DNA from: Actinoplanes nipponensis
Lineage (GTDB): Bacteria; Actinomycetota; Actinomycetes; Mycobacteriales; Micromonosporaceae
Direction of reading: 5' to 3'
Assembly (NCBI RefSeq): GCF_016862275.1
Contig: NZ_BOMQ01000065.1
Location: 1 to 64,000 of the forward strand
Length of the DNA stretch: 64,000 nucleotides
Position numbers and translations under genes: made by a program. Each line of letters opens with the position of its first letter. Positions within the stretch are counted from its first letter, which is position 1. The notes under the pieces are model-generated. The model did not search any database and was not told where the DNA came from. It was given only the letters and a program-made list of their open reading frames with translations. Positions 1 through 64,000 of the stretch are shown in pieces.

Positions 1-1005
1 ACCCGTCGGGACCGCGATGAGGAAGCTGAGGAAGCTGAAGAACGGCAGCAGCACCTGGCCGGTGACGAACATGTGGTGCGCCCACACGCTCATCGACAGC
101 GCCGCGATCAGCAGGGTCGCGCCGACCAGACCCTTGTAGCCGAACACCGGCTTGCGGCTGAACACCGGGATGACCTCGGTGATGATGCCGAAGAACGGCA
201 GCGCGATGATGTAGACCTCGGGGTGGCCGAAGAACCAGAACAGGTGCTGCCACAGCATCGGGCCGCCGGTGTCCACGTCGAAGACGTGCGCGCCGAGCAC
301 CCGGTCGGCGGCCAGCGCGAACAGCGCGGCGGCCAGGAACGGGAACACCATGATCACGAGCAGGCTGGTGACCAGGATGTTCCAGGTCATGATCGGCATC
401 CGGAACATCGTCATGCCCGGGGCGCGCAGCGTGATGATCGTGGTGATGATGTTGACGCCACCGAGGATGGTGCCCAGGCCGGACAGCGCCAGGCCCACCA
501 CCCACATGTTGCCGCCGATGCCCGGCGAGTGCAGCGAGTTGCTGAGCGGGGTGTACGCGAACCAGCCGAAGTCGGCCGCGCCCCCCGGGGTCAGGAAGCC
601 GCTGATGGTGAGCGTGCCGCCGAACAGGTACAGCCAGTACGCGAACGCGTTGAGCCGCGGGAACGACACGTCGGGCGCGCCGATCTGGATCGGCACCACG
701 AAGTTCGCGAAGGCGAACACGATCGGCGTCGCGAAGAACAGCAGCATGATCGTGCCGTGCATCGTGAACAGCTGGTTGTACTGCTCCGGCGAGAGCACCT
801 GCATGCCCGGGCGGGCCAGCTCGGTGCGCATGAGCAGGGCCATGAATCCGCCGAGGATGTAGAACACGAAGGCCGTGATCATGTACATGATCCCGATCTG
901 CTTCGCGTCCGTCGTCCGCAGGATCCGCGCGAGGGCCGAGCCCTTGACCTGCTGCCGTACCGGCCAAGGCCGGGTCACGATCGGCTTAGGCGCAACGGTC
1001 GTCAC
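1..1005 (-). CDS. ctaD: Cytochrome c oxidase subunit I (N-terminal 335 codons, gene runs off the window)
   Basis: Catalytic haem-copper subunit of the aa3-type terminal oxidase in the plasma membrane; it reduces O2 with electrons from cytochrome c. Translating the minus strand gives a protein that starts [10 protein letters not shown] and is rich in membrane helices. It contains the family motifs [35 protein letters not shown] (first CuB His of the HPEVY motif) and SVWAHHMF (the His pair). The GTG start at 1005 is set by a GGAGG seven bases upstream. The coding frame stays open to base 1, so the C-terminal part (about 220 residues in homologues) lies outside. It is divergent from nothing immediate: a putative terminator of the next gene lies upstream. 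The assignment is certain at family level. Confidence 0.96.
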
Positions 1006-1080
1006 GGATAGCCTCCGGTGTCTCGTTCGTCCCACTGCGTACACCCGAGTTCGAAGGCGTACCTCGCAGGCAGAATAGCC

Positions 1081-1101
1081 GCCCGCCGACCCCCGGCGGG
1101 C
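1081..1101 (-). terminator. GC-rich hairpin downstream of the FAD monooxygenase gene
   Basis: A perfect 8-bp inverted repeat (GCCCGCCG / CGGCGGGC) with a 5-base loop, starting 27 bases after the stop codon of the minus-strand monooxygenase gene. There is no clear U-tract, as is common for actinobacterial terminators. It also separates that gene from ctaD. Confidence 0.5.
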
Positions 1102-1128
1102 GCGGGGTGACCAAAGTGCACCCGGGTC

Positions 1129-2238
1129 TCAGAACGGCTCGACGAGTCCCCGGTACTGATCGGCGAAGATCCGTTGACCCCGCCTCCGCAGCATAGGGTC
1201 GCGCTGCGCCGGAGGAACGTCACGGGTCCGGTCCCGTTCGCGGGTGTGCTCCCGGACCTGGGCACAGCGATCCCGTCTGCGCTGCTCATAGGCCCGCAGG
1301 GCGGCCGGCACGTCGTGCGGGGTGGCCTTGAGCACCTCGCCGAGCACCACGGCGTCCTCGAGCGCCATCGCCGCGCCCTGGGCCAGGGTCGGCGCGGTGG
1401 CGTGGGCCGCGTCGCCGACCAGCAGCACCGGGCCCCTCGTCCAGCCGTCCAGCACGACCTCGTCGGTGCGGGCGACCTGCACTTTCTCCATCGCGGCGAG
1501 GACGGCCGGCACCGCGCCGCCGAAGTCGGCGAACAGCTCCCGCACGTGCGCGAGCGGGTCCGGCGGGTTCGGCGTCCCGGGATCGACCGTCTCGTCCGCG
1601 TGCACGTACAGCCGCCGCCCACCCATCGGCATCGCGACGAACTGGGAACGCCGGCCGAGCAGACAGGTCCAGTCGCTGAGGGACGGGCCGCCGCTGACCA
1701 CGCTGCGGTAGACGATCTGGCCGGTGGGGACCGCCGCCGCGCCGAGCCCGGCCTTGGCCCGGATCGTGGAACGCCGCCCGTCCGCGCCGATCACCAGGTC
1801 GTACTCGGCGATGGCGCCGTCGCCGAACTCGACCTTGACCCCGCCGTCGACGATCTCCAGCTCGCGGACCGCGGTGTCGTATCTCACCTCGCCGCCGACG
1901 CTGGTGAGCAGGACCTGCTGCAGGTCGGCCCGGGAGAGCGCGCGGCTCTCGCCGACGCCCGCCCACAACGCCGCGAGGTCGACCTCGAACAGCTCGTCGC
2001 CGGCGGAATCCTGGAACACCTGCCGGAAGATCAGGTCGCCGAGGGGGCGCAGCGGGGCGTCGAGGCCGAGCTGGCGGATGGCCCGCGACGCGTTGCCCGG
2101 CAGGAAGATGCCGGCGCCCGGGACGGTGGTGGCGGGCAGCTCCTCGACCACGTCGGGCCGGAAGCCCGCGACCCGCAGACCCCGGGCCGCCGCGAGGCCG
2201 CTGATGCCGGCGCCCACTACGAGGATGCGCAAGGTCAT
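1129..2238 (-). CDS. FAD-dependent monooxygenase (aromatic-ring hydroxylase type)
   Basis: 369-aa flavoprotein of the PHBH/UbiH-like class, which uses NAD(P)H and O2 to hydroxylate a small, often aromatic, substrate. Visible motifs are the N-terminal Rossmann GAGISGLAAARGL for FAD, the middle GADGRRSTIR (DG fingerprint), and the C-terminal LLVGDAAHATAPTLAQGAA (GD motif). Length is typical for single-domain members (about 370-400 aa). No signal peptide, so cytosolic. It is transcribed alone on the minus strand, divergent from the VOC gene. The substrate cannot be told from sequence; antibiotic-modifying or catabolic roles are both possible. Confidence 0.88.
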   Translation of the reverse strand: MTLRILVVGAGISGLAAARGLRVAGFRPDVVEELPATTVPGAGIFLPGNASRAIRQLGLDAPLRPLGDLIFRQVFQDSAGDELFEVDLAALWAGVGESRALSRADLQQVLLTSVGGEVRYDTAVRELEIVDGGVKVEFGDGAIAEYDLVIGADGRRSTIRAKAGLGAAAVPTGQIVYRSVVSGGPSLSDWTCLLGRRSQFVAMPMGGRRLYVHADETVDPGTPNPPDPLAHVRELFADFGGAVPAVLAAMEKVQVARTDEVVLDGWTRGPVLLVGDAAHATAPTLAQGAAMALEDAVVLGEVLKATPHDVPAALRAYEQRRRDRCAQVREHTRERDRTRDVPPAQRDPMLRRRGQRIFADQYRGLVEPF

Positions 2239-2379
2239 CGCGGCAACGCCTCCGAGGGGTGGTCGATACGCGTCGGAGCCAAGACACTACAGGCCGCCAC
2301 CGGAGCGCGAAAGTCGCGATCATGGGTGCGTCCGAATTGTTCAAGACGGGCGCTTCGGGTCACGCCTAGCGTCGCTGCC

Positions 2380-2784
2380 ATGGCACCTACCTTCGCTGCG
2401 ATCGGCCTCACAGTGGCCGACATGGGCAAGTCACTCGCGTTCTACCGCCGGCTGGGCATCGGTTTCCCGGCCGGCGCCGACCAGGAACCGCACGTCGAGG
2501 CGGAACTCGCCGGCGGGCTCCGGCTGCTGGTCGACACGCACGAGACGATGCGCTCCTTCGACCCGTCCTTCACGCCGCACCCGGGCGGCACGCTGGCCTT
2601 CCGCTGCGCGGACCCGGCCGAGGTGGACCGGACCCACGCGGAGCTGGTCGGCGCGGGTCACCGCTCGCACCTAGCGCCCTGGGATGCGCCGTGGGGACAG
2701 CGCTACGCCGTCGTGCTGGACCCGGACGGGACCTTCATCGACCTGTTCGCCCCGCTGCCCGGCGGCAACCGCGAGCCCGGCTAG
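2380..2784 (+). CDS. VOC (glyoxalase/bleomycin resistance/dioxygenase) superfamily protein
   Basis: 134-aa protein with the vicinal-oxygen-chelate fold signature: an N-terminal AAIGLTVADMGKSLAFYRRL beta-alpha unit and a C-terminal VVLDPDGTFIDLFAPL strand ending in the conserved E/D-containing motif. One protein carries two beta-alpha-beta-beta-beta modules, as in small glyoxalase-like enzymes. The ATG at 2380 is chosen because homologous sequence begins there; the open frame extends far upstream only as antisense to the monooxygenase. It ends 4 bases inside the stop region of the convergent AraC gene. Specific substrate unknown. Confidence 0.8.
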   Translation: MAPTFAAIGLTVADMGKSLAFYRRLGIGFPAGADQEPHVEAELAGGLRLLVDTHETMRSFDPSFTPHPGGTLAFRCADPAEVDRTHAELVGAGHRSHLAPWDAPWGQRYAVVLDPDGTFIDLFAPLPGGNREPG

Positions 2785-3446
2785 CCGACCAGCTCACCCA
2801 GCGGCACCCCGGCCAGCGCCCGCACGTCCCGCGAGAGATGGGCCTGGTCGGCGTAGCCCGCCGACACCGAGACCTCGGCGAACGGGCGGCCGGCGCGGGC
2901 CAGGGCCACGGCCCGCTGCAACCGCAGGATCCGGGCGAGCGTCTTGGGGCCGTACCCGAAGCTGCTCCGGCACCGTCGTTGCAGGTGGCGCGGGCTGAGG
3001 CCGCACCGGTCGGCGATCGCGCCGACCGGGCGGCCGGCCCGGGCGGCGGCCGCCACCGCCACCATCGCCCGGTCCGGTTCCTGCCAGCGCCGGAGCGCGA
3101 ACGCCTCCAGCGCGGCGACGGGATCCGCCGCCTCGGCCACCGCACGCGCCTCCGCCGCCGGACACACCGCGTCGAGCGGCACCTGCTGATCGGTGAGCTC
3201 ATCGGCCGGGACGCCCAGCACGCCCGGGCCCGTCCCGGCGGCGAAGCGCAGGGCGGCGAACCGGGCGCCCGGCGGGGCCGTGCCGAGCTGAGCGGTGGTG
3301 TCCGGGCCCGCGATGAAGACCGAGCCCTCGTGCCAGATCAGGTCGAGGCAGCCGTCGGGCAGGATCCGCTTGACCGGCCGGCCCGGCGGCACCGTGCTGC
3401 GCCAGGCGACGACGTGCGGGAGCTGCGCGGCCCATTCGACGTACAT
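2781..3446 (-). CDS. AraC-family transcriptional regulator
   Basis: 221-aa regulator. The N-terminal half (starting MYVEWAAQLPHVVAWRS) carries the DUF6597-like ligand/sensor module with PDGCLDLIWHEG and AGPDTTA, common in actinobacterial AraC proteins. The C-terminal half has two helix-turn-helices (IADRCGLSPRHLQRRCRSSF and VSVSAGYADQAHLSRDVRAL). It probably controls a neighbouring gene, with the convergent VOC gene (4-bp overlap of stops) or the divergent ligase-like gene as candidates. The ATG at 3446 is preferred because the frame upstream reads through the ligase-like gene. Inducer unknown. Confidence 0.85.
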   Translation of the reverse strand: MYVEWAAQLPHVVAWRSTVPPGRPVKRILPDGCLDLIWHEGSVFIAGPDTTAQLGTAPPGARFAALRFAAGTGPGVLGVPADELTDQQVPLDAVCPAAEARAVAEAADPVAALEAFALRRWQEPDRAMVAVAAAARAGRPVGAIADRCGLSPRHLQRRCRSSFGYGPKTLARILRLQRAVALARAGRPFAEVSVSAGYADQAHLSRDVRALAGVPLGELVG

Positions 3447-3519
3447 GGGCCGACCCTGACACGAGGGTGTGACAACTTCTCCGAATGACAACCGTGTAAC
3501 TCGGGCGGACAATTGGCCC

Positions 3520-4587
3520 GTGACCGACCAGCTGGAGGAGTACCGGCGCAAGCGAGACGCCCGGCGTACCCCGGAGCCCGTGCCCCGCGGCCGACCCCGG
3601 CCGAGCAGCGGCGACAGGTTCGTCATCCAGCAGCACCACGCCCGCAGCCTGCACTGGGACGTCCGGCTGGAGCGCGACGGCGTGCTGGTCTCGTTCGCCG
3701 TCCCGCGCGGGCTGCCGCGCGACCGGGGCCGCAACAACCTGGCCAAACACACCGAGGACCACCCGCTGGAGTACCTCACCTTCGCGGGCGAGATCCCGGC
3801 CGGCGAGTACGGCGGGGGCCGGATGTCGATCCACGATCACGGCACCTACTCCAGCGACAAGTGGCGCGACGACGAGATCGGCGTCACCTTCCACGGCGAG
3901 CGCACCAACGGCCGGTACGTCTTCTTCCGGACCGGCGGCAACGACTGGATGGTCCGCCGGATGGACCCGCCCGAGCCCGGCTGGCAGGCCATGCCCGAGA
4001 CCGTCGAGCCCATGCTGGCGGTCCGGTCCGCCGGGCTGCCGCCCGACGACGAGGACTGGGGGTACGAGCTGAGCTGGGCCGGCCGCCGCATCCTGGGGTA
4101 CGTCTCCGGTGGCCGGGTCCGGCTCGCCGCGGCCGACGGCACGGACGTGACGTCGTGGTACCCGGAGTTGCGGCCGCTGGGCGAGGCGCTGGCCCCGCTG
4201 GAAGCCGTACTGGACGGCGAGATCGTCGCCTTCGACGGCGCCCGGATCGCGCCCGAGCTGCTGGAACGCCGCAAGGCGCCGCGGGACTCGGCGGCCGCGC
4301 GCCGGGCCGCCGAGCGGACGCCGGTGCAGTTCCTGGCGTACGACCTGCTCTGGCTGGAAGGGCATTCCACCGTCGAGCTGGTCCGCTACGCCGAGCGCCG
4401 GGAGTTGCTCGACGGGCTGAACGTCAGCGGCGACCACTGGCAGACCCCGCCGTACTTCCCGGGCGGCGGCTCGTTCGCGCTCGACACCGCCCGGGCCCAG
4501 GGCCTGCCCGGCGTCGTCGCGAAGCGCCTGGACTCGCCCTACCTGCCGGGCCGCCGCAGCCGGCTGTGGCTCTCGATCGACGCCTGA
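3520..4587 (+). CDS. LigD-like 3'-phosphoesterase plus catalytically degraded ATP-dependent ligase domain
   Basis: 355 aa. Residues about 35-150 match the LigD phosphoesterase domain (HHARSLHWDVRLE, VPRGLPRDRGRNN, GEIPAGEYGGG), which trims 3' ends in bacterial non-homologous end joining. The rest aligns with the adenylation/OB parts of LigD-type ligases: PMLAV, VLDGEIVAF (motif III), AYDLLWLEG and GVVAKRLDSPYLPGRRS (motif IV). The nucleotidyl-acceptor lysine motif KWDG is replaced by ELSWAGRR, and the motif V lysines are replaced by LWLSI. So it should not self-adenylate: a pseudo-ligase or end-binding/processing protein. GTG at 3520 (VTDQLEEYRRKRD) is preferred; GTG at 3469 is an alternative. 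It stands alone; no Ku gene is in the window. Confidence 0.8.
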   Translation: MTDQLEEYRRKRDARRTPEPVPRGRPRPSSGDRFVIQQHHARSLHWDVRLERDGVLVSFAVPRGLPRDRGRNNLAKHTEDHPLEYLTFAGEIPAGEYGGGRMSIHDHGTYSSDKWRDDEIGVTFHGERTNGRYVFFRTGGNDWMVRRMDPPEPGWQAMPETVEPMLAVRSAGLPPDDEDWGYELSWAGRRILGYVSGGRVRLAAADGTDVTSWYPELRPLGEALAPLEAVLDGEIVAFDGARIAPELLERRKAPRDSAAARRAAERTPVQFLAYDLLWLEGHSTVELVRYAERRELLDGLNVSGDHWQTPPYFPGGGSFALDTARAQGLPGVVAKRLDSPYLPGRRSRLWLSIDA

Positions 4588-4588
4588 A

Positions 4589-4623
4589 TCCCGGCCGCCG
4601 TTTTTCTTCAGCGGGGGCCGGGA
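4589..4623 (+). terminator. Inverted repeat just after the LigD-like gene
   Basis: TCCCGGCC and GGCCGGGA form an 8-bp stem beginning two bases after the stop codon. The 19-base loop contains a run of five T. A plausible transcription terminator ahead of the next gene. Confidence 0.4.
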
Positions 4624-4675
4624 CAGCCGATCGAGCTGGTTTACCGATCCCGGCGGCGGAAAGGGCTAGAGACAG

Positions 4676-6067
4676 ATGCATCGCCCGAAGCTCGTTCCAC
4701 CCAGCGCTGTGAAGACGGATATGTCTGCTGACCTCTGGAACTCCGCCGTCCGAGTCCTCGAGACCAACTGGTCCACCGATCACATGGTGCCCTCGCGGGG
4801 CCTGTACCCGCACCAGTGGAGCTGGGACACCGCCTTCATCGCCGTGGGGCTGGCCTCGGTCAACCCGACCCGGGCCTGGCGCGACCTGCGCAGCCTGTTC
4901 GCGGCCCAGTGGCCCGACGGCCGGGTGCCGCACATCGTCTTCGACCCGCGGACCGCGGAGGACGACTACTTCCCCGGGCCGGGCTTCTGGGACGTCCCCG
5001 CGTACGGCGGCCGCCCCGCCCGCGGCAGCACCGGCCTCGTGCAGCCGCCGCTGCACGCGGTCGCCGCGTGGGAGGTCTACCGCCGGGCCGTGGCGCACGG
5101 CGCCGTCTGCGCCCGCGAGTCCGGCGAGCAGCTCGCCTGGCTCTACCCCCGCCTGGTCGCCCAGCAGGAGTATCTGACCGGCCGGCGGGACGCCGGCGGC
5201 GACGGCCTGGCCAGCGTCGTGCACCCGTGGGAGTCGGGCCTGGACAACAGCCCGTCCTGGGACGCGGCCCTGGCGGCCGTGCCGGCCGACCCGGCGCTGC
5301 TGGAGCGCTTCCGGCGGCGGGACATCGAGAACGCGGACGCGGCGCACCGGCCCACCGACATCGACTACGCCCGGTACGTCGGCCTGGCGGCCGGCTACCG
5401 CGACGGCGGCTACGCGGACACGGCCCTGGCCCACCGCCACGGCTTCGTGGTCGAGTGCCCGTCGTTCAACGCGATCCTCGCGGCGGCCGAGCTGGCCCTG
5501 GTGCAGATCGCCAAGGTCGTCGGCGCCGATCCCGCGCAGCACCGGGAACGGGCGCGACGGATCACCACGGCCATCTCGGGGCACCTGTTCGACCCGGCGA
5601 CCCGCACGTTCCGGTCCCGCGACGTGCGTACCCGTACCCTCAGCCCGGCCCGGTGCATCAACGGCCTGATGCCGCTGCTGCTGCCCGACCTGCCCGCCGG
5701 GCAGGCGCGGGCGATCATGGCCGAGGCCCGGTCGGCACGCTTCGGCCTGCCGGCGCAGACCGGCCTGCCGCTGCCCAGCTACGACCGGACGGCCACCGAC
5801 TTCGACCCGCTGCGCTACTGGCGCGGGCCGATCTGGATCAACGCGAACTGGCTGCTGCGGCGCGGCATGCTGGTGCACGGCTTCCGGGACGAGGCCGAGG
5901 AGCTGCGGCTGGCGATGATCCGCCTGGTGCACGCCTCCGGGCACTTCGAGTACTACCACCCGCGGACCGGCGCGGGCATCGGCGCCCCGGCGTTCAGCTG
6001 GACCGCCGCCCTGGCGCTGGACCTGCTCGCCGACCGCAGCGTGCCGGCCTACGCCCGGGCCGCCTGA
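4676..6067 (+). CDS. MGH1-like glycoside hydrolase (GH63, mannosyl/glucosylglycerate hydrolase type)
   Basis: 463 aa, an (alpha/alpha)6-barrel glycosidase of the mannosylglycerate/glucosylglycerate hydrolase group, which releases glyceric acid and sugar from compatible solutes. Supporting motifs are YPHQWSWDTAFIAVGLA near the N-terminus, HPWESGLDNSPSWD (contains the expected catalytic-acid Asp region), YWRGPIWINANWLLRRG, and GHFEYYHPRTG (contains the expected general-base Glu). Length fits the family (about 450 aa). No signal peptide, so intracellular. ATG at 4676 is weakly preceded by AGAGA; ATG at 4721 (MSADLWNSAV) is an alternative. Substrate assignment is inference from the family. Confidence 0.78.
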   Translation: MHRPKLVPPSAVKTDMSADLWNSAVRVLETNWSTDHMVPSRGLYPHQWSWDTAFIAVGLASVNPTRAWRDLRSLFAAQWPDGRVPHIVFDPRTAEDDYFPGPGFWDVPAYGGRPARGSTGLVQPPLHAVAAWEVYRRAVAHGAVCARESGEQLAWLYPRLVAQQEYLTGRRDAGGDGLASVVHPWESGLDNSPSWDAALAAVPADPALLERFRRRDIENADAAHRPTDIDYARYVGLAAGYRDGGYADTALAHRHGFVVECPSFNAILAAAELALVQIAKVVGADPAQHRERARRITTAISGHLFDPATRTFRSRDVRTRTLSPARCINGLMPLLLPDLPAGQARAIMAEARSARFGLPAQTGLPLPSYDRTATDFDPLRYWRGPIWINANWLLRRGMLVHGFRDEAEELRLAMIRLVHASGHFEYYHPRTGAGIGAPAFSWTAALALDLLADRSVPAYARAA

Positions 6068-6071
6068 GCCC

Positions 6072-6665
6072 TCAGAAGACCTCCGCCCGCACGGTCGTGT
6101 CCGCGCCGTGGCCGGTGTGCACCACGGTCTCGGGCGGCAGCGTGAGCAGCCGCTCGCGGATCGAGCGCTCGATCGTCGGGCGGTCGCTGTACGAGCGGCC
6201 GGTGGCGCCCGGACCGCCCTGGAACAGGGTGTCACCGGTGAAGACGCAGCCCAGGGCGGGGGCGTAGAGGCAGACCGCGCCGGGGCTGTGCCCGGGCGTG
6301 TGCAGCACCCGCAGCGTCCCGCCGGCGACAGCGATCTCGTCGCCGTCGGCCAGCGGCGCCGGCATCGGCTCACCGGGGTGCACGAGCTTCCACAGCACCT
6401 CCTCCTCGGGGTGCAGGAGCATCGGCGCGCCCGTCTGCCGGGCCAGCTCGGGAGCCACCCGTACGTGATCATCGTGGGCGTGGGTGAGCACGATGGCGAC
6501 GACCCGCCGGCCGGAGACCGCGTCGAGGATGGCCCGGACGTCGTGCGGAGCGTCGATGACCACGCACTCCCGGTCGTCGCCGACCACCCAGACGTTGTTG
6601 TCGACGTCGAACGTCTCGCCGTCCAGCGAGAAGGTCCCGTGGGTGACCGCGTGATCGACCCGCAT
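6072..6665 (-). CDS. MBL-fold metallohydrolase linked to mycothiol-dependent formaldehyde oxidation
   Basis: 197 aa metallo-beta-lactamase-fold hydrolase. The zinc-binding motif is LTHAHDDHVRVA, with further metal-ligand motifs HTPGHSPGAV, FTGDTLF and VHTGHGADTT. Its ATG overlaps the TGA of the upstream dehydrogenase by one base (TGATG), so translation is coupled. In mycobacteria the same pair is found (mscR followed by an MBL gene). By that context it probably hydrolyses the S-formylmycothiol product or another mycothiol thioester, though this has to be inferred. Cytosolic. Confidence 0.85.
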   Translation of the reverse strand: MRVDHAVTHGTFSLDGETFDVDNNVWVVGDDRECVVIDAPHDVRAILDAVSGRRVVAIVLTHAHDDHVRVAPELARQTGAPMLLHPEEEVLWKLVHPGEPMPAPLADGDEIAVAGGTLRVLHTPGHSPGAVCLYAPALGCVFTGDTLFQGGPGATGRSYSDRPTIERSIRERLLTLPPETVVHTGHGADTTVRAEVF

Positions 6666-7759
6666 CAGAAGAGCACCACCGAACGCAGCACGCCGCCCTT
6701 GTGCATCTTGGCGAAGGCCTCCTCGACCTGGTCCAGGCGGATCTCCTCCGAGACGAACGCGTCCAGGTCGATCCGGCCCTGCAGGTAGAGCTCGGTCAGC
6801 ATCGGGAAGTCGCGGGTCGGCAGGCAGTCGCCGTACCAGCTGCTCTTGAGCGCCCCACCGCGGCCGAAGACGTCCAGCAGCGGCAGCTCGACCGTCATCT
6901 CCGGGGTCGGCACACCGACCAGGACGACCGTCCCGGCCAGGTCGCGGGCGTAGAACGCCTGCTTGTACGTCTCCGGGCGGCCGACCGCCTCGACCACCAC
7001 GTCGGCCCCGTGGCCACCGGTCAGCTCCTGCACGGCGGCCACCACGTCCTTGTCCCGCGCGTTGACGGTGTGCGTCGCGCCGAACTTGCGGGCCCACTCG
7101 AGCTTCTGCTCGTCGGTGTCGACGGCGATGATCGTGGTTGCGCCGGCCAGCGCGGCGCCCACGATCGCGCCGTCGCCGACCCCGCCGCAGCCGATCACGG
7201 CCACCGAGTCGCCGCGGGTGACCCCGCCGGTGTTGATCGCCGCGCCGATGCCGGCCATCACGCCGCAGCCGAGCAGGCCGACGGCGGCGGGCCGGGCCCG
7301 CGGGTCGACCTTGGTGCACTGGCCGGCGTGCACCAGCGTCTTCTCCACGAACGCGCCGATGCCCAGCGCGGGCGAGAGCTCGGTGCCGTCCTCGAGCGTC
7401 ATCTTCTGCGCCGCGTTGTGCGTGTTGAAGCAGTACCACGGCTTGCCCTTGCGGCAGGCGCGGCAGTCGCCGCAGACCGCGCGCCAGTTCAGCACCACGA
7501 AGTCGCCCGGCGCCACGTCGGTGACCCCGGCGCCGACCGACTCGACGATCCCGGCGGCCTCGTGGCCGAGCAGGAACGGGAAGTCGTCGTTGATGCCGCC
7601 CTCGCGGTAGTGCAGGTCGGTGTGGCAGACCCCGCAGGCCTGGATCTTGACCACGGCCTCGCCGGGGCCGGGATCCGGCACGATGATCGTGGCAACTTCG
7701 ACTGGCGCGCCCTTCGCCCGGGCGATGACTCCGTTGACTCGCTGGCTCATGGTTCCCAC
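6665..7759 (-). CDS. mscR: S-(hydroxymethyl)mycothiol dehydrogenase (zinc alcohol dehydrogenase family)
   Basis: 364 aa medium-chain zinc dehydrogenase that oxidises the formaldehyde-mycothiol adduct with NAD+. Catalytic zinc ligands are in [11 protein letters not shown] and LGHEAAG. The structural zinc has the four-cysteine lobe [15 protein letters not shown], and the cofactor loop is [13 protein letters not shown]. The sequence closely follows the actinobacterial mycothiol-dependent class III-like enzymes. The GTG at 7759 (MGTMSQRV) is favoured because GGAGG sits seven bases upstream; the ATG at 7750 would be 16 bases from it. It is the first gene of an operon with the MBL hydrolase and is evidence that the host makes mycothiol. 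Confidence 0.92.
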
Positions 7760-7815
7760 CTTCTCACCTCCGGCTCGGCGCGCGTTCTGTCGGACCCAGG
7801 TTCTAAGTTGGGCAG

Positions 7816-9990
7816 GTGACTGTCGCGCTCCGCACGCTGATCGCCGTCCTGGCCCTGCTCCTGGTGCCCGCGCCGGCCCGGGCGGACGCGCCGATGCGAC
7901 TGCCCACCCAGGTGACCGACGAGGCGGGCGCGCTCGGCGTCCGCGCCGCCGCGGTCGACACGGCCCTCGCCCGCCTGCGCTCCGAGACCGGCATCCAGCT
8001 CTTCGTGGTGTTCGTCGACTCGTTCGACGGCACCCCGGCCCAGCAGTGGACCGACGAGACGGCCCGGCTGAGCGACCTGGGCGACCGCGACGCGCTGCTC
8101 GCGGTGGCCACCGGCGACCGGTCGTACGCGTACTCGTTCGCGCAGGACTCCCGGCTCTCCGACGCCGAGCTGGCCGCCGTGGCGGACGACGACATCGAGC
8201 CCGCCCTGGCCCGCGGCGACTGGTCGGGCGCCGTGATCGCGGCCACCGATGGCTATGCCGAGGCGGCCACGGGATCGTCCTCGAGCGGCTCGCTGGCCTG
8301 GGTCCTGATCATCCTCGCGGTGGTGATCGCGGGCGCGCTGGTCTGGGTGCTGCTGCGCCGGCGCCGCCGCGCCCGGCCCACCCCGCCCCCGGTCACCGGC
8401 CCGCCCACCGAGGAGCTCACGGCGACGGCGAACGCCCTGCTGATCGAGCTGGACGACGACCTGCGCGCCAGCGAGAGCGAGCTGGCCCTGGCCGCGGCGC
8501 AGTACGGCGCGGAGGCCACGGCGCCCTTCCGGACCGCCCTGGACGCCTCCCGGCAGGACGTCGCGGAGGCGTTCCGGCTGCGGATGACCCTGGAGGAGGA
8601 GCCCGCCCCTGACGAGGAGACCCGCCGCCGCACGCTGGGCGAGATCATCGCGAAGTGCCGGGCGGCCGACGAGCGGCTGGACGCGGAGTCCGAGGCGTTC
8701 GACCGCCTGCGCGACCTGGAGGGCCGGGCCGCCCAGGTGGCCGACGAGGTGGAACGCCGCCGGCAGGCGGTGCAGGCCGCCCTGCCGGCGGCGGGGACGG
8801 CGCTGGAGGACCTGACCCACCGGTACGCGGGGCGGGCGGTGACCGCGATCTCGGCCAACATCGACCAGGCCCGGGAACGCCTGCAGTTCGCGGCTGACGC
8901 GGTGGGGCGGGCGCGGGCGGCGCTGGCCGACGGTGACCCGGCGGTGACCGGCGACTCCGCGGGCGGGGTCCCGGACACCGGACCGGCCGGGGCGCCGGGC
9001 ATGGAGCCGGTTGGCGGGCCGGGCACGGACCCGGTTGGCGGGCCGGGCACCGAGCCGGTTGGCGGGCCGGGCACGGACCCGGTTGGAGCCGGATTGCCCG
9101 GCGCCGGGCGGGCTGGGGTGCCGGGCGGGAGCCGGGCCGAGGCGGCGCTGGCCGTGCGGGCCGCCGAGCAGGCGGTCGGGCAGGCCGAGCAGTTGGTGGC
9201 CGCGGTTCAGCGGGCCGGTTCCGACCTGTCCACCGCGCGCGCCGCTGCGGACGCCCTGATCGCCGAGCTCGACGCGGAGATCGCCGCGGGCCGGGCCGCG
9301 CTGGCCGGCGGCGGCGCTGTGCCGCCCGGGCTGGCCGCGGCGGTGACGGGCGCCGAGCAGGCGGTCGCCGAGGTGCGCCGCCAGCTCTCCGGGGCGCAGA
9401 CCGACCCGGTCACGGCCGTCGCGACACTGCAGGCAGCCGACGCGGGACTGGACCGGGCGCTGGCCGAGGCCCGGGACGCCGCCGAGCGCGCGGCGCGGGC
9501 CCGCAACCTGCTCGCCCAGGCGCTGCCGGTGGCGCGCGCGGAGGTGGCGGCCGCGAGCGACTTCATCACCACCCGGCGCGGGGCCGTCGACGCGGGCGCC
9601 CGGGCCTCCCTGTCGGAGGCGCAACGGCACCTGGCGCTGGCCGAGGGCCTGGCCGCGTCGGATCCGGCGGCCGCGCTGACCGAGGCCCAGCAGGCCCAGC
9701 AGCTGGCGGCCAGCGCCGGCCACGCCGCGCGGGCGGACGTGCAGAGCTGGGGTGGGTACGGCGGTGGCTACGGGGGCCAGGGCGGCTTCGACGGTGGAGC
9801 GTTCGCCGGGGCGGTGCTCGGCGGGATCCTGGCCGGCGGCGGCGGGTTCCGCGGCGGCGGTGGTGGTTACGGCGGCGGCTGGGGCGGGGGCGGCTGGGGC
9901 GGGGGCGGCTTCGGCGGCAGCGCCAGCCGGGGTCGCCGGTCGGGCGGCGGCGGTGGCGGCGGACGCCGGGGCGGCGGCGGACGCTTCTGA
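7816..9990 (+). CDS. TPM-domain membrane protein with coiled coils, GGPGT(D/E)PV repeats and a Gly-rich tail
   Basis: 724 aa. Residues 1-23 are a signal peptide (ending PAPARADAP), about 28-155 are a TPM (YgcG/DUF477) domain, and about 158-180 are a transmembrane helix followed by RRRRRAR. Then come two long Ala/Glu-rich coiled-coil stretches (about 190-350 and 425-640) split by four 8-residue repeats. A Gly/Ser/Trp-rich tail (about 644-724) ends RGGGGRF. TPM proteins face the outside of the membrane and some are linked to photosystem or membrane-protein quality control; the role here is unknown. GTG start at 7816 has no clear ribosome site. A tandem hairpin array follows the stop codon directly. 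A similar layout is common in actinobacteria. Confidence 0.85.
8989..9084 (+). repeat. Four tandem 24-bp repeats inside the TPM-protein gene
   Basis: Units of 24 bp start at 8989, 9013, 9037 and 9061. The second and fourth are identical (GGCGGGCCGGGCACGGACCC followed by GGTT), while the first and third differ by a few bases. They encode a Gly-Pro linker with repeat GGPGT(D/E)PV between the two coiled coils; in-frame expansion or contraction would change only linker length. Confidence 0.9.
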
Positions 9991-10097
9991 CCTCCCGCAA
10001 CGGCGGCAGACGCCGCCGGCCTCCCGCAACGGCGGCAGACGCCGCCGGCCTCCCGCAACGGCGACGGACGCCGACGGCCTCCCGCAGCCGCGGCGGG
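9991..10097 (+). repeat. Tandem 29-bp hairpin repeats between the convergent TPM and marR genes
   Basis: Three 29-bp units begin at 9991, 10020 and 10049, followed by a partial fourth at 10078. Each begins CCTCCCGCAACGG. The first two are identical and fold as CGGCGGC-AGAC-GCCGCCG hairpins; the third keeps pairing (CGGCG/CGCCG type changes). It fills the gap between two convergent stop codons, so it probably acts as a bidirectional terminator built by repeat duplication. Confidence 0.75.
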
Positions 10098-10098
10098 C

Positions 10099-10560
10099 TC
10101 ACTCGACCGGGGTCGGGTCCTCCAGGAGCGCGTCGCAGAGCTTGGCCAGCTGGCGGATCTGCGCCGGGGTCAGCCGGTCGAAGACGAGCAGCTGCACGGC
10201 CTCCACGTGTCCGGGCGCCGTCGCCACGATCTTGTCGAAGCCGGCGTCGGTCAGGACCGCTATCTGCACGCGGCCGTCGTCCGGGTCACGCTCGCGGCGA
10301 ACCAGGTCCTGCGCTTCCAGGCGGGCCACCACGTGGGACAGGCGGGACAGCGAGGCGCTGGCCTTGCGGGCCAGGTGGCTCATCGGCAGGCGACGATCCT
10401 CGCGTTCGGAGAGCGTGGCCAGCACCAGGTAGCCCATGTGGGTCAGGCCGGCATCCCGTTGCAGCTGGCCCTCGAGCGCGGCCGGCAGCTTGACGAGGAC
10501 CTCGATGAAGCGGCGCCAGGCCTGCTGTTCGTCGTCGGTCAACCACCGCGGCTCCACCAT
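10099..10560 (-). CDS. MarR-family transcriptional regulator
   Basis: 153 aa winged-helix regulator, dimeric in the family. The recognition region is LPMSHLARKASASLSRLSHVVARLEAQDLVRRERDPDDGR, typical of MarR with the DDGR beta-wing. The N-terminal and C-terminal helices form the dimerisation part. A lone gene on the minus strand, convergent with the TPM gene. MarR proteins usually repress themselves and an adjacent gene in response to phenolic or oxidative signals, but no clear target is adjacent. The start is an ATG at 10560. Confidence 0.9.
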   Translation of the reverse strand: MVEPRWLTDDEQQAWRRFIEVLVKLPAALEGQLQRDAGLTHMGYLVLATLSEREDRRLPMSHLARKASASLSRLSHVVARLEAQDLVRRERDPDDGRVQIAVLTDAGFDKIVATAPGHVEAVQLLVFDRLTPAQIRQLAKLCDALLEDPTPVE

Positions 10561-10916
10561 GGCAGAAGGTTAGTTGGACGTGCGTAGCGCAAGGTCGCCC
10601 GGGTCGTGCGGACCCGCCCACGAGCCGCCGACCCCCCTTGGGGAAACGAGCGATGAACATTCGGGCAGCTCGATCGACTTTATTGAAGCCTCAAGAGTAT
10701 CGTCGCCGGGGACTTTCTCCTCCGGCGCGGCGCCGGGACCGGCTGGCTGGGGGGCTCAGCCGGTCCCGGCGCTGTGTCGCTCCGGCACCGACGACGTCGG
10801 CTGAACGCCCGAGCCGACCTGCCCGGAGTGGAGAACCGGCGGGCACGGCAAGAGACGGCCCGCGCTCGACAACCTCAGCGCGGCCGTCTCCGACCGAAAT
10901 CTCCGCGGACCGGGCC
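10561..10916. other. Intergenic region between marR and the cupin gene; holds a 15-bp perfect hairpin
   Basis: No convincing gene here; short open frames lack family features. Bases 10565-10690 upstream of marR are relatively AT-rich and presumably contain its promoter. Bases 10731-10745 and 10757-10771 form a perfect 15-bp inverted repeat (arm CGCCGGGACCGGCTG) around an 11-base loop. It lies about 145 bases beyond the end of the minus-strand cupin gene and is the probable terminator of that transcript. Confidence 0.6.
10731..10771 (-). terminator. Strong hairpin downstream of the cupin gene
   Basis: Perfect 15-bp stem (CGCCGGGACCGGCTG and its complement) with an 11-base loop. Both arms are exact, which is unlikely by chance even at this GC content. 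Read on the minus strand it would terminate the cupin (and perhaps EAL) transcript before marR. Confidence 0.55.
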
Positions 10917-11306
10917 TCAGGAAGCCGGCGGCTCGTCCTTGCCGGCCTCTTCCATCGCGTCCGCCTGCTCCTTGGTCTTGTGCACCGCACCCTCGGCGTG
11001 CTCGGGCGGGCCGTAGACCGTGTACAGCACGAGCGGGTTCGGGCCCGCGTTCGTGAAGTTGTGCTTGTGGCCGGCCGGGACCACCACCAGGTCGCCCTGG
11101 CTGACCTGGCGGGTCTGGCCGCTGACCTTGGCCTCTCCGACGCCGCTCACGAAGGTGAGGATCTGGTCCACCTCGTGGACCTCCTCACCGATCTCGCCGC
11201 CCGGCGGGATCGTCATGATCACGAGCTGGGTGTGCTTGCCCGTCCACAGCACGCGGCGGAAGTCCGGGTTCTTCTCGGCAACGGTGGCGATCGTGTAGTG
11301 CTCCAT
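10917..11306 (-). CDS. Cupin-domain protein
   Basis: About 129 aa single-domain cupin, starting MEHYTIATVAEKNPDF. Cupin motif 1 is the region IPPGGEIGEEVHEVDQILTF; motif 2 is VVPAGHKHNFTNAG. These metal-binding positions (Glu/His and His-x-His) are largely kept. The C-terminal 20 residues are charged and probably disordered. ATG at 11306 is preferred; a GTG at 11315 is in frame. It lies 9-18 bases downstream of the EAL gene on the same strand, so co-transcription is possible. Small-molecule binding or isomerase activity is typical of the family; no specific role can be read. Confidence 0.8.
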   Translation of the reverse strand: MEHYTIATVAEKNPDFRRVLWTGKHTQLVIMTIPPGGEIGEEVHEVDQILTFVSGVGEAKVSGQTRQVSQGDLVVVPAGHKHNFTNAGPNPLVLYTVYGPPEHAEGAVHKTKEQADAMEEAGKDEPPAS

Positions 11307-11324
11307 ACCGGTCACGTACCCGGA

Positions 11325-13091
11325 TCACTGCAAGTTTGAACGCCGCAGCCGGTGGGCCGGCCGCAACTCCTCCACCGGCGCCGGGCGGCCGATGAGGTAA
11401 CCCTGCACGAAGTCGACGCCGAACTCGCGCAGCATCCGCAGCGTCGCCTCGTCCTGCACGTACTCGGCCACCGTGTGGATGCCGTACGCCTGGCAGACCT
11501 GCACCAACGCCCGGACCAGCACCTGGTCCTCCGGGTTGCGGACCAGGTCCACCACGTACTCGCCGTCGATCTTGACCAGGTCGATGGGGAACAGCCGCAG
11601 GTAGCGGAACGACGCGTAGCCCGAGCCGAAGTCGTCCAGGGCCAGCTGGCAGCCCAGGTCCCGGATCCGGTCGGCGAACGAGCGCGCCTCGCTCAGGTTG
11701 CCGATCAGCGCCGTCTCGGTGATCTCGAAGGTGAGCTGCTCGGGGTTCACCGCGTACCGCTCGATCAGGTTCTCGACCTCGGCGGTCAGTCGCGGGTCGC
11801 CCACCGACCGGCCGGACAGGTTGATCTGCACGCAGAGGTCGGTGCGCTCGGCCGCGAGCTGCATCGCCCGCTCGACCACCCACAGGTCGATGTCGTAGAT
11901 CGTGTCCAGCCGCTCGGCGACCTGCAGCACCTGCTCCGGCGACTGCGGGTGGTCGCCCTCGTCCAGCACGCGCAGCAGCAGCTCGTGCCGCAGCACCCGG
12001 TTGGTCTGCAGTTCCAGGATGGGCTGGGCGAACAGCGTGAACCGGTCGGTGCCGAGCGCGGCGGCGACCCGGTCGCGGTAGGTGCCCTGCCGGTCGCGGG
12101 CCGGCACCGGGTCGGCGACCAGGGTCAGCGGCCGGTCCGCGTCGCGGGCCTGGCGCCAGGCCTGTTCGGCGTCGATCAGCAGGTCGTGGCTGTCGGCCTC
12201 GCCACCGGCGCGGAAGCGGACCAGCCCGGCCCAGACCCGGGCGCGCAGCCACGCGTCGGGCAGCACGAACGGCTGCGAGCGCAGGGCCTCCACGAACAGG
12301 TCGGCCTGGCGGCGGGCCATCACCCAGGAGGCGCCGGCCAGCAGCACGGCGATCTCGTTGGGGCCGGCCCGGCCCAGCAGGTCGTCGGGCCGGGCGAGCC
12401 CTTCCAGTACGCCGGCAGCGCGCTGCAGCAGGTCGGCGTGCCGGCCGGCGCCGGCGCCCTCGGCCCGGTCCGGTTCCACCCGGACCACCAGCACCGCACC
12501 GCCGCCGCGGCGCTGCGCCCGGTCCACCTCGTCGGCGAAGCGGGCGCGGGTCAGCAGACCGGTGGCGGGGTCACGTTCGACGACGGACGCCTGCACCGTC
12601 TCCCCGCGGCGGCTCAGCCGGGCGACCTCCCGCCGGGCGCGTTCGCGGGCGGACACGTCGCGCAGGGTTCCGTGCATGCCGACCACGGTGCTCTCCGGGC
12701 CGACGATCGGTTCGAGCCGGCAGTCCACGTCGAACCAGCCGCCGTCGTCGCGCATCAGCCGTACCGTCGTGCGCACGGGCTCGCGGGTCGTCCAGGCCCG
12801 GGTGATCGCCCCGAGCGCCTTGGCGTGGTCGTCGACGTGCACGTGCCGGGCCAGGATCTGCTGGCTCTGCTCGCCGCCGGCCGGCGGCCGGCCGAGCAGG
12901 CCGGTGAGCGCGTCCGACCAGACGATCTCCTCGCCGGCGCCGAGGTACGTGAACCAGGCCTCGTCGTCGGGCGGCGTCCGGGGCTCGGGCAGGGGTAGTT
13001 GGGGACCCTGGTTGGGGCTCAGCCGGGGGCGACGGGAGAGGCGGTCGCGCAGGGCGCGGGGACGGGGAAAGCGTTCGTCGGGTGCCGTCAT
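11325..13091 (-). CDS. PAS - degenerate GGDEF - EAL protein (cyclic-di-GMP phosphodiesterase candidate)
   Basis: 588 aa soluble protein. Residues about 40-155 are PAS-like with a PAC tail (VVGMHGTLRDVSARERARRE). About 170-320 form a GGDEF fold (DPATGLLTRARFADEV) whose signature is GPNEI, so it should not synthesise c-di-GMP. About 340-575 are an EAL domain with HELLLR (EAL variant), INLSGRSVG, EITETALIG, LDDFGSGYASFRYL, LVKIDGEYV, AEYVQ and VQGYLIGRP. All main metal and catalytic residues are present, so it is probably an active phosphodiesterase tuned by the PAS domain. No membrane helices. It is followed closely by the cupin gene. A 17-bp palindrome lies about 50 bases upstream of its ATG. 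Confidence 0.88.
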   Translation of the reverse strand: MTAPDERFPRPRALRDRLSRRPRLSPNQGPQLPLPEPRTPPDDEAWFTYLGAGEEIVWSDALTGLLGRPPAGGEQSQQILARHVHVDDHAKALGAITRAWTTREPVRTTVRLMRDDGGWFDVDCRLEPIVGPESTVVGMHGTLRDVSARERARREVARLSRRGETVQASVVERDPATGLLTRARFADEVDRAQRRGGGAVLVVRVEPDRAEGAGAGRHADLLQRAAGVLEGLARPDDLLGRAGPNEIAVLLAGASWVMARRQADLFVEALRSQPFVLPDAWLRARVWAGLVRFRAGGEADSHDLLIDAEQAWRQARDADRPLTLVADPVPARDRQGTYRDRVAAALGTDRFTLFAQPILELQTNRVLRHELLLRVLDEGDHPQSPEQVLQVAERLDTIYDIDLWVVERAMQLAAERTDLCVQINLSGRSVGDPRLTAEVENLIERYAVNPEQLTFEITETALIGNLSEARSFADRIRDLGCQLALDDFGSGYASFRYLRLFPIDLVKIDGEYVVDLVRNPEDQVLVRALVQVCQAYGIHTVAEYVQDEATLRMLREFGVDFVQGYLIGRPAPVEELRPAHRLRRSNLQ

Positions 13092-13469
13092 GCGCCGCCG
13101 CTACCTCCCCTCCCGGTGAACTGTGCCCCTGACCTATTACGACCCGTCACGGGTCGATGTAACAGTGGGCACCCGCGACAATGTTTTCGCAGCTCGCCCA
13201 ACAAAACAACAAACAGCAGGTTCTCCACCGTTCAGGGCCGGAAATTGACCGATCGGTCGACCGCTCCGCCACGTCCGTCGCCCCCTGCGTCACCGTCGAA
13301 TCCATGACGGACAGTTACTTGCTGTGCCGACTGTGGAACCTTGTGCGACCCCTACCCGCCTTCCACGATCAACATGCACGCAAAGGCGCGACAAGCGTGC
13401 GCCGTGTAACGAGATCCGGAGACGGTGGATATGGTGGCTGTTCGGACACGTGAGCGAGGACGACGACGC
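13092..13469. other. Divergent promoter region between the EAL gene and the Mrr-like gene
   Basis: No gene seen. The region is AT-richer than its neighbours (for example 13190-13225). Two palindromes stand out: CGACCCGT-C-ACGGGTCG at 13140-13156 and GACCGATCGGTC at 13247-13258. These are good candidates for binding sites of dimeric regulators controlling one or both divergent genes. Confidence 0.5.
13140..13156. promoter_or_regulatory. 17-bp palindrome upstream of the PAS-GGDEF-EAL gene
   Basis: Arms CGACCCGT and ACGGGTCG are exact complements around a single C, 49 bases upstream of the ATG at 13091. Size and placement suit an operator for a dimeric repressor. Confidence 0.45.
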
Positions 13470-15053
13470 ATGGGCATCATTCGGGACATGCAGCGGGCGC
13501 ACGCGACCCAGACTGCCGCCGAGCAGCGGGCCCAGACGGCCGCCGAGCAGCAGCGCCAGCTGATCCGGCGCAACGCCGACCTGGCGGCCGCGGCCGCCCA
13601 GCGGGCCGCCGCCGACGCCGAGCAGCAGCGCGAGCACCGCCGGCTGTACGCCGAGGCGCGCACCGCCGACGCGGCGGCGGCGAACGCGGACGTGCGGGCC
13701 CGGCTGTCCGACCTGGACGGGCTGCTGCTGTCCACGCTGGACGTCGACGACCACATCGACCTGGACCGGTTCAAGAAGCCGGTGCAGGTGCCGCCGTTCG
13801 ACCCGGGCAAGCTGGGCCGGCCGCTACCCGAGCCGGCCTGGGAGAGTTTCGCCCCGCCGGAGCCCCGCGGGGTGGGCAAGATCCTCGGCGGCGAGCGGAT
13901 TCATCAGCAACAGGTGGAAGCCGCAAAACGGGCTTATCAGGATGCCCGCGCCCGCTGGGTGGACGCCGAGACCCGCCGGCTGCGGCAACTCGCCGCCCGG
14001 GAGGTCCAGTACGAGCAGAACCGCAGCCGCTACGAGGCCAAGCTGATCTCGTACAACGCCGAGGTGGACCGCTTCGCGGCGGCCGTGGCGGGCGCCGACC
14101 CCGAGTCGGTGGTCGAGTACTTCGCGATGGTGCTGGGCAACTCGGTCTACCCGGACGACTTCCCGCAGCACTTCCGGCTGGCGTTCGTGGCGCAGCAGCG
14201 CCGGCTGCTGGTCGAGTACCACCTGCCCCCGGTCGAGGTGATCCCGGCGGTCAAGGAGTACCGCTACGACCGGGTGCACGACGACGTGCTGGCGGTGCCG
14301 CGCGACGAGGGCGAGATCCGCCGCCGGTACACGGAGATCATCGCGATGGTCGCGCTGCGGACCATCCACGAGATCATCGAGGCGGACCGCGGCGGCCTGG
14401 TCGGCGAGGTGCTGTTCAACGGCATCGTGGACACGGTCGACCGGCGCACCGGCCAGTTCATCCGCCCCTGCCTGGTCTCGGTGCGCGCCGAGCGCGACAC
14501 CTTCGCCGCGATCAAGCTGCGCCGGGTCGACCCGGTCGCCTGCCTCAAGCACCTGCACGCCGGGCTCTCCGCGCAGCCGGACCAGCTGGAGGGGGTCACC
14601 CCGGTGCTCGACTTCGACCGGGCGGCCGGCCAGGACTACACCGGCGAGTTCAACGTGCTGGCCGACATCGACGAGCGGCCCAACCTGGCCACCCTGCCCG
14701 ACGCCGACTACGAGCAGCTGCTCAGCGACCTGTTCGGCAACATGGGCCTGGAGATGGGCGAGGCCGCCGAGGGCCCGCGCTGGCTGGCCACCGACCCGCG
14801 CCCGCTGTTCGGCGGCGCGGTCGTCATCTACGCCGAGCGCGGCAAGCCGGTCAGCGCGGCCACCGCGGCCGGGCTCGCCGAGGAGGTCGCGGCGGCGGGC
14901 GCGACCAAGGGCATCCTGGTCGCGATCGACGGGTACGAGGTGGAGGCGCACGAGGCGGTGGCCGGCCGCCCGATCGAGCTGCTGGACGGGCCCGCGCTGC
15001 TCAACCTGCTGGCCGAGCACTCGGGTCTGAAGGCGCGGATCGAGGCGGCGTGA
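13470..15053 (+). CDS. Coiled-coil protein with C-terminal Mrr-like (restriction endonuclease fold) domain
   Basis: 527 aa from the ATG at 13470 (MGIIRDMQRAHATQ), supported by GAGGAC upstream; an in-frame GTG/ATG further upstream (13425) is less likely. Residues about 10-80 and 150-215 are Ala/Gln/Arg-rich coiled coils. The middle (about 225-430) is a conserved-looking alpha/beta region of unknown function. The last 110 residues follow the Mrr pattern: YEQLLSDLFGNMGL, GGAVVIYAERG, TKGILVAIDGYEVEAHEAV and IELLDGPALLNLL. The catalytic QAK of active Mrr is YAER here and the preceding Asp is not obvious, so cleavage activity is doubtful. Its 3' end overlaps the convergent helicase-nuclease gene by 53 bp. 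Confidence 0.75.
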   Translation: MGIIRDMQRAHATQTAAEQRAQTAAEQQRQLIRRNADLAAAAAQRAAADAEQQREHRRLYAEARTADAAAANADVRARLSDLDGLLLSTLDVDDHIDLDRFKKPVQVPPFDPGKLGRPLPEPAWESFAPPEPRGVGKILGGERIHQQQVEAAKRAYQDARARWVDAETRRLRQLAAREVQYEQNRSRYEAKLISYNAEVDRFAAAVAGADPESVVEYFAMVLGNSVYPDDFPQHFRLAFVAQQRRLLVEYHLPPVEVIPAVKEYRYDRVHDDVLAVPRDEGEIRRRYTEIIAMVALRTIHEIIEADRGGLVGEVLFNGIVDTVDRRTGQFIRPCLVSVRAERDTFAAIKLRRVDPVACLKHLHAGLSAQPDQLEGVTPVLDFDRAAGQDYTGEFNVLADIDERPNLATLPDADYEQLLSDLFGNMGLEMGEAAEGPRWLATDPRPLFGGAVVIYAERGKPVSAATAAGLAEEVAAAGATKGILVAIDGYEVEAHEAVAGRPIELLDGPALLNLLAEHSGLKARIEAA

Positions 15054-18000
15054 AGGGTGCCACGCCCAGCTCCTCGATGCGCTGCCAGAGGGGGCGCAGC
15101 GCGGCCTCCGGCTCCCGCGCGAAGATGCTCCCCCGGATCCGCACGAACACGCAGTTGCCGACCCGTTCCAGCACCGCCTGCCGGCGCATGTCGCTCTCCC
15201 ACTGCTCCGGCCCGTGGTACGCGTCCCCGTCGCACTCGATCGCCAGCCGGCGCCCGTCCGGGGCGTTGAGCACGAAGTCGATGCGGTAGCCGCCGATCCG
15301 GAACTGCGGGGTCGGCCGGTAGCCGCGCCCGACCAGCCGGCGCAGCACCTCGCGTTCGAAGTCGCTCTCGCAGAGCAGTTCGAGGTCGGGGGCGGCGGTC
15401 GGCACCGGCAGGTTCAGCGCGTAGGTCAGCAGCAGCGCCCGGGCGTCGTCGGCCAGCAGGGACGACGGCCGTACCGAGTGGAAGATCCAGAGCTGGTCGC
15501 GGGCCCGGGACGCGGCCACGTTGATCCGCCGGTGGTACTCGCGCTTGGTGAACGCCGCGGGCCGGCCGTCGTTGTCGGAGACGACCATGGACACCAGCAC
15601 CACGTCGCGCTCGTCGCCCTGGAACGTGTACGCGTCGCCCACCCGCAGCCGGCGCGTTTCCATCTCGTCCTCGCCGATCGCCTCGCGCAGGCCCGCCAGC
15701 AGGTAGGACGCCTGCCCGCTGGTGCTCAGCAGGCTGATGACGCCGAGCGATTTGCCGAGATAAGCCGGATCTGCCACCAGGGCGGACACCTGCGCCACGA
15801 GGGCGTCGGCCTCCGCGACGTTGACGTCCCCGTACGGCGGCAGCGGCTGCCGGGTCCCGTCCGGGACGAACACCGGCCGCACCGGGTCGAACAGCGAGCG
15901 GTCCGCGCGCAGCGGCTGGATCTTGCCGTCGTAGTAGTGCCGGGACGAGAACTCGATGATCTGCGGGACGCAGCGGAAGTGCTCGGTGAGCAGGATCCGC
16001 TCCGGTGAACGGCGGACCGCGTGGTCGTAGAGCGACGACTCGGGGTCGAAGTGCTCGGCCGACGGCACGTCGTCCAGGTGGCTGTGGATCAGCCCGGCGA
16101 CCGAGCCGACGAAGCCCAGCTGGGGGCCGATCTGCTGGTCGTCGCCGACCACCACGGCCCGTTCGGCCAGGGCCAGCACCGGCAGCGCGAACAGGTCGGC
16201 CTGCGACGCCTCGTCCACGATCACCACGTCGAAGTGGGCGCCCCCGGCGAACTGCTCGATCGCCCGGTCCACCGACATGACCCACACCGGCACGGCCTCG
16301 ACCGCCGACTCCATGGCCCGCTGGGCGTGGGCCTGCCAGGCCGCGGCGCTGCGGCCGGTGCCCTTGCCGATCTTGCGCAGGGCGGTGGTCCAGTCGGCCA
16401 GCGCGGCCCGCCGCCGGTCGTCGAGCGCGCGGGACACCTCCAGCCACGCGGAGGCGACCACTAGCTCACCGGTGAGCCGGCGGATCCGGTCCCGGGCCAG
16501 CTCGACCCGGCGGTTCAGCACGGCCGGGTCGACGCTGCCGACGACCTGGTCGAACCACGTCTGGGCCTGCCGCCACTGCCAGGCCCGCAGGCACAGCTCG
16601 CCCGACACCGCCGGCACCAGCCCGGCGTCGACCTGGGCGGCCCACTCCGGCGCCACCTCGGCGAGGCGGTCGCGCAGCGCGACCTGGCGGGCCGCCTCCG
16701 GGCGCAGGCCGGCCAGGCGGCGCGCCTCGGCGACCCGGCCGTCCCACTCCGCCAGCTCCGGATCGAACCAGGCGGCGGCCAGCGCCGGCCACGGCACCAG
16801 GCTGTCGGCGACCGCCTGGTCCCGGGCCTCCAGCTCGTCGAGCACGAAGACGACCGGGCTGTCGTCCAGCAGGGCCGCGACCTCGGCCAGCCGGCCGGCG
16901 TCGAGGTCCAGCTCCTCCTGGGGTACGAGCACCCGCAGGCGCGCCGACAACTCGGGCCAGTCCCGGGCATCCCAGCCCAGCGACTGTTCCGCCTCGGCCA
17001 GCAGCGTGCCCGCCCACACCTCCGGGTCGCCCGGCCGGGGCGGGATGTCCAGCCGCTGGATCCACTCGGTCCAGTGCTCGCCCAGGCGCCGCCGGGCCTG
17101 GCCGCGCCGGACCCAGGCGGTGGCCAGGTCGGCGTCCTCGACCGTGCGCAGCGGCTCGCCGTCCACCCGGACCTCGTCGGCGACGCGGTACAGCCCGGCC
17201 TGCAGCAGGCGGTTGACGCCCTTGCCGGCGGCGAACCGGTCGCGCAGCTCGGCCAGGCCGGCCAGCAGCTTCTTCGGCTCGGCGGCCAGCGCGCCCGCGG
17301 CCGTGACCCGGTGCCCGCCCAGCGTGCGGGCCAGCTCGGCCAGCGACCGCTGCAGGTCACCGGTCGCCGTCACGTGATCCGTCCATACCCGGGCCCAGTG
17401 CGGGTCGGCCACCAGGCGGCCGAGCCGGTCGGTCCACGTGCCCTCGCGCCGGTGCAGCCACGCGACCGCGTCCTTCAGCCCCTCCCGCAGCTGCTGCAGG
17501 AGGCTGGGGCCCTGTGCGCGTACCGCATCGGTGTCGACCCCGGCCGGCTCCAGGCGGGCGACGCGGTCGGCGGCCGACTCCCGCTCGGCCCGCGCGCTTC
17601 TCGCGGTCGCCGCGTCGGGCAGGGCCGCGACCTCCGGCAGCGGGCGCAGCGCGGCCACCCGGTCGGCCGGCGTGATCCGCGCGGCCAGCTGCACCAGCGT
17701 CGCGAACTCGTCCGCGGACAGCGGCGGCCGCTCGGCCGGCGTCACCGGGTCGGGGATGCCGCCGTGCGCGGCGGCCCGCTCCCGCAGCCAGGCGCCCACG
17801 TCGGCCGGCGAGAGACGCACGTCGTCGATCCGGTACGTCGCGGCCTCGTTCTCCGCGATCGCGCGCAGCCCGCCCAGCGCCGCCGCAAGCTCCCGCTCGG
17901 CGTCCTCGAGCCGGCGGGTGAGCCGCTCGACCCGGGCCGCCTCGGCGGGCTGGTCCAGGGTGGCCGCCCGGTCGGACAGCTCCCGCGCGGCCAGCTGCAG

Positions 18001-19233
18001 CTGCACGAGCTGGTCCGTGGTGCGGCCCAGCACGGCCAGGCAGAGCGCCTGCACCTCGGCCGGCAGGCCGTCGCGCAGCACCCGCAGCGGGTCCTCCTTC
18101 TGGGCCACGACCAGCACCCGCTTGCCGTTGGCCATCAGGTGGCAGATGAGGTTGCGGATGGTGTGGGTCTTGCCGGTGCCGGGCGGGCCCTGCACGGCCA
18201 CGTTGCGGTGCAGGGCGAGCCGGCGGGCGATCGACTCCTGCGCCTCGTTGGTGGGCAGCGGCATGAGCAGCCGCTCCCCCACCCGGCGCCACGCCTCGGG
18301 CCGGTCGTCGGGCATCCGCAGCTTGCTGGGCTCGTGCGCGACGATCGCGGCCAGCGCGCCGACGGCCGCGGTGTCGCCGGCCAGCAGCCGGTCGCGCAGG
18401 CTCTCCAGGAAGCCGCGCAGCTGCCGCTGCCGGGGCCGGGCGAACAGCACGCCGGTGTCCACCAGGTGCGGACCGGTGGCGGTCTCGCCGGGCGCGATCA
18501 CCCGCCGGTCGTAGCCGAGCCGGCCCAGGGCGCGCTCGTACAGCTCCCGGCGTTCCAGGTCGTCCCAGAGGTCCACCTCGAGGGTGCCGGCCGGGCCGGC
18601 CAGGGCCAGCAGCTGACCCAGATACCGCTCGTCCAGGCCGGCCAGCGCGTCGGTCTGCAGCCGCGACGGGCCCTGCGGCGAGACGGTGATCAGCGAGCGG
18701 TCCGGGTCGTAGCCGATCAGCACCGGCGTCGCGACCAGCGGATAGCGCACCCGGTGGCCGGCGACGACGGTCTCCAGGAGGCCGTGGCCCCAGACCAGCT
18801 CGGTGGTGGCGGCGGCCATGTCGACCTGGTGCATGAGGTCGAAGAGCTGCCGGTGCAGCACGCGGACCCGTTCCGCCTCGGCGCTGGCGACCGACCAGGG
18901 CCGCCACACCGTCTCCCGCCAGGTCTCGAAGTCCGGCCCGTCGGCCTTGGGCTCGTCGGCCGGGCTGATCTCGGTGAGCCGGCGGCGCAGCTCGGCGGGG
19001 ACCGCGACCGGGCCGGGCAGCTCGGGCAGGCCGACCCGCAGCCAGCCGCTGCCGTCGGCGGCGGGCCCGACCTCGCAGGCCGGGTGCGCCGGCAGGGCGT
19101 CGAGACGGTACGCGTCGGCCGGCACCACCCGCGCCGGGCGCTCCATGTGCGCGCGGACGGCGAGCAGATAGACGGCGACGGCGACGGCCCGGTCCCGGAT
19201 GACGGTGGGCGACTCGGACTGCGGCGCGGACAT
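15001..19233 (-). CDS. Large SF1 (DNA2/NAM7-like) helicase with C-terminal VSR/MTES_1575-type nuclease domain
   Basis: 1410 aa. Residues 1-330 are an uncharacterised N-terminal region. Walker A is GPPGTGKTHTIRNLICH (about 348), followed by a long alpha-helical insertion. Walker B is VVIVDEASQADLFALPV (about 1000), then VVVGDDQQIGPQ, LTEHFRC, YTFQGDERDVVLVSMV and NVAASRARDQLWIF, i.e. complete UPF1/DNA2-like helicase motifs. The C-terminal about 120 residues are a small endonuclease fold: ESDFEREVLRRLVGRGY, GGYRIDFVLNAPDGRRLAIE, CDGDAYHG. These give the E...D...ExD core of REase_MTES_1575-like domains. Such helicase-nuclease fusions occur in bacterial defence and repair loci. ATG at 19233 (MSAPQSESP) is chosen from the divergent neighbour and a GAAGA site. 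Very likely DNA- or RNA-acting; biological role unknown. Confidence 0.85.
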   Translation of the reverse strand: MSAPQSESPTVIRDRAVAVAVYLLAVRAHMERPARVVPADAYRLDALPAHPACEVGPAADGSGWLRVGLPELPGPVAVPAELRRRLTEISPADEPKADGPDFETWRETVWRPWSVASAEAERVRVLHRQLFDLMHQVDMAAATTELVWGHGLLETVVAGHRVRYPLVATPVLIGYDPDRSLITVSPQGPSRLQTDALAGLDERYLGQLLALAGPAGTLEVDLWDDLERRELYERALGRLGYDRRVIAPGETATGPHLVDTGVLFARPRQRQLRGFLESLRDRLLAGDTAAVGALAAIVAHEPSKLRMPDDRPEAWRRVGERLLMPLPTNEAQESIARRLALHRNVAVQGPPGTGKTHTIRNLICHLMANGKRVLVVAQKEDPLRVLRDGLPAEVQALCLAVLGRTTDQLVQLQLAARELSDRAATLDQPAEAARVERLTRRLEDAERELAAALGGLRAIAENEAATYRIDDVRLSPADVGAWLRERAAAHGGIPDPVTPAERPPLSADEFATLVQLAARITPADRVAALRPLPEVAALPDAATARSARAERESAADRVARLEPAGVDTDAVRAQGPSLLQQLREGLKDAVAWLHRREGTWTDRLGRLVADPHWARVWTDHVTATGDLQRSLAELARTLGGHRVTAAGALAAEPKKLLAGLAELRDRFAAGKGVNRLLQAGLYRVADEVRVDGEPLRTVEDADLATAWVRRGQARRRLGEHWTEWIQRLDIPPRPGDPEVWAGTLLAEAEQSLGWDARDWPELSARLRVLVPQEELDLDAGRLAEVAALLDDSPVVFVLDELEARDQAVADSLVPWPALAAAWFDPELAEWDGRVAEARRLAGLRPEAARQVALRDRLAEVAPEWAAQVDAGLVPAVSGELCLRAWQWRQAQTWFDQVVGSVDPAVLNRRVELARDRIRRLTGELVVASAWLEVSRALDDRRRAALADWTTALRKIGKGTGRSAAAWQAHAQRAMESAVEAVPVWVMSVDRAIEQFAGGAHFDVVIVDEASQADLFALPVLALAERAVVVGDDQQIGPQLGFVGSVAGLIHSHLDDVPSAEHFDPESSLYDHAVRRSPERILLTEHFRCVPQIIEFSSRHYYDGKIQPLRADRSLFDPVRPVFVPDGTRQPLPPYGDVNVAEADALVAQVSALVADPAYLGKSLGVISLLSTSGQASYLLAGLREAIGEDEMETRRLRVGDAYTFQGDERDVVLVSMVVSDNDGRPAAFTKREYHRRINVAASRARDQLWIFHSVRPSSLLADDARALLLTYALNLPVPTAAPDLELLCESDFEREVLRRLVGRGYRPTPQFRIGGYRIDFVLNAPDGRRLAIECDGDAYHGPEQWESDMRRQAVLERVGNCVFVRIRGSIFAREPEAALRPLWQRIEELGVAPFTPPRSAPSDPSARPAG

Positions 19234-19333
19234 TCTTCGCAGGTTATCCGATGTCCGCAGCCGGGACGGGGCGGCGCGGGAGGCGCCCGCACCGCTATGG
19301 TTTCGCCGCCGTCTCGACGCTACCGGGGGAAAC

Positions 19334-20263
19334 ATGTCGCAGGATCCGCAGCAGGGCGCCTGGCAGGACTGGACCGCCACACCCCAGCCCCAGCCCCAGC
19401 CGTACCCCTACCCGCAACCGGTGGGGTTCGACCCCGCCGACCCTCTGGTCAGCGGTGACTACAACGGGTGGTGGCGCCGCAGCATCGCGCTGATCAAGGC
19501 CACCTGGCGGCCGATCGCCCTGGTCCAGCTGCTCATCGCCGTGCCGACCCTGGCGCTGCTGGTGCCGGCCCTGGTGGCCTTCCAGAAGGAGCAGCGGACC
19601 GCCCAGGACAGCCTGCAGAACTCGATCGAGGCCGGCGGCCCGCCGGACTTCTCGCTGATCTTCGCCGGCTTCACCACGCTGATGCCGGCGGCCGCCGCGG
19701 CCGGGCTGTTCTACGTGGTCGGTCACCTGGCCAACGCCCAGATCGTGGTGTTCACCGCCACCGGCCGCCGGGGCAACCCGATCGGCCCGGCCCTGCTGGC
19801 CGGGCTCAAGCGCCTCCCGGCGATGCTGGGCTGGTACCTGCTGGCCGTACCGGTCGTGATCGTGGCCACCGTGCTGTGCTTCTTCCCGGTCATCTACGTC
19901 GCCGCGGCGCTCGCCGTGCTGCCGCTGGTGGTCCTGCTGGAACGCGGCGCCGGGATCGGCCGCTGCTTCCAGCTGTTCCACGCCGACCTGGGCGTCTCGG
20001 TGAGCCGCATCGCGACGCTGTTCGGCCTCAGCTTCGCGTCCAGCGTGGTGCTGAACCTGCTGACCACGCTGGTCTCGGTGACCATCGGCGGCGGCCTGTC
20101 CGCCCCGAACACCACGGCCACTGTCATCAACGCGATCCTGCAGGGTGGGTACACGCTGCTGGCGGGGGTGTTCCTGATTCCGCTCGCGGTGACGACGTAC
20201 GCCGACATGCGCGCCCGCCGGGAGCCGTTCACCACGGCGAACCTGGTGCCGGGCGCCGCCTGA
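19334..20263 (+). CDS. Polytopic membrane protein with Pro/Gln-rich N-terminus
   Basis: 309 aa. Residues 1-40 are Gln/Pro/Tyr-rich (PQPQPQPYPYPQP) and probably cytoplasmic and disordered. Then come about five or six membrane segments (for example IALVQLLIAVPTLALLVPAL, AAAAAGLFYVVGHLA, YLLAVPVVIVATVLCFFPVI, FASSVVLNLLTTLVSV and GGYTLLAGVFLIPLAV). This resembles the actinobacterial family of glycerophosphodiesterase-type or DUF7847-like membrane proteins; no enzymatic motif is seen. ATG at 19334 is preceded by GGGGGA. It is divergent from the helicase gene (100 bases apart). Function unknown. Confidence 0.75.
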   Translation: MSQDPQQGAWQDWTATPQPQPQPYPYPQPVGFDPADPLVSGDYNGWWRRSIALIKATWRPIALVQLLIAVPTLALLVPALVAFQKEQRTAQDSLQNSIEAGGPPDFSLIFAGFTTLMPAAAAAGLFYVVGHLANAQIVVFTATGRRGNPIGPALLAGLKRLPAMLGWYLLAVPVVIVATVLCFFPVIYVAAALAVLPLVVLLERGAGIGRCFQLFHADLGVSVSRIATLFGLSFASSVVLNLLTTLVSVTIGGGLSAPNTTATVINAILQGGYTLLAGVFLIPLAVTTYADMRARREPFTTANLVPGAA

Positions 20264-20312
20264 GGGGCCGCTGCCGAGACTCGGCGGGCCGGGTGGCCTG
20301 GCGCTGCCGACG

Positions 20313-21080
20313 TCAGGCCTCCTCCGGATCGCGACCCTGGGCGGCCCGGCCGCCGTCCACCGGCAGCACCACCCCGTTGACGAAGCTCGCCGCCTCCGAC
20401 AGCAGGAACGCCACCGCGTCGGCCACCTCGGCCGCCCGTCCGATCCGGCCCACCGGGTGCAGCAGCCGGATCTCCCGCGCGAAGTGCTCGGCCCCCGCCG
20501 CGTCCAGCCCGGCGACGTGCTCCGCGGAGCGCTCGGTGGCGATCGAACCCAGCGCCACCGCGTTCACCCGGATGCCGCGCGGTCCGTAGTCGACGGCCAG
20601 CGCCCGGGTCAGTCCCTCGATCGCCGCCTTGGCGGTGGCGTACGCCAGCGCGCCCCGCACCGGGCGCTGCGCCTGGTGCGACGAGACGTTGACGATCGCG
20701 CCGCCGCCGCGGGCCAGGAAGTGCCGGACCGCCACCGCGCTGCCGGTCACCACCGGGTCGAGGTTGCGCCCGATCAGGGCGAGCAGCTCGGCCGGGCCCG
20801 CCTCGTGCAGCCACGCATCGCGGAACACCGCCGCGTTGTTGACCCAGCCGGCCAGCGGGGCGGCCGCCTCGGCGACGGCGGCGGCCCGCTCGGCCACGTC
20901 CGGGTCGGCGGCGTCGCCGAGCACCGGCAGGATCCGGTCCGCCGCCGGGTGCGCGCCGACCCAGTCCAGCGCCGCCGGGTCGAACTCCAGCACCGCCACG
21001 GCGTCGTGCTCGCCGGCCAGCCGTTCGACCAGGGCCCGGCCGACCCCGCGCCCGCCGCCGGTCACCACGTAGGAGGCCAC
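20313..21080 (-). CDS. Short-chain dehydrogenase/reductase (SDR)
   Basis: 255 aa classical SDR. The N-terminal cofactor motif VVTGGGRGVGRALVERL is TGxxxGxG-like. NNAAV is the NNAG motif, and IVNVSSHQAQ carries the catalytic Ser. YATAK is the YxxxK motif, and PRGIRVNAVALGSIATE is the substrate-side PG-like segment. Predicted NAD(P)(H)-dependent oxidoreductase in the cytosol, as the C-terminus FVNGVVLPVDGGR is typical. It lies 4 bases downstream of the GH13 gene, so the two are probably co-transcribed. Substrate unknown; the carbohydrate context hints at a sugar or polyol. Confidence 0.9.
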   Translation of the reverse strand: MASYVVTGGGRGVGRALVERLAGEHDAVAVLEFDPAALDWVGAHPAADRILPVLGDAADPDVAERAAAVAEAAAPLAGWVNNAAVFRDAWLHEAGPAELLALIGRNLDPVVTGSAVAVRHFLARGGGAIVNVSSHQAQRPVRGALAYATAKAAIEGLTRALAVDYGPRGIRVNAVALGSIATERSAEHVAGLDAAGAEHFAREIRLLHPVGRIGRAAEVADAVAFLLSEAASFVNGVVLPVDGGRAAQGRDPEEA

Positions 21081-21084
21081 GCCG

Positions 21085-22725
21085 TCAGTCCGGGGAACCG
21101 ACGGAGGCGAGGGCCAGGACGCCGTAGCCGAAGCCGGCCACGGTGAGCCCGTCCGGCGACACCCGCACCCCGGAGGTCCACACCGGAGTGACGCCCACGG
21201 TGTCGGGTCCGGTCAGTGTCGCGGCCTCACGCCGCGGGTTGACGACGACCAGGTACGCCTCCCCGCGCACGTAGGCCAGCGGATATCCCTCGTGGACGAC
21301 GCGCGTGCTGCCGCGGCCACCCAGCGCCGGGGTGGCCCGGCGCAGCGCCACCAGCTCACGGACCAGGGCCAGGGTCGAGGAGGGATCGTCCTCCTGGGCG
21401 GCGACCGTGGGCCGGTCGGCATCGGGGTCGACGGGCAGGTACAGCCGCTCGGGGTCGGCCGTGGAGAAGCCGGCGTTGGGCCCGTCGCCCCACTGCATGG
21501 GGGTGCGGCACCCCGCCCGGTTGTAGGCCGGGTTGCAGATCGCACCCTCCACATCGGGCATCCCCGGCAGATAGCGCATCCCGATCTCGTCGCCGTAGTA
21601 CAGCGACGGCACGCTGCCCCAGGTGAACAGGAACGTCAGCGCGGCGCCCAGTTGCTCGCGCGTCCGGGGTCCGGTGCGCAGCCGGTTGAAGTCATGATCG
21701 GCGGTGGCCAGGACGATCGGCCGGCCCGGGTCCGCCTCGCGGGCCCGCGCCCAGGCGTCGAGGAACAGCCGGGTGCTGCCCCGGCCGGCCGCGTCGAAGA
21801 ACGGCTCCCGCGGCTCCTGGAACGGCAGCAGCCCGGCGCTGTGGTTGTCGAAGAGGCTGGCGTGCTCGGCCAGGATGACCAGGAAGAAGTCGGCGTGGAA
21901 GGCGAGCGGCCGGCCGGTCCGCGGCTCGGCGCCCTCGGGCAGCAGCACCGCCTCCGGGTACGCGACGTCCAGCCACTCGCGGATCTCGCGCCACAACGCG
22001 GCCGACTGGGCCACGCCCTCGGCCCACAGCTCGTCCTTGACCAGCGAGAACGCCATGTCCACGCGGAAGCCGGACACGCCGCGGTCCAGCCAGTAGGCCA
22101 TCACGTCCTGGAGCGCCTGCCGGTTGCGGCGCGGCCCCGGCGCGTCGATCGCGGCGCGCCACGGCTCGTTGTCCGGGCGGGCGACCCAGCCGAAGTTCAG
22201 CGCGGGCTGCTCGTCGTAGAAGTTCTTCAGGTACCAGCCCTTGCGCGGCCCGGGCGAGCGCACCCAGGCCGGCGTACCGGGGATGTCGACGGCCCATTCC
22301 CGGGCCGGCAGGTCGTCGACCCAGATGTAGCGGTCGCCCGCCGGGTCCGGCCCGTCGGCGGCCAGCTCGGCCCGGAACCAGGGGTGCTCGATGGACGTGT
22401 GCCCGGCCACGAGGTCGAGCAGGACGCGGATGCCGCGCTCGCGCGCCCGGGCCACCAGCTCGACCATGTCGTCGTTGGTGCCGTACCGCGGCGCGATGGT
22501 GAGATAGTCCGCCACGTCGTAGCCGGCGTCGACGAAGGGCGAGACGAAGCACGGGTTGAACCACACGGTGTCCACGCCGAGCGACGCGATGTGGTCCAGG
22601 TGGTCGATGACGCCGCGCAGGTCCCCGATGCCGTCGCCGTCGGAGTCGGCGAAGGACTGCGGATAGATTTCGTAGATCACCGCATCCGCCAGCCAGTCAC
22701 CACCCATGGGCGCCATGGTAACCAC
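21085..22725 (-). CDS. GH13 family glycosidase (alpha-glucosidase / trehalose-synthase-like)
   Basis: 546 aa alpha-amylase-family enzyme. Region I is in DLVAGHTS. Nucleophile Asp is in GVSGFRVDMAF, the acid/base Glu in VLLPEGAEPR, and the third Asp in LATADHDFNRL. The N-terminus (VIYEIYPQSFADSDGDGIGD) and YYGDEIGMRYLPG are typical of oligo-1,6-glucosidase/alpha-glucosidase members. No signal peptide, so it acts on intracellular oligosaccharides. GTG at 22725 is taken; ATGs at 22716 and 22707 are alternatives and none has a strong ribosome site. A GTGACCGGTCAC palindrome sits 6 bases upstream. It precedes the SDR gene in the same direction. Confidence 0.88.
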   Translation of the reverse strand: MVTMAPMGGDWLADAVIYEIYPQSFADSDGDGIGDLRGVIDHLDHIASLGVDTVWFNPCFVSPFVDAGYDVADYLTIAPRYGTNDDMVELVARARERGIRVLLDLVAGHTSIEHPWFRAELAADGPDPAGDRYIWVDDLPAREWAVDIPGTPAWVRSPGPRKGWYLKNFYDEQPALNFGWVARPDNEPWRAAIDAPGPRRNRQALQDVMAYWLDRGVSGFRVDMAFSLVKDELWAEGVAQSAALWREIREWLDVAYPEAVLLPEGAEPRTGRPLAFHADFFLVILAEHASLFDNHSAGLLPFQEPREPFFDAAGRGSTRLFLDAWARAREADPGRPIVLATADHDFNRLRTGPRTREQLGAALTFLFTWGSVPSLYYGDEIGMRYLPGMPDVEGAICNPAYNRAGCRTPMQWGDGPNAGFSTADPERLYLPVDPDADRPTVAAQEDDPSSTLALVRELVALRRATPALGGRGSTRVVHEGYPLAYVRGEAYLVVVNPRREAATLTGPDTVGVTPVWTSGVRVSPDGLTVAGFGYGVLALASVGSPD

Positions 22726-22730
22726 GCCGG

Positions 22731-22742
22731 GTGACCGGTCAC
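22731..22742. promoter_or_regulatory. 12-bp palindrome at the GH13 gene start
   Basis: GTGACCGGTCAC is a perfect palindrome 5 bases before the GTG start of the GH13 gene and in the short gap after acdS. Possible operator of a LacI/GntR-type sugar regulator, although 12 bp may arise by chance at this GC content. Confidence 0.3.
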
Positions 22743-22791
22743 GGGGACAAGCGGGCAGCGTGACCCGCTCCGGGCCCGGCCGCCGCCGATT

Positions 22792-23802
22792 TCAGACGAT
22801 GGCGCTGTACGCGTTCAGCGCCGGCTGGCCGCCCAGGTGGGCGTAGAGGACCGTCGCGTCCCGGCCGATCTCGCCCCGGGTGACCAGGTCGATCAGGGCG
22901 GCCATCGACTTGCCCTCGTACACCGGGTCGGTGATCATGCCCTCGGTGCGGGCGGCCAGCCGCATCGCCGCCAGCGTGGCCTCGTCGGGGATGCCGTAGA
23001 TGCCGGCGTGGTAGCGGTCGTCCAGCAGGATCTCGTCGTCGCGCAGGTCGCGGCCCACCCCGATGAGCGCGGCCGTGGCGCGGGCGATCCGGGCCACCTG
23101 GTCGTGGGTCTCCGCCGGCTTGGCCGACCCGTCGATGCCGAGCACCCGCCGCGGCCGGTCGTCGCCGAGCGCCGCGAAACCGGCGATCATCCCGGCCTGG
23201 GTGCTGCCGGTCACCGAGCAGACCACCACCGTGTCGAAGAAGACCCCGAGCTGCGCCTCCTGCTCGGCCACCTCCCGCGCCCAGCCGGCGAAGCCGAGGC
23301 CGCCGAGCCGGTGGTCGGAGGCGCCGGCCGGGATCGCGTACGGCTTCCCGCCGCGCGCCTCCACCTCCGCGATGGCCTGGTCCCAGCTCTCCTTGAAGCC
23401 GATGCCGAAGCCGGCCCGCACGAGCCGCACGTCGGCGCCGGCCAGCCGGCTGAGCAGGATGTTGCCGACCTTGTCGTAGACACTGTCCGGCCAGTCGACC
23501 CAGCTCTCCTGGATCAGCACGCACTTCAGCCCCGCGTACGCGGCCACGGCGGCGACCTGGCGGGTGTGGTTCGACTGCACGCCGCCGATCGACACGAGCG
23601 TGTCGCAGCCCTGGGCCAGTGCGTCGGCGACCAGGTACTCCAGCTTGCGGGTCTTGTTGCCGCCGTACGCGATGCCGGAGTTGCAGTCCTCGCGCTTGGC
23701 CCAGATCGCCGCGCCGCCGAGATGGCGGGTGAGCCGGTCCAGGCGGTGCACGGGCGACGGCCCGAACAGCAGCGGGTACCGGTCGAAGTCGTCAAGCGGC
23801 AT
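22792..23802 (-). CDS. acdS: 1-aminocyclopropane-1-carboxylate deaminase
   Basis: 336 aa, equal to the known AcdS length (338). This PLP enzyme converts the ethylene precursor ACC to 2-oxobutyrate and ammonia. The PLP-lysine is in [11 protein letters not shown]. The nucleophile Ser and neighbours are in [15 protein letters not shown], and a further active-site Tyr/Glu are in [20 protein letters not shown] keeps the Leu that separates true ACC deaminases from D-cysteine desulfhydrases. The start ATG has AGGAG six bases upstream. The gene is often found in plant-associated actinobacteria and proteobacteria and lowers plant ethylene. It lies 66 bases upstream of the GH13 gene and may be transcribed with it. 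Confidence 0.93.
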
Positions 23803-23861
23803 GGCAGCTCCTCAGTCGGGTCCTGCCGACCATGCTGCCAGCGCTTCCGGTGCGCGCGCGG

Positions 23862-25004
23862 TCACTTGAGCGGCTGGAGCTTCAGCTTCTTCCCGCGCAC
23901 GGTGTCGATGATCCGCTGCAGGCCGGCCGCGGTGTGCTTGCCGTGGCCGTGCATGAGGATGACGCCGCCCGCGCCGACCGGCGGCGAGCGGTGGTCGCCG
24001 TACTTGATCCGCTCCGCCATCACGGCGGCCGACGGCCCGTCCCAGTCGTAGGTGTCCATGGTCCAGCGGCACAGCTCGTACCCCTGGCCGCGGGCGACGT
24101 TCTGCAGGCGGGTGGTGAACGCGCCGGCGCCGAACGGCGGTCGCAGCAGTTTCGGCGTACCGGTGGCGGCCGTGCCCCCGCCGATCTGCTGGACCAGCTT
24201 GGTCCGGCCCATCCGGCTCAGCGCCGGGTGGGTCGCGGTGTGGTTGCCGATGACGTGCCCGGCCGCCTTGATCGAGCGGAACAGCGCCGGGTTCCGGCGG
24301 GCCCAGTCGCCGCGGAAGAAGAACCGGGCCTTGACGTTGTTGCGCTTCAGGGTGGCCAGGATCGAGGTGACCTGGGCCGTGCTGCCGCCGTCGTCGAACG
24401 TCAGCCAGACGTTGCCGGTGGTGTTACCGCAGCGCTCGATCCGCTGCAGGTCCGCCGGGGTCATCGGCTCGGGCGAGGCCACGCCGTCGGCGACCACGGG
24501 GCGCGAGCCGGTGCCGGAGACCTTTCGCACCACGCGGCCCGTCGTCACGACCGCGCTGCCGCGCACCCGGTAGCTGCCGGGCGTGGCCGGCAGCCGCAGG
24601 TAGCAGGTGCGACTGGCGGTGCTGCGGACAGGATTGCGCCAGACCGGGCCGGCGCAGGTGACGGTGCTGCCGCCGGTGCCGGTCGCGGAGACCGCGACCT
24701 TGGCGGATTTCGGTACGCCGTAGACGGTCACGATCGTGGGGACGGTGCCGCCGGGGCTGTCGTACTGGGGTGCGCCGACGCCGATCCGCAGGTCGGCTTT
24801 CGCCGCCGCCTGCTGGACCGCGGGCGCGGGCGCGGCCCGCTGGACCCGCTTGGGCGGGGCGGCCGGCGCGGCTGAGGCCCGCTGGGCGCTCCCGGCTGTG
24901 GCCCGCTGGGCGCTGATCGTGCCGCCCGCCGCGACGCCGTGGCCGGCCACGGCGAACAGCAGGCCGGCGACGGCCAACGTGGTGACAACCCTGGAACGGC
25001 GCAC
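23862..25004 (-). CDS. Secreted polysaccharide deacetylase (CE4/NodB domain)
   Basis: 380 aa. An N-terminal signal peptide (MRRSRVVTTLAVAGLLFAVA) is followed by a Pro/Ala-rich linker (about 25-75) and an Ig-like stretch (about 75-170). The NodB domain then has LTFDDGGS (catalytic base and metal Asp), VIGNHTATHPAL (His metal ligands), LRPPFGAG, DTYDWDG and GGVILMHGHG. This is the complete CE4 motif set. It should remove acetyl groups from peptidoglycan or chitin-like polymers outside the cell. The GTG at 25004 is preceded by GGGGGAG. A single-gene unit. Confidence 0.92.
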   Translation of the reverse strand: MRRSRVVTTLAVAGLLFAVAGHGVAAGGTISAQRATAGSAQRASAAPAAPPKRVQRAAPAPAVQQAAAKADLRIGVGAPQYDSPGGTVPTIVTVYGVPKSAKVAVSATGTGGSTVTCAGPVWRNPVRSTASRTCYLRLPATPGSYRVRGSAVVTTGRVVRKVSGTGSRPVVADGVASPEPMTPADLQRIERCGNTTGNVWLTFDDGGSTAQVTSILATLKRNNVKARFFFRGDWARRNPALFRSIKAAGHVIGNHTATHPALSRMGRTKLVQQIGGGTAATGTPKLLRPPFGAGAFTTRLQNVARGQGYELCRWTMDTYDWDGPSAAVMAERIKYGDHRSPPVGAGGVILMHGHGKHTAAGLQRIIDTVRGKKLKLQPLK

Positions 25005-25110
25005 GACGACTCCCCCGAGATCAAGATCGGTGACTCTAGCGCCGGGGCCGCGACAAAGCGACCCGCCGCCTGCGGGGGACGCGGGCGGCGGGCCGGATGG
25101 GGGGCGTGCG

Positions 25111-25779
25111 TCAGGGGAACTGCATGCGGCGCGGCCGCGGGATCACCGGCGGCGGCAGCGGCAGGTCGGCCAGGTGGCTCCAGTTGAGCGAGCCGTTGTC
25201 GGTCGACTTGATCTCGCCGAGGCAGGCGCGCAGCAGACCCAGGTTGGGCGCCCCGGCGAACCCGGCGATCACCACCTCCGGCGTCGGATCGATCCGCGAG
25301 ATCGCCGCGCAGATCTTGGCGACCTCCCGCTCGTCGACGGCGTCGAGCGGCAGCGGCGCCTCGGCCTGCGAGCGCCGCCAGGGCGGTCCGAACCGGCGCA
25401 GCAGCTCGCGGGCGAGCCGGCCGAAGGAGCGTCCCACCTCGGCGTCCGCCATGGACATGCGGGCCGACTGGCCGTAGCACCACGGCACCACCACGTGGCC
25501 ATTGATGACGACGAGCTGGTAGACCGACCGCGGCACGCTGATGATCTCGGCGCCCGGCAGGGTGCCGAGAAAGAGGACCAGCTCCTCGTACGGCAGCGGC
25601 CACCGTGGGTTGGCGAGCATTCGTTCGGTGGTCGTCGTCATGGCGGGGTGAGCATTGACCTCACGGTCGATTGCGGTGCTCAACGCTTCGGGAACTCGGG
25701 TCCAGAGCTCAGCGGCGACCTTGTCACCGAACTGCTCGACCACCCACTCGCTCGGACCGACCAGAACGTCTGGGCGCAT
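25111..25779 (-). CDS. Hypothetical protein, 222 aa
   Basis: No recognised family. It starts MRPDVLVGPSEWVVEQFGDK, with no signal peptide, membrane segment or metal motif. The region SVYQLVVINGHVVVPWCYG is mostly beta. There is an acidic/alpha middle (GRSFGRLARELLRRFGPPWR), and the C-terminus is Pro/Arg-rich (LPLPPPVIPRPRR). Codon use is like its neighbours, so it is a real gene. It lies divergent from the peptidase across a region with a long hairpin. Confidence 0.6.
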   Translation of the reverse strand: MRPDVLVGPSEWVVEQFGDKVAAELWTRVPEALSTAIDREVNAHPAMTTTTERMLANPRWPLPYEELVLFLGTLPGAEIISVPRSVYQLVVINGHVVVPWCYGQSARMSMADAEVGRSFGRLARELLRRFGPPWRRSQAEAPLPLDAVDEREVAKICAAISRIDPTPEVVIAGFAGAPNLGLLRACLGEIKSTDNGSLNWSHLADLPLPPPVIPRPRRMQFP

Positions 25780-26126
25780 GCGGTACCACCACCGTCCGTG
25801 TCGCTGGCGCTACTTCTGGCTAGAAGAGTTCCACTCACGGAGATCGACAGGAAGACAATTCCCCCGAGATCTTAAAAACGTCCATGAATGAAAGCGGGCC
25901 GGAAGACCAAACCGTTGCGGCGTCATTGGAGCAGCAGGTCCGTGACCGAGGAAACGTGCAACTTGCAGGCCGAACCGCCGTGCAAGTTGCAGGCCCGCCA
26001 CCTCGGTCAGTCCTCTATTTGACAGTGAAGCTCTCCCATATTTCGAAACGATGACGGGTCCGCGAACAGCAACCGACAGTGATCAAGCCTCGTCGGCGGG
26101 CCCGCCAGCGGGTAACGTGCCCGGCT
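25780..26126. other. Divergent intergenic region with paired TGCAA-N-TTGCA boxes in a large stem
   Basis: No gene seen. The region is AT-richer around 25830-25880. Two copies of a 16-base sequence (CGTGCAACTTGCAGGC at 25955, CGTGCAAGTTGCAGGC at 25979) lie 24 bases apart. Each contains the palindrome TGCAA-N-TTGCA, and the copies are also reverse complements over 11 bases. They are enclosed by GACCGAGG (25944-25951) and CCTCGGTC (26001-26008), so the whole can form one long hairpin. TTGACA at 26019-26024 is a possible -35 box for the peptidase gene. Confidence 0.6.
25944..26008. promoter_or_regulatory. Candidate double operator / stem-loop with TGCAA-N-TTGCA boxes
   Basis: An 8-bp outer stem and an 11-bp inner stem within 65 bp. 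The inner arms are themselves palindromes spaced 24 bp centre to centre, just over two helical turns. Either paired regulator sites or an RNA structure; there is nothing coding here. Confidence 0.5.
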
Positions 26127-27359
26127 GTGATCGACCCGGCCGGCACCACCGCGGCGCCGCCCCGGCGCACGGACCGCTGGTTGGCGCTGTTCGGCGTGCT
26201 GGCGCTGCTGTGCGGAGGCGTCTTCGCGGTCAGCATGGCCCGCAACCGCGCCCTGGCGGGACGCGAACAGCACGCGCTGCGCATCATCCGCACGGCGCTG
26301 GACCGGCAGGGCGCCGCGCTGCTGCACGGCGACCGCGGCGGATGGCTGCGCGACGTCGACCCGGCCCTGTCGGCGGACCTGCTGCGGCTGTACGCGAACC
26401 TGCGCGGGCTGCAGGTGTCGGGCTGGCTGCCCCGGGCCCGCCAGGTACGGACGGGTCCGAGATGGTCGGCGGACGTCCAGATCCGGGTGTGCTTCTCGAC
26501 GCCGGCCTGCCCGCGGACACCCGAGACGTACGTGCCGGCCGGGGACGTCATCTCCGCCCGTACCGAATGGCTCATCTCCGGCGACCGGGCCGTCCTGACG
26601 GCCTTCGACCAGACCGGCGCCGACGGCTCGGTGCCGTGGAAGAGAGCGGCGCTGACCTTCGCCACGGGCCGGCGCGTGGTGGTGGCCGCCGTGGAAGAAC
26701 TGAAGGAGACGCAACCGCAGGCGTGGCTGCCGGCGGCGGAACGCGCGGCGCAGGTGGCGGACCGCTACGCGGTGACCCGGCCGCGACCGGGCCGGTACGT
26801 CGTCTTCCTGGCCGGCGAACAACACTGGCGCGAAGCGGTCGGCGAGGACCGCGACGCAGCGGCCTTCGTGGACAGAACCAGCAAGGAAACGGCCTTCGCC
26901 ATCATCGACGCGACGGCCCTGGGCGCCGACCCGGACGACGAACGGCTGCTGCGCCACGAATTCGGCCACATCGCCACCCTGCTCGGCACGCTCGGCAACC
27001 GCGACGAATGGGCGGTCGAGGGTTTGGCCGAGTACATCGCGTACGCGGGAACGCCGGTACGGTCGTACGAGCTGGTCGACGACGCCCGCTGGCACGTCGA
27101 ACACCGGAACTGGACCGGCCGGCTCGACCTGGAGTGGTCGGCCGAGCCGGCGGAACGGTTCGGCTACTACGCGATGGCGTTCCTGGCGATGCGCTGCCTC
27201 GGCGAGACGTACGGGGAACCGCGGATGCTGGGGTTCTTCACGCGGGTGGTGCGGGAGGGCGCGGCGCCGGCGGAGGCGGCGGAGGCGGCGCTGGGGGTGG
27301 GGTGGGAGCAGGTCGAGAGCACGTGCCGACCGAAGATCCTGGCCTGGCTCAAGCCGTGA
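26127..27359 (+). CDS. Membrane-anchored zinc peptidase (peptidase MA-like, HEFGH)
   Basis: About 410 aa from the GTG at 26127 (VIDPAGTTAAPPRR); a GTG at 26079 is also in frame. A single hydrophobic segment near the N-terminus (WLALFGVLALLCGGVFAVSM) makes it a signal anchor. Residues about 45-230 are a mixed alpha/beta region with an NTF2-like flavour. The C-terminal domain has LLRHEFGHIATLLG and WAVEGLAEYIAYAG, the gluzincin HExxH with a downstream Glu in ExxAEY. The active site should face outside. Family (peptidase_MA-like) members are poorly known. It lies 3 bases upstream of the convergent mycP stop codon. Confidence 0.78.
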   Translation: MIDPAGTTAAPPRRTDRWLALFGVLALLCGGVFAVSMARNRALAGREQHALRIIRTALDRQGAALLHGDRGGWLRDVDPALSADLLRLYANLRGLQVSGWLPRARQVRTGPRWSADVQIRVCFSTPACPRTPETYVPAGDVISARTEWLISGDRAVLTAFDQTGADGSVPWKRAALTFATGRRVVVAAVEELKETQPQAWLPAAERAAQVADRYAVTRPRPGRYVVFLAGEQHWREAVGEDRDAAAFVDRTSKETAFAIIDATALGADPDDERLLRHEFGHIATLLGTLGNRDEWAVEGLAEYIAYAGTPVRSYELVDDARWHVEHRNWTGRLDLEWSAEPAERFGYYAMAFLAMRCLGETYGEPRMLGFFTRVVREGAAPAEAAEAALGVGWEQVESTCRPKILAWLKP

Positions 27360-27362
27360 CGG

Positions 27363-28454
27363 TCACCGGCGACGCAGCCCGGCGACCAGGGCGATCACTA
27401 CGCCGGCCAGCAGGAGGACGCCGAGGCCGGCGATCGCGAGGCGCGGCAGACCCTCATCACCGCCCCGCGATCCGGCTATGACGTCCGGCTCGGCGGACGT
27501 GGTCGGGCCGGGCGCAACAGTTGCTGCTGCGGAGAGCGCGCCCACCACATCGAGCTCGCCGAAGCCGTAGGCGTCGTCGCGCCCCGGGTCTCCCTTGTCG
27601 ACCGCCGTCGACTCGAGAACATCGACGACCTGGGCGGCGGTGAGCGCGGGGTACTCGGCCCTGATCAGAGCGGCTGCCCCGGAAACGATCGCGGTGGAGA
27701 CGCTCGTGCCCTCGACCCGCTGATACTCCCGGCCGGGATCACCGTTGGCCACGGCGATGTCGACGCCGGGCGCAGTCAGATCCAGCTGCGGACCCCGGTG
27801 CGAGAAGGCCGCCACCTTGCCGGCCCGATCCGTCGCCCCGACCGCGAGGACCTCCGGGTAAGCGGCGGGGTACTCGCTGTCGGTCCCGACCTCATCGTTG
27901 TTGCCGGACCCGCCGACCAGCACCACGTCGGAATCAGCCGCCCGCTTGACCGCCGCCGCCAGCCCGTCGCTCCCCGCTGTGAGGAACGACATGTTGATCA
28001 CTTTGGCGCCGTGCTCGACCGCCCAGTCGATCGCCTTGGCAACCACCAGAGGGCTCCCGGCCGGCGAGACAGGCAGAACCTTGGCTGCGGGCGCGACACC
28101 GAGCACGCCTCGATTTCCGGAACGCCCTCTAGCCGCGATGATGCCGGCGACCCCGGTCCCGTGGCCCTCCAGATCTTCCCGACCGTCGCCCTTTCCCAAC
28201 ACGTTGTAACCGGGAAGCACGGCACCCTTCAAATCCGGGTGCCCCGCCCAGACGCCGCTGTCGATAACGGCAACCGTGACGCCCTCTCCCTGGGTGATGC
28301 GATGAGCCTGCGCGATGCGGAGACTCTGCAGATACCACTGCTCGTCGCGGTGCTGATCCGCGGAGGCCGGCGCGGGAGCCGCCAGGATGATCGCCAGGCC
28401 GATGGACGTCGCGGCCGCCAGTCGACGCCCGGCGACCGCCCTCACTGCCGCCAC
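27363..28454 (-). CDS. mycP: Type VII secretion-associated subtilisin-like protease, mycosin
   Basis: 363 aa. Signal peptide (SIGLAIILAAPAPASADQ), then a subtilase domain with catalytic Asp in VAVIDSGVWAG, His in EGHGTGVAGIIA and Ser in EGTSVSTAIVSGAAAL, then a C-terminal Pro-rich linker and a membrane anchor (AIAGLGVLLLAGVVIALVAG). This is exactly the mycosin layout: the protease faces the cell wall and stabilises or processes substrates of the ESX complex. It is the last gene of the secretion operon and overlaps the upstream gene by 13 bases. The core genes eccB/C/D/E are not in the window. Confidence 0.92.
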   Translation of the reverse strand: MAAVRAVAGRRLAAATSIGLAIILAAPAPASADQHRDEQWYLQSLRIAQAHRITQGEGVTVAVIDSGVWAGHPDLKGAVLPGYNVLGKGDGREDLEGHGTGVAGIIAARGRSGNRGVLGVAPAAKVLPVSPAGSPLVVAKAIDWAVEHGAKVINMSFLTAGSDGLAAAVKRAADSDVVLVGGSGNNDEVGTDSEYPAAYPEVLAVGATDRAGKVAAFSHRGPQLDLTAPGVDIAVANGDPGREYQRVEGTSVSTAIVSGAAALIRAEYPALTAAQVVDVLESTAVDKGDPGRDDAYGFGELDVVGALSAAATVAPGPTTSAEPDVIAGSRGGDEGLPRLAIAGLGVLLLAGVVIALVAGLRRR

Positions 28455-29674
28455 CCGATCACGCCCGGGCCAGGATCATGCCGGTACCGCACCCGGGAAG
28501 GCTCGATCACCGGCGTGACGCCCTGCTCGGTGGCCCAGAGATTGTCGGGATCGAATCCGGCTTCCCGGCCATGTTCTGCGTTTCGGCCACGACTTCCCGG
28601 CGCCTGCGTCCCCGGGATCATCGAGTTCTGCGTCCGGGCGCCACGGCCAGCCGAGCCGCGGGCTCCCCGGGCATTCGGCTGGCCGGCCGCCGGCGGAAGC
28701 CAGGAAGGCGGGGCGGGCTTCACGGCCGGGGCACCGCCTCGGCCGGGCATGCTGCCACCGAACCCGGACCCCGGAAGAACCCGTCCTCCGCCCCCGAAGG
28801 CGGTCCGTCCGCCGGCACCCCCGGTGCCGCCGATGACCAGACCCGGAACGGTCGGGACGATCGCGGACCCGGTCCCGACCGGCGGCAGCGGCGCACTGGC
28901 AACCGGCGACACAGCGGGTGCCGGCGCGATGACTCCGGCCAGCGAGGGTCCGGCTGGCGCCGGTGTCACGTCGGCGGGACCAGGAAGCGATTCACCACCC
29001 TGACCCGCGGTGCCGGGATCCGGTAGCGGAGGAGGAGGGCTGTGTGGCACCTCGACGCGACCACCACCGGACCCGCTTGCGGCAAACGGCGTCGCGCTCG
29101 CCCCTGGCCCAAGACCGCCGGGGCCACCGATCGGACGGTCCACGTAGGTCCGAGGTCCGAACTCGTAGATATCGGGCGCCACGATGACGTTGTCGGGCTC
29201 AGCCACGATCCGCTCGACGTGACGCATCTGCTCGCGCGCCTTCTCGTCGAGCTCGTCCTCGGCGTGGTCCCACCACCCGGGCACCCAGTCGTCGCTCTTC
29301 TCCCGGTAAGTCTGGTAAAGCGGTTCGATCTTCGCCTTCGCCTGTCGCAATGCCTCAAGAACCTGTCCCAGGGCGGCGGCGTTGGCATCGGCGATCTTCT
29401 TGTTCTCCGCCATGTTGAAGAGCAGATCGTCCATCAGGTCGACGAAGGCGGCGGAGGCTTTGTTCTGCTCCGGCGGCCACGCCTCGATCAGCTTCTGCTT
29501 GGCCGCTTCGAGCCGCGACCGCTGGTCCTTCAGCAGGCCCGCCATCGAGCCCAGCGCGGCCACCTGCCGCCAGGATTCCGGGTCGTCCTCGTTCTCGACC
29601 ATCGCCCAGATCCGCGGCGTGTTGTAGGACGACCACGGCGTCGCCCCCTTCGGAAGGAACGTGCCGTCGCTCAT
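28442..29674 (-). CDS. Type VII secretion-associated helical protein with long Pro/Gly-rich tail
   Basis: 410 aa from the ATG at 29674, which overlaps the upstream stop as ATGA. Residues about 1-170 are helical and Lys/Glu/Ala-rich (LLKDQRSRLEAAKQKLIEAW, LFNMAENKKIADANAAALGQ, AREQMRHVERIV), PPE/EspA-like. The rest is a low-complexity Gly/Pro/Ala tail with GGTGGAGGRTAFGGGGRVLP. No membrane segment or enzyme motif. From position next to mycP and WXG-like genes, it is probably a secreted substrate or structural partner. It is not a canonical PPE (no PPE motif) and its function is unknown. Confidence 0.7.
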   Translation of the reverse strand: MSDGTFLPKGATPWSSYNTPRIWAMVENEDDPESWRQVAALGSMAGLLKDQRSRLEAAKQKLIEAWPPEQNKASAAFVDLMDDLLFNMAENKKIADANAAALGQVLEALRQAKAKIEPLYQTYREKSDDWVPGWWDHAEDELDEKAREQMRHVERIVAEPDNVIVAPDIYEFGPRTYVDRPIGGPGGLGPGASATPFAASGSGGGRVEVPHSPPPPLPDPGTAGQGGESLPGPADVTPAPAGPSLAGVIAPAPAVSPVASAPLPPVGTGSAIVPTVPGLVIGGTGGAGGRTAFGGGGRVLPGSGFGGSMPGRGGAPAVKPAPPSWLPPAAGQPNARGARGSAGRGARTQNSMIPGTQAPGSRGRNAEHGREAGFDPDNLWATEQGVTPVIEPSRVRYRHDPGPGVIGWRQ

Positions 29675-30090
29675 GGCGTTTCTCCGTCGTACCGGACGTC
29701 GGGCACCGGGCGGCCACCGGAGTGCCGGGCCGCCTGCGCCTGCCGCGTCGCGGTCGTCAGCAGATAGTTGATGTTGTTGAGGCTGCGGGCCGACTGGTCG
29801 TCCACGGCCCGGTAGTCGTTGGCCGCCTGCTCGGCGGCTTCGGCCAGAATTTTTGCCGCCTCGACGAAGCGGGTCAGGTTGGTGAGCGAGTTGGCGAGCG
29901 CCCGGGCGTAGTTCTCCTTGGTCGCCAGCACCACCTCGCTGGCGTTCCTGGTGCCGAAGGTGATCCCCGCGGAGAACGACTGCCGGGTCCGGTCCACGTC
30001 CAGCGGATCGACCTCTTCGGCGTAGAACCGCACGTCGCCGGCGAACTCGGTGAGGCCGCCGGTCTCCACGTCTATCGAGCCGTCGCTCAT
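29671..30090 (-). CDS. WXG100-superfamily-like secreted helical protein
   Basis: 139 aa from the ATG at 30090 (MSDGSIDVETGGLTEF), which has a good GGGAGG site. Almost entirely alpha-helical (VDRTRQSFSAGITFGTRNAS, NSLTNLTRFVEAAKILAEAA, SARSLNNINYLLTTATRQAQ), as in type VII secretion targets. There is no W-x-G motif, but the length and context fit. ATGA-coupled to the following gene. A 22-bp direct repeat lies directly upstream of the start, suggesting its own promoter. Probably partner or substrate of the ESX machinery. Confidence 0.68.
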   Translation of the reverse strand: MSDGSIDVETGGLTEFAGDVRFYAEEVDPLDVDRTRQSFSAGITFGTRNASEVVLATKENYARALANSLTNLTRFVEAAKILAEAAEQAANDYRAVDDQSARSLNNINYLLTTATRQAQAARHSGGRPVPDVRYDGETP

Positions 30091-30104
30091 CGCTGCCTCC
30101 CTCG

Positions 30105-30148
30105 CCGTTCGAGCCGCGAACCCGAACCGTTCGAGCCGCGAACCCGAA
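30105..30148 (-). repeat. Two exact tandem 22-bp repeats upstream of the WXG-like gene
   Basis: Units at 30105-30126 and 30127-30148, identical over 22 bases and without a spacer (unit begins CCGTTCGAGCCGCGAACCCG and ends AA). Each contains TTCGAGCCGCGAA, an inverted repeat with arms TTCG and CGAA around five bases. The 22-bp period is two DNA turns. It ends 15 bases before the ATG start of the minus-strand gene. Confidence 0.8.
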
Positions 30149-30233
30149 GAGGATACCGGCGCGGGCCGACACTCCGTCACCCCGCGCTCACGGCCGCTCT
30201 CCGACATGGACACGTCCGAGGGCTCTCACTGGT

Positions 30234-30560
30234 TCAGGCCGGTTTGACGCCGCCCACGTCGGAGACGAGTTCGCCGAGGAGGTTCAGCGCTTGGGAGCGG
30301 CTGGTCAGTTCTGCCGGCAGTTCCTGCTCTGCCGCGGTCAAGAGGTGCTCACCGATCAGCGTGCGGAGTTCCCGCGCTGCCCCGGGCCCGAAGTCCTCCA
30401 GGCCGAGCCATCCGAGGTTTTCGCTGACGACCTCTTTGATACCGGCAGCGACCTTGGGATCGGTCACTCGTTCGGCCAGGAACCCGAGTGTCCAGTCGAA
30501 CAGCCAGCCGGCCGCCGACCATCGGACCTGTGGCGTCACGGCGATCGTGCCTGCCATCAT
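30234..30560 (-). CDS. Putative immunity protein for the adjacent type VII toxin
   Basis: 108 aa, small, acidic and alpha-helical (FDWTLGFLAERV, AAGIKEVVSENLGWLGLED, RELRTLIGEHLLTAAEQELP). Its ATG at 30560 overlaps the toxin gene stop as ATGA, so the two are translated together. No recognised family. A small unrelated protein coupled to the 3' end of a polymorphic toxin is the usual position for an immunity gene. The role is inferred from context only. Confidence 0.6.
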   Translation of the reverse strand: MMAGTIAVTPQVRWSAAGWLFDWTLGFLAERVTDPKVAAGIKEVVSENLGWLGLEDFGPGAARELRTLIGEHLLTAAEQELPAELTSRSQALNLLGELVSDVGGVKPA

Positions 30561-31717
30561 CGACCCACAATGAAGCAGCGGGGCCCGAGCTGATTGTCCG
30601 CGATGAAGCGCTCCACCTTCGCCACCTGCTCCGGAGTGAATCGAGCCACATCGACAGGCACCACGTCGGCCTTCTCCAAATGATCCATGATCTTGCTCTG
30701 GAGGTTCTCCCACTGCGGGTCGAAGAACCGAGCATCGAAATTGCCGACAGAATCATATGTCTTGCCCTCCGCGTCGACCCAATCCACATTCGGGTCCTCG
30801 GAGCGCCGCAGCTCGATCCCGAGTGCCTGCTCAACGCGTTGTGCGGTTTCGACTTCCTCGGGTCGGAGCTTTCCGACGGCCGGGTCCATGCCCAGCGCCC
30901 GCAGCCGTTCCTCCTCGTTGCGCGACGGCTCCTCCGGCCTCTTGACCGGCTCCCCGGTGCCGGCGCCCTTGCCCGGGGACGCCCCCTTGAGGTCGTCGAC
31001 GTCGCGACCCAAACGCGTCACGGCCTCCCCGAGCCGGCGCAGACTCGCGATCAGCGACCGCAACCACCGAGCGATCCGAGCCCCCCAAGCCGCACAAAGG
31101 CTCGTCACCTGCTCCACCACCAGCGGCGTAGCCAGCCCCGCCGTCGCGATCAGCTCCCCCGCATACGCGATCAGCCGCGACACCACCGTCGCCACCGCGT
31201 CGCGGACCAGCAGGCGGACCGTGCCGATCAGCGTTCCCGCCGCTGCCGTGATCGTGGCCGTCGTCTCCGCCGCCCGGGCCAGGCAGCGCAGGGTCAGCTC
31301 GCGGCGGCCGGACCATTCCCGGTATGCCGTCGCGGCCGCCCCGGACCACTCGGTGAGGTCCGCCTCGACCGCGTGGGCCAGCGCTTCCGCCTCGGCGGTC
31401 AGGGATCCCGCGACGTTGCGCCAGGTCGCCGCTTCGGCCGCTATCCGGGCCGGGTCGCCGGCCAGCCAGTCCAGGGCCTCCGACAGCGGTCGCACGTGGT
31501 CGATCAGCCAGGCGATCCCGTACTGCAGCAGCGCGCCCACCGGGTCGGACACCAGCGCCAGGGCGTCGAGGCCGGCGCCGGCCAGCCCGAGCGTGCCGGC
31601 CAGCCAGCTGCCGTTGTGCACCCCCTGCGCGACCAAATCGATGTCCTCGGCGATCCAGACGCCCGCCCAGGGGCTCGGCTCGTCGATGCTGCTCGCGACC
31701 AGGGGGTTGACCGTCAC
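30557..31717 (-). CDS. Type VII-secreted polymorphic toxin with C-terminal nuclease-like (CdiA-CT-like) domain
   Basis: 386 aa. Residues about 1-235 form an alpha-helical WXG/LXG-like delivery region (helices AEAATWRNVAGSLTAEAEAL, ATAYREWSGRRELTLRCLAR). Residues 240-280 are a charged Pro/Gly linker (GASPGKGAGTGEPVKRPEE), and the last about 100 residues are a separate alpha/beta domain: NVDWVDAEGKTYDSVGNFDA and VVPVDVARFTPEQVAKVERF. This pattern, a D-containing loop then ADVVPVDV and TPEQ, resembles CdiA C-terminal tRNase-type toxins. Start GTG at 31717 overlaps the previous gene by GTGA. The immunity candidate follows. Exact nuclease target is not established. Confidence 0.7.
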   Translation of the reverse strand: MTVNPLVASSIDEPSPWAGVWIAEDIDLVAQGVHNGSWLAGTLGLAGAGLDALALVSDPVGALLQYGIAWLIDHVRPLSEALDWLAGDPARIAAEAATWRNVAGSLTAEAEALAHAVEADLTEWSGAAATAYREWSGRRELTLRCLARAAETTATITAAAGTLIGTVRLLVRDAVATVVSRLIAYAGELIATAGLATPLVVEQVTSLCAAWGARIARWLRSLIASLRRLGEAVTRLGRDVDDLKGASPGKGAGTGEPVKRPEEPSRNEEERLRALGMDPAVGKLRPEEVETAQRVEQALGIELRRSEDPNVDWVDAEGKTYDSVGNFDARFFDPQWENLQSKIMDHLEKADVVPVDVARFTPEQVAKVERFIADNQLGPRCFIVGR

Positions 31718-32028
31718 ATGGCGTCCCGGATCCCCAGCAGCGCCTGTCGGCGGCTCTCGTCGGTCGCCTCGTACTCCGCCGCGGTGGTGCGCAGGCGGGC
31801 GCCGGTGTCGTCCAGCGCGGCGGCCGCCTCGCGGATGCCGTCGACCACGACGTCCTGCAGGGCGCCCAGCATGACCGGGACCATGACGCAGAGTTTCCCG
31901 TACGCGTCGGGGCCCGGCCGGACCGCCGCGCCCGCCTCCGCCGCCGTGGTCACCTGGTCGGCGATGGCCTCGACGTGGCCGGCGTGGGCCGTGAGGTCCT
32001 GGGGGCGTACCCCGAACTCGCCGGTCAC
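31714..32028 (-). CDS. EspC/DUF2580-like type VII secretion target
   Basis: 104 aa (starting MTGEFGVRPQDLTAHAGHVE), almost all helical, with the pattern of the ESX-1 EspC/DUF2580 family: an N-terminal DL(T/R)AHA helix and a long C-terminal helix (REAAAALDDTGARLRTTAAE). Such proteins dimerise with partners and are secreted. The GTG at 32028 overlaps the stop of the YbaB-like gene as GTGA, and its 3' end overlaps the toxin start by 4 bases. Likely the chaperone/co-secretion partner of the toxin. Confidence 0.78.
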   Translation of the reverse strand: MTGEFGVRPQDLTAHAGHVEAIADQVTTAAEAGAAVRPGPDAYGKLCVMVPVMLGALQDVVVDGIREAAAALDDTGARLRTTAAEYEATDESRRQALLGIRDAM

Positions 32029-32393
32029 GGCTGCCGCCGGCGGAACGACGCGATCACGGCCCGGCCGGTCTCGGAGTCGGCGCCGACAGTCTCGTCGGTG
32101 ACCACCGTGACCTGCTCCGTCAGCTCCTGCTGGGCGGCGGCCAGCGTGGCCAGGATCTGCCGGGCGGTCTCCGCGGCCGGTTGCCGGCGCACTCCCTCGT
32201 CGAGCTCCAGGCCGGTCAGCGCGCCGTTCGCCCCGACGGTCACCGTGATCAGGCCGTTGTCGCTGCGGGCCGAGGTGGTCAGCTGGGCCAGCCGGCCGGC
32301 GAGCTCGCGGGCCTGCGCCGCGCGCTGCTCGAAGCCGGCTTGCCAGTCGTCGACGCGGCGCTCGGCCGCGTCCAGGTCCGGTCCATCGAACAT
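32025..32393 (-). CDS. YbaB/EbfC-like DNA-binding family protein
   Basis: About 122 aa. The sequence is YbaB/EbfC-like: an N-terminal helix with AAQARELAGRLAQLTTSARS, the central NGLITVTVGANGALTGLELD beta-sheet, then RRQPAAETARQILATLAAAQ. EbfC proteins bind DNA non-specifically as dimers. Copies of this family are commonly found at the head of actinobacterial WXG/EspC loci. ATG at 32393 (MFDGPDLD) is preferred; GTG at 32402 is in frame. First gene of the type VII operon, 31 bases after the SF1 ATPase stop. Confidence 0.8.
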   Translation of the reverse strand: MFDGPDLDAAERRVDDWQAGFEQRAAQARELAGRLAQLTTSARSDNGLITVTVGANGALTGLELDEGVRRQPAAETARQILATLAAAQQELTEQVTVVTDETVGADSETGRAVIASFRRRQP

Positions 32394-32424
32394 GGACCCC
32401 ACCGTAAACGCCCGGTACGACAGT

Positions 32425-33723
32425 TCACGAAAGGGTGGCCAGGTGGGCCAGCACGGACTGGTTGGCCTCCCAGCCGTCCGGGAACTTCACCGGCACGCCC
32501 AGGTGCACCGGTTCGGTCGACGGGTGGGCGTCCAGCAGCTCCGCGATCCCGGCCCGGGCCACCACCACGCAGGCGTGCCGGTGCCGGGACGTCAGCACGC
32601 ACAGCCGGCCCGATTCCAGGTGGAACGCGGTCGCGTCGCGGCGGCCCGACAGCGGGTGCAGCACCACTGTCAGGTCGTACTCGCGGCCCTGGAGGCGGTT
32701 GGCCGTGTCCACGGTGATCTCGCGGGCGGACGCCGGCAGGAACGAGCGGATCGCCGCCACCTGGTCGCGGTGGGCCGCGCCGATCGCGATCCGGTCCGCG
32801 GTCAGGGGCGCCGCGCCGGTCTCCGACTCCGCCAGCGCGCCGCGGGCCAGCGCCCGCGCGGCGATCAGGGCGCAGGCCGCCGCGGCCTCGGCGTCGGTGC
32901 GGACGGTGAAGCGGGCCGGCAGTTCGTGCAGGCCCCAGCCGGTCGCCGCGGCCACGTCGAGCACCCTGTCCAGCTCGGTGGTGGCCGGCTCGGTGAAGGT
33001 CAGCCGGCGGTCCGCCGGGCCGGTGCCCGAGCGGAAGCCGGTGAAGGGGTAGAACGCGGCCGCCACCACGGGCGCCGCCGACGCCGGCAGGCGCCAGGAG
33101 ACCGGCAGGCGGTGCACCGGCAGCGTCGGGTTGTGGCGCAGCAGCACCGCCACCGCGCTCTGCATGGGATCCCAGCTCAGGCCGGTCCACCGGTCCACCT
33201 CGACCGTCGAGAACGGATCGAGCTGGCCCGGGTCGCCGACGAACAGGGCGCGTTCGAAGCGGGGCGCCACGCGCAGCAGGGCGTCGGAGCGCATCTGGTA
33301 CGCCTCGTCCACGATCGCCCACGGCCAGGTGCCCTCGGTGACCGTGGCCCACTTCGCCGCGGTCCCGATGGTCACCGGGGGGCCGCCCAGGTCCGGGACC
33401 TTCGCGCCGACGCGGCAGGACGGGTGGTGGCGGACACGTTCCGAGGCCACGTAGTCGACCGCCGACAGCCGGCCCACCGGCAGCTCCGGGTGCTTGGCCC
33501 CGAGCCGTTCGATCAGGTCGTCCACCTGCTCGTTGGTCTGCGCCACGATCATCAGGGACGCGCCCGTGGCGGCGAGCACGCCGGCCGCGCGTACCACCAG
33601 GGTGCTCTTGCCCGCGCCGGGCGGTGAGTCGACCACCACGCCGCGCTGCTCGCAGGTCGCGAGGTCGCGCAGCACCGCGTCGACGACGCGGGCGGCCGCC
33701 GCGGCCGGGGGCTCGGGGGACAT
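32425..33723 (-). CDS. SF1-like AAA ATPase/helicase
   Basis: 432 aa. Walker A is VVVDSPPGAGKSTLVVRAA, Walker B WAIVDEAYQM, then RALFVGDPGQLDPF, and C-terminal helicase motifs VDTANRLQGREYDLTVVLHP and CVLTSRHRHACVVVARA. This is a compact AAA_12/UPF1-like motor with no accessory domain. ATG at 33723 (MSPEPPAAAAARV) is preferred; upstream frame starts at 33750. It is divergent from the Beta-family gene across a 16-bp palindrome and runs into the type VII operon 31 bases downstream, so co-transcription is possible. Likely DNA repair, processing or defence. Confidence 0.85.
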   Translation of the reverse strand: MSPEPPAAAAARVVDAVLRDLATCEQRGVVVDSPPGAGKSTLVVRAAGVLAATGASLMIVAQTNEQVDDLIERLGAKHPELPVGRLSAVDYVASERVRHHPSCRVGAKVPDLGGPPVTIGTAAKWATVTEGTWPWAIVDEAYQMRSDALLRVAPRFERALFVGDPGQLDPFSTVEVDRWTGLSWDPMQSAVAVLLRHNPTLPVHRLPVSWRLPASAAPVVAAAFYPFTGFRSGTGPADRRLTFTEPATTELDRVLDVAAATGWGLHELPARFTVRTDAEAAAACALIAARALARGALAESETGAAPLTADRIAIGAAHRDQVAAIRSFLPASAREITVDTANRLQGREYDLTVVLHPLSGRRDATAFHLESGRLCVLTSRHRHACVVVARAGIAELLDAHPSTEPVHLGVPVKFPDGWEANQSVLAHLATLS

Positions 33724-33803
33724 GGTCACCGACGCACCGTATCCGGTCATCCCGGGACCCCGGATCTTCCCCCAAGGTGATTAAATCGCTCCACAATGTC
33801 ACT

Positions 33804-33819
33804 CGTCGGATATCCGACG
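33804..33819. promoter_or_regulatory. 16-bp perfect palindrome in the divergent ATPase / Beta-family promoter
   Basis: CGTCGGATATCCGACG is self-complementary over all 16 bases and lies 14 bases before the ATG of the Beta-family gene, in a fairly AT-rich promoter region. Strong candidate operator controlling one or both divergent genes. Confidence 0.6.
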
Positions 33820-33832
33820 CTACTTTAAGTGA

Positions 33833-34846
33833 ATGACCGATGGGGTGTACCGTCCGATTCTTCGGCCCCGGCGGGGTGAACTCGCCGCCCTGCACCACCT
33901 CGACGCCGTGGCCGCGGGCCGGGTCATGCCGATCATCGAGCTCTCCCCCGGCGACCGCCTGCCCCAGCTGCTCCGGCAGATGCCGCCCCGCACGGGCGCC
34001 ATCGCCGTCGACCTGAGCGCGGCCGACGAGCCCGCCGACCCGCTCTGTTCGCCGCCGCTGGATCTCGCCGAGGAGCTCGCCGACCTCGGCGTCGCCATGC
34101 TGCCGGTGCTGCGGGCGTACGACAGCCGTCGCCGGCTGGCCGAGCACGGGCTGGCCGCGCGCATGCACCTCGGGCGGGCCGTGCTGCGGCTGCAGCCGCA
34201 CCGCGACGCCCACAATCCGGCCACCGCGACCGCCACCGCCGAGCGGCTGCTGACCGGGGCCGGCCTGGACGCCGAGCGGGTCGACCTGGTGATCGACCTG
34301 GCCGAGACCGCCTGCGCCGCGCACGCCAACCGGTTCGAGGAGCGGGCCCGGCACGTGCTGCGCTGGGCCCGGACCGCGCCATGGCGCTCGATCAGCGTCG
34401 CCGCCGGGGCGATGCCGCCCAACCTGGACGACCTGCCCACCGACGAGGCGGTGCCGGTCGGCCGCCTCGACGCCCAGGTGTGGGCGCGGTTGTCCGAGCC
34501 GGGCATCGGCTACGCCGACTACGGCGTCACCTCACCGGTACGGCGCCTGGGCATCAGCCACCGCCAGCTCCCGACGCTGCGCTACACCGCCGAGCGCGAC
34601 TGGTGGATCTACCGGTGGGCCCGGCGCGGCGCCCGCAGCGACGACCGCTGCCACGACCTGTGCCGGACGCTGGTCGGCTCGGCGCAGTGGCCGTCCGCCG
34701 GCGCCCGCTTCTCCTGGGGCGACGCGCAGATCGCCCGGCAGGCCCGCAGCGCCCGCGGCGGCGGCAGCGCGGCCAACTGGATCGCCTGGAGCACCTCCCA
34801 CCACATCGCCCACGTGCTGCGGGCGCTGCCGTCGGAGGCCGCCTGA
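33833..34846 (+). CDS. Beta-protein-family (T4 beta-like) protein
   Basis: 337 aa (MTDGVYRPILRPRRGELAAL). The N-terminal Y-P-[IL]-L-R-x-[KR]-x-GE-x-x-AL pattern, the VMPIIELSPGDR strand and repeated parallel beta/alpha segments (AIAVDLS, AMLPVLRAY, DLVIDLAE, WRSISVAAGAMP) match the Beta_protein family. It is named after a phage T4 protein and found mainly in mobile and defence-type gene sets. The C-terminus (YRWARRGARSDDRCHDLCR, SWGDAQI) is also typical. Biochemical function unknown. Start ATG follows the palindrome directly. Confidence 0.72.
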   Translation: MTDGVYRPILRPRRGELAALHHLDAVAAGRVMPIIELSPGDRLPQLLRQMPPRTGAIAVDLSAADEPADPLCSPPLDLAEELADLGVAMLPVLRAYDSRRRLAEHGLAARMHLGRAVLRLQPHRDAHNPATATATAERLLTGAGLDAERVDLVIDLAETACAAHANRFEERARHVLRWARTAPWRSISVAAGAMPPNLDDLPTDEAVPVGRLDAQVWARLSEPGIGYADYGVTSPVRRLGISHRQLPTLRYTAERDWWIYRWARRGARSDDRCHDLCRTLVGSAQWPSAGARFSWGDAQIARQARSARGGGSAANWIAWSTSHHIAHVLRALPSEAA

Positions 34847-34894
34847 TCCCGTCGCGGGCTGCGCCGCCGGCTTCTTGTTCGTACACTTGTGCCA

Positions 34895-35752
34895 ATGCTG
34901 CTCGACGCCGCGCTCGCGTACGCCCGGCACGGGATTCCCGTCCTGCCGGTGCACTCGCCTGCGGCGGACGGCTCCTGCTCCTGCGCCCGGCCGGAGTGCG
35001 AGCGCCCGGGCAAGCATCCGCGGCTGCGCCACGGCCTGACCGACGCCAGCGTCGACCCGCGCCGGATCGAGATGTGGTGGGCCCGCTGGCCGGCGGCGAA
35101 CGTCGGGCTGCGCACCGGCATCGTGATGGACGTCGCCGACGTCGACTCGCCGGGCGGCTGGCACGGCCTGCGGCACCTGCTCGGCGACGCGATGCCGGTG
35201 GGCCCGCAGGTCCGCACGGGCGGCGGCGGCTGGCACTTCTGGTTCCGGCCGCTGGGGTACGGCAACCGCGTCGGCCTGCTGCCCGGCGTCGACTGGCGGG
35301 GCGCGGGCGGCTACGTCGTCGCGCCCCCGTCCCGGCACGCCGACCGCACCACGTACTACTGGGTCACCGGCCCCGGCGCCGCACCCCCCGAGGCGCCCGC
35401 CGCGCTGCGGGAGCTGGTCGCCGGCCCCGAGCCGCCCGGCCGGCCCGGCGGCGGCGACCGGCGCGGGATCGTCCACCCCGACCGGTACGCGTCCGTGGCG
35501 CTGGCCGCCGAGGCCGACCGGGTGGCCCGCGCGCCGGTCGGCACCCGCAACGACACCCTCAACCGCGCGGCTTTCGCGCTGGGCCGGCTGGTCGGCGCGG
35601 GCCTGCTCGACCCGGCGCTGGTGACCGGCGAACTGGCCGCGGCGGCCCGCCGGGCCGGGCTGGGCCGGACCGAGACCACCCGCACCATCCGCTCCGGGCT
35701 GACCGCCGGCCGCCGCCAGCCGCTGGACCCGGGACGGCGCAGCGTGGCGTGA
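34895..35752 (+). CDS. Bifunctional DNA primase/polymerase (PrimPol) N-terminal-type protein
   Basis: 285 aa. The archaeo-eukaryotic primase-type core begins ALAYARHGIPVLPVH; then HPRLRHGLTDAS, WPAANVGLRTGIVMDVADVD (acidic catalytic D-x-D motif), VRTGGGGWHFWF (Gly-rich plus His), and GVDWRGAGGYVVAPPS. The last about 100 residues are helical. Enzymes of this family make primers and can extend them; many sit on plasmids, phages or mobile islands. A zinc-knuckle-like CSCARPEC-ERPGKH insertion occurs near residue 27-45. ATG at 34895 is preferred over GTG at 34889. Between the Beta-family gene and a SpoIIE-type phosphatase. Confidence 0.85.
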   Translation: MLLDAALAYARHGIPVLPVHSPAADGSCSCARPECERPGKHPRLRHGLTDASVDPRRIEMWWARWPAANVGLRTGIVMDVADVDSPGGWHGLRHLLGDAMPVGPQVRTGGGGWHFWFRPLGYGNRVGLLPGVDWRGAGGYVVAPPSRHADRTTYYWVTGPGAAPPEAPAALRELVAGPEPPGRPGGGDRRGIVHPDRYASVALAAEADRVARAPVGTRNDTLNRAAFALGRLVGAGLLDPALVTGELAAAARRAGLGRTETTRTIRSGLTAGRRQPLDPGRRSVA

Positions 35753-35842
35753 CCGCCGGCCGCCGTTCGCCGAACTGCCGACCCGGCGAACGGCGGGTAA
35801 TCTGGCTTGTCGGACTGTCGGGGGGCGACGGGTGGAGGGTGC

Positions 35843-37648
35843 ATGGCCGAGGACGTCGAGGCTGCCGCGGCACAAGCGGACGGTCTGAGCGATCCTGCCC
35901 GCCTGCGGTCCCTGCAGCGCGTCTGCGTCGGCGCCGAGCCCGACGAGGCCTTCGACCGGTTCGCCGGCCTGGTCAAGCGGCTGCTCGACGTCCCGGTGGC
36001 GCTGGTCTCCCTGGTCGACGACCAGCGCCAGTTCTTCCCCGGCCAGGTCGGGCTGGCCGAGCCGTGGAGCGCCAAGCGGGAGACGCCGCTGTCGCACTCG
36101 TTCTGCCAGCACGTGGTCATCGAGGGCGAGGCCAAGGTGTTCCCGGACGCGCGGATCTACGCGCAGGTCCGCGACAACCTGGCCATCCCCGACCTGGGCG
36201 TGGTCGCGTACGCGGGGATGCCGCTGACCGACGCCGAGGGGCGCACGCTGGGCTCGCTCTGCGCCATCGACACCAAGCCCCGCGCCTGGCGCAAGGCGGA
36301 GCTGGAGACGCTGCGCGACCTGGCCCAGGCGTGCTCGTCCGAGTTGCGCCTGCGCATCTCCCGCGAGCTCGCCGAGGAGGCCCGCCGGTACGCCGAGGGC
36401 GCGCACGACCAGCTCGCGATGCTGGCCGAGCTGACCGAGACGCTGGCCACCACCACCGACATCGACGTGGCCCTGGGCGAGCTGGGCGGCGCACTGACCC
36501 CCCGGCTGGCCGACTGGTGCCTGATCTCGCTGATCGGCCCGGACGGCATGCCCCGGCACGTCTCCGCCGCCCACCGCGATCCGGAGCGGGCCGGCGACGT
36601 GCAGCGCTTCGCCGAGCTGATGGCCACCGGGCTCAACGCCAAGTCGATCGTGCTGGCGGTCCAGCGCACCGGCCGGCCGATCCGCCGCGACGGCGAGACC
36701 GCGGCGCACATCCTGGAGCGCACCACCGATGCCGAGCTGGCCACCCTGGCGGAGCGGCTGGGCTACGCCTCGTTCCTGGTCGCGCCGATCACGGCGCCGG
36801 TGAGCCACCGGGTGCTGGGTTCCCTCACGCTGGTCAACGGGCCGTCCCGGGCGGCGTTCAGCGAGGGCGACGAGCGGACCGGCACGGACATCGGCCGCCG
36901 CGCCGGGCTGGCCATCGACAACAGCCGGCTCTACCGCCAGCAGCGGCACGTCGCCGAGGTGCTCCAGCAGAGCATGCTCACCGAGCTGCCGACGATCAGC
37001 GGCATCGAGCTGCACGCCCGCTACCTGCCCGCGCAGGACGGCGCGGCGGTCGGCGGCGACTGGTACGACGCCTTCGCCCAGCCGGACGGGTCGGTGATGC
37101 TGGCGGTGGGCGACGTCTCGGGCCACGACATCGAGGCCGCCGCCACCATGGGGCAGCTGCGCAACCTGGTCCGCGGCGACGCGTTCGGCCGCGACGACGA
37201 GGCTGGCCCGCTGCTCAGTCAGCTCGACAAGGCCCTGCGCGGGCTGCGGGTGCCCGCCGCCGCCACGGTCGTGCTGGCCCGGCTGCGCCGCGACGACGAC
37301 CGCTACACGCTGGCGTTCTCCAACGCGGGTCATCCGCCCCCGCTGGTGCTGATGCCCGACGGCTCGGTGGAGGTGTGGTGGACCACGCCGGAACCGCTGC
37401 TCGGCCTGGTCTCGCGCCACGAGCGCGCCACCCACCGGCGCACGATCCCGCCGGGCGCGACCCTGGTGCTCTACACCGACGGCCTGGTCGAGGCGCCGGG
37501 CCGGCTGCTCGACGACGGCATCGCGCTGATCGAGCAGGTGCTGCGGGACAACCCGGCAGTGCCGGGCGAGGAGCTGTGCAGCCGGCTGCTCGAGGCGGCC
37601 AGCCGCCGCGCCGACGACATCGCCCTGCTACTGATCCGCCTGCTCTGA
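35843..37648 (+). CDS. Two-GAF SpoIIE-type PP2C serine phosphatase
   Basis: 601 aa. GAF domain 1 is at about 25-175 (PVALVSLVDDQRQFFPGQVG, AYAGMPLTDAEGRTLGSLCA), GAF 2 at about 195-355 (ADWCLISLIGPDG, LVAPITAPVSHRVLGSLTLV), and a SpoIIE/PP2C domain at about 370-600. Metal-binding motifs are VGGDWYDAF, AVGDVSGHDIEAA, FSNAGHPPPLVL and VLYTDGLVEAPG. Such phosphatases dephosphorylate STAS anti-sigma antagonists; a stand-alone STAS gene lies about 10 kb away. ATG at 35843 has GGAGGG just upstream. Its stop overlaps the convergent unknown gene by 21 bases. Confidence 0.9.
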   Translation: MAEDVEAAAAQADGLSDPARLRSLQRVCVGAEPDEAFDRFAGLVKRLLDVPVALVSLVDDQRQFFPGQVGLAEPWSAKRETPLSHSFCQHVVIEGEAKVFPDARIYAQVRDNLAIPDLGVVAYAGMPLTDAEGRTLGSLCAIDTKPRAWRKAELETLRDLAQACSSELRLRISRELAEEARRYAEGAHDQLAMLAELTETLATTTDIDVALGELGGALTPRLADWCLISLIGPDGMPRHVSAAHRDPERAGDVQRFAELMATGLNAKSIVLAVQRTGRPIRRDGETAAHILERTTDAELATLAERLGYASFLVAPITAPVSHRVLGSLTLVNGPSRAAFSEGDERTGTDIGRRAGLAIDNSRLYRQQRHVAEVLQQSMLTELPTISGIELHARYLPAQDGAAVGGDWYDAFAQPDGSVMLAVGDVSGHDIEAAATMGQLRNLVRGDAFGRDDEAGPLLSQLDKALRGLRVPAAATVVLARLRRDDDRYTLAFSNAGHPPPLVLMPDGSVEVWWTTPEPLLGLVSRHERATHRRTIPPGATLVLYTDGLVEAPGRLLDDGIALIEQVLRDNPAVPGEELCSRLLEAASRRADDIALLLIRLL

Positions 37649-39091
37649 CCCCGGGGTGAAGGCCGGCGGCGGCCCGCCGTGGGTCCAGGGCGTCTGGTCC
37701 GGGTCGGGAAACGCCCCGCCCGGCCGGTACGCCTCGCTCAGCGTCGTCAGCAGCACCCGCTCACCCACCGCGGGCACGCTGCCGGGCTCGGCCACCAACT
37801 TGCGGCCCATGCCGCCGGAGAGCTCCAGCAGCACCTCGGTCCGGTCCGCGCCGGCCGCCGTCACCGAGATCACCAGGGCCTTCTGGCTCGGTCGCTGCGG
37901 CGAGGTCAGCGTGGCGCCCGGTTCCACCCGGACCGGTTCGCCGGTGACCACCATGATGCGCGGGCGCAGCACCGGCCGTTTGCCGGTGTCGTCGATCCGG
38001 TCCGCATTGGCCAGGGTCACCTCCCCCGCGAAGGCCGCGCCGACGAGCCGGTACTCCGCCATCACCAGGGGGTCGTCGAAGGCCCGCTGGACCGCGTACC
38101 GGGTGGCCGCGCTCTCCAGCCGGTGCAGGCGGGCCGCCGCCGCCACCGCGCCGTCGCGGCGGGGCTGGGGCGGGCCGCCCTCGGCCAGGTGCTGCACGAA
38201 GCCGGAGTACGTGTCGCGGTCGCTGTCCCACCGGCCCGCCACCCGGGCGCCGGCCGGCAATTCCCGCAGCAGGTCGAGGGTGCGCCACATGAGCTCCCAG
38301 GTCGGCAGCAACTGCGCGCGCAGCACCTCGGTCAGGGCCGCGACGTCCGGCTCGGCCGTGGACATCAGCGGGGCCAGCACGTGGTTGTCGAAGGCCGGGT
38401 CGGTGGCCGGCCCGGCCGGCGGGGACAGCGCCGGATCCTCGGCCGCCCGGGCCGCCTCGGCGCCGGTGCGGCCGGGCGGCGGCGAGATCCAGGCGAGCAG
38501 GGCCGCGAGCTGGGCGTCCTCCGCGCCGCTCTGCCCGGTCGCCCAGTGCAGGCCGAGCGCCTGTACGGCGTTGAGCAGCAACGACGACCCGGGCATCTCG
38601 GCGGCGTGGGCGAAGAACGTGAGCCAGCGCCCGAGCAGCGGGACCGACGGGGGCACCGCGTACTCACCGTCGATGCTGCGGAAGCGCGTCGACCGGCCGA
38701 ACAGCCGCAGGAAGTCGACGCCACCGGTGTTCGGCACCCAGAGCTGCGGCGCGTCGGTGAACCGGTGCCGCACGTCCCGGCCCCGGTCGACCGCCACCGC
38801 CTCGGTCGCGGCGGTGAAGCTGTCCACGTACGGCAGCACGATGCCGGCCAGTTCGGCGGCGAAGGCGAAGCGGTGGTCGCGGTTGCGGGGCTGGGCCACG
38901 ATCAGCAGCCGCGGCGCCGACCGCTCGGCGCCCACCAGCGCGGCCAGCGGGGCGTGCGCCTCCCCGGCCATGGCCAGCGGGATCAGCACCAGCGGCCGGG
39001 GGTGGACGTGCAGGTGCCGGACGGTGGCGATGGGCTGGGCGCGGCCGTCGGCGTAGGCCTGGGCGCGGGCCAGGGCGGTGAGCGTACTCAC
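37628..39091 (-). CDS. Conserved-looking hypothetical protein (third gene of nuclease operon), 487 aa
   Basis: Not recognised. No signal peptide or membrane segment. The N-terminal half has alpha/beta segments (LVLIPLAMAGEAHAPLAALV, RLLIVAQPRNRDHRFAF, VDFLRLFGRSTRF, LLGRWLTFFAHAAEMPGSSL). The C-terminal third has an OB-like beta-rich stretch (GEPVRVEPGATLTSPQRPSQ, KALVISVTAAG, RTEVLLELSGG). GTG at 39091 overlaps the nuclease stop as GTGA, giving tight translational coupling. It must work with the upstream nuclease. It converges with the SpoIIE gene. The RRR and VAQPRN motifs look like nucleic-acid contact, but that is guesswork. Confidence 0.65.
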   Translation of the reverse strand: MSTLTALARAQAYADGRAQPIATVRHLHVHPRPLVLIPLAMAGEAHAPLAALVGAERSAPRLLIVAQPRNRDHRFAFAAELAGIVLPYVDSFTAATEAVAVDRGRDVRHRFTDAPQLWVPNTGGVDFLRLFGRSTRFRSIDGEYAVPPSVPLLGRWLTFFAHAAEMPGSSLLLNAVQALGLHWATGQSGAEDAQLAALLAWISPPPGRTGAEAARAAEDPALSPPAGPATDPAFDNHVLAPLMSTAEPDVAALTEVLRAQLLPTWELMWRTLDLLRELPAGARVAGRWDSDRDTYSGFVQHLAEGGPPQPRRDGAVAAAARLHRLESAATRYAVQRAFDDPLVMAEYRLVGAAFAGEVTLANADRIDDTGKRPVLRPRIMVVTGEPVRVEPGATLTSPQRPSQKALVISVTAAGADRTEVLLELSGGMGRKLVAEPGSVPAVGERVLLTTLSEAYRPGGAFPDPDQTPWTHGGPPPAFTPGSEQADQ

Positions 39092-40149
39092 GCCAGCTCG
39101 GCCCGCAGCCGGGCCGCGGCCCGCAGCAGCGCCGCCGCCTCGACCTGGTCCTCGGCCGGCTCGGCCGTGCCGGCGGCCAGCGCCAGCGCCTCGGCCACGG
39201 TGTCCACGCCGCCGAGCGCGTCGCGGACCGGCCGGCCGAGCGCGGCGGTGCTGCCCGCGGCCTCGTGCCGGCAGTAGACCGCCAGCTCGCAGGCGGACAG
39301 GCACTCGGGGGCGTAGCGGGCCTCGACGTGGCGCAGCGCGGCGGTCAGGTCGGCCGGGCCCAGCGCCAGGTCGAAGCTGACCGACCCGGGCAGGGCGGCG
39401 GCCAGCTCGGACACCGAGGCCAGCCGGGCGAGCTGGCGCTGCAGGGTGGACAGCTGTTTGCGTACGTCGAGGACCACCGCGGCCGGCTGGAGCGAGAAGT
39501 TCTCGGTGCACACCAGCACGACGTCGTGGCTGACCAGCGTGGGGTCGTGGCCCAGCTCGGCGAGCAGCCGGCGCAACGCGAGCACGTAGACGGCCGCCTG
39601 CACGGCCGCCGCGGAGACCTTGGCGCTGTCGGCCTGCCCGTCCACGATCGCGAACGACTTGATCTCCACTACGTGCAGCCGGCCCTCGATCTGCAGGGCG
39701 ATCAGGTCCGGTTCCAGGAAGACCCGCTGACCGGCCACGTCGAGGGTGAGCAGCGGGTGGTCGATCAGGGCGGCGCCGGCCGCGCCGGCGAGCAGTTCCC
39801 GGGTACGCCGGTGCCGGGCCGTCAGCGTGTCGTCGTCGTCCTCGCCCAGGTCGTCGTACCCGCCGGCGGCGTCCAGCTGCAGGCACTCGGTCAGCACCTT
39901 GCGCAGCAGGGCGCAGTCGTCGGCCTTGAGCATCGCCTCGAAGCCGTTGCCCCGGGCCAGGGCGAACCGGGACTGGCCGAAGCTGCCCGGGAAGCCGATC
40001 CGCTGGGCCAGCTTCGGCTTGTCGACGCCGGCCGCGTCGAGCACGGCCCGCCGGGTGCAGCCGGGGTTGCCGGTGAGCGCGGCGATGGTCCGGGCGTTGT
40101 GCCGCTTCGGCGGGGTGCCGCCGCGGAGTCGGTCGAGGCCGGCGGTCAC
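39088..40149 (-). CDS. RecB/Cas4-like PD-(D/E)XK nuclease with four-cysteine (Fe-S type) signature
   Basis: 353 aa. A lone Cys at about residue 31 (GNPGCTRRAVL) is followed by FARGNGFE-like and SFGQSRFALARGNGFEAML segments. The nuclease core is RVFLEPDLIALQIEGRLHVV then EIKSF (EPD...EIK; motifs about 142 and 162), and QAAVYVLAL is the downstream helix. A C-terminal trio C-x3-C-x5-C lies at about 281-291 (ECLSACELAVYCRH). One N-terminal plus three C-terminal cysteines around a PD-(D/E)XK core is the Cas4/AddB/DNA2 iron-sulfur nuclease layout. GTG at 40149 overlaps the upstream gene as GTGA, and its end overlaps the 487-aa gene. Likely 5'-3' DNA exonuclease or end-processing enzyme. Confidence 0.8.
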   Translation of the reverse strand: MTAGLDRLRGGTPPKRHNARTIAALTGNPGCTRRAVLDAAGVDKPKLAQRIGFPGSFGQSRFALARGNGFEAMLKADDCALLRKVLTECLQLDAAGGYDDLGEDDDDTLTARHRRTRELLAGAAGAALIDHPLLTLDVAGQRVFLEPDLIALQIEGRLHVVEIKSFAIVDGQADSAKVSAAAVQAAVYVLALRRLLAELGHDPTLVSHDVVLVCTENFSLQPAAVVLDVRKQLSTLQRQLARLASVSELAAALPGSVSFDLALGPADLTAALRHVEARYAPECLSACELAVYCRHEAAGSTAALGRPVRDALGGVDTVAEALALAAGTAEPAEDQVEAAALLRAAARLRAELA

Positions 40150-40730
40150 GCGCGGCCCCGCTGGTGCGGCACCCGCGGCACGCCGAAGAGCCGCTGTCGC
40201 TCGTCCAGGGCGGCCCAGCGTTGCACGGTCTCGGCGGCCAGCGGCACTTCCGGGACGGCGGCGAGGGCGGTGCGGGCGGCGTCGGCGAGCGCGGCGGGGT
40301 GCTGCACCGCGTACGCCTCCGGGCCGCCGGGCACCTCGTCGGCCAGGCGGCGCAGCAGACGGGTGGCGGCCAGGCCGGCGGCCTCGCGCATGGCGACGAA
40401 CTCGGCGATCCGGACGATCGCCGCCAGCAGGTCGGCCGGCGGGGTGGCGACCCGGCCCTCGACCGGCCAGGCCGACAGCGTGAGCTGGCCCCGGGCCGCG
40501 GTCAGGTCGGGTCGCAGCGCCGGGCAGATGCGCCACGCCGTGGGATCGCCGGCCGGGTGCGCGCGTTCCTCCTCCCGCAGCAGCGCGACGAGGGCGGCGA
40601 CGGTGAGATCCCCGTCGAACAGCGCGCCGTGCACGTCGGCGACCAGGCGGCACGAGGCGGGCGCGCCGATCAGCAGCAGGGCGCGGCGGGCCTGCTCGCG
40701 GGTGCTCGGCAGCGTGCTCAAGCGGGTCAT
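40146..40730 (-). CDS. Hypothetical protein (first gene of nuclease operon), 194 aa
   Basis: Not recognised. It starts MTRLSTLPSTREQARRALLL, is all-alpha in appearance (DLLAAIVRIAEFVAMREAAG, ADAARTALAAVPEVPLAAET), with a basic C-terminus (RQRLFGVPRVPHQRGRA). It is coupled to the Fe-S nuclease gene by a GTGA overlap, so it is likely a partner, regulator or targeting subunit of the nuclease. The start ATG is at 40730. Upstream is a 156-base gap before the divergent DUF427 gene, which is where the operon promoter must lie. Confidence 0.65.
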   Translation of the reverse strand: MTRLSTLPSTREQARRALLLIGAPASCRLVADVHGALFDGDLTVAALVALLREEERAHPAGDPTAWRICPALRPDLTAARGQLTLSAWPVEGRVATPPADLLAAIVRIAEFVAMREAAGLAATRLLRRLADEVPGGPEAYAVQHPAALADAARTALAAVPEVPLAAETVQRWAALDERQRLFGVPRVPHQRGRA

Positions 40731-40886
40731 GGGCGGCCGCTTCCATCCGGGGGGCTTGGCGGATCGACTCTAGATCGTCGTACAGCACCCCGGCAATGTG
40801 CGGACGACTCACCACGTTTCACCCACGGGAGGCGAATAAACCGCGCGTATCGGACAGTGCCTCGGGTGGCGCGCTACGTTCGGGGT

Positions 40887-41171
40887 ATGCCGAAGGCCAT
40901 CTGGAACGACGAGATCATCGCTGAGAGCGACGACACCGTGGTAGTCGAGGGCGTCTACTACTTCCCGCGCTCATCGCTGCGTGAGGACGTGCTGCGCCCC
41001 TCGGACACGCACACCGTCTGCCCCTGGAAGGGCAAGGCGTCGTACTACACCCTCGAATCGGGTGGGCAGGTCACGCGGGACGCGGTCTGGTTCTACCCGG
41101 AGCCCAAGCCGGACGCCAAGGCCGTCCGCGACCGGGTCGCCTTCTGGAAGGGCGTCAAGGTCGAGGTCTGA
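40887..41171 (+). CDS. DUF427 domain protein
   Basis: 94 aa (MPKAIWNDEIIAESDDTVVV). Clear match to the DUF427 family: YYFPRSSLREDVLRPSDTHT, VCPWKGKASYYTLE and AVWFYPEPK. The family has a beta-rich fold with a conserved CPWKG(K) segment and no agreed biochemical role. Cytosolic. A single small gene next to the divergent nuclease operon. The open frame extends far upstream only as antisense sequence; the ATG at 40887 (after GGGGT) is the family start. Confidence 0.9.
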   Translation: MPKAIWNDEIIAESDDTVVVEGVYYFPRSSLREDVLRPSDTHTVCPWKGKASYYTLESGGQVTRDAVWFYPEPKPDAKAVRDRVAFWKGVKVEV

Positions 41172-41220
41172 GGATCGCCGCCGGCGCGGGCCCGCAGGGG
41201 TCCGCGCCGCCTACCCGGGC

Positions 41221-41616
41221 CTACCCGATCCTCGGGTGGGCGTCCTCGATCGCCGTGACCTCCAGGTAGTCGAGCATGTCCCGCTGCTCGGCCTCGCCGA
41301 GGGCGTAGAACGCCTCGTAGGCCGAGGACCGCGAGTGCGGCGTCTCCGCCGCGAGCAGCGCGATGATCGCCGACCAGGCCAGCGAGACCCGGTCGAAGAG
41401 CCGCGCGGTCCGCAGCGACGTGAGCCGGCTCAGCATCGCCACCTTCGTCGCCGCGTCGTCGTCGGCCGCGATCCGGTCCGACAGCTCGAACAGCGCCTTG
41501 CCCCGGTACGGGTGTTCCGCCTCGACCAGCCGCGCCAGCTCGGCGTTGTCCATCCGGTCGACGGGCGGCGCGGGACCGCGGCGCGGCAGCCGCGGCCGGG
41601 AGTCGTCAGCGGGCAC
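41221..41616 (-). CDS. Hypothetical helical protein, 131 aa
   Basis: No family recognised. After a basic Pro-rich start (PRLPRRGPAPPVDRMDNAEL), the rest is alpha-helical (LARLVEAEHPYRGKALFELS, DAATKVAMLSRLTSLRTAR, AYEAFYALGEAEQRDMLDYL), resembling HEAT-type or unknown actinobacterial proteins. GTG at 41616 overlaps the upstream 74-aa gene by 11 bases and continues it in the same direction. Confidence 0.6.
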   Translation of the reverse strand: MPADDSRPRLPRRGPAPPVDRMDNAELARLVEAEHPYRGKALFELSDRIAADDDAATKVAMLSRLTSLRTARLFDRVSLAWSAIIALLAAETPHSRSSAYEAFYALGEAEQRDMLDYLEVTAIEDAHPRIG

Positions 41617-41830
41617 GGCTGTCCCGCCCGCTCTCGAAGCCCACTCCCGGCACCTGGTGCGGCAGGGTGGGGCGGCTGGAGAAGGTCGGGAACGGCGGCG
41701 CCGGCATCACCGGGGCGTCCGGTGGCGCGGAACCGTGCTCGGCGTCGTCGGCCTCCTCGACCGCAGCGTCGATCTGATCGCGCACCTCGTCCTCCGGGTT
41801 CGTGTCGCCCTCCACTTTCCGTCCCAGCAC
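41606..41830 (-). CDS. Small acidic/Pro-rich hypothetical protein, 74 aa
   Basis: GTG start at 41830 with a clear GGAGG seven bases upstream (the best evidence that it is real). The sequence is very acidic at first (EDEVRDQIDAAVEEADDAEH) and then Pro-rich (PPDAPVMPAPPFPTFSSRP). No family recognised. Overlaps the following 131-aa gene by 11 bases, so the two form a small operon. Confidence 0.55.
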   Translation of the reverse strand: MLGRKVEGDTNPEDEVRDQIDAAVEEADDAEHGSAPPDAPVMPAPPFPTFSSRPTLPHQVPGVGFESGRDSRAR

Positions 41831-42022
41831 AGTTTGTCCTCCGTTGCCGACTTTCGCTGTGTTGGCGGTCCTATGAGATCACGCCGCGTCAACCCCGGCG
41901 AGCGCAGCGTCCGCCCCCACGCCCGGACGTCACCCGACCCGGCGACCCACCGTAATGTGGCGGCAATACATTGATCGTGGCCGGTCGGCCCGCAGTGCCG
42001 GCCCTGACCGAGGGTAGGTGCC

Positions 42023-42229
42023 GTGGACGGGGATACGAGCACCACCGGTGCGACATCCGAGTGGCGGTCGGCCATGGTCGACGTCTCCGGGCTGTCCCTG
42101 GCCGAGCTCGCCGCCGGCGGCCCGCCGGACCCGGCCGACGAGTCGGCGCTGGCCCGCTGCCTGCGGCGACTGGCCGACGACCTGGCCCGGCCGGGCGAAC
42201 CGATCGCCGGCTTCAACTCGGCCCTCTGA
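42023..42229 (+). CDS. fxsA: FxSxx-COOH RiPP precursor (FxsA-like)
   Basis: 68 aa peptide starting MDGDTSTTG with leader-like Leu/Ala/Asp-rich middle (LSLAELAAGGPPDPADESAL) and ending GEPIAGFNSAL. The last five residues FNSAL fit the FxSxx-COOH pattern, the hallmark of this ribosomal peptide class, where a radical-SAM enzyme (FxsB) normally crosslinks the Phe. Immediately downstream (8 bases after the stop) is the HEXXH-domain protein that usually accompanies this system. GTG at 42023. No FxsB gene is in the window. Assignment by C-terminal motif and neighbours. Confidence 0.8.
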   Translation: MDGDTSTTGATSEWRSAMVDVSGLSLAELAAGGPPDPADESALARCLRRLADDLARPGEPIAGFNSAL

Positions 42230-42237
42230 GCGCCGCC

Positions 42238-43731
42238 GTGCCGCACACCCTCGCGTCCCGGCCGCCGGCCGGCCTGCGGGTGCACCGGCTCAGCGACGCG
42301 GCGTTCGCCGCGCTGGGCGCGGGCCGCCCGGACGCCGCGACCGTCGACGAGCTGCGCCGCGCCCAGCTCAGCCGGCATCTGCTGCTGCTCCGGGAGATCA
42401 ACGCGGCCGTGCCGGTCCCCGGGTACGCGGCCCTGGTGGCGGCCGAACGGCAGGATCCGGCGCGAGTCCGGGCGCTGCTGGCCCGTCCACTGGTCGGCGT
42501 GTGGGCCACCCGCTGCCTGACCGCCCTGCGCGCCGGCGCGTCCCGGGCCGAGGTGCCCCTGGGCCACCTGGCCGCGCTCACCGGCGACGCCGGGCCGGCG
42601 ACCCCGCCGCTCACCGCCGCCCACGACGGCCTGTCGATCTCGGTACGCGTCGAGGACCGCGACCCGCTGCGGGCCGGGCTGGGGCTCACCCCGGCTCCCA
42701 CGCTCACCCCGGCCGAACGGGACCGCTGGCAGCAGACCCTGACCGGCGCCTGGCGCCCGCTGGTCGAGCGGCTCCGCCCGGACGCCGAGGTGCTGGCCGC
42801 CGTCCTGGACTGCGTCGTGCCGGTCCGGACCGATCCGGCCGCCCGCGGCATCAGCGCCACCTCGGCGGACGCGTTCGGCGCGGTGGCGATGTCCGAGCCG
42901 GCCGACGCCACCGCCCTCGCGGTCGGCCTGCTGCACGAGACCCGGCACAGCCTGCTGAACGCCGTGCAGTACCTCTTCGACCTGCACGAGCAGCCGGACC
43001 GGCTGGGCTACTCGCCGTGGCGCGACGACCCCCGCCCGGCCGCCGGCATCCTGCACGGCGCGTACGCCTACCTGACCGTCACCCGGTTCTGGCGGTCCCG
43101 GCGCGCGGATCCCGTGGCGGCGTTCGAGTTCGCCCGCTGGCGCGCGGCGGTCCACACCGCGGCGAGCGACCTCCTCGCCGGGGGCACGCTGACCGCGGCC
43201 GGCACCCGGTTCGTGACCGCGCTGCGCGCCGAGGTGGAACCGTGGCTGGCCGAGCCGCTGCCGGCCGGGGTCGCCCGGCTGGCCGCCGGGGCCAACGCCG
43301 ATCACCGACTGCGCTGGCGGCTGCGCAACCGGCACGTGTCACCCGGGGACGCCCGGTTGCTCGCGGACGCCTGGACGCAGGGCCGGCCCGCGCCCCGGAT
43401 CACCTCCGAGCTGCGTGCGGCCCCGCGGCGGGCGCTGGAGGCCAGCAGCCGGCTCGACCTCGTCCACGCCACGCTGCGCGGGCAGCCCGCGCCGGGCAGT
43501 ACGCCCGCAGGCGACCTGGCCTACCTGCGGGGGGACCCGGCGGCGGCGCTGCGGGCGTACCGGGAAAGGGTGGTCGCGGACGCCGGGGACGACGCGGCCT
43601 GGGCCGGTCTCGCCCTGGCCGGCGGGCCCGCCGCGGTGCGCGACACACCGGAGGTGGTCGCGGCCGCCTACCGCGCGCTGGACGTCCCGGGCGCCGACCC
43701 GCTGGCCCTGGCCGGCTGGCTTTCTTCCTGA
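42238..43731 (+). CDS. HEXXH-motif protein of the FxSxx-COOH peptide system
   Basis: 497 aa from the GTG at 42238 (VPHTLASRPPAG). The signature LLHETRHSLLNAVQYLFDLH contains HEXXH and the family helix around it. The family is the HEXXH motif domain found fused to, or beside, FxsB maturases. The rest is mostly alpha-helical, with a repeat-like C-terminal half rich in Arg/Ala (ASDLLAGGTLTAAGTRF, AAALRAYRERVVADAG). It directly follows the FxSxx precursor and precedes the GGDEF-EAL gene by 56 bases. Predicted to act on the precursor peptide, possibly as the second modification or proteolytic step; the exact chemistry is not established. Confidence 0.82.
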   Translation: MPHTLASRPPAGLRVHRLSDAAFAALGAGRPDAATVDELRRAQLSRHLLLLREINAAVPVPGYAALVAAERQDPARVRALLARPLVGVWATRCLTALRAGASRAEVPLGHLAALTGDAGPATPPLTAAHDGLSISVRVEDRDPLRAGLGLTPAPTLTPAERDRWQQTLTGAWRPLVERLRPDAEVLAAVLDCVVPVRTDPAARGISATSADAFGAVAMSEPADATALAVGLLHETRHSLLNAVQYLFDLHEQPDRLGYSPWRDDPRPAAGILHGAYAYLTVTRFWRSRRADPVAAFEFARWRAAVHTAASDLLAGGTLTAAGTRFVTALRAEVEPWLAEPLPAGVARLAAGANADHRLRWRLRNRHVSPGDARLLADAWTQGRPAPRITSELRAAPRRALEASSRLDLVHATLRGQPAPGSTPAGDLAYLRGDPAAALRAYRERVVADAGDDAAWAGLALAGGPAAVRDTPEVVAAAYRALDVPGADPLALAGWLSS

Positions 43732-43787
43732 GGTTCGCTCAGGTCCGCCGCCGCCGCACCGATGGGTGCCCCTGTCGGAGGTGAGTC

Positions 43788-45455
43788 ATGGGTCGGACCG
43801 GGAAGACCATGGATCGTGTGCGTCGCGGTGTCGACGGCACCATGATCTTCACGTCGCTGTCGCTGCTCGCGTGGCCGGTGATGGCCGCGGGCCCCGCCGG
43901 CGTGCTCGCCGGCGGCCTCGCCGTGCTGCTCCTGGGCGTGGGCGTGATCGTCCTGGCCGGACGCCGGCCGCTGCTGCAGTACGTCCCCGTCGCCGCCGCC
44001 GTCCTGGTGGCCGCCTACCGGGTGGCCCGGCACGGCGTCGCCGACCGGCCGCTGACCTGGCTCGTCCTGGGCGTCGCGGCGATCATCCTGCTCCGCCAGT
44101 TCCTCGGCGCGCGGACCAACGAGGGCCTGGTCCGCGACCTCACCCGGCAGCGGGCCCAGCTGGCCCGGCAGGCGTTCCGCGACCCGCTCACCGAGCTCGG
44201 CAACCGCAAGCTGTTCATGGACCACGCCACCGACGCCCTCGCGGACGCCGACGACACCACGACCGCCGTGATCCTGTTCGACCTCGACGGGTTCAAGCAG
44301 GTCAACGACACGTACGGGCACGCCACCGGCGACGAGCTGCTGCGGACCGCGGCGGAACGGCTCAGCGCGAACGTCCGGACCAACGACACCGTGTCCCGCC
44401 TCGGCGGCGACGAGTTCGTGGTGCTGCTGCCCCGCCTGGTGGACGAGCGCATCGCCGACACCGTCGCGGCCCGCATCCTGCGCGACCTGGCCCAGCCGCT
44501 GGTGGTCGGCGACACCGTGCTGACCATCCCGGCCAGCGCCGGCATCGCCCTGACCAAGGGCAGCGGCACCGCCGTGGACGACGTGATGCGCGAGGCCGAC
44601 CTGGCCCTGTACCAGGCGAAGGCCGAGGGCAAGGGCGTCGCCCGGCGGTTCGACCCGACCCAGTTCGCCGCGGCCGAGCAGCGCCGCCGCGAGGAGGCGG
44701 ACCTGTGCCGCGCCCTCGACGACGGCGAGTTCGAGGTGTACTACCAGCCGATCGTCGACCTGGACGGCGAACGCACGGTCGGCGTCGAGGCGCTGGTCCG
44801 GTGGAACCACCGGGAGCGGGGCATGCTCCCGCCGGCCGCCTTCCTCGACATGGCCGAGACGCTGGGCCTGCTGCCCCGGCTCGGCGGCTGGGTGCTCGAG
44901 GAGGCCTGCCGGCAGGCCGCGGTGTGGCAGGCCCAGGCCCCCGGCTTCGAGCTCAACGTCAACCTGTCGGCCAGCCAGCTCGGCAACCCGGCGCTGATCG
45001 ACGAGGTCCGCGCCGTGCTGGAGCGCACCGGCCTGCCGCCCGCGCTGCTGGTGCTGGAGCTGACCGAGTCGGTGGCGCTGGTCGACCTCATCGAGTCGGC
45101 CCGGGTGCTGGGCGCGCTCAAGCAGCTCGGCGTGCGGATCGCGCTGGACGACTTCGGCACCGGCTTCTCGTCGCTGAGCCACCTCGGCACCCTGCCCGTC
45201 GACGTCGTGAAGATCGACAAGTCGTTCGTGCAGGCCATGCAGGAGAGCAACGGGGCGTCGGTGGCCGAGGCGGTGCTCCAGATCGCCCGGACGTTCCGCC
45301 TGGCGCCGGTCGCCGAGGGCGTCGAGGACGCGACCCAGGCCAGCCGGCTGCGCGAGCTGGACTGCGCCCAGGCCCAGGGCTACCACTTCGCCCGGCCGAT
45401 GCCGGCCGTCGACCTGACCGCGTTGCTGACCCGCCAGGCGGCGCTGCCGGCCTGA
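43788..45455 (+). CDS. Membrane-bound GGDEF-EAL protein (c-di-GMP turnover)
   Basis: 555 aa. N-terminal membrane segments occupy about 20-100 (SLLAWPVMAAGPAGVLAGGL, AVLLLGVGVIVLAG, YVPVAAAVLVAAYRV, WLVLGVAAIILL). The GGDEF domain (about 125-285) has DPLTELGNRKLF, FDLDGFKQVNDTYGH and SRLGGDEFVVLLP, all intact. The EAL domain (about 300-545) has VYYQPIVDLDGERTVGVEAL, VNLSASQLG, LELTESVAL, LDDFGTGFSSLSHL and VVKIDKSFV. Both activities look possible, so net effect cannot be read. Start ATG has GGAGG eight bases upstream. Its end is one base from the convergent FxsT-like gene. It may be co-transcribed with the FxSxx genes. Confidence 0.9.
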   Translation: MGRTGKTMDRVRRGVDGTMIFTSLSLLAWPVMAAGPAGVLAGGLAVLLLGVGVIVLAGRRPLLQYVPVAAAVLVAAYRVARHGVADRPLTWLVLGVAAIILLRQFLGARTNEGLVRDLTRQRAQLARQAFRDPLTELGNRKLFMDHATDALADADDTTTAVILFDLDGFKQVNDTYGHATGDELLRTAAERLSANVRTNDTVSRLGGDEFVVLLPRLVDERIADTVAARILRDLAQPLVVGDTVLTIPASAGIALTKGSGTAVDDVMREADLALYQAKAEGKGVARRFDPTQFAAAEQRRREEADLCRALDDGEFEVYYQPIVDLDGERTVGVEALVRWNHRERGMLPPAAFLDMAETLGLLPRLGGWVLEEACRQAAVWQAQAPGFELNVNLSASQLGNPALIDEVRAVLERTGLPPALLVLELTESVALVDLIESARVLGALKQLGVRIALDDFGTGFSSLSHLGTLPVDVVKIDKSFVQAMQESNGASVAEAVLQIARTFRLAPVAEGVEDATQASRLRELDCAQAQGYHFARPMPAVDLTALLTRQAALPA

Positions 45456-45456
45456 G

Positions 45457-47943
45457 TCACAGCGGCGGCGGCTCGATCTCCGTCTCCAGGCGCCCGCCGG
45501 CCAGCGCGCGGGCGAGCAGCGGATGGCCCTCGCCGTACGCCTTCTGCAGCTCCTCGGCGGCGGCCTGCATCGACGGCTCGTCGCCGGCGTCCAGCGCGAC
45601 GTTGAACGCGCAGGCCAGGGTGTCCGGGTGCGCCGCGCCGCGCAGCGACCGGGAACGGGCGACGGTGTCCAGCGCGATCTCCCGGGCCTGCTGCGCCTCG
45701 CCCAGCGCCAGCAGATCCGCGGCCAGACCGTTCGCGCAGCTCAACGTGAACGGGTGATCCGCGCCGACGCTGCGCCGCAACCCGCCCAGCGCCTCGGCGT
45801 CGATCGTGCGGGCCTCGGCGTACCGGCCGGTGGCCCGCACCACCCCGGCCAGGTCGGCCGCCGCGGCCAGCGTGAACGGATGCTCCTCGCCCAGCACCGC
45901 GTGGTAGCGGGCCACCGCCCGCTCCAGCAGCCGGTGCGCCTCGTCGAGGTCGCCGTCCGCCCGGGCGCAGTTGGCCAGCGACACCAGCGCGCCCAGCGTC
46001 TCCACGTTCAGATCGCCGAACTTCTGCCTGTACAGCTCCGCGTTGGCCGCGGCGAGCTCGCGGGCCTGCGGCAGCCCGCGCCGGCGCGCCGCGATGGCCG
46101 CGAACCGCCCGGCCCACAACGCCATCGGATGGTCGGCGCCGAGCGCGTCGGCGTACCCGTTGGCCAGCAGCGCCGAGGCGCCGGCGTAGTCACCCAGCCC
46201 GACCAGGTCGAAGGCCAGCCCGGCCCGCGAGGACAGCGTCTCCGGATGACCCTCCACGAAGATCATCTGCCGGTGCCGGAGCACCTGCTCGTCGAGCGCC
46301 CGCGCCCCCCGGAAGTCGCCCAGCAGCCGCAGGTCGACGGCCAGGTTGTTGGCGCAGCGCAGGGCGGTCGGGAAGCTCTCGCCGAACAGCCGGCGGTAGC
46401 GCACCAGGTTGTCCGCGTCGAGCTGGCGGGCCTGCCCGAAGTGACCCTGGATCCGCAGGTCGGCGCCGACACTGTTGGCCGTGGCCAGGGTCGTCTCGTC
46501 GTCGCCGCCGAGCACCTCACGCTGCGAGCGCAGCGTCTGGGCGTTCAGGGACCGGGCGTCGGCCGTACGCCCCACCGCCCGCAACGCGTTGGCCAGGTGG
46601 AACGAAGCCAGGAGGGTCTGCTCGTCGGTCTCGCCGAGGCTGTCCCGCCAGCGCGCCACCGCCTGCGCCGCCAGGTCGCGGCTGGAGTCCCAGTCGCCGC
46701 GGGCGTACAGGAACCGGATGCAGTTGATGACCAGCTGGCGGATCTCCTCGGCGTCGGCGCCGAGCACGTCGGAGTGCACCAGGTGCGGGACGATCGCCGC
46801 GTACCGGGGCCAGTGGGCGGGGTTGTCCGGGTCGCCGGGATCGGCCGCGGCCAGCATGGCCCGCACCGAACGCAGCAGCGCGGCGTGCCGCTCCGAACTC
46901 AACTGCTGGCCCAGCATGCCCCGGACCAGCGGATGCACCAGCACGTTGTCGCCCGGCGGGTCCAGCTCGGCCAGCCCGTACCGGCCGGTCAGCCGCAGCG
47001 CCGCCTTGAGCCGCCGCTCGATGCGTACCGTGCGGGCCAGCTCCGGCGGCACCACGCCGCGCGCCGCCCAGAGCAGCTCCCACGACACCGGCGCGCTGGC
47101 CAGGAACGCGCACAGCTCGAGCAGCTGGAAGGCGGCCGGCGAGGTTTCCGCCAGCGCGTCCGCGGCCAGCCCCCAGGCCACCCGGATGGGCGTCGGGAAG
47201 GCCAGCTCGGCGGCCCGCCGCTGGTAGCGGCGCAGGTACTCGTCGACGCTCCAGCCCGTCGCCACCCGCACCGCGGCGGCCTGGTCCAGCGCCATGGGCA
47301 CGTCGTCGAGGCCCTCGGCCAGCCGCTCGGCCTCCGCGGCGGACAGCTCCGGGGAGCGCCGGCGCAGGAAGTCCACGCTGTCCGTCCGGTCGAACACCGG
47401 CACCGGCACCGCCTGGGCGACCTCCGAGGTCCACCGCGGATTGCGCGAGGTGACCAGCACGTGCCCGGCCCCGCTGGGCAGGTACGGCTTGATGTCCTCG
47501 GGCCGGTTCGCGTTCTCGAACACGACCAGCCAGTTCCGGTACGGCTCGCCCCGGCTGAGCGCGTCACGCACCGCGCCCAACGTACGGTTGATGTCGCGGG
47601 CCTCGGGCAGCCGCAGCTCGCTGGCCAGCCCGACCAGCGCGGCCCGCATGCCGGCGGTCTGCTCGGCCGGGATCCACCAGACCAGGTCGTAGGTGGCGGC
47701 GTAACGGTGGGCGTACTCCACGGCGAGCTGGGTGCGCCCGGTCCCGCCGAGCTGGTGCTCGGCGGCGGGCAGCAACACGACCGGCCCGGTGCCGAGCAGC
47801 CCGCGCACGTCGGCGAGCAGCCCCTCCCGGCCGATGAAACGCGGATTACGCGGCGGCAGCCCACCCCGGATCGGCACGCCGCCCTCCCCACTGGTGACTC
47901 GGCCATCTACTGTCGTTGTGCCGATTACCGTACGTGGAATCAT
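45457..47943 (-). CDS. fxsT: FxSxx-COOH system tetratricopeptide protein FxsT-like (NB-ARC + TPR)
   Basis: 828 aa. The N-terminus (GGLPPRNPRFIGREGLLADV) and LPAAEHQLGGTGRTQLAVEY, then YDLVWWIPAEQTAGMRA, are the FxsT NB-ARC-like pattern. The next helical half carries LVTSRNPRWTSEV and DDVPMALDQAAAV, and the last about 400 residues are tetratricopeptide repeats (LARALFNL-type A/L/G-rich helices, DEQTLLASFHLANALRAVG, HPFTLAAAADLAGVVRATGR). The P-loop lacks its Lys: GGTGRT instead of GGVGKT. ATG at 47943 is preferred; an in-frame start at 48003 would overlap the divergent STAS gene. FxsT proteins accompany FxSxx peptides. Confidence 0.82.
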   Translation of the reverse strand: MIPRTVIGTTTVDGRVTSGEGGVPIRGGLPPRNPRFIGREGLLADVRGLLGTGPVVLLPAAEHQLGGTGRTQLAVEYAHRYAATYDLVWWIPAEQTAGMRAALVGLASELRLPEARDINRTLGAVRDALSRGEPYRNWLVVFENANRPEDIKPYLPSGAGHVLVTSRNPRWTSEVAQAVPVPVFDRTDSVDFLRRRSPELSAAEAERLAEGLDDVPMALDQAAAVRVATGWSVDEYLRRYQRRAAELAFPTPIRVAWGLAADALAETSPAAFQLLELCAFLASAPVSWELLWAARGVVPPELARTVRIERRLKAALRLTGRYGLAELDPPGDNVLVHPLVRGMLGQQLSSERHAALLRSVRAMLAAADPGDPDNPAHWPRYAAIVPHLVHSDVLGADAEEIRQLVINCIRFLYARGDWDSSRDLAAQAVARWRDSLGETDEQTLLASFHLANALRAVGRTADARSLNAQTLRSQREVLGGDDETTLATANSVGADLRIQGHFGQARQLDADNLVRYRRLFGESFPTALRCANNLAVDLRLLGDFRGARALDEQVLRHRQMIFVEGHPETLSSRAGLAFDLVGLGDYAGASALLANGYADALGADHPMALWAGRFAAIAARRRGLPQARELAAANAELYRQKFGDLNVETLGALVSLANCARADGDLDEAHRLLERAVARYHAVLGEEHPFTLAAAADLAGVVRATGRYAEARTIDAEALGGLRRSVGADHPFTLSCANGLAADLLALGEAQQAREIALDTVARSRSLRGAAHPDTLACAFNVALDAGDEPSMQAAAEELQKAYGEGHPLLARALAGGRLETEIEPPPL

Positions 47944-47981
47944 CACCACAGCGGAAGCTTGCGCCGAACGGAAAGGACCCG

Positions 47982-48299
47982 GTGTCCGAGGAAGCCGTAA
48001 CAAGTCTCGACCGCGACGCCGACGTGGTCACCGTGCGCCTGCACGGGGAGATCGACGTCCTGACGGTCGATCAGGTCCGGGTCAGTCTGGTGGAGGCCCT
48101 GGAGGGCCGGCCCCGGGCGATCATCGTGGACCTGGCGGAGCTGTCCTTCATCGACTCGACCGGGCTGGGGGCGATCATCTTCGGCTTCCAGCGGGCGCGG
48201 GACGAGGGGGTGGAGTTCCGGCTGGCTCACCCCAGTCGGGGGGTACGGCAGATCCTGGTGCTCAGTGGGCTGCTGGAGGTCGTCGGGCTGACGGAGTGA
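47982..48299 (+). CDS. STAS-domain anti-sigma-factor antagonist
   Basis: 105 aa single STAS domain. Visible motif: HGEIDVLTVDQVRVSLVEAL and DLAELSFIDSTGLGAIIFGF with the phospho-acceptor Ser in DSTG. The fold length is standard (about 100-115). Such proteins, when dephosphorylated by SpoIIE-type phosphatases, bind anti-sigma kinases and release a sigma factor. GTG at 47982 with AAAGGAC upstream. Divergent from the FxsT-like gene (38-base gap). The 3' side opens into the repeat region. Confidence 0.9.
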   Translation: MSEEAVTSLDRDADVVTVRLHGEIDVLTVDQVRVSLVEALEGRPRAIIVDLAELSFIDSTGLGAIIFGFQRARDEGVEFRLAHPSRGVRQILVLSGLLEVVGLTE

Positions 48300-48409
48300 C
48301 GAGGGTGCTTCGGGTCGGTGCGGTGGCTGACTCGCCCGGCTCGTCCCGCCCTTTGATCCGGGCCGTGGCGCCGCGCTGCATCCCGGACAGCTCAGCGCTC
48401 GTTACCTCA

Positions 48410-48866
48410 GATCTTGTTGAGCTGGGGCCCGCTCCGGCTATCCAACTTCACAAGATTCGCCCAGGCCGATCCGTGGCAACGTCCCCGCGGCGCGGCGCCG
48501 CGCGGCGCGGCGCGGCGCGGCTCACCGCATCGCCGGCGCGCGACCTCCCCAGCTACCGATCTTGTTGAGCGACGGCCCGCTCCGTCCGGCTTACTCCTCA
48601 AGATCTCGCTCACAGGAACACGCACGTGAGCCGCGCTGCACGTAGACCCCCCGGATCTTGGTGAGCCGCAGCCCGCCCGTCCCGATGTTGTTGAGCTACG
48701 GCCTGCTCCGCCTACCCGGCTTCACAAGATCCGCGAGCTGACCCGCAGCCGCGCCCCACCAACCGCACGACAGCGCCCCACAGCCCAGCCCCACCCCTCC
48801 CAGCACCGAGACAGCCACGATCTTGTTAAGCCGCAGCCCACTCGGCCCGCCCCGCTCCACAAGATT
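48410..48866. repeat. Four 48-bp inverted-repeat elements (48410, 48558, 48684, 48819)
   Basis: Copies occupy 48410-48457, 48558-48605, 48684-48731 and 48819-48866, each exactly 48 bp. Each starts with GATCTTGTTGAGC (or G/A variants) and ends with a near-complement such as CTTCACAAGATC/T or CTCCACAAGATT. Many share a central GGCCCGCTCCG core. Arms pair over about 10 of 12 bases, giving a stem with a 24-base GC-rich loop. Gaps between copies are 78-100 bases. They look like a family of small dispersed palindromes (REP/MITE-like). Confidence 0.85.
48486..48520 (+). repeat. Tandem CGCGG pentamer tract
   Basis: Seven consecutive 5-bp units, six of them CGCGG and one CGCCG. It lies between the first and second 48-bp elements and is a simple-sequence slippage tract. 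Confidence 0.7.
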
Positions 48867-48969
48867 CCCGAGCCGACCCGCGGCCGCGTCCACCGACCGC
48901 ACGACACCTCGCGCACAGCTCAGTGCACAGCTCGCCCGCCTTGACCTCTTGCTCGACCCGCCCGCCGCC

Positions 48970-49118
48970 TGGCCGCCTGCCCCCTGCCTGCCCCTGCCTG
49001 CCTGCCCTCCCTGCCTGCCCTGCCCGCCCTGCGTGCCTGCCCTCCCTGCCTGCCCTGCCTGCCTGCCTGCCCTGCCTGCCTGCCTGCCCTGCCTGCCTGC
49101 CCTGCCTCCTGCCCCCTG
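48970..49118 (+). repeat. CCTG-type simple-sequence tract
   Basis: About 150 bases dominated by CCTGCCTG and TGCCCTGCC-like runs on the + strand (CAGG on the other). It produces artefactual Gln/Gly/Arg-rich open frames. It directly precedes the interrupted 48-bp-type element and the IS30 insertion, and is prone to slippage. Confidence 0.75.
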
Positions 49119-49150
49119 CCCGATCTTGTTGAGCCGTAGCACGCCCGCTT

Positions 49151-50228
49151 GGGCTCAACTGGTGGTTGCAACACCGAGTAGTTCGGCCATCTTCTCAGCG
49201 GGGTTGGCCCAGCCCAAGGTTTGCCGGGGACGGCCGTTGAGTTCGTCAGCGACCTGGTCCAGGCCGGCCTGGTCGATGGTGGTGAAGTCGAAGCGGCCTT
49301 TCGAGAAGTACTGCCGCAACAACCCGTTGGTGTTCTCGTTCGACCCCCGCTGCCAGGGCGAGTGCGGGTCACAGAAGTAGACCGGGCAGTCGGTGGCCAG
49401 GCTGAACCGGTGGTGGGCGGCCATCTCCGAACCTTGGTCCCAGGTCAGCGACGCCCGCAGCCGCGCCGGCAGCCGGCCCATCGCCTCCGACAACCGGGCA
49501 ACGACATGTTCGGAGACCTTGCCCTCGGGTAGCCCGACCAGGATGACGAACCGGGTGGCCCGTGCCACCAGGGTGGCGATCGCCGAGTTCAGCCCACCGC
49601 GGCGGGTGCCCTCGAGCAGGTCACCTTCCCAGTGCCCGGGCACCGCCCGATCGCAGGCCTCGGCCGGCCGGGCGCTGATGTTCAGGCCCAGCCACGGCCG
49701 CGATGAACGGATAGCCCCCGCGACAGCGGGCCGGGCTCTGCGGGTTGCCCGCCCGGACCGCAGGGCCACCTGCCGGGACAGATCAGCGCGCAGATTCCCG
49801 CGGGCCTGCAGATAGATAGCCTGGTAGATCGTCTCGTGCGACACATGCCACTCCGGGTGTTCGGGATGCTCGATCCGTAGCCAAGCGGCGATCTGCTGCG
49901 GCGACCACCGCCGGCGCAACCCGGCCAGAACCAGGTCCCGCAACACCGGATCGGTCGCCAGCCGGGCAACCCGACGCGGCCGGCGATGCCGTAACCAGCA
50001 CGCCCAGTCCGCCGCCGAGGGCAGATACCGCTGACCGTACTTCTCGAACCAGGCCACCTCCCGCGACACCGTCGAGGGCGCCCGCTCCAGACACCGGGCA
50101 ATCTGCCGAATCGACTCACCCGCCGCCCGGCCCAACCCGATCCGTTCCCGCTCCCACACAGACAACCTCTTCGCCACAACCCACTCCTAGCTGCAGAAAC
50201 GCGGGTGTTGCAACCAGACCTTGAAATC
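49151..50228 (-). mobile_element. IS30-family insertion sequence, about 1.08 kb
   Basis: A single transposase gene nearly fills the element. The ends share TGGTTGCAACACC as inverted repeats (49162-49174, and its complement near 50203-50215), with weaker matching outside (TCAA at both ends), as in other IS30 members. The exact boundaries and target-site duplication cannot be fixed by eye; 49151 and 50228 are estimates. Confidence 0.75.
49155..50177 (-). CDS. IS30-family transposase
   Basis: 340 aa, full length and apparently intact. The N-terminal helix-turn-helix is SIRQIARCLERAPSTVSREV, which binds the ends. The DDE catalytic domain has PGHWEGDLLEG (first Asp), LTWDQGSEM (second Asp), and HSPWQRGSNENTNGLLRQYF (catalytic Glu). 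It is the right length for the family (about 330-390). GTG start at 50177 has GGAGTGGGTT upstream. The gene should allow cut-and-paste or copy-type movement of the element. Confidence 0.95.
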   Translation of the reverse strand: MAKRLSVWERERIGLGRAAGESIRQIARCLERAPSTVSREVAWFEKYGQRYLPSAADWACWLRHRRPRRVARLATDPVLRDLVLAGLRRRWSPQQIAAWLRIEHPEHPEWHVSHETIYQAIYLQARGNLRADLSRQVALRSGRATRRARPAVAGAIRSSRPWLGLNISARPAEACDRAVPGHWEGDLLEGTRRGGLNSAIATLVARATRFVILVGLPEGKVSEHVVARLSEAMGRLPARLRASLTWDQGSEMAAHHRFSLATDCPVYFCDPHSPWQRGSNENTNGLLRQYFSKGRFDFTTIDQAGLDQVADELNGRPRQTLGWANPAEKMAELLGVATTS

Positions 50229-50332
50229 GCCCCGGCCCACCCCACTCCACAAGATCCCTAAGGCCGACCAGCAGCCCCCACGCGAATCGCACAGCGCCCC
50301 ACCGCACCACACGCACAGCCGACCTCCGCCCC

Positions 50333-50380
50333 GATCTTGTGAAGGGAGGGCCCGCTCCGCCCCACCAACTTCACAAGATT
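50333..50380. repeat. 48-bp inverted-repeat element, copy right of the IS
   Basis: GATCTTGTGAAGG at the left and CTTCACAAGATT at the right end: here the arms are almost perfectly complementary (CTTCACAAGATT is the reverse complement of AATCTTGTGAAG). The middle has GGCCCGCTCCG, the core shared with the copies at 48410 and 48558. Exactly 48 bp. Confidence 0.85.
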
Positions 50381-50394
50381 CGCCGGAGGCGGAG

Positions 50395-50640
50395 GCGAAG
50401 GAAGGCGGACGGCGACGGCAGACGGCGGCGGGCGCAGACAGCGGACAACGGACAGCGCAAGGCGGACGGCGCAAGGTGGACGGCGGCGGCGGACAGCGAC
50501 GGCGGACAGCGACGGCGGACAGCGGCGGCGGCGGCGGACGGCGGCGGCGGCGGACGGCGGCGGCGGCGGCGGACGGCGGCGGCGGACGGCGGCGGCGGAC
50601 AGCAGAGAGCGAAGGGCGCACCGCCCCGAACGCACGGCGG
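50395..50640. repeat. GGC/GGA triplet-type repeat tract
   Basis: About 245 bases of interspersed GGCGGCGGA and GACGGCG-like units on the + strand. Several units (GGCGGACGGCGGCGG) recur imperfectly. It generates artefactual open frames on both strands (Gly/Arg or Ala/Pro-rich). Non-coding simple sequence. Confidence 0.7.
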
Positions 50641-50748
50641 AGGCGAAGAAGGGACGGCAGCAGAATCCAAGGCAAGCGCCGAGCGTGCAAGCAAAAGGGT
50701 GCGAGCCCCAACCAAGGCCCGCACCCCCACAGCCAAAAGAAAGAAAAA

Positions 50749-51288
50749 TCAACCCACCCAGGCATACTCCCGAGCCGGCACCGCCACCGCAGCCCCCGCC
50801 GACCGGAAGTTGTTGTTCACCGTGGCAGCCTCCGTAGCATTCGGGTTCGGGTTGCGGCAGGAGACCGGCGCGCTACTGCCCGACATGAGATCCGCGCACA
50901 GCCCGGTCCGCCGGTCCGGCAGTCCGAGGATGTGCCCGAACTCGTGCGCGGCGATCCGCGGCTGGTAGTAGCCGTCGTTGACCGCCTCGCGACCCATGTA
51001 CCAGCGTCCGTTGCCCAGCGACGTCGAGTACGTACGGGGCCAGCCGTTGTCGGCGTACACCCGGATGTTCGGGGTGCGGCCGGCCGGGACGGGCTGGAGC
51101 TGCACGTTGGTGACCCGGCTGTTCCAGATCTGGGCGCCCTGGTTGACGACCGCGATGAATTCCTGGGCCTGGCTGGCGTCGTAGTACAGGATCCGGGGCG
51201 CCGCGGCGGCCGGGCCGGCGGTGGCGACCTGCAGGCCGAACAGCACGGCGATGGTGGCCAGCGCGGCGGACAGTGTTTTGCGCAGCAT
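50749..51288 (-). CDS. snpA: Snapalysin-type secreted zinc metalloprotease
   Basis: 179 aa from the ATG at 51288 (MLRKTLSAALATIAVLFGLQ), where GGGAGG precedes the start. A signal peptide (to about AGPAAAAPR) leads into a small catalytic domain. RIAAHEFGHILGLPDRRTG is the snapalysin HExxHxxGxxD zinc motif, and MSGSSAPVSC follows as a Met-turn-like segment with Cys pair (C in TGLCADLM and SCRNP). Short length and motif place it in peptidase family M7. Secreted small neutral protease. Confidence 0.9.
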   Translation of the reverse strand: MLRKTLSAALATIAVLFGLQVATAGPAAAAPRILYYDASQAQEFIAVVNQGAQIWNSRVTNVQLQPVPAGRTPNIRVYADNGWPRTYSTSLGNGRWYMGREAVNDGYYQPRIAAHEFGHILGLPDRRTGLCADLMSGSSAPVSCRNPNPNATEAATVNNNFRSAGAAVAVPAREYAWVG

Positions 51289-51379
51289 CGGGGACCTCCC
51301 TGGGGGTGGTGGGACGGGTGTCCACACCGTAGCCAGAGAGCGACGTCTATCGATGGATTGCGGCCATACCTCTTCATGC

Positions 51380-52696
51380 CTACGACCGTGTGATGACGGC
51401 GGCCGGGTAGGCCAGGCCGATGCCGGGGCCGGCCGGGCCGGTGTCGCGGTGCCGCCGGCCGATCAGCAGCGACAACGACAGCAGCGACGCGGTCAGCGCG
51501 AGGGCGCCGGCGCCGTACCAGGCCGCGTCGTAGTCGCCGAGCCGGTCCCGGACCAGGCCGGCGCCGGTGGCCGCGATCGCCGCGCCGAACTGGTGGGAGG
51601 CGAAGACCCAGCCGAAGACGACCGCTCCGCGGGCCCCGAAGTACTCGCGGCACAGCGCGACCGTCGGGGGCACCGTGGCCACCCAGTCCAGCCCGTAGAA
51701 CAGGATGAACACCACCATGGACGGGTGCGCGGTCGCCGCGAACAGCGACGGCAGCACCAGCAGGGACAGCCCGCGCAGCGCGTAGTAGCCGGCCAGCAGC
51801 CAGCGGCTGTCGACCCGGTCGGTGAGCCAGCCGGAGGCGATGGTGCCGGCGATGTCGAACAGCCCGACCAGCGCGAGCAGGCTCGCCGCGGTGGTCTGGG
51901 TCATCCCGTGGTCGTGCGCGGCCGGGATGAAGTGGGTGCCGACCAGGCCGTTGGTGGTGGCGCCGCAGATCGCGAAGCCGCCGGCCAGCAGCCAGAACGG
52001 CCGGGTACGGGCGGCCTGGCGCAGCGAGCTCAGGGCGGTACGCACCGCGCTGCCCGGCGCCACCACCGGCAGCGACGCGACGTCGTCGGGTCCGGCCCCG
52101 TACGCGGTCACGCCCAGGTCGGCCGGCCGGTCGCGCAGCCGCCACCAGACCAGCGGCACCACCGACAGCGCCACCGCCGCCACGGTGAGCGCGGCCACCC
52201 GCCAGCCGTGGTCCCCGGTCAGCCGGGCCAGCAGCGGCAGGAAGACGAGCTGCCCGGCCGCGCCGCCGGCGGTCAGCACGCCGACGACCAGTCCGCGCCG
52301 GGCCACGAACCAGCGGTTGGCGACGACCGCGACGAAGCCCAGCGCCATCGAGCCGGTGCCCAGCCCGACCAGCACGCCCCAGCAGAGGATCAGCTGCCAG
52401 CTCTGCTGCATGAACACCGTGAGCCCGCTGCCGGCCGAGACCAGCACCAGCGCGCCGGCCACGACTCGGCGGAGGCCGAGCTTCTCCATCAGGGCCGCGG
52501 CGAACGGGGCGGTGAGGCCGAACAGCAGGAGGTTGACCGAGACGGCCGCGGAGATCGTGCCGAGCGACCAGCCGAACTCCTCGTGCAGCGGCTGGAGCAT
52601 GACCGACGGGGTGGCGCGGAAGCCGGCGGCCCCGACGAGCGCGACGAAGGCGACGGCGGCCACGAGCCAGGCGGGGTGGAGGCGGCGAGAGATCAC
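51380..52696 (-). CDS. MFS transporter
   Basis: 438 aa from the GTG at 52696 (VISRRLHPAWLVAAVAFVAL). Twelve or so hydrophobic helices, with MFS loop-like charged motifs (EKLGLRRVVAGALVLVSAGS; WLTDRVDSRWLLAGYYALRG). Polar residues and helical layout suit a proton- or monocarboxylate-type (MCT/NreB-like) antiporter. Divergent from the GlxA-type regulator with 70 bases between, which may control it. Substrate unknown. Confidence 0.85.
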   Translation of the reverse strand: MISRRLHPAWLVAAVAFVALVGAAGFRATPSVMLQPLHEEFGWSLGTISAAVSVNLLLFGLTAPFAAALMEKLGLRRVVAGALVLVSAGSGLTVFMQQSWQLILCWGVLVGLGTGSMALGFVAVVANRWFVARRGLVVGVLTAGGAAGQLVFLPLLARLTGDHGWRVAALTVAAVALSVVPLVWWRLRDRPADLGVTAYGAGPDDVASLPVVAPGSAVRTALSSLRQAARTRPFWLLAGGFAICGATTNGLVGTHFIPAAHDHGMTQTTAASLLALVGLFDIAGTIASGWLTDRVDSRWLLAGYYALRGLSLLVLPSLFAATAHPSMVVFILFYGLDWVATVPPTVALCREYFGARGAVVFGWVFASHQFGAAIAATGAGLVRDRLGDYDAAWYGAGALALTASLLSLSLLIGRRHRDTGPAGPGIGLAYPAAVITRS

Positions 52697-52766
52697 CCGA
52701 TCATTGTGCGGAGCCGGGTCCGGACGGACGAGTGGCCGGGAGGCCATGATGCGCAAGAATCGGGCC

Positions 52767-53732
52767 ATGACCCATTCCGTGGCGATGCTCGCCCTCGACG
52801 GCGTGGTCGCTTTCGACCTCGGCGTCCCACCCCAGGTCTTCGGCGCGGCGCGGGACGCCGGCAACGGCTTCCTCTACTCGGTGACCACCTGCGGCGACGG
52901 CCCCGGTCCGGTACGCCCCGAGCGCGGCGGCTTCCGGATCGTCCCGGACCACGACCTGGCCCCGCTGTCCACCGCCGACACCGTGCTGGTGCCCGGGGTG
53001 AGCGGCGGCAGCGCGATGACCGAGGGCACGGTCTCCCCGGCCGTCGCCGCGGCGCTGCGGGGGGCCCACGCGCGCGGCGCCCGGATCATCTCGATCTGCA
53101 CCGGCGCCGCGGTGCTCGCCGCCGCCGGCCTGCTCGACGGGCGTGCCGCGGCCAGCCACTGGGCCTGGGCCAAACGGCTGCGCCGGCTGTACCCGCGGGT
53201 CGCGTGGGACTTCGACGTGCTGTTCGTGGACGACGGGGACGTGCTGACCTCGGCCGGGGTGGCCGCCGGGGTCGACCTGTGCCTGCACGTGATCCGCCAG
53301 GACCACGGCAGCCTGGTGGCCAACCAGGCGGCCCGGCGCTGCGTGGTGTCGCCGTGGCGCGACGGCGGCCAGGCCCAGTACATCGAGCAGCCGGTGCCGG
53401 TGGCGGTGGGCGCGGGCACCGAGCCGACCCGGGCCTGGGCGCTGCACCGGCTGGCCGAGCCGGTCAGCCTGGAGGACCTGGCCGGGCACGCGCGGATGAG
53501 CGTGCGCACGTTCACCCGCCGGTTCCGCGACGAGACCGGGCTGAGCCCGCGCCGCTGGCTGCTCCAGCAGCGGGTGGCCCACGCCCGGCTGCTGCTGGAG
53601 TCGACCGACCTGAGCGTCGACCTGGTGGCCCGGCGTTCCGGGCTGGGCAGCGCGACCGCCCTGCGCCAGCACCTGCAGGCGACGATCGGGGTGCCGCCCT
53701 CGGCGTACCGGCGGACATTCCGTCAGACGTGA
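52767..53732 (+). CDS. GlxA-type transcriptional regulator (DJ-1/PfpI + AraC HTH)
   Basis: 321 aa. Residues 1-185 are a DJ-1/PfpI-like amidase fold (SVAMLALDGVVAFDLGVPPQ, VLVPGVSGGSAMT, IISICTGAAVLAAAGLLDGR). Residues 215-320 are an AraC double helix-turn-helix (LEDLAGHARMSVRTFTRRFR, DLVARRSGLGSATALRQHLQ). Such proteins sense small molecules and activate adjacent genes. ATG at 52767 is preferred over ATG at 52749. The most likely target is the divergent MFS transporter gene. Confidence 0.87.
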   Translation: MTHSVAMLALDGVVAFDLGVPPQVFGAARDAGNGFLYSVTTCGDGPGPVRPERGGFRIVPDHDLAPLSTADTVLVPGVSGGSAMTEGTVSPAVAAALRGAHARGARIISICTGAAVLAAAGLLDGRAAASHWAWAKRLRRLYPRVAWDFDVLFVDDGDVLTSAGVAAGVDLCLHVIRQDHGSLVANQAARRCVVSPWRDGGQAQYIEQPVPVAVGAGTEPTRAWALHRLAEPVSLEDLAGHARMSVRTFTRRFRDETGLSPRRWLLQQRVAHARLLLESTDLSVDLVARRSGLGSATALRQHLQATIGVPPSAYRRTFRQT

Positions 53733-53807
53733 CCAGGGCCTCAGAAATGCTCAGAAGGGGCCGATGGGACCAACGAACCCCCAACGTGCCGTTGCCCTGA
53801 GGATGAC

Positions 53808-55472
53808 ATGGACCAGACCTTCCGCCCGCTGCTCGATGCGCTCAAGCAGATCGGCATCGATCCGGTCGCGGTGGACGCCGCGGCCGACGAGGCCCAGCGC
53901 AGCGGCCGGTCGGTGCGGGCAGTCCTGATCAACGACCAGGTCGTCACCGAGGAGCAGCTCACCGAGGCGGCCGCGGCGGCGTTCGGCATCAACACCCTCG
54001 ACCTGGTCGGCTACTCCCCCGACCCGGCCGCGCTCAAGCGCATCCCGCTGAGCGTGGTGCTGCGGCACCGGGTGCTCGGGCTGGCGATGCACGACGGCGA
54101 GCTGGTCGTGGGCGTCACCGACCCCGGCGACGTGGTGGCCCTCGACGACGTCCGCGCCTCCACCGGCATGACGATCCGCCCGGTGGTGGTCGCCCGCAGC
54201 GAGGTCCGCCGGATCATCGAGCGGCTGCAGCGCGAGGACAGCGACCTGGGCGACCTGGCCGACGCCTCGCTGGACGACCAGGTGATGACGGCCCAGGCGC
54301 AGAGCGCCGACGACGCGCCGATCGTGCGGTACGTCAACAACCTGATCGAGCAGGCCGTCCAGAACCGCGCCTCCGACCTGCACCTGGAGCCCACCGAGGA
54401 CGACATGCGGGTGCGCTACCGGATCGACGGCGTGCTGCACGAGCTCGACACCGTGCCGCGCGGGGTCATGGCCGCGCTGACCTCCCGCCTGAAGATCATG
54501 TCGGGCGTCGACATCACCGAGCGGCGGGTGCCGCAGAACGGCCGCATCACCGCGCTGATCCGCGACCGCCAGGTGGACCTGCGGACCGCCACCCTGCCGA
54601 CCGTGTGGGGCGAGAAGATCGTGCTGCGGGTGCTCGACACCGGCGGCATCGACCTGGACATGAACAAGCTGGGCTTCACCCAGCACAACCTGACCCGCTT
54701 CGCGGAGTCCTTCACCAAGCCGCACGGCATGGTCCTGGTCACCGGTCCCACCGGCTCCGGCAAGTCCACCACCCTGTACGCCACCCTGGGCCGGATCAGC
54801 AAGCCGGAGATCAACGTGATCACGGTCGAGGACCCGGTCGAGTACCGCCTGCGCGGGGTCAACCAGGTCCAGGTGAACACGAAGGCCGGCCTGACGTTCG
54901 CGGCCGTGCTCCCGGCGATCCTGCGCTCGGACCCCGACGTCGTGCTGATCGGTGAGATCCGCGACGGCAACACCGCCCAGATCGCCGTCGAGGCGTCGCT
55001 GACCGGTCACCTGGTGCTCTCCACCCTGCACACCAACGACGCCCCGGGCGCGGTCACCCGGCTCACCGAGATGGGCATCGAGCCGTTCCTGGTCGGCTCG
55101 TCGCTGGACTGCGTGCTGGCCCAGCGGCTCGCGCGCCGGCTGTGCGACTGGTGCAAGGAGGCGTACCTGCCGAGCGAGGAGGAGCTGGAGGGCGCCCGCT
55201 GGCCGGTGCAGGACCTGAAGATCCCGGATGCGCTGTACCGGCCGGTGGGCTGCCGCAACTGCGCCAACACCGGCTACCGCGGCCGGATCGCGCTGCACGA
55301 GGTCATGCCGATCTCGCCGGAGATCGAGACGCTGACCATCCGCCGCGCCTCCTCCAACGAGATCCGCGAGGTGGCCCTCGACCAGGGCATGTACGAGCTG
55401 CGCGCGGACGGCCTGGCCAAGGCGGCGGGCGGGCTGACGTCGCTGCGTGAGGTCTCGCGCGTCGCCATCTGA
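53808..55472 (+). CDS. pilB: Type IV pilus extension ATPase
   Basis: 554 aa GspE/PilB ATPase that drives pilin polymerisation at the inner membrane. N-terminal N1-like domain about 1-150. Walker A TGPTGSGKSTTLYATL (about 312), Asp box and Walker B PDVVLIGEIRDGNTAQIA, His box LVLSTLHTND. A tetra-cysteine zinc site is CDWCKEAY ... GCRNCANTGYRGR (about 444-490), typical for PilB rather than PilT. Start ATG follows GAGGATGAC. First gene of the pilus operon. Confidence 0.95.
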   Translation: MDQTFRPLLDALKQIGIDPVAVDAAADEAQRSGRSVRAVLINDQVVTEEQLTEAAAAAFGINTLDLVGYSPDPAALKRIPLSVVLRHRVLGLAMHDGELVVGVTDPGDVVALDDVRASTGMTIRPVVVARSEVRRIIERLQREDSDLGDLADASLDDQVMTAQAQSADDAPIVRYVNNLIEQAVQNRASDLHLEPTEDDMRVRYRIDGVLHELDTVPRGVMAALTSRLKIMSGVDITERRVPQNGRITALIRDRQVDLRTATLPTVWGEKIVLRVLDTGGIDLDMNKLGFTQHNLTRFAESFTKPHGMVLVTGPTGSGKSTTLYATLGRISKPEINVITVEDPVEYRLRGVNQVQVNTKAGLTFAAVLPAILRSDPDVVLIGEIRDGNTAQIAVEASLTGHLVLSTLHTNDAPGAVTRLTEMGIEPFLVGSSLDCVLAQRLARRLCDWCKEAYLPSEEELEGARWPVQDLKIPDALYRPVGCRNCANTGYRGRIALHEVMPISPEIETLTIRRASSNEIREVALDQGMYELRADGLAKAAGGLTSLREVSRVAI

Positions 55473-55544
55473 CTCCTAAACCCGCCCGGCGCCCTGCCGA
55501 ACTAGGTGGCGTCAAACTTCGCGACGAGATTGTCGGTGCAGCTC

Positions 55545-56681
55545 ATGTACACGCTCGACCATGAGGTACCGCCCCCGGCGGCACCGGTCGGCCCGGCCGG
55601 ACCCGGCCCGGACGACCTGGCCGTGCTGGACCAGATGCTGATCTCGCTCGTCGAGGCCCGCGGCTCCGACCTGCACCTGACCGTCGGCTCCCCGCCGATG
55701 ATCCGGGTGGACGGCACTCTGCGCGCGCTGCCCGGCTACGGCAAGCTCAACTCGGCCGACACCGTGCTGCTGGCCCGCGCCGCCGTCTCCGCCCACCAGT
55801 GGCAGACGTTCGAGCGCGAGCAGGAGATGGACTTCGCGCACAGCATCACCGGCGTCTCGCGGTTCCGCGGCAACCTCTACATCCAGCGCAACTCGTGCGG
55901 CGCCGTCTTCCGGGCCATCCCGCACACCATCAAGCCGCTGGACGAGCTGGGCATGCCCGACTCGGTGTCCCGCTTCGCCCACCTGCCCCGCGGCCTGGTG
56001 CTGGTGACCGGGCCGACCGGTTCCGGCAAGACCACCACCCTCGCCTCGGTGCTGGACCTGGCCAACCGCAGCCGGTCGGCGCACATCATCACCATCGAGG
56101 ACCCGATCGAGTTCCTGCACCCGCACAAGCGCAGCCTGGTGAACCAGCGTGAGGTGGGCTCCGACACGGAGACCTTCCCGCAGGCGCTCAAGCACGCGCT
56201 GCGCCAGGACCCCGACATCATCCTGGTCGGCGAGCTGCGGGACCTGGAGACGACCGCGACGGCGCTGACCGCCGCGGAGACCGGTCACCTCGTCCTGGCG
56301 ACGCTGCACACGCAGAGCGCGACCCAGACCATCGACCGCGTGATCGACATCTTCCCGCCGCACCAGCAGCTGCAGATCCGCGCCCAGCTGGCCGCCAGCC
56401 TGCAGGGCGTCGTCACGCAGGCGCTGGCCCCGCGGGCCGACGGCAAGGGCCGGACGGTGATCTGCGAGATCCTCACCGCGACGCCGGCCATCCGGAGCCT
56501 GATCCGCGAGGGCAAGTCGCACCAGATCCCGTCCTTCATGCAGGCCGGCGGCAACGACGGCATGTTGGCGTTCGACCAGCACCTGGCCGAGCGCGTCCGG
56601 GAGGGCCTGGTCTCGATGCAGGCCGCCCTGGAGATCTGCCACTCCCAGGAAGAGCTCAAGCGCCTGATCGGACGGATGTGA
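55545..56681 (+). CDS. pilT: Type IV pilus retraction ATPase
   Basis: 378 aa from the ATG at 55545 (MYTLDHEVPPPAAPVG); a GTG at 55506 is also possible. Lacks the zinc cysteine set. Features: ARGSDLHLTVGSPPMIRVDG, Walker A TGPTGSGKTTTLASVL (about 155), PDIILVGELRDLETTATA, VLATLHTQSA and the PilT-specific AIRSLIREGKSHQIPSFMQA. It disassembles the pilus to generate force and twitching. Follows pilB by about 70 bases, with pilC 1 base later. Confidence 0.94.
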   Translation: MYTLDHEVPPPAAPVGPAGPGPDDLAVLDQMLISLVEARGSDLHLTVGSPPMIRVDGTLRALPGYGKLNSADTVLLARAAVSAHQWQTFEREQEMDFAHSITGVSRFRGNLYIQRNSCGAVFRAIPHTIKPLDELGMPDSVSRFAHLPRGLVLVTGPTGSGKTTTLASVLDLANRSRSAHIITIEDPIEFLHPHKRSLVNQREVGSDTETFPQALKHALRQDPDIILVGELRDLETTATALTAAETGHLVLATLHTQSATQTIDRVIDIFPPHQQLQIRAQLAASLQGVVTQALAPRADGKGRTVICEILTATPAIRSLIREGKSHQIPSFMQAGGNDGMLAFDQHLAERVREGLVSMQAALEICHSQEELKRLIGRM

Positions 56682-56682
56682 C

Positions 56683-57915
56683 ATGCCGGCGACGAAGACG
56701 TTCCACTACAACAGCATCGACGCCAACGGGCGCAAGACCAAGGGCACGGTCGAGGCGGCGAACGAGACCGCGGCGACGCACCTGCTGCGCCAGCGCGGCG
56801 AGACCCCGCTCGAGCTGAGCCAGGCCGGTCAGGGCCTCAACCGGGATCTGAAGATCCCCGGCCTGGGCAACCGGACCAAGCTCAAGGATCTGGCCGTGTT
56901 CGCCCGGCAGTTCTCCACGATGACCGCGTCCGGCATGTCGCTGCTGCGCTCGCTGGCCATCCTCGAGGAGCAGACCACCGCGCTGACGCTGAAGAAGGCG
57001 ACCGGCGAGATGAGCACGGACGTCGCCGCGGGCGTCTCGCTGTCGGCCGCCATGGGCAAGCACGACAAGGTCTTCCCGCGCCTGATGGTCGCCATGGTGC
57101 GCGCCGGCGAGGCGGGCGGCATGATCGACCGGGCGCTGGAGCAGATCGCGGACAGCCTGGAGAAGGACACCGCGCTCCGCGGCAAGATCAAGAGTGCGCT
57201 GACCTATCCGGCCATCGTGCTGGCCTTCACCTTCGTGATGATCGCCGCGGTGCTCATCTTCATCGTCCCGATCTTCGAACAGATGTTCAAGAATCTGGGC
57301 GGCGAGCTGCCGGGCATCACCCAGTTCCTGGTCGACACCAGCCACAACATGTGGTGGATCGGGCCACTGGCGCTGACCCTGGGCATCGGCGGGAGCATCG
57401 CCTTCAAGCGGCAGCTCCGGGCGAGCGAGGACTTCCGGCTCAAGGTCGACAAGCTGAAGCTCGGCATGCCGGTCTTCGGCCCGCTCTTCCGCAAGCTGGC
57501 GATGAGCCGGTTCTCGCGCAACCTCGGCCTGCTGCTCAACGTCGGCGTGCCCGTCATGCAGGCGCTCGCCGTGGTCGGCGAGACCACCGGCAACGAGATC
57601 ATCAACATCGCCATGCGCGACGTGCAGTCCGCCGTCCGCGAGGGGCAGCCGATGTCCTCGGCCATGCGCAAGCACAAGGTCTTCCCCGAGATGGTCACGC
57701 AGATGATCGAAGTGGGCGAAGAAAGCGGTCAAATCAGTCAGATGCTCGACAAGGTTGCCGATTTCTATGACAGGGAAGTCGACAGCGCCGCCGAGTCCCT
57801 GACCGCTTCGATCGAACCGATCATGGTCCTCGTCATGGGCTCCGTGGTCGGCGGAATGGTGATCTGTCTGTACCTGCCGATGTTCACCATCTACCAGAAC
57901 ATCCAGGGCAACTGA
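56683..57915 (+). CDS. pilC: Type IV pilus inner-membrane platform protein
   Basis: 410 aa PilC/GspF. Two F domains with membrane segments: KLKDLAVFARQFSTMTASGM, FPRLMVAMVRAGEAGGMIDR, TYPAIVLAFTFVMIAAVLIF, then MSRFSRNLGLLLNVGVPVMQ, FPEMVTQMIEVGEESGQISQ, PIMVLVMGSVVGGMVICLYL. It anchors the assembly motor and interacts with PilB/PilT. Its ATG at 56683 is 1 base after the pilT stop; co-translated. Confidence 0.95.
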   Translation: MPATKTFHYNSIDANGRKTKGTVEAANETAATHLLRQRGETPLELSQAGQGLNRDLKIPGLGNRTKLKDLAVFARQFSTMTASGMSLLRSLAILEEQTTALTLKKATGEMSTDVAAGVSLSAAMGKHDKVFPRLMVAMVRAGEAGGMIDRALEQIADSLEKDTALRGKIKSALTYPAIVLAFTFVMIAAVLIFIVPIFEQMFKNLGGELPGITQFLVDTSHNMWWIGPLALTLGIGGSIAFKRQLRASEDFRLKVDKLKLGMPVFGPLFRKLAMSRFSRNLGLLLNVGVPVMQALAVVGETTGNEIINIAMRDVQSAVREGQPMSSAMRKHKVFPEMVTQMIEVGEESGQISQMLDKVADFYDREVDSAAESLTASIEPIMVLVMGSVVGGMVICLYLPMFTIYQNIQGN

Positions 57916-58021
57916 CGCCCCGGAGCACCAAAACGACCGGTCTCCGGTCGCGGAGTCGGGCACCCGAGCCCGGAACAACCCATCCCCGCCCCACCCTGAC
58001 GCCCTACTGGAGGCACCCCCA

Positions 58022-58489
58022 ATGCACGACATCATCAGCCGGATGCGCGCCAAGAAGCAGGACGAGGGCTTCACCCTCATCGAGCTCCTGGTCGTCGTGG
58101 TCATCATCGGCGTCCTGGTCGCGATCGCCGTCCCGGTCTACCTGAACTACCGCCAGGGCGCCGCCGACAAGTCGGCCCAGTCCGACGTGCGCGGCGCGGT
58201 CAGCGCGCTCGAGCAGTGGTACACCGACAACGGCAACGCCTACCCGGCCGCCGCGATCGCCAAGCAGACCAAGAGCTTCGACCTGGGCGGCACCAACCCC
58301 AGCCAGGTCACGCTGTCGGAGAACACGACCATGACCTACGTCCCGGTCAGCAAGACCGGCACCGCCGGCAGCTACCTGATCTGTGCCACCAACAGCGGCG
58401 GCACCGGCAAGATCTACCTGTACGACAGCCTCAAGGGCGGCTCGGTCAAGGCCGACGACAAGATCAAGATTGACGCCTGCGCTCCCTGA
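58022..58489 (+). CDS. pilA: Type IV major pilin
   Basis: 155 aa prepilin. Short leader ending EG then the prepilin peptidase site G|FTLIELLVVVVIIGVLVAI, i.e. classic N-methylated Phe and Glu5. The globular domain (about 45-155) has ALEQWYTDNGNAYP and two Cys (YLICATNSG, IDACAP) that can form the D-loop disulfide. ATG at 58022 has GGAGG nine bases upstream. The 107-base gap after pilC (with a hairpin-poor GC-rich spacer) probably contains its own promoter, as pilin is needed in excess. Confidence 0.95.
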   Translation: MHDIISRMRAKKQDEGFTLIELLVVVVIIGVLVAIAVPVYLNYRQGAADKSAQSDVRGAVSALEQWYTDNGNAYPAAAIAKQTKSFDLGGTNPSQVTLSENTTMTYVPVSKTGTAGSYLICATNSGGTGKIYLYDSLKGGSVKADDKIKIDACAP

Positions 58490-58562
58490 CGGATGCCCCA
58501 CGGGTGGCGCCGACGCCGGCGTCACCCGCAGCCGACCACCCGCGAGACCGAGGAGGACCGCC

Positions 58563-59348
58563 GTGCCCCAGCCCCTGCTGTTCGGCATCGTGGCCCTGCT
58601 CGGTCTCGCGGTCGGCTCGTTCCTGAACGTCGTGATCCACCGGGTACCGCGGGGCGAGTCCCTGGTCCGGCCCGGCTCGCACTGCCCGCGGTGCGACTCG
58701 GAGATCCGCCACCGGCACAACGTGCCGGTGTTCGGCTGGCTGCTGCTGCGCGGCCGGTGCGCCGACTGCCGGGCCCCGATCAGCGTCCGCTACCCGCTGG
58801 TCGAGGCCGGCACCGCGGCGCTGTTCGTGGCCGTGACCGCGCGGTTCGGCCTCTCCTGGACCCTGCCCGCGTACCTCTATCTGGCCGCGATCGCGATCGC
58901 CCTGGCGCTGATCGACCTGGACGTGATGCGGCTGCCGAACGCCATCGTGCTGCCCTCGTACCTGGTCGCGGTGGTCCTGCTGGCGCCCGTCGCGCTGCTG
59001 GGCGACGGCCCGGCCCCGATCCTCCGCGGGCTCGCCGCCGCCGTTCTGCTCTGGGCGTTCTACCGCCTGCTGGCCCACTTCGGCGGCATGGGCGGCGGTG
59101 ACGTCAAGCTCGCCCCGCTGCTCGGCTTCTACCTCGGCTGGCTGGGCTGGGGCCCGGTCGCGGTCGGCGCGTTCGCGGCGTTCCTGCTCGGCGGGGCCGT
59201 CGGCGCGACGCTGATGGCGACCCGGCTGGCCGGCCGCAAGAGCCGCATCCCGTTCGGCCCGGCCATGCTCGCCGGCGCGTTCCTGGCCGTGTTCGCCGCG
59301 GCGCCGATCACCGACTGGTACGCATCCCTGCTCACCCCCACCGCCTGA
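58563..59348 (+). CDS. pilD: Prepilin peptidase / N-methyltransferase
   Basis: 261 aa polytopic enzyme that cleaves and methylates prepilins. N-terminal cytoplasmic zinc loop: SHCPRCDSEIRHRHNVPVFG and RGRCADCRAPISVRYP (C-x2-C twice). Catalytic Asps are in LIDLDVMRLPNAIVL and FGGMGGGDVKLAPLLG. Several membrane helices. GTG at 58563 with GAGGAGG upstream. Acts on pilA and the two downstream prepilin-like proteins. Confidence 0.95.
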   Translation: MPQPLLFGIVALLGLAVGSFLNVVIHRVPRGESLVRPGSHCPRCDSEIRHRHNVPVFGWLLLRGRCADCRAPISVRYPLVEAGTAALFVAVTARFGLSWTLPAYLYLAAIAIALALIDLDVMRLPNAIVLPSYLVAVVLLAPVALLGDGPAPILRGLAAAVLLWAFYRLLAHFGGMGGGDVKLAPLLGFYLGWLGWGPVAVGAFAAFLLGGAVGATLMATRLAGRKSRIPFGPAMLAGAFLAVFAAAPITDWYASLLTPTA

Positions 59349-59360
59349 GGAAGGAAACCG

Positions 59361-60386
59361 ATGGCTGGCGTCACTCCGATCGGGCTCGACATCGGCTCGT
59401 CCTCCATCCGCGCCGTGGAGGTCCGCCGCACCAAGGACGAGTACTCCCTCACCAACTTCGGCCAGGTGCCCCTGCCGCCCGGCACCGTGCAGGGCGGCAG
59501 CCTCGAGGACCCGCTCGCGGTCACCTCGGCGCTCAAGCAGCTCTGGGCCGCCTGCAAGTTCACCACCAAGAAGGTCCGCCTCGGCGTGACCAACCCGCAG
59601 CTGGTGGTGCGCGAGACGTCCGTCTCCAACCTGCCCGCCAAGGAGATGCGCCGGTCGCTGCCCTTCCAGGTGCGCGACATGCTGCCGCTGGCCGTCGAAC
59701 GGTCGCTGCTGGACTTCCGCCCGCTCGAGGAGCCGGGCGACAACCCGACCGTGCGCGGGCTGCTGATCGCCATGCCCAAGGACGCCGTGATGGCGCTGGT
59801 CGAGGCCGTCGAGAAGGCCGGGCTGCGGGTGGTCGACGTCGACCTCGCCTCGTTCGCGATGCTGCGCGCCGCCTCCCGGCTGGACGCCCAGGTCGAGGCC
59901 ATCGTCGACATCGGCGCCGAGATCACCAGCGTGGTCGTGCACGCCGACGGCGAGCCGCTGATCGTGCGGACCGTGCCGCGCGGCGGCACCGAGATCACCG
60001 CCAGCATCGCCACCCGGCTCGGACTGACGCCGGCCGAGGCCGAGGCGCTCAAGTGCCGCTACGGCCTGCACGGCGACGAGCGGCCGGGCTCCGCGGAGGC
60101 GGTCGCCGACGCGATCCGCCCGCTGGTCAACGAGCTGCGCAGCTCGTTCACCTACCTCGCCTCGGGCGAGCGGCAGAAGCAGGTCACCCGGATCGCGTGC
60201 TGCGGCGGCAGCTCCCTGATGCCGGGCCTGGCCGAACACATCCAGCAGCAGCTGGGCGTCCAGGTCATGTACGCCGACGCGGCCAGCCGGCTGCGCGACA
60301 CCCGCGCGGCCCGCCAGCGCGGCTTCGACAGTTTCGTCCCGTCGGCCGCGGTGTCGATCGGCCTCACCCTGGGAGCGGCAGCCTGA
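59361..60386 (+). CDS. pilM: Type IV pilus biogenesis actin-like protein
   Basis: 341 aa. ATPase-fold (actin/FtsA-like) PilM. Phosphate 1 motif GLDIGSSSIRAVEV near the N-terminus, phosphate 2 IVDIGAEITSVVV, and adenosine motif CCGGSSLMPGLAEHIQ. It binds the cytoplasmic tail of PilN and links the platform to the PilB motor. Starts 12 bases after pilD; ends in TGATG with pilN. Confidence 0.94.
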   Translation: MAGVTPIGLDIGSSSIRAVEVRRTKDEYSLTNFGQVPLPPGTVQGGSLEDPLAVTSALKQLWAACKFTTKKVRLGVTNPQLVVRETSVSNLPAKEMRRSLPFQVRDMLPLAVERSLLDFRPLEEPGDNPTVRGLLIAMPKDAVMALVEAVEKAGLRVVDVDLASFAMLRAASRLDAQVEAIVDIGAEITSVVVHADGEPLIVRTVPRGGTEITASIATRLGLTPAEAEALKCRYGLHGDERPGSAEAVADAIRPLVNELRSSFTYLASGERQKQVTRIACCGGSSLMPGLAEHIQQQLGVQVMYADAASRLRDTRAARQRGFDSFVPSAAVSIGLTLGAAA

Positions 60387-61099
60387 TGCCCACCACCCTG
60401 ATGCCCATCGACCCGGCCGTGTCCCCGCTGCGGGCCAACCGGATCCCGGCGATCTCGGCCAGCCTGCTGCCCGAGGAGACGGTCGCCGGCCGCAACGCCC
60501 GCCGCGCCCTGATCTGGGTGGTCGTGATGGTCGTGGTCGTCGCCGGCCTGTGCGCGGCGTGGTTCGCCCTGGCCTACCGCGACAAGCAGGCCGCCGAGCA
60601 CGAGCTCGACGCGGCCACCGTCACGGTCAGCGACCTCCAGCGCGAACAGCGCACGTACTCCAAGACCGTGCAGGTGCAGAACGAGATCGCCACGCTCGAC
60701 GGCCAGCTCAAGACGGTGATGGCGAACGACCTGGACTGGAGCGCGCTGCTCGACACCGTGCGCAGCACCGGCACCCCCTCGGGCATCCGCGTCGACGGGG
60801 TGAACGGCCAGCTCAACGGGGCGGACGGCGGCGGCGCCGCGGTGTCCAACCCGCTGCCCGCCACCAACGGCGCCACCACGATCGGGGCGCTCACGGTCAC
60901 CGGCACCGGGCCGGACAAGCAGGCCGTCGCCGCGTACGTCGATGCCCTGGCCAAGCTGACCGTGGTCGCGAACCCGTACGTCACCAACGTGGCGACCGAC
61001 GAGAAGACCGGCGTCACCTTCAGCCTGACCGTCGACATCACCCAGAACGCGCTCTGCGGCCGGTTCACCGTCGCGTGCAAGCCCGCAGGAGGCAAGTGA
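60386..61099 (+). CDS. pilN: Type IV pilus biogenesis protein PilN-like
   Basis: 237 aa. Cytoplasmic N-terminal part (IPAISASLLPEETVAGRNAR), one membrane helix (WVVVMVVVVAGLCAAWFALA), then a coiled coil (DLQREQRTYSKTVQVQNEIA) and an extracytoplasmic ferredoxin-like domain. This is the normal PilN architecture and its N-terminal tail should bind PilM. Low sequence identity among PilN proteins makes naming depend on position. ATG at 60386 overlaps the pilM stop (TGATG). Confidence 0.88.
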   Translation: MPTTLMPIDPAVSPLRANRIPAISASLLPEETVAGRNARRALIWVVVMVVVVAGLCAAWFALAYRDKQAAEHELDAATVTVSDLQREQRTYSKTVQVQNEIATLDGQLKTVMANDLDWSALLDTVRSTGTPSGIRVDGVNGQLNGADGGGAAVSNPLPATNGATTIGALTVTGTGPDKQAVAAYVDALAKLTVVANPYVTNVATDEKTGVTFSLTVDITQNALCGRFTVACKPAGGK

Positions 61100-61701
61100 T
61101 GCGTACCCGTCACGCCGACCGGCTGTGGTTGATCGCCGGCGTGGCCGTGGTCGCCCTGCTCACCGCCGTCACCTGGCTGCTGCTGGTCAACCCGCAGCGG
61201 GCCGAGGCCGACGACCTGCGGGAGCAGACCGGCACCGCCGAGGCCCAGGCCGCCCAGCTGCGTGCGCGGACGGCCAAGCTGGCGGCCGCCCAGAGCACGA
61301 TCGGCGAGCTCACCCGCACCCGGGACGCCCGCGCGGCCGCCCTGCCCGCCGGCTCCGGCGTGCCGGCGTTCCTGCGCCAGCTCCAGGGCTCCGGCATCAA
61401 GGCCGGGGTCGACGTCAGCGGCATCACCGTCGGCCTGCCGTCGGCCGAGAAGGACGTGGCCGGGGTGTGGTCCCTGCCCATCCAGCTCACCGCGGACGGC
61501 ACCGCCGCCCAGCTCAGCGCGTTCCTCGACGAGTTGCAGGGCGCCGGGCAGAAGCGGGCGGTGCTGATCCAGACCGCCGCGCTGGGCGGCGGGGACAGCT
61601 CGACCGCCGATGCGGCGCGCGAGCTGAGCCTCAGCCTGAGCGTGAAGGCGTTCGTGGCGCCGCCGGCCGGCGGCGGGGTGCCGACGGTCACCTCGGACTG
61701 A
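61099..61701 (+). CDS. pilO: Type IV pilus biogenesis protein PilO-like
   Basis: 200 aa. One N-terminal membrane helix (LWLIAGVAVVALLTAVTWLL) followed by a coiled coil (EQTGTAEAQAAQLRARTAKL) and a small alpha/beta domain (FLRQLQGSGIKAGVDVSG; LPIQLTADGTAAQLSAFLDE). Its architecture mirrors PilN, with which PilO heterodimerises. ATG at 61099 overlaps the pilN stop (TGATG), and AGGAGG precedes it. Confidence 0.88.
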   Translation: MRTRHADRLWLIAGVAVVALLTAVTWLLLVNPQRAEADDLREQTGTAEAQAAQLRARTAKLAAAQSTIGELTRTRDARAAALPAGSGVPAFLRQLQGSGIKAGVDVSGITVGLPSAEKDVAGVWSLPIQLTADGTAAQLSAFLDELQGAGQKRAVLIQTAALGGGDSSTADAARELSLSLSVKAFVAPPAGGGVPTVTSD

Positions 61702-61724
61702 GCGTGGAGCACGTCGAGGGGGCC

Positions 61725-61904
61725 ATGCACACGCCGGACGGCGCCTGGCGGGTGGAGATCGTGCGCCGCCGGCAGACCCGGTGGTACCGGATCGTGCACG
61801 GCGACGACGTCATCGACTGGCTCACCATCGCCTCGGTGGAGCGCATCCTCGACCAGGCCGGCGTCGACCGGCGGTTGCTGGTCGAGACCGACCCGGCCGC
61901 GTAG
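61725..61904 (+). CDS. Small hypothetical protein in the pilus operon, 59 aa
   Basis: ATG at 61725 (MHTPDGAWRVEIVRR) follows GAGGGGGCC; a GTG at 61704 would add 7 residues. No membrane segment. The sequence (RWYRIVHGDDVIDWLTIASV, LDQAGVDRRLLVETD) is small, beta/alpha, and not recognised. It sits just after pilO in the same direction, so it may be an accessory pilus gene or an unrelated insert. PilP is not otherwise present. Confidence 0.55.
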   Translation: MHTPDGAWRVEIVRRRQTRWYRIVHGDDVIDWLTIASVERILDQAGVDRRLLVETDPAA

Positions 61905-62032
61905 CGCCCGCCGGCCGGCCCGGCCGCGCCCGGCGGCGAACCCTCAACCCCGCCCGGCCCCGGCCGATACAACGGTGACACTCCTGGTGCACGGCCCGGT
62001 GGGCCTGCCGCGACCCCGAGGAACGGAAGGGT

Positions 62033-63742
62033 ATGCCGACCGATCGAGCCACCGTCGCGTTGTCGCGCGGTCCCCGCCGCGCCCGGCGCGACGACGACGC
62101 CGGCTTCACGCTGATCGAGATGGTGGTCGCGTTGGCCGTCATCGGCACGGTGATGACCGCGATGGCGCCCTTCCTCGCCCAGTCCATGATCGTGGTGCGC
62201 GAGCAGCGCATCGAGCAGGCCGCCGTCGAGGTCACCAACGACGCCCTCGAGCGGGCCCGGGCCCTCAAGCCGTCGTCGCTGCTGGTCGGTCGCGGGGCGA
62301 ACGCCGCCCAGGCGCAGTGGGCGGCCGCCCCGGCGCCGGTCAAGACCTACCTGGCGCTGATGAAGCTCGACTCGAACGCCGCCGACCCCGACGCCGGGGC
62401 CACCGCGGCCCTGCCGACCACCCCGCGGACCGTGACGGTCGGCGCGCAGAAGTACACCCAGCAGTGGTACGTGGGCCGCTGCTGGCAGCCCAAGGTCGAC
62501 CCGACCCTGACGACGGCCACCATCGCCACCTGCGGGGCCACCGAGACCACCGGCTACGTGCCGTTCTTCCGCGTCGTGGTCGCCGTGTCCTGGTCGGTCC
62601 CCTCGTCGATCAACCGGGGCCCGTGCGTCCAGGGCGCGTGCGTCTACGTCGCCACGACGCTGGTCAGCACGGGCACCGACCTCGTCTTCGACACCAAGCG
62701 CCCGGCGCCCACCGCCACCCCGCCCGGCAACCAGCTCGCCTACCTGGGCCTCTCGACCAGCCTGCAGCTCGCCGCCACCGGTGGCTGGCTGCCACGCACG
62801 TGGACGGCGACCGGCCTGCCGCCCGGACTCACCCTCACGGCGTCCACCGGCGCCATCGCCGGCACCCCGACGACGGCCGGCTCCTACCCGGTCACGATCC
62901 TGGTGACCGACCGGGACAACAAGACCGATGACGCGACGTTCACCTGGGCCGTGGCCGCGCTGCCCGCGCTGACCAGCGCCGGCGACCAGACCAGCCGGGT
63001 CGGCACCGCCGTCTCGCTGCCCGTCGCCGTCACCGGCGGCCACCAGCCGATGTCGTGGGTGGCGACCGGCCTGCCGGCCGGGCTGACCGTCAACGCGACG
63101 ACCGGCGTGATCACCGGCACCCCGACCACCGAGGCGAAGACCATGAAGCCGGTCACCGTCACGGTCACCGACGCCGGCACGAAGACCGCCTCGGTCACCT
63201 TCAACTGGCGGGTGCTCACTCCCGTGTCGGTGGTCAACCCGGGCACGCAGACCTTCAGCAGCGGCTCGTCCAGCGCGAACTTCAGCGTGCCGGTGTCCGG
63301 CGGGCTGCCCCCGTACACCTGGCAGGCCACCGACCTGCCGGACGGTCTCACCATGAGCACCTCCGGCGTGGTGTCCGGCACCGCGGTCAACCCCACCCGG
63401 TACGTGGTCACCGCGGTCGCCACCGACAGCGCGGGCGGCACCGGGACGATCGTCGTCGTCTGCAACGTGACACCGCGCACCGCGGAGCTCACGGTGACCA
63501 GTCCGCTCGCCGACCGCAGCAGCCCGGTCAACGTGGCCCTCACGTCCTTCTCCGCGGCGGCCGCCGGCGGGGCCGCCTCGCGCACCTGGACCGGCACCAA
63601 CCTGCCGCCCGGCATCACGATCAGCGCGGCCGGGCTGATCAGCGGCAAGCCCACCGCGAAGGGCTCGTCCGTCGTGCGGCTCACGGTGAAGGACGCCACG
63701 GGCAAGCTCGCCCACTCCATGTTCGTCTGGACGGTGACGTGA
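62033..63742 (+). CDS. Prepilin-like protein with four Ig-like (He_PIG) repeats
   Basis: 569 aa. Residues 1-23 are a basic leader, then G|FTLIEMVVALAVIGTVMTAM, the prepilin site and membrane helix. Residues about 55-220 form a pilin-type domain with Cys pairs (GRCWQPK, TCGATET, GPCVQGACVY). The rest (about 230-569) is four repeats with the putative Ig pattern: GLPPGLTLTASTGAIAGTPT, GLPAGLTVNATTGVITGTPT, DLPDGLTMSTSGVVSGTA and NLPPGITISAAGLISGKPT. This predicts a long adhesin-like minor pilin exposed at the surface. The ATG at 62033 follows GGAAGGGT. Confidence 0.85.
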   Translation: MPTDRATVALSRGPRRARRDDDAGFTLIEMVVALAVIGTVMTAMAPFLAQSMIVVREQRIEQAAVEVTNDALERARALKPSSLLVGRGANAAQAQWAAAPAPVKTYLALMKLDSNAADPDAGATAALPTTPRTVTVGAQKYTQQWYVGRCWQPKVDPTLTTATIATCGATETTGYVPFFRVVVAVSWSVPSSINRGPCVQGACVYVATTLVSTGTDLVFDTKRPAPTATPPGNQLAYLGLSTSLQLAATGGWLPRTWTATGLPPGLTLTASTGAIAGTPTTAGSYPVTILVTDRDNKTDDATFTWAVAALPALTSAGDQTSRVGTAVSLPVAVTGGHQPMSWVATGLPAGLTVNATTGVITGTPTTEAKTMKPVTVTVTDAGTKTASVTFNWRVLTPVSVVNPGTQTFSSGSSSANFSVPVSGGLPPYTWQATDLPDGLTMSTSGVVSGTAVNPTRYVVTAVATDSAGGTGTIVVVCNVTPRTAELTVTSPLADRSSPVNVALTSFSAAAAGGAASRTWTGTNLPPGITISAAGLISGKPTAKGSSVVRLTVKDATGKLAHSMFVWTVT

Positions 63743-64000
63743 TGGCCCGGTCCCGTGCCGCGGACGCCGACGAGGCCGGCTTCTCGCTGGTCGAGATCCT
63801 GGTGACCCTGTCGGTGATGAGCGTGGTGATGGTCATGTTCACCACCGCCGTCCTGCAGATCTACGGCAACAGCAACACGGCGCAGACCATCGCCGCCTCC
63901 CGGTCCCAGCTCAACCAGGCGTTCCAGCGGTTCGATCGGGAGGTGCGGTACGCGTCCTGGATCGCCACCCCCGGCAAGGTCGACACGGCCTGGTACGTGG
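63742..64000 (+). CDS. Prepilin-type minor pilin / pseudopilin (runs off the window)
   Basis: 86 complete codons visible before base 64000. Leader MARSRAADADEAG|FSLVEILVTLSVMSVVMVMF is the prepilin peptidase site plus helix; then RSQLNQAFQRFDREVRYASW, as in PilW/GspJ-type pseudopilins. Its ATG overlaps the previous stop by one base (TGATG), so it belongs to the same operon. The C-terminal part is outside. Confidence 0.85.
   Translation, partial: MARSRAADADEAGFSLVEILVTLSVMSVVMVMFTTAVLQIYGNSNTAQTIAASRSQLNQAFQRFDREVRYASWIATPGKVDTAWYV

Follow-up and report, generated by a model that had tools for sequence, protein, structure and literature searches.

Where is the maturase of an FxSxx-COOH peptide encoded when the gene of the peptide and those of its usual partners stand together without it? 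The question is raised by a locus of Actinoplanes nipponensis that lies in the window, that is, in the whole stretch of 64,000 bases analyzed here, which forms the beginning of a contig of 187,490 bases (C65) in a genome of 8.95 Mb assembled in 122 contigs. With the FxSxx-COOH/FxsB triceptide systems (TIGR04268, TIGR04269), this locus shares the precursor family, the C-terminal FxS motif, the HExxH protein and the FxsT protein; the radical-SAM/SPASM enzyme FxsB is not encoded beside the precursor but is encoded in the same genome. A zincin-like gene, an FxSxx peptide and an ATPase/TPR protein are also found together, as here, in the AP-ATPase-effector peptide systems of actinobacteria, and according to the accessible text of the eLife paper describing these systems, the FxSxx type comes with a radical-SAM/SPASM gene (PMC7159879). 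The window locus differs from that type, as far as it is described in this text, in having no local radical-SAM/SPASM gene; the zincin was read there as a peptidase, in a paper that predates the hydroxylase work. An earlier note, made from the sequence of the window, had offered two interpretations, namely that FxsB acts in trans from elsewhere, or that this is a divergent FxSxx variant in which the HExxH protein works with a different enzyme. The analysis reported here favors the former, and we consider it probable that the locus belongs to a split FxSxx-COOH cyclophane RiPP system in which FxsB is encoded elsewhere in the genome and acts in trans.

The first gene of the locus (positions 42,023 to 42,229, plus strand, GTG start) encodes a 68-residue precursor that matches the FxSxx family model TIGR04268 from end to end (41.8 bits against a cut-off of 28) and has the C-terminus EPIAGFNSAL followed by the stop codon; the codons of the terminal FNSAL are located at 42,212 to 42,226 on the same strand. 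Eight bases separate this stop from the start of the gene for a predicted stand-alone aKG-HExxH-type peptide beta-hydroxylase of 497 residues (42,238 to 43,731, plus strand; TIGR04267, 150.7 bits against a cut-off of 40), with the HExxH motif, HETRH, encoded at 42,934 to 42,948. After a gap of 56 bases comes the gene for a GGDEF-EAL protein of c-di-GMP turnover (43,788 to 45,455, plus strand; Pfam EAL, 245.9 bits, and GGDEF, 149.3 bits), which is likely to be in the same operon as the precursor and HExxH genes. On the opposite strand, FxsT, a TPR protein with a degenerate P-loop, is encoded at 45,457 to 47,943 (NF040586, 830.4 bits against a cut-off of 300), and divergently from it, a STAS protein (anti-sigma factor antagonist) at 47,982 to 48,299 on the plus strand (TIGR00377, 73.1 bits against a cut-off of 53.45). 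The precursor, HExxH, FxsT and STAS proteins all pass the curated cut-offs of their families. Upstream of the precursor, two flank genes on the minus strand (41,221 to 41,706 and 39,088 to 40,818) match no Pfam family at E 0.001. The succession of genes described in the earlier note, a precursor ending in GFNSAL, an HETRH protein eight bases further on and then a GGDEF-EAL gene, is borne out by the scores against TIGR04268 and TIGR04267 and by the Pfam matches of both domains.

A search of the whole genome with the FxsB model TIGR04269 at E 0.001, as the earlier note had proposed, returned six matches, two of them over the cut-off and both on contig C36 at 79 to 92 kb, where they belong to two clusters that each include relatives of HExxH, FxsT and FxsC. 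The same search found no FxsB-family match on the entire 187-kb contig C65, in agreement with the absence of FxsB from the window that had been noted before, and the FxsB profile, again at E 0.001, had no match in the window, in the 60 to 80 kb region of C65 or at 28 orthologous loci. The bare CxxxCxxC pattern, scanned alongside the profile with positive controls for the pattern, occurs 30 times in those stretches, never in a frame recognized by the FxsB profile. A radical-SAM gene shortly beyond the window, named in the earlier note as one of two findings that would overturn its interpretation, is therefore rejected, there being no FxsB-family gene on C65. Loss of FxsB to an assembly gap is rejected as well, given that the genome is rated 100% complete and contains no over-cut-off fragment beyond the C36 pair, a rejection that is not absolute for a genome in 122 contigs. 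A weak match on C85, considered as a third FxsB, turned out to be AmcB (530 bits). In the corresponding search for FxSxx precursors at E 0.001, TIGR04268 found only the window copy in this genome and nothing in 14 control genomes, with 150 of 691 first-look candidates scored; at E 0.01, matches appeared in two control genomes, below the cut-off. The model did not report the small ORFs with FxSxx-like ends, PFTSYLP or DFGSAIG, that are present one in each C36 cluster and whose identity as precursors rests on position and motif. These two were part of the training set of a small precursor profile, so their match to that profile is by construction.

A local loss does not account for this layout. 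An orthologue of the HExxH gene, the marker of the locus, was identified in 49 of the 67 Actinoplanes-type genomes of the genus, the focal genome included. The best match in each genome has 51-79% identity to the window protein (self excluded), and the full-length identity ranges from 46 to 78% over 36 aligned rows. The comparison of neighborhoods among relatives called for in the earlier note showed the two flank genes, HExxH, FxsT and STAS in the same order at all 20 fetched loci, one of which (L058) is cut at the end of its stretch on the STAS side. The GGDEF-EAL gene is found at 19 of these 20 orthologous loci, and in six further fetched genomes the whole gene set is present. The precursor sequences read from 36 distinct loci (37 aligned rows, L054 and L222 coinciding in G037) all end in (I/V)AGFNSA(L/I/V), with IAGFNSAL at 30 loci, IAGFNSAI at three, IAGFNSAV at two and VAGFNSAL at one. 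The core is the best-conserved segment of the precursor across loci, and FNSA is invariant at all 36; the earlier note had made its interpretation depend on conservation of the FNSAL ending in orthologues.

FxsB is found over the cut-off in 64 of the 67 genomes, and the three genomes without it also lack the locus; thus, FxsB is encoded in 49/49 locus-bearing versus 15/18 locus-lacking genomes (Fisher p 0.017, kinship ignored). In none of the 49 is it located within 97 kb of the locus on the same contig. It shares the contig of the locus in 19 genomes and is found only on other contigs in 30, for which the true distance is not given. The action of FxsB in trans is supported both by this pattern, in which FxsB accompanies the locus in all 49 genomes and is never within 97 kb on the same contig, and by the occurrence in 35 of the 49 of a solo FxsB with no recognizable substrate nearby.

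The latter count derives from a classification of the surroundings of 143 FxsB frames into 67 clustered, 37 fused to HExxH and 39 solo, the solo class being defined by the lack of any HExxH, FxsT or FxsC relative within 6 kb. Three doubtful solo rows were left out, which lowered the number of solo-bearing locus genomes from 37 to 35 of 49: L084, with 275 bits, a better fit to YhhB and scores below both cut-offs; L216 (in G031), a 190-aa fragment; and L092 (in G056), which lies 3.4 kb from the end of its contig and is accompanied by a weak local precursor and by an HExxH-like start. The solo FxsBs of G030 and G058 were kept though they are less than 300 bases from a contig end; in the FxsB tree, these two genomes group with G012 and G026, in which FxsB is solo with more than 5 kb on both sides. 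A solo FxsB is thus present in 35/49 locus-bearing versus 1/18 other genomes (Fisher p 2e-6, kinship ignored), the single locus-lacking genome, G048, being on a long branch of the tree. In 10 of the 35, the solo FxsB is the only one over the cut-off (G056 left out), and 25 of the 35 also hold clustered or fused FxsBs. Fourteen locus-bearing genomes have no solo FxsB, namely the focal genome and 11 others in the raw classification plus G056 and G031 after the removal of rows, so that, if FxsB acts in trans, the donor in these genomes must be a clustered FxsB.

Seven solo frames were scanned, and six of them, all but L084, score above the FxsB cut-off. No convincing precursor was seen among the small coding-like ORFs next to the solo FxsBs, the sole profile match being a weak one at G056. 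The CxxxCxxC motif is kept in 36 of 36 solo FxsBs, and so are the SPASM cysteines, in 23 by pattern and in the other 13 by eye; these 13 carry CGAG instead of the CxG of the SPASM pattern and retain the cysteines. The dN/dS values of solo FxsBs are 0.17-0.34 in 8 pairs, and these genes persist under purifying selection without a recognized local substrate. In a quick tree of 142 FxsBs, the solo status has to change 18 times, with 13 of the changes forced by well-supported branches, and hence the solo label changed repeatedly. An independent-pairs test on this tree, which is underpowered, yielded 4.1 pairs in the expected direction, 0.5 in the opposite one and 8.4 uninformative pairs (median p 0.22).

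The focal genome has no solo FxsB, both of its FxsBs being parts of complete clusters on C36. In some relatives (G006, G009, G010 and G021 among them), the solo FxsB stands between a gene encoding a 64-aa protein and purC. The focal purC and the gene for an Sco1979-family regulator (88-93% identity to those of the relatives) are on C36 too; there, no FxsB lies between the 64-aa gene and purC, and just past purC begins a complete FxsB cluster. The simplest reading is that a clustered FxsB took over in this genome; which FxsB is its own donor is less certain.

The most transparent cases are genomes in which the searches gave a single FxsB over the cut-off, a single HExxH match (E 1e-20) and a single FxSxx precursor over the cut-off, where a single precursor means one found by the TIGR04268 model, the same that missed two precursors on C36. 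These one-of-each genomes are G006, G009 (with a second FxsB-model match below the cut-off), G010, G023, G024, G049 (with a second precursor match below the cut-off, inside a 10,011-aa frame) and G050, and in all of them FxsB is solo and unlinked. For G010, G024 and G049, each with its chromosome assembled as a single contig, the contig coordinates place the genes 1.2 to 6.8 Mb from one another. Among 287 family genomes of other genera, the only close orthologue (HExxH 58% identity) is found in G343, which displays the same split: its precursor ends in IAGFNSAF, and its single FxsB is solo on another contig. Fifteen other out-of-genus genomes encode an HExxH protein at E 1e-55 (42-46% identity), and FxsB is located within 1 kb of it in 14 of them, the exception being G306, which agrees with the statement of the earlier note that FxsB usually stands beside the HExxH domain or is fused to it.

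In the HExxH protein, the columns of the HExxH, PWRxDPRP and LHG motifs are identical in at least 36 of 37 aligned rows. Its family score, the HExxH and PWRxDPRP motifs and a ChlH-like predicted fold identify it as a member of TIGR04267. The predicted model (mean pLDDT 80.6, six sequences) matches SjiH (22ob) and ChlH (8s5f) with a Foldseek probability of 1.00, and these are its only Foldseek matches at E 0.001. SjiH (22ob; 22nu has the same sequence) is the closest solved relative, with 142.5 bits by sequence and a Foldseek E of 8.6e-12; it has Gln at the position of the LHG motif occupied by His273 in the window locus type, and the window protein extends about 150 residues past the domain that the two share. 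ChlH belongs to the same HExxH family and has the same fold as the window protein. According to the accessible text of PMC12636437, it acts on a cyclophane-bearing peptide, hydroxylating Asp and His, and the cyclophane precedes beta-hydroxylation. However, ChlBH is a fused radical-SAM/aKG-HExxH protein, whereas the window HExxH protein is unfused, with the radical-SAM enzyme encoded elsewhere.

FxsT covers the NF040586 model completely (1-830 of 830), and a Pfam scan at E 0.001 detects only TPRs in it. The earlier note had described an FxsT-like NB-ARC/TPR gene, and the FxsT and TPR parts of this description hold; there is no Pfam NB-ARC match at E 0.001, and the NB-ARC label rests on the P-loop-like sequence. 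An addition to that note is the loss of the Walker A lysine, which in the window FxsT is replaced by an arginine (codon at 47,734 to 47,736). In a comparison of 29 FxsTs of the window locus type with 112 FxsT-like proteins at FxsB-linked loci, the Walker A lysine position is Arg in 29/29 versus Lys in 112/112, the first P-loop glycine position is Gln in 26/29 versus Gly in 112/112, and the Walker B aspartate position is Glu in 27/29 versus Asp in 111/112. FxsT of this locus type thus lacks the combination of Walker A lysine and Walker B aspartate expected of a STAND/NB-ARC ATPase; it is conserved and, judging from these residues, probably not an ATPase. Compared with the FxsB triceptide systems, the window type is distinguished by this degenerate P-loop, by the GGDEF-EAL gene adjoining the HExxH gene and by the lack of FxsB within 97 kb on the same contig in 49/49 genomes.

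The chemistry can be anticipated from related enzymes. The InterPro number given for MscB, IPR026335, is one that we take to denote the FxsB family. MscB bonds Phe C4 to Ser C-beta, as described in the accessible text of PMC11002830. Because of the MscB and ChlH precedents and the predicted-fold match, the F-N-S segment of the precursor is predicted to form a three-residue cyclophane and to acquire a hydroxyl. In the proposed pathway, the precursor, the c-di-GMP enzyme, FxsT and the stand-alone HExxH protein, as an aKG/iron beta-hydroxylase, would come from the locus, and the cyclase would be donated by the candidate solo FxsB in 35 of the 49 genomes and, in the focal genome, by either or both of the FxsBs on C36, which would serve their own clusters as well. 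FxsB would link Phe64 to the beta-carbon of Ser66, and the HExxH enzyme would then hydroxylate a residue of the cyclized C-terminus, most likely Asn65, the choice of site being a guess. FxsT may read the product and, because its P-loop is devoid of the catalytic lysine, is probably a binding scaffold rather than an ATP-driven switch; the output of this putative signaling system would be tied to c-di-GMP and to the neighboring STAS regulator. A bolder extension, which we offer tentatively and regard as rather doubtful in its entirety, is that the cyclase serves as a common, interchangeable resource, that declustered FxsBs have been kept repeatedly for this precursor, that different FxsBs can serve it, and that a pseudo-STAND protein unable to hydrolyze ATP binds the cyclized and hydroxylated peptide and is wired to c-di-GMP turnover.

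The alternative that survives best, improbable as it appears to us, is that the peptide is never cyclized, the HExxH enzyme alone acting on a linear C-terminus by hydroxylation or oxidative cleavage, with the co-occurrence of FxsB reflecting the commonness of FxSxx clusters in the genus. HExxH enzymes from clusters that are not radical-SAM-based have such activities, Gln/Asn hydroxylation and backbone cleavage in the case of PflC and PosC (accessible text of PMC12636437) and hydroxylation of Pro in the case of PesO (accessible text of PMC13060819), and the presence of FxsB in 15 of the 18 locus-lacking genomes would also fit; however, this explanation has to contend with the invariance of the cyclophane-motif F and S in the precursors read, with the purifying selection on solo FxsBs that have no recognized local substrate, and with the confinement of these solo FxsBs mostly to locus-bearing genomes. 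The second interpretation in the earlier note, a divergent variant with a different enzyme, found no support: there is no FxsB-like gene at the 28 loci, and AmcB, a cyclophane maturase and an example of another radical-SAM enzyme that might modify the precursor in trans, has over-cut-off family matches in all 67 genomes, including the focal one (L003), a distribution that is uninformative. As AmcB is equally present in locus-lacking genomes, there is no specific association, and the precursor fits the FxSxx family model over its full extent, making a role for such an enzyme very unlikely. Equally hard to credit is that the focal copy, as the lack of a solo FxsB in its genome might suggest, is a relic decaying after the loss of its FxsB, in view of the synteny in 20/20 fetched relatives, the retained HExxH motif residues and the occurrence of an internal stop only in G056 among the best HExxH matches of the 49 genomes.

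The split system with FxsB supplied in trans therefore remains the preferred reading. Split RiPP pathways are already known in general, the prochlorosins and cittilin being examples, and the novelty here is the variant, not the principle of the split; in the literature searched, which was largely open-access, no report was found of FxsB acting in trans or, under precursors encoded elsewhere and Actinoplanes cyclophanes, of such a split. RiPP mining often seeks the maturase beside the precursor, and a system of the window type would then be dropped or mis-assigned; the split, conserved across dozens of Actinoplanes-type genomes, is liable to escape genome mining that relies on clusters. The one-of-each genomes are natural test cases for FxsB working in trans, and the set of FxsT proteins with a pseudo-P-loop provides material for studying how FxsT deals with the peptide.

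The FxsT proteins of the split locus type, in which an FxSxx-COOH precursor, a stand-alone HExxH protein (a predicted peptide beta-hydroxylase) and a GGDEF-EAL gene occur without a local FxsB, the radical-SAM/SPASM cyclase, carry a degenerate P-loop. Sequence comparison revealed replacement of the Walker A lysine by arginine in 29 of 29 such proteins, comprising the window protein (45457-47943) and those of the fetched loci L057-L076, L158, L217-L222 and L228, whereas all 112 FxsT-like proteins from FxsB-linked loci retain the lysine. Shortly past the STAS gene, the window contains an ORF (49155-50177, minus strand) resembling an IS30-type transposase, a putative assignment made by visual inspection.

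Outside the genus, the genome G306 (L229, L230) has a further HExxH and FxsT locus, whose fetched sequence contains no FxsB, as well as an FxsB cluster located separately, about 1.26 Mb away.

In the focal genome, contig C36 harbors two neighboring FxsB clusters (L013, L014; about 79-98 kb), with small ORFs ending in PFTSYLP and DFGSAIG, that is, FxSxx plus one extra residue. At six other FxsB loci (L088, L094, L140, L144, L179 and L180), small ORFs contain AAFNAAPLRR close to the C-terminal end, with alanine at the FxSxx serine position. Tandem FxsB pairs, spaced by about 7 kb, occur together with FxsC and FxsT at L119, L123, L142, L145, L166 and L205, where no HExxH protein or precursor was recognized. 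The focal genome also encodes a cyclophane radical-SAM enzyme of the AmcB type (C85:37604-38671, L003), and AmcB matches over the cut-off were obtained in all 67 genomes of the genus.
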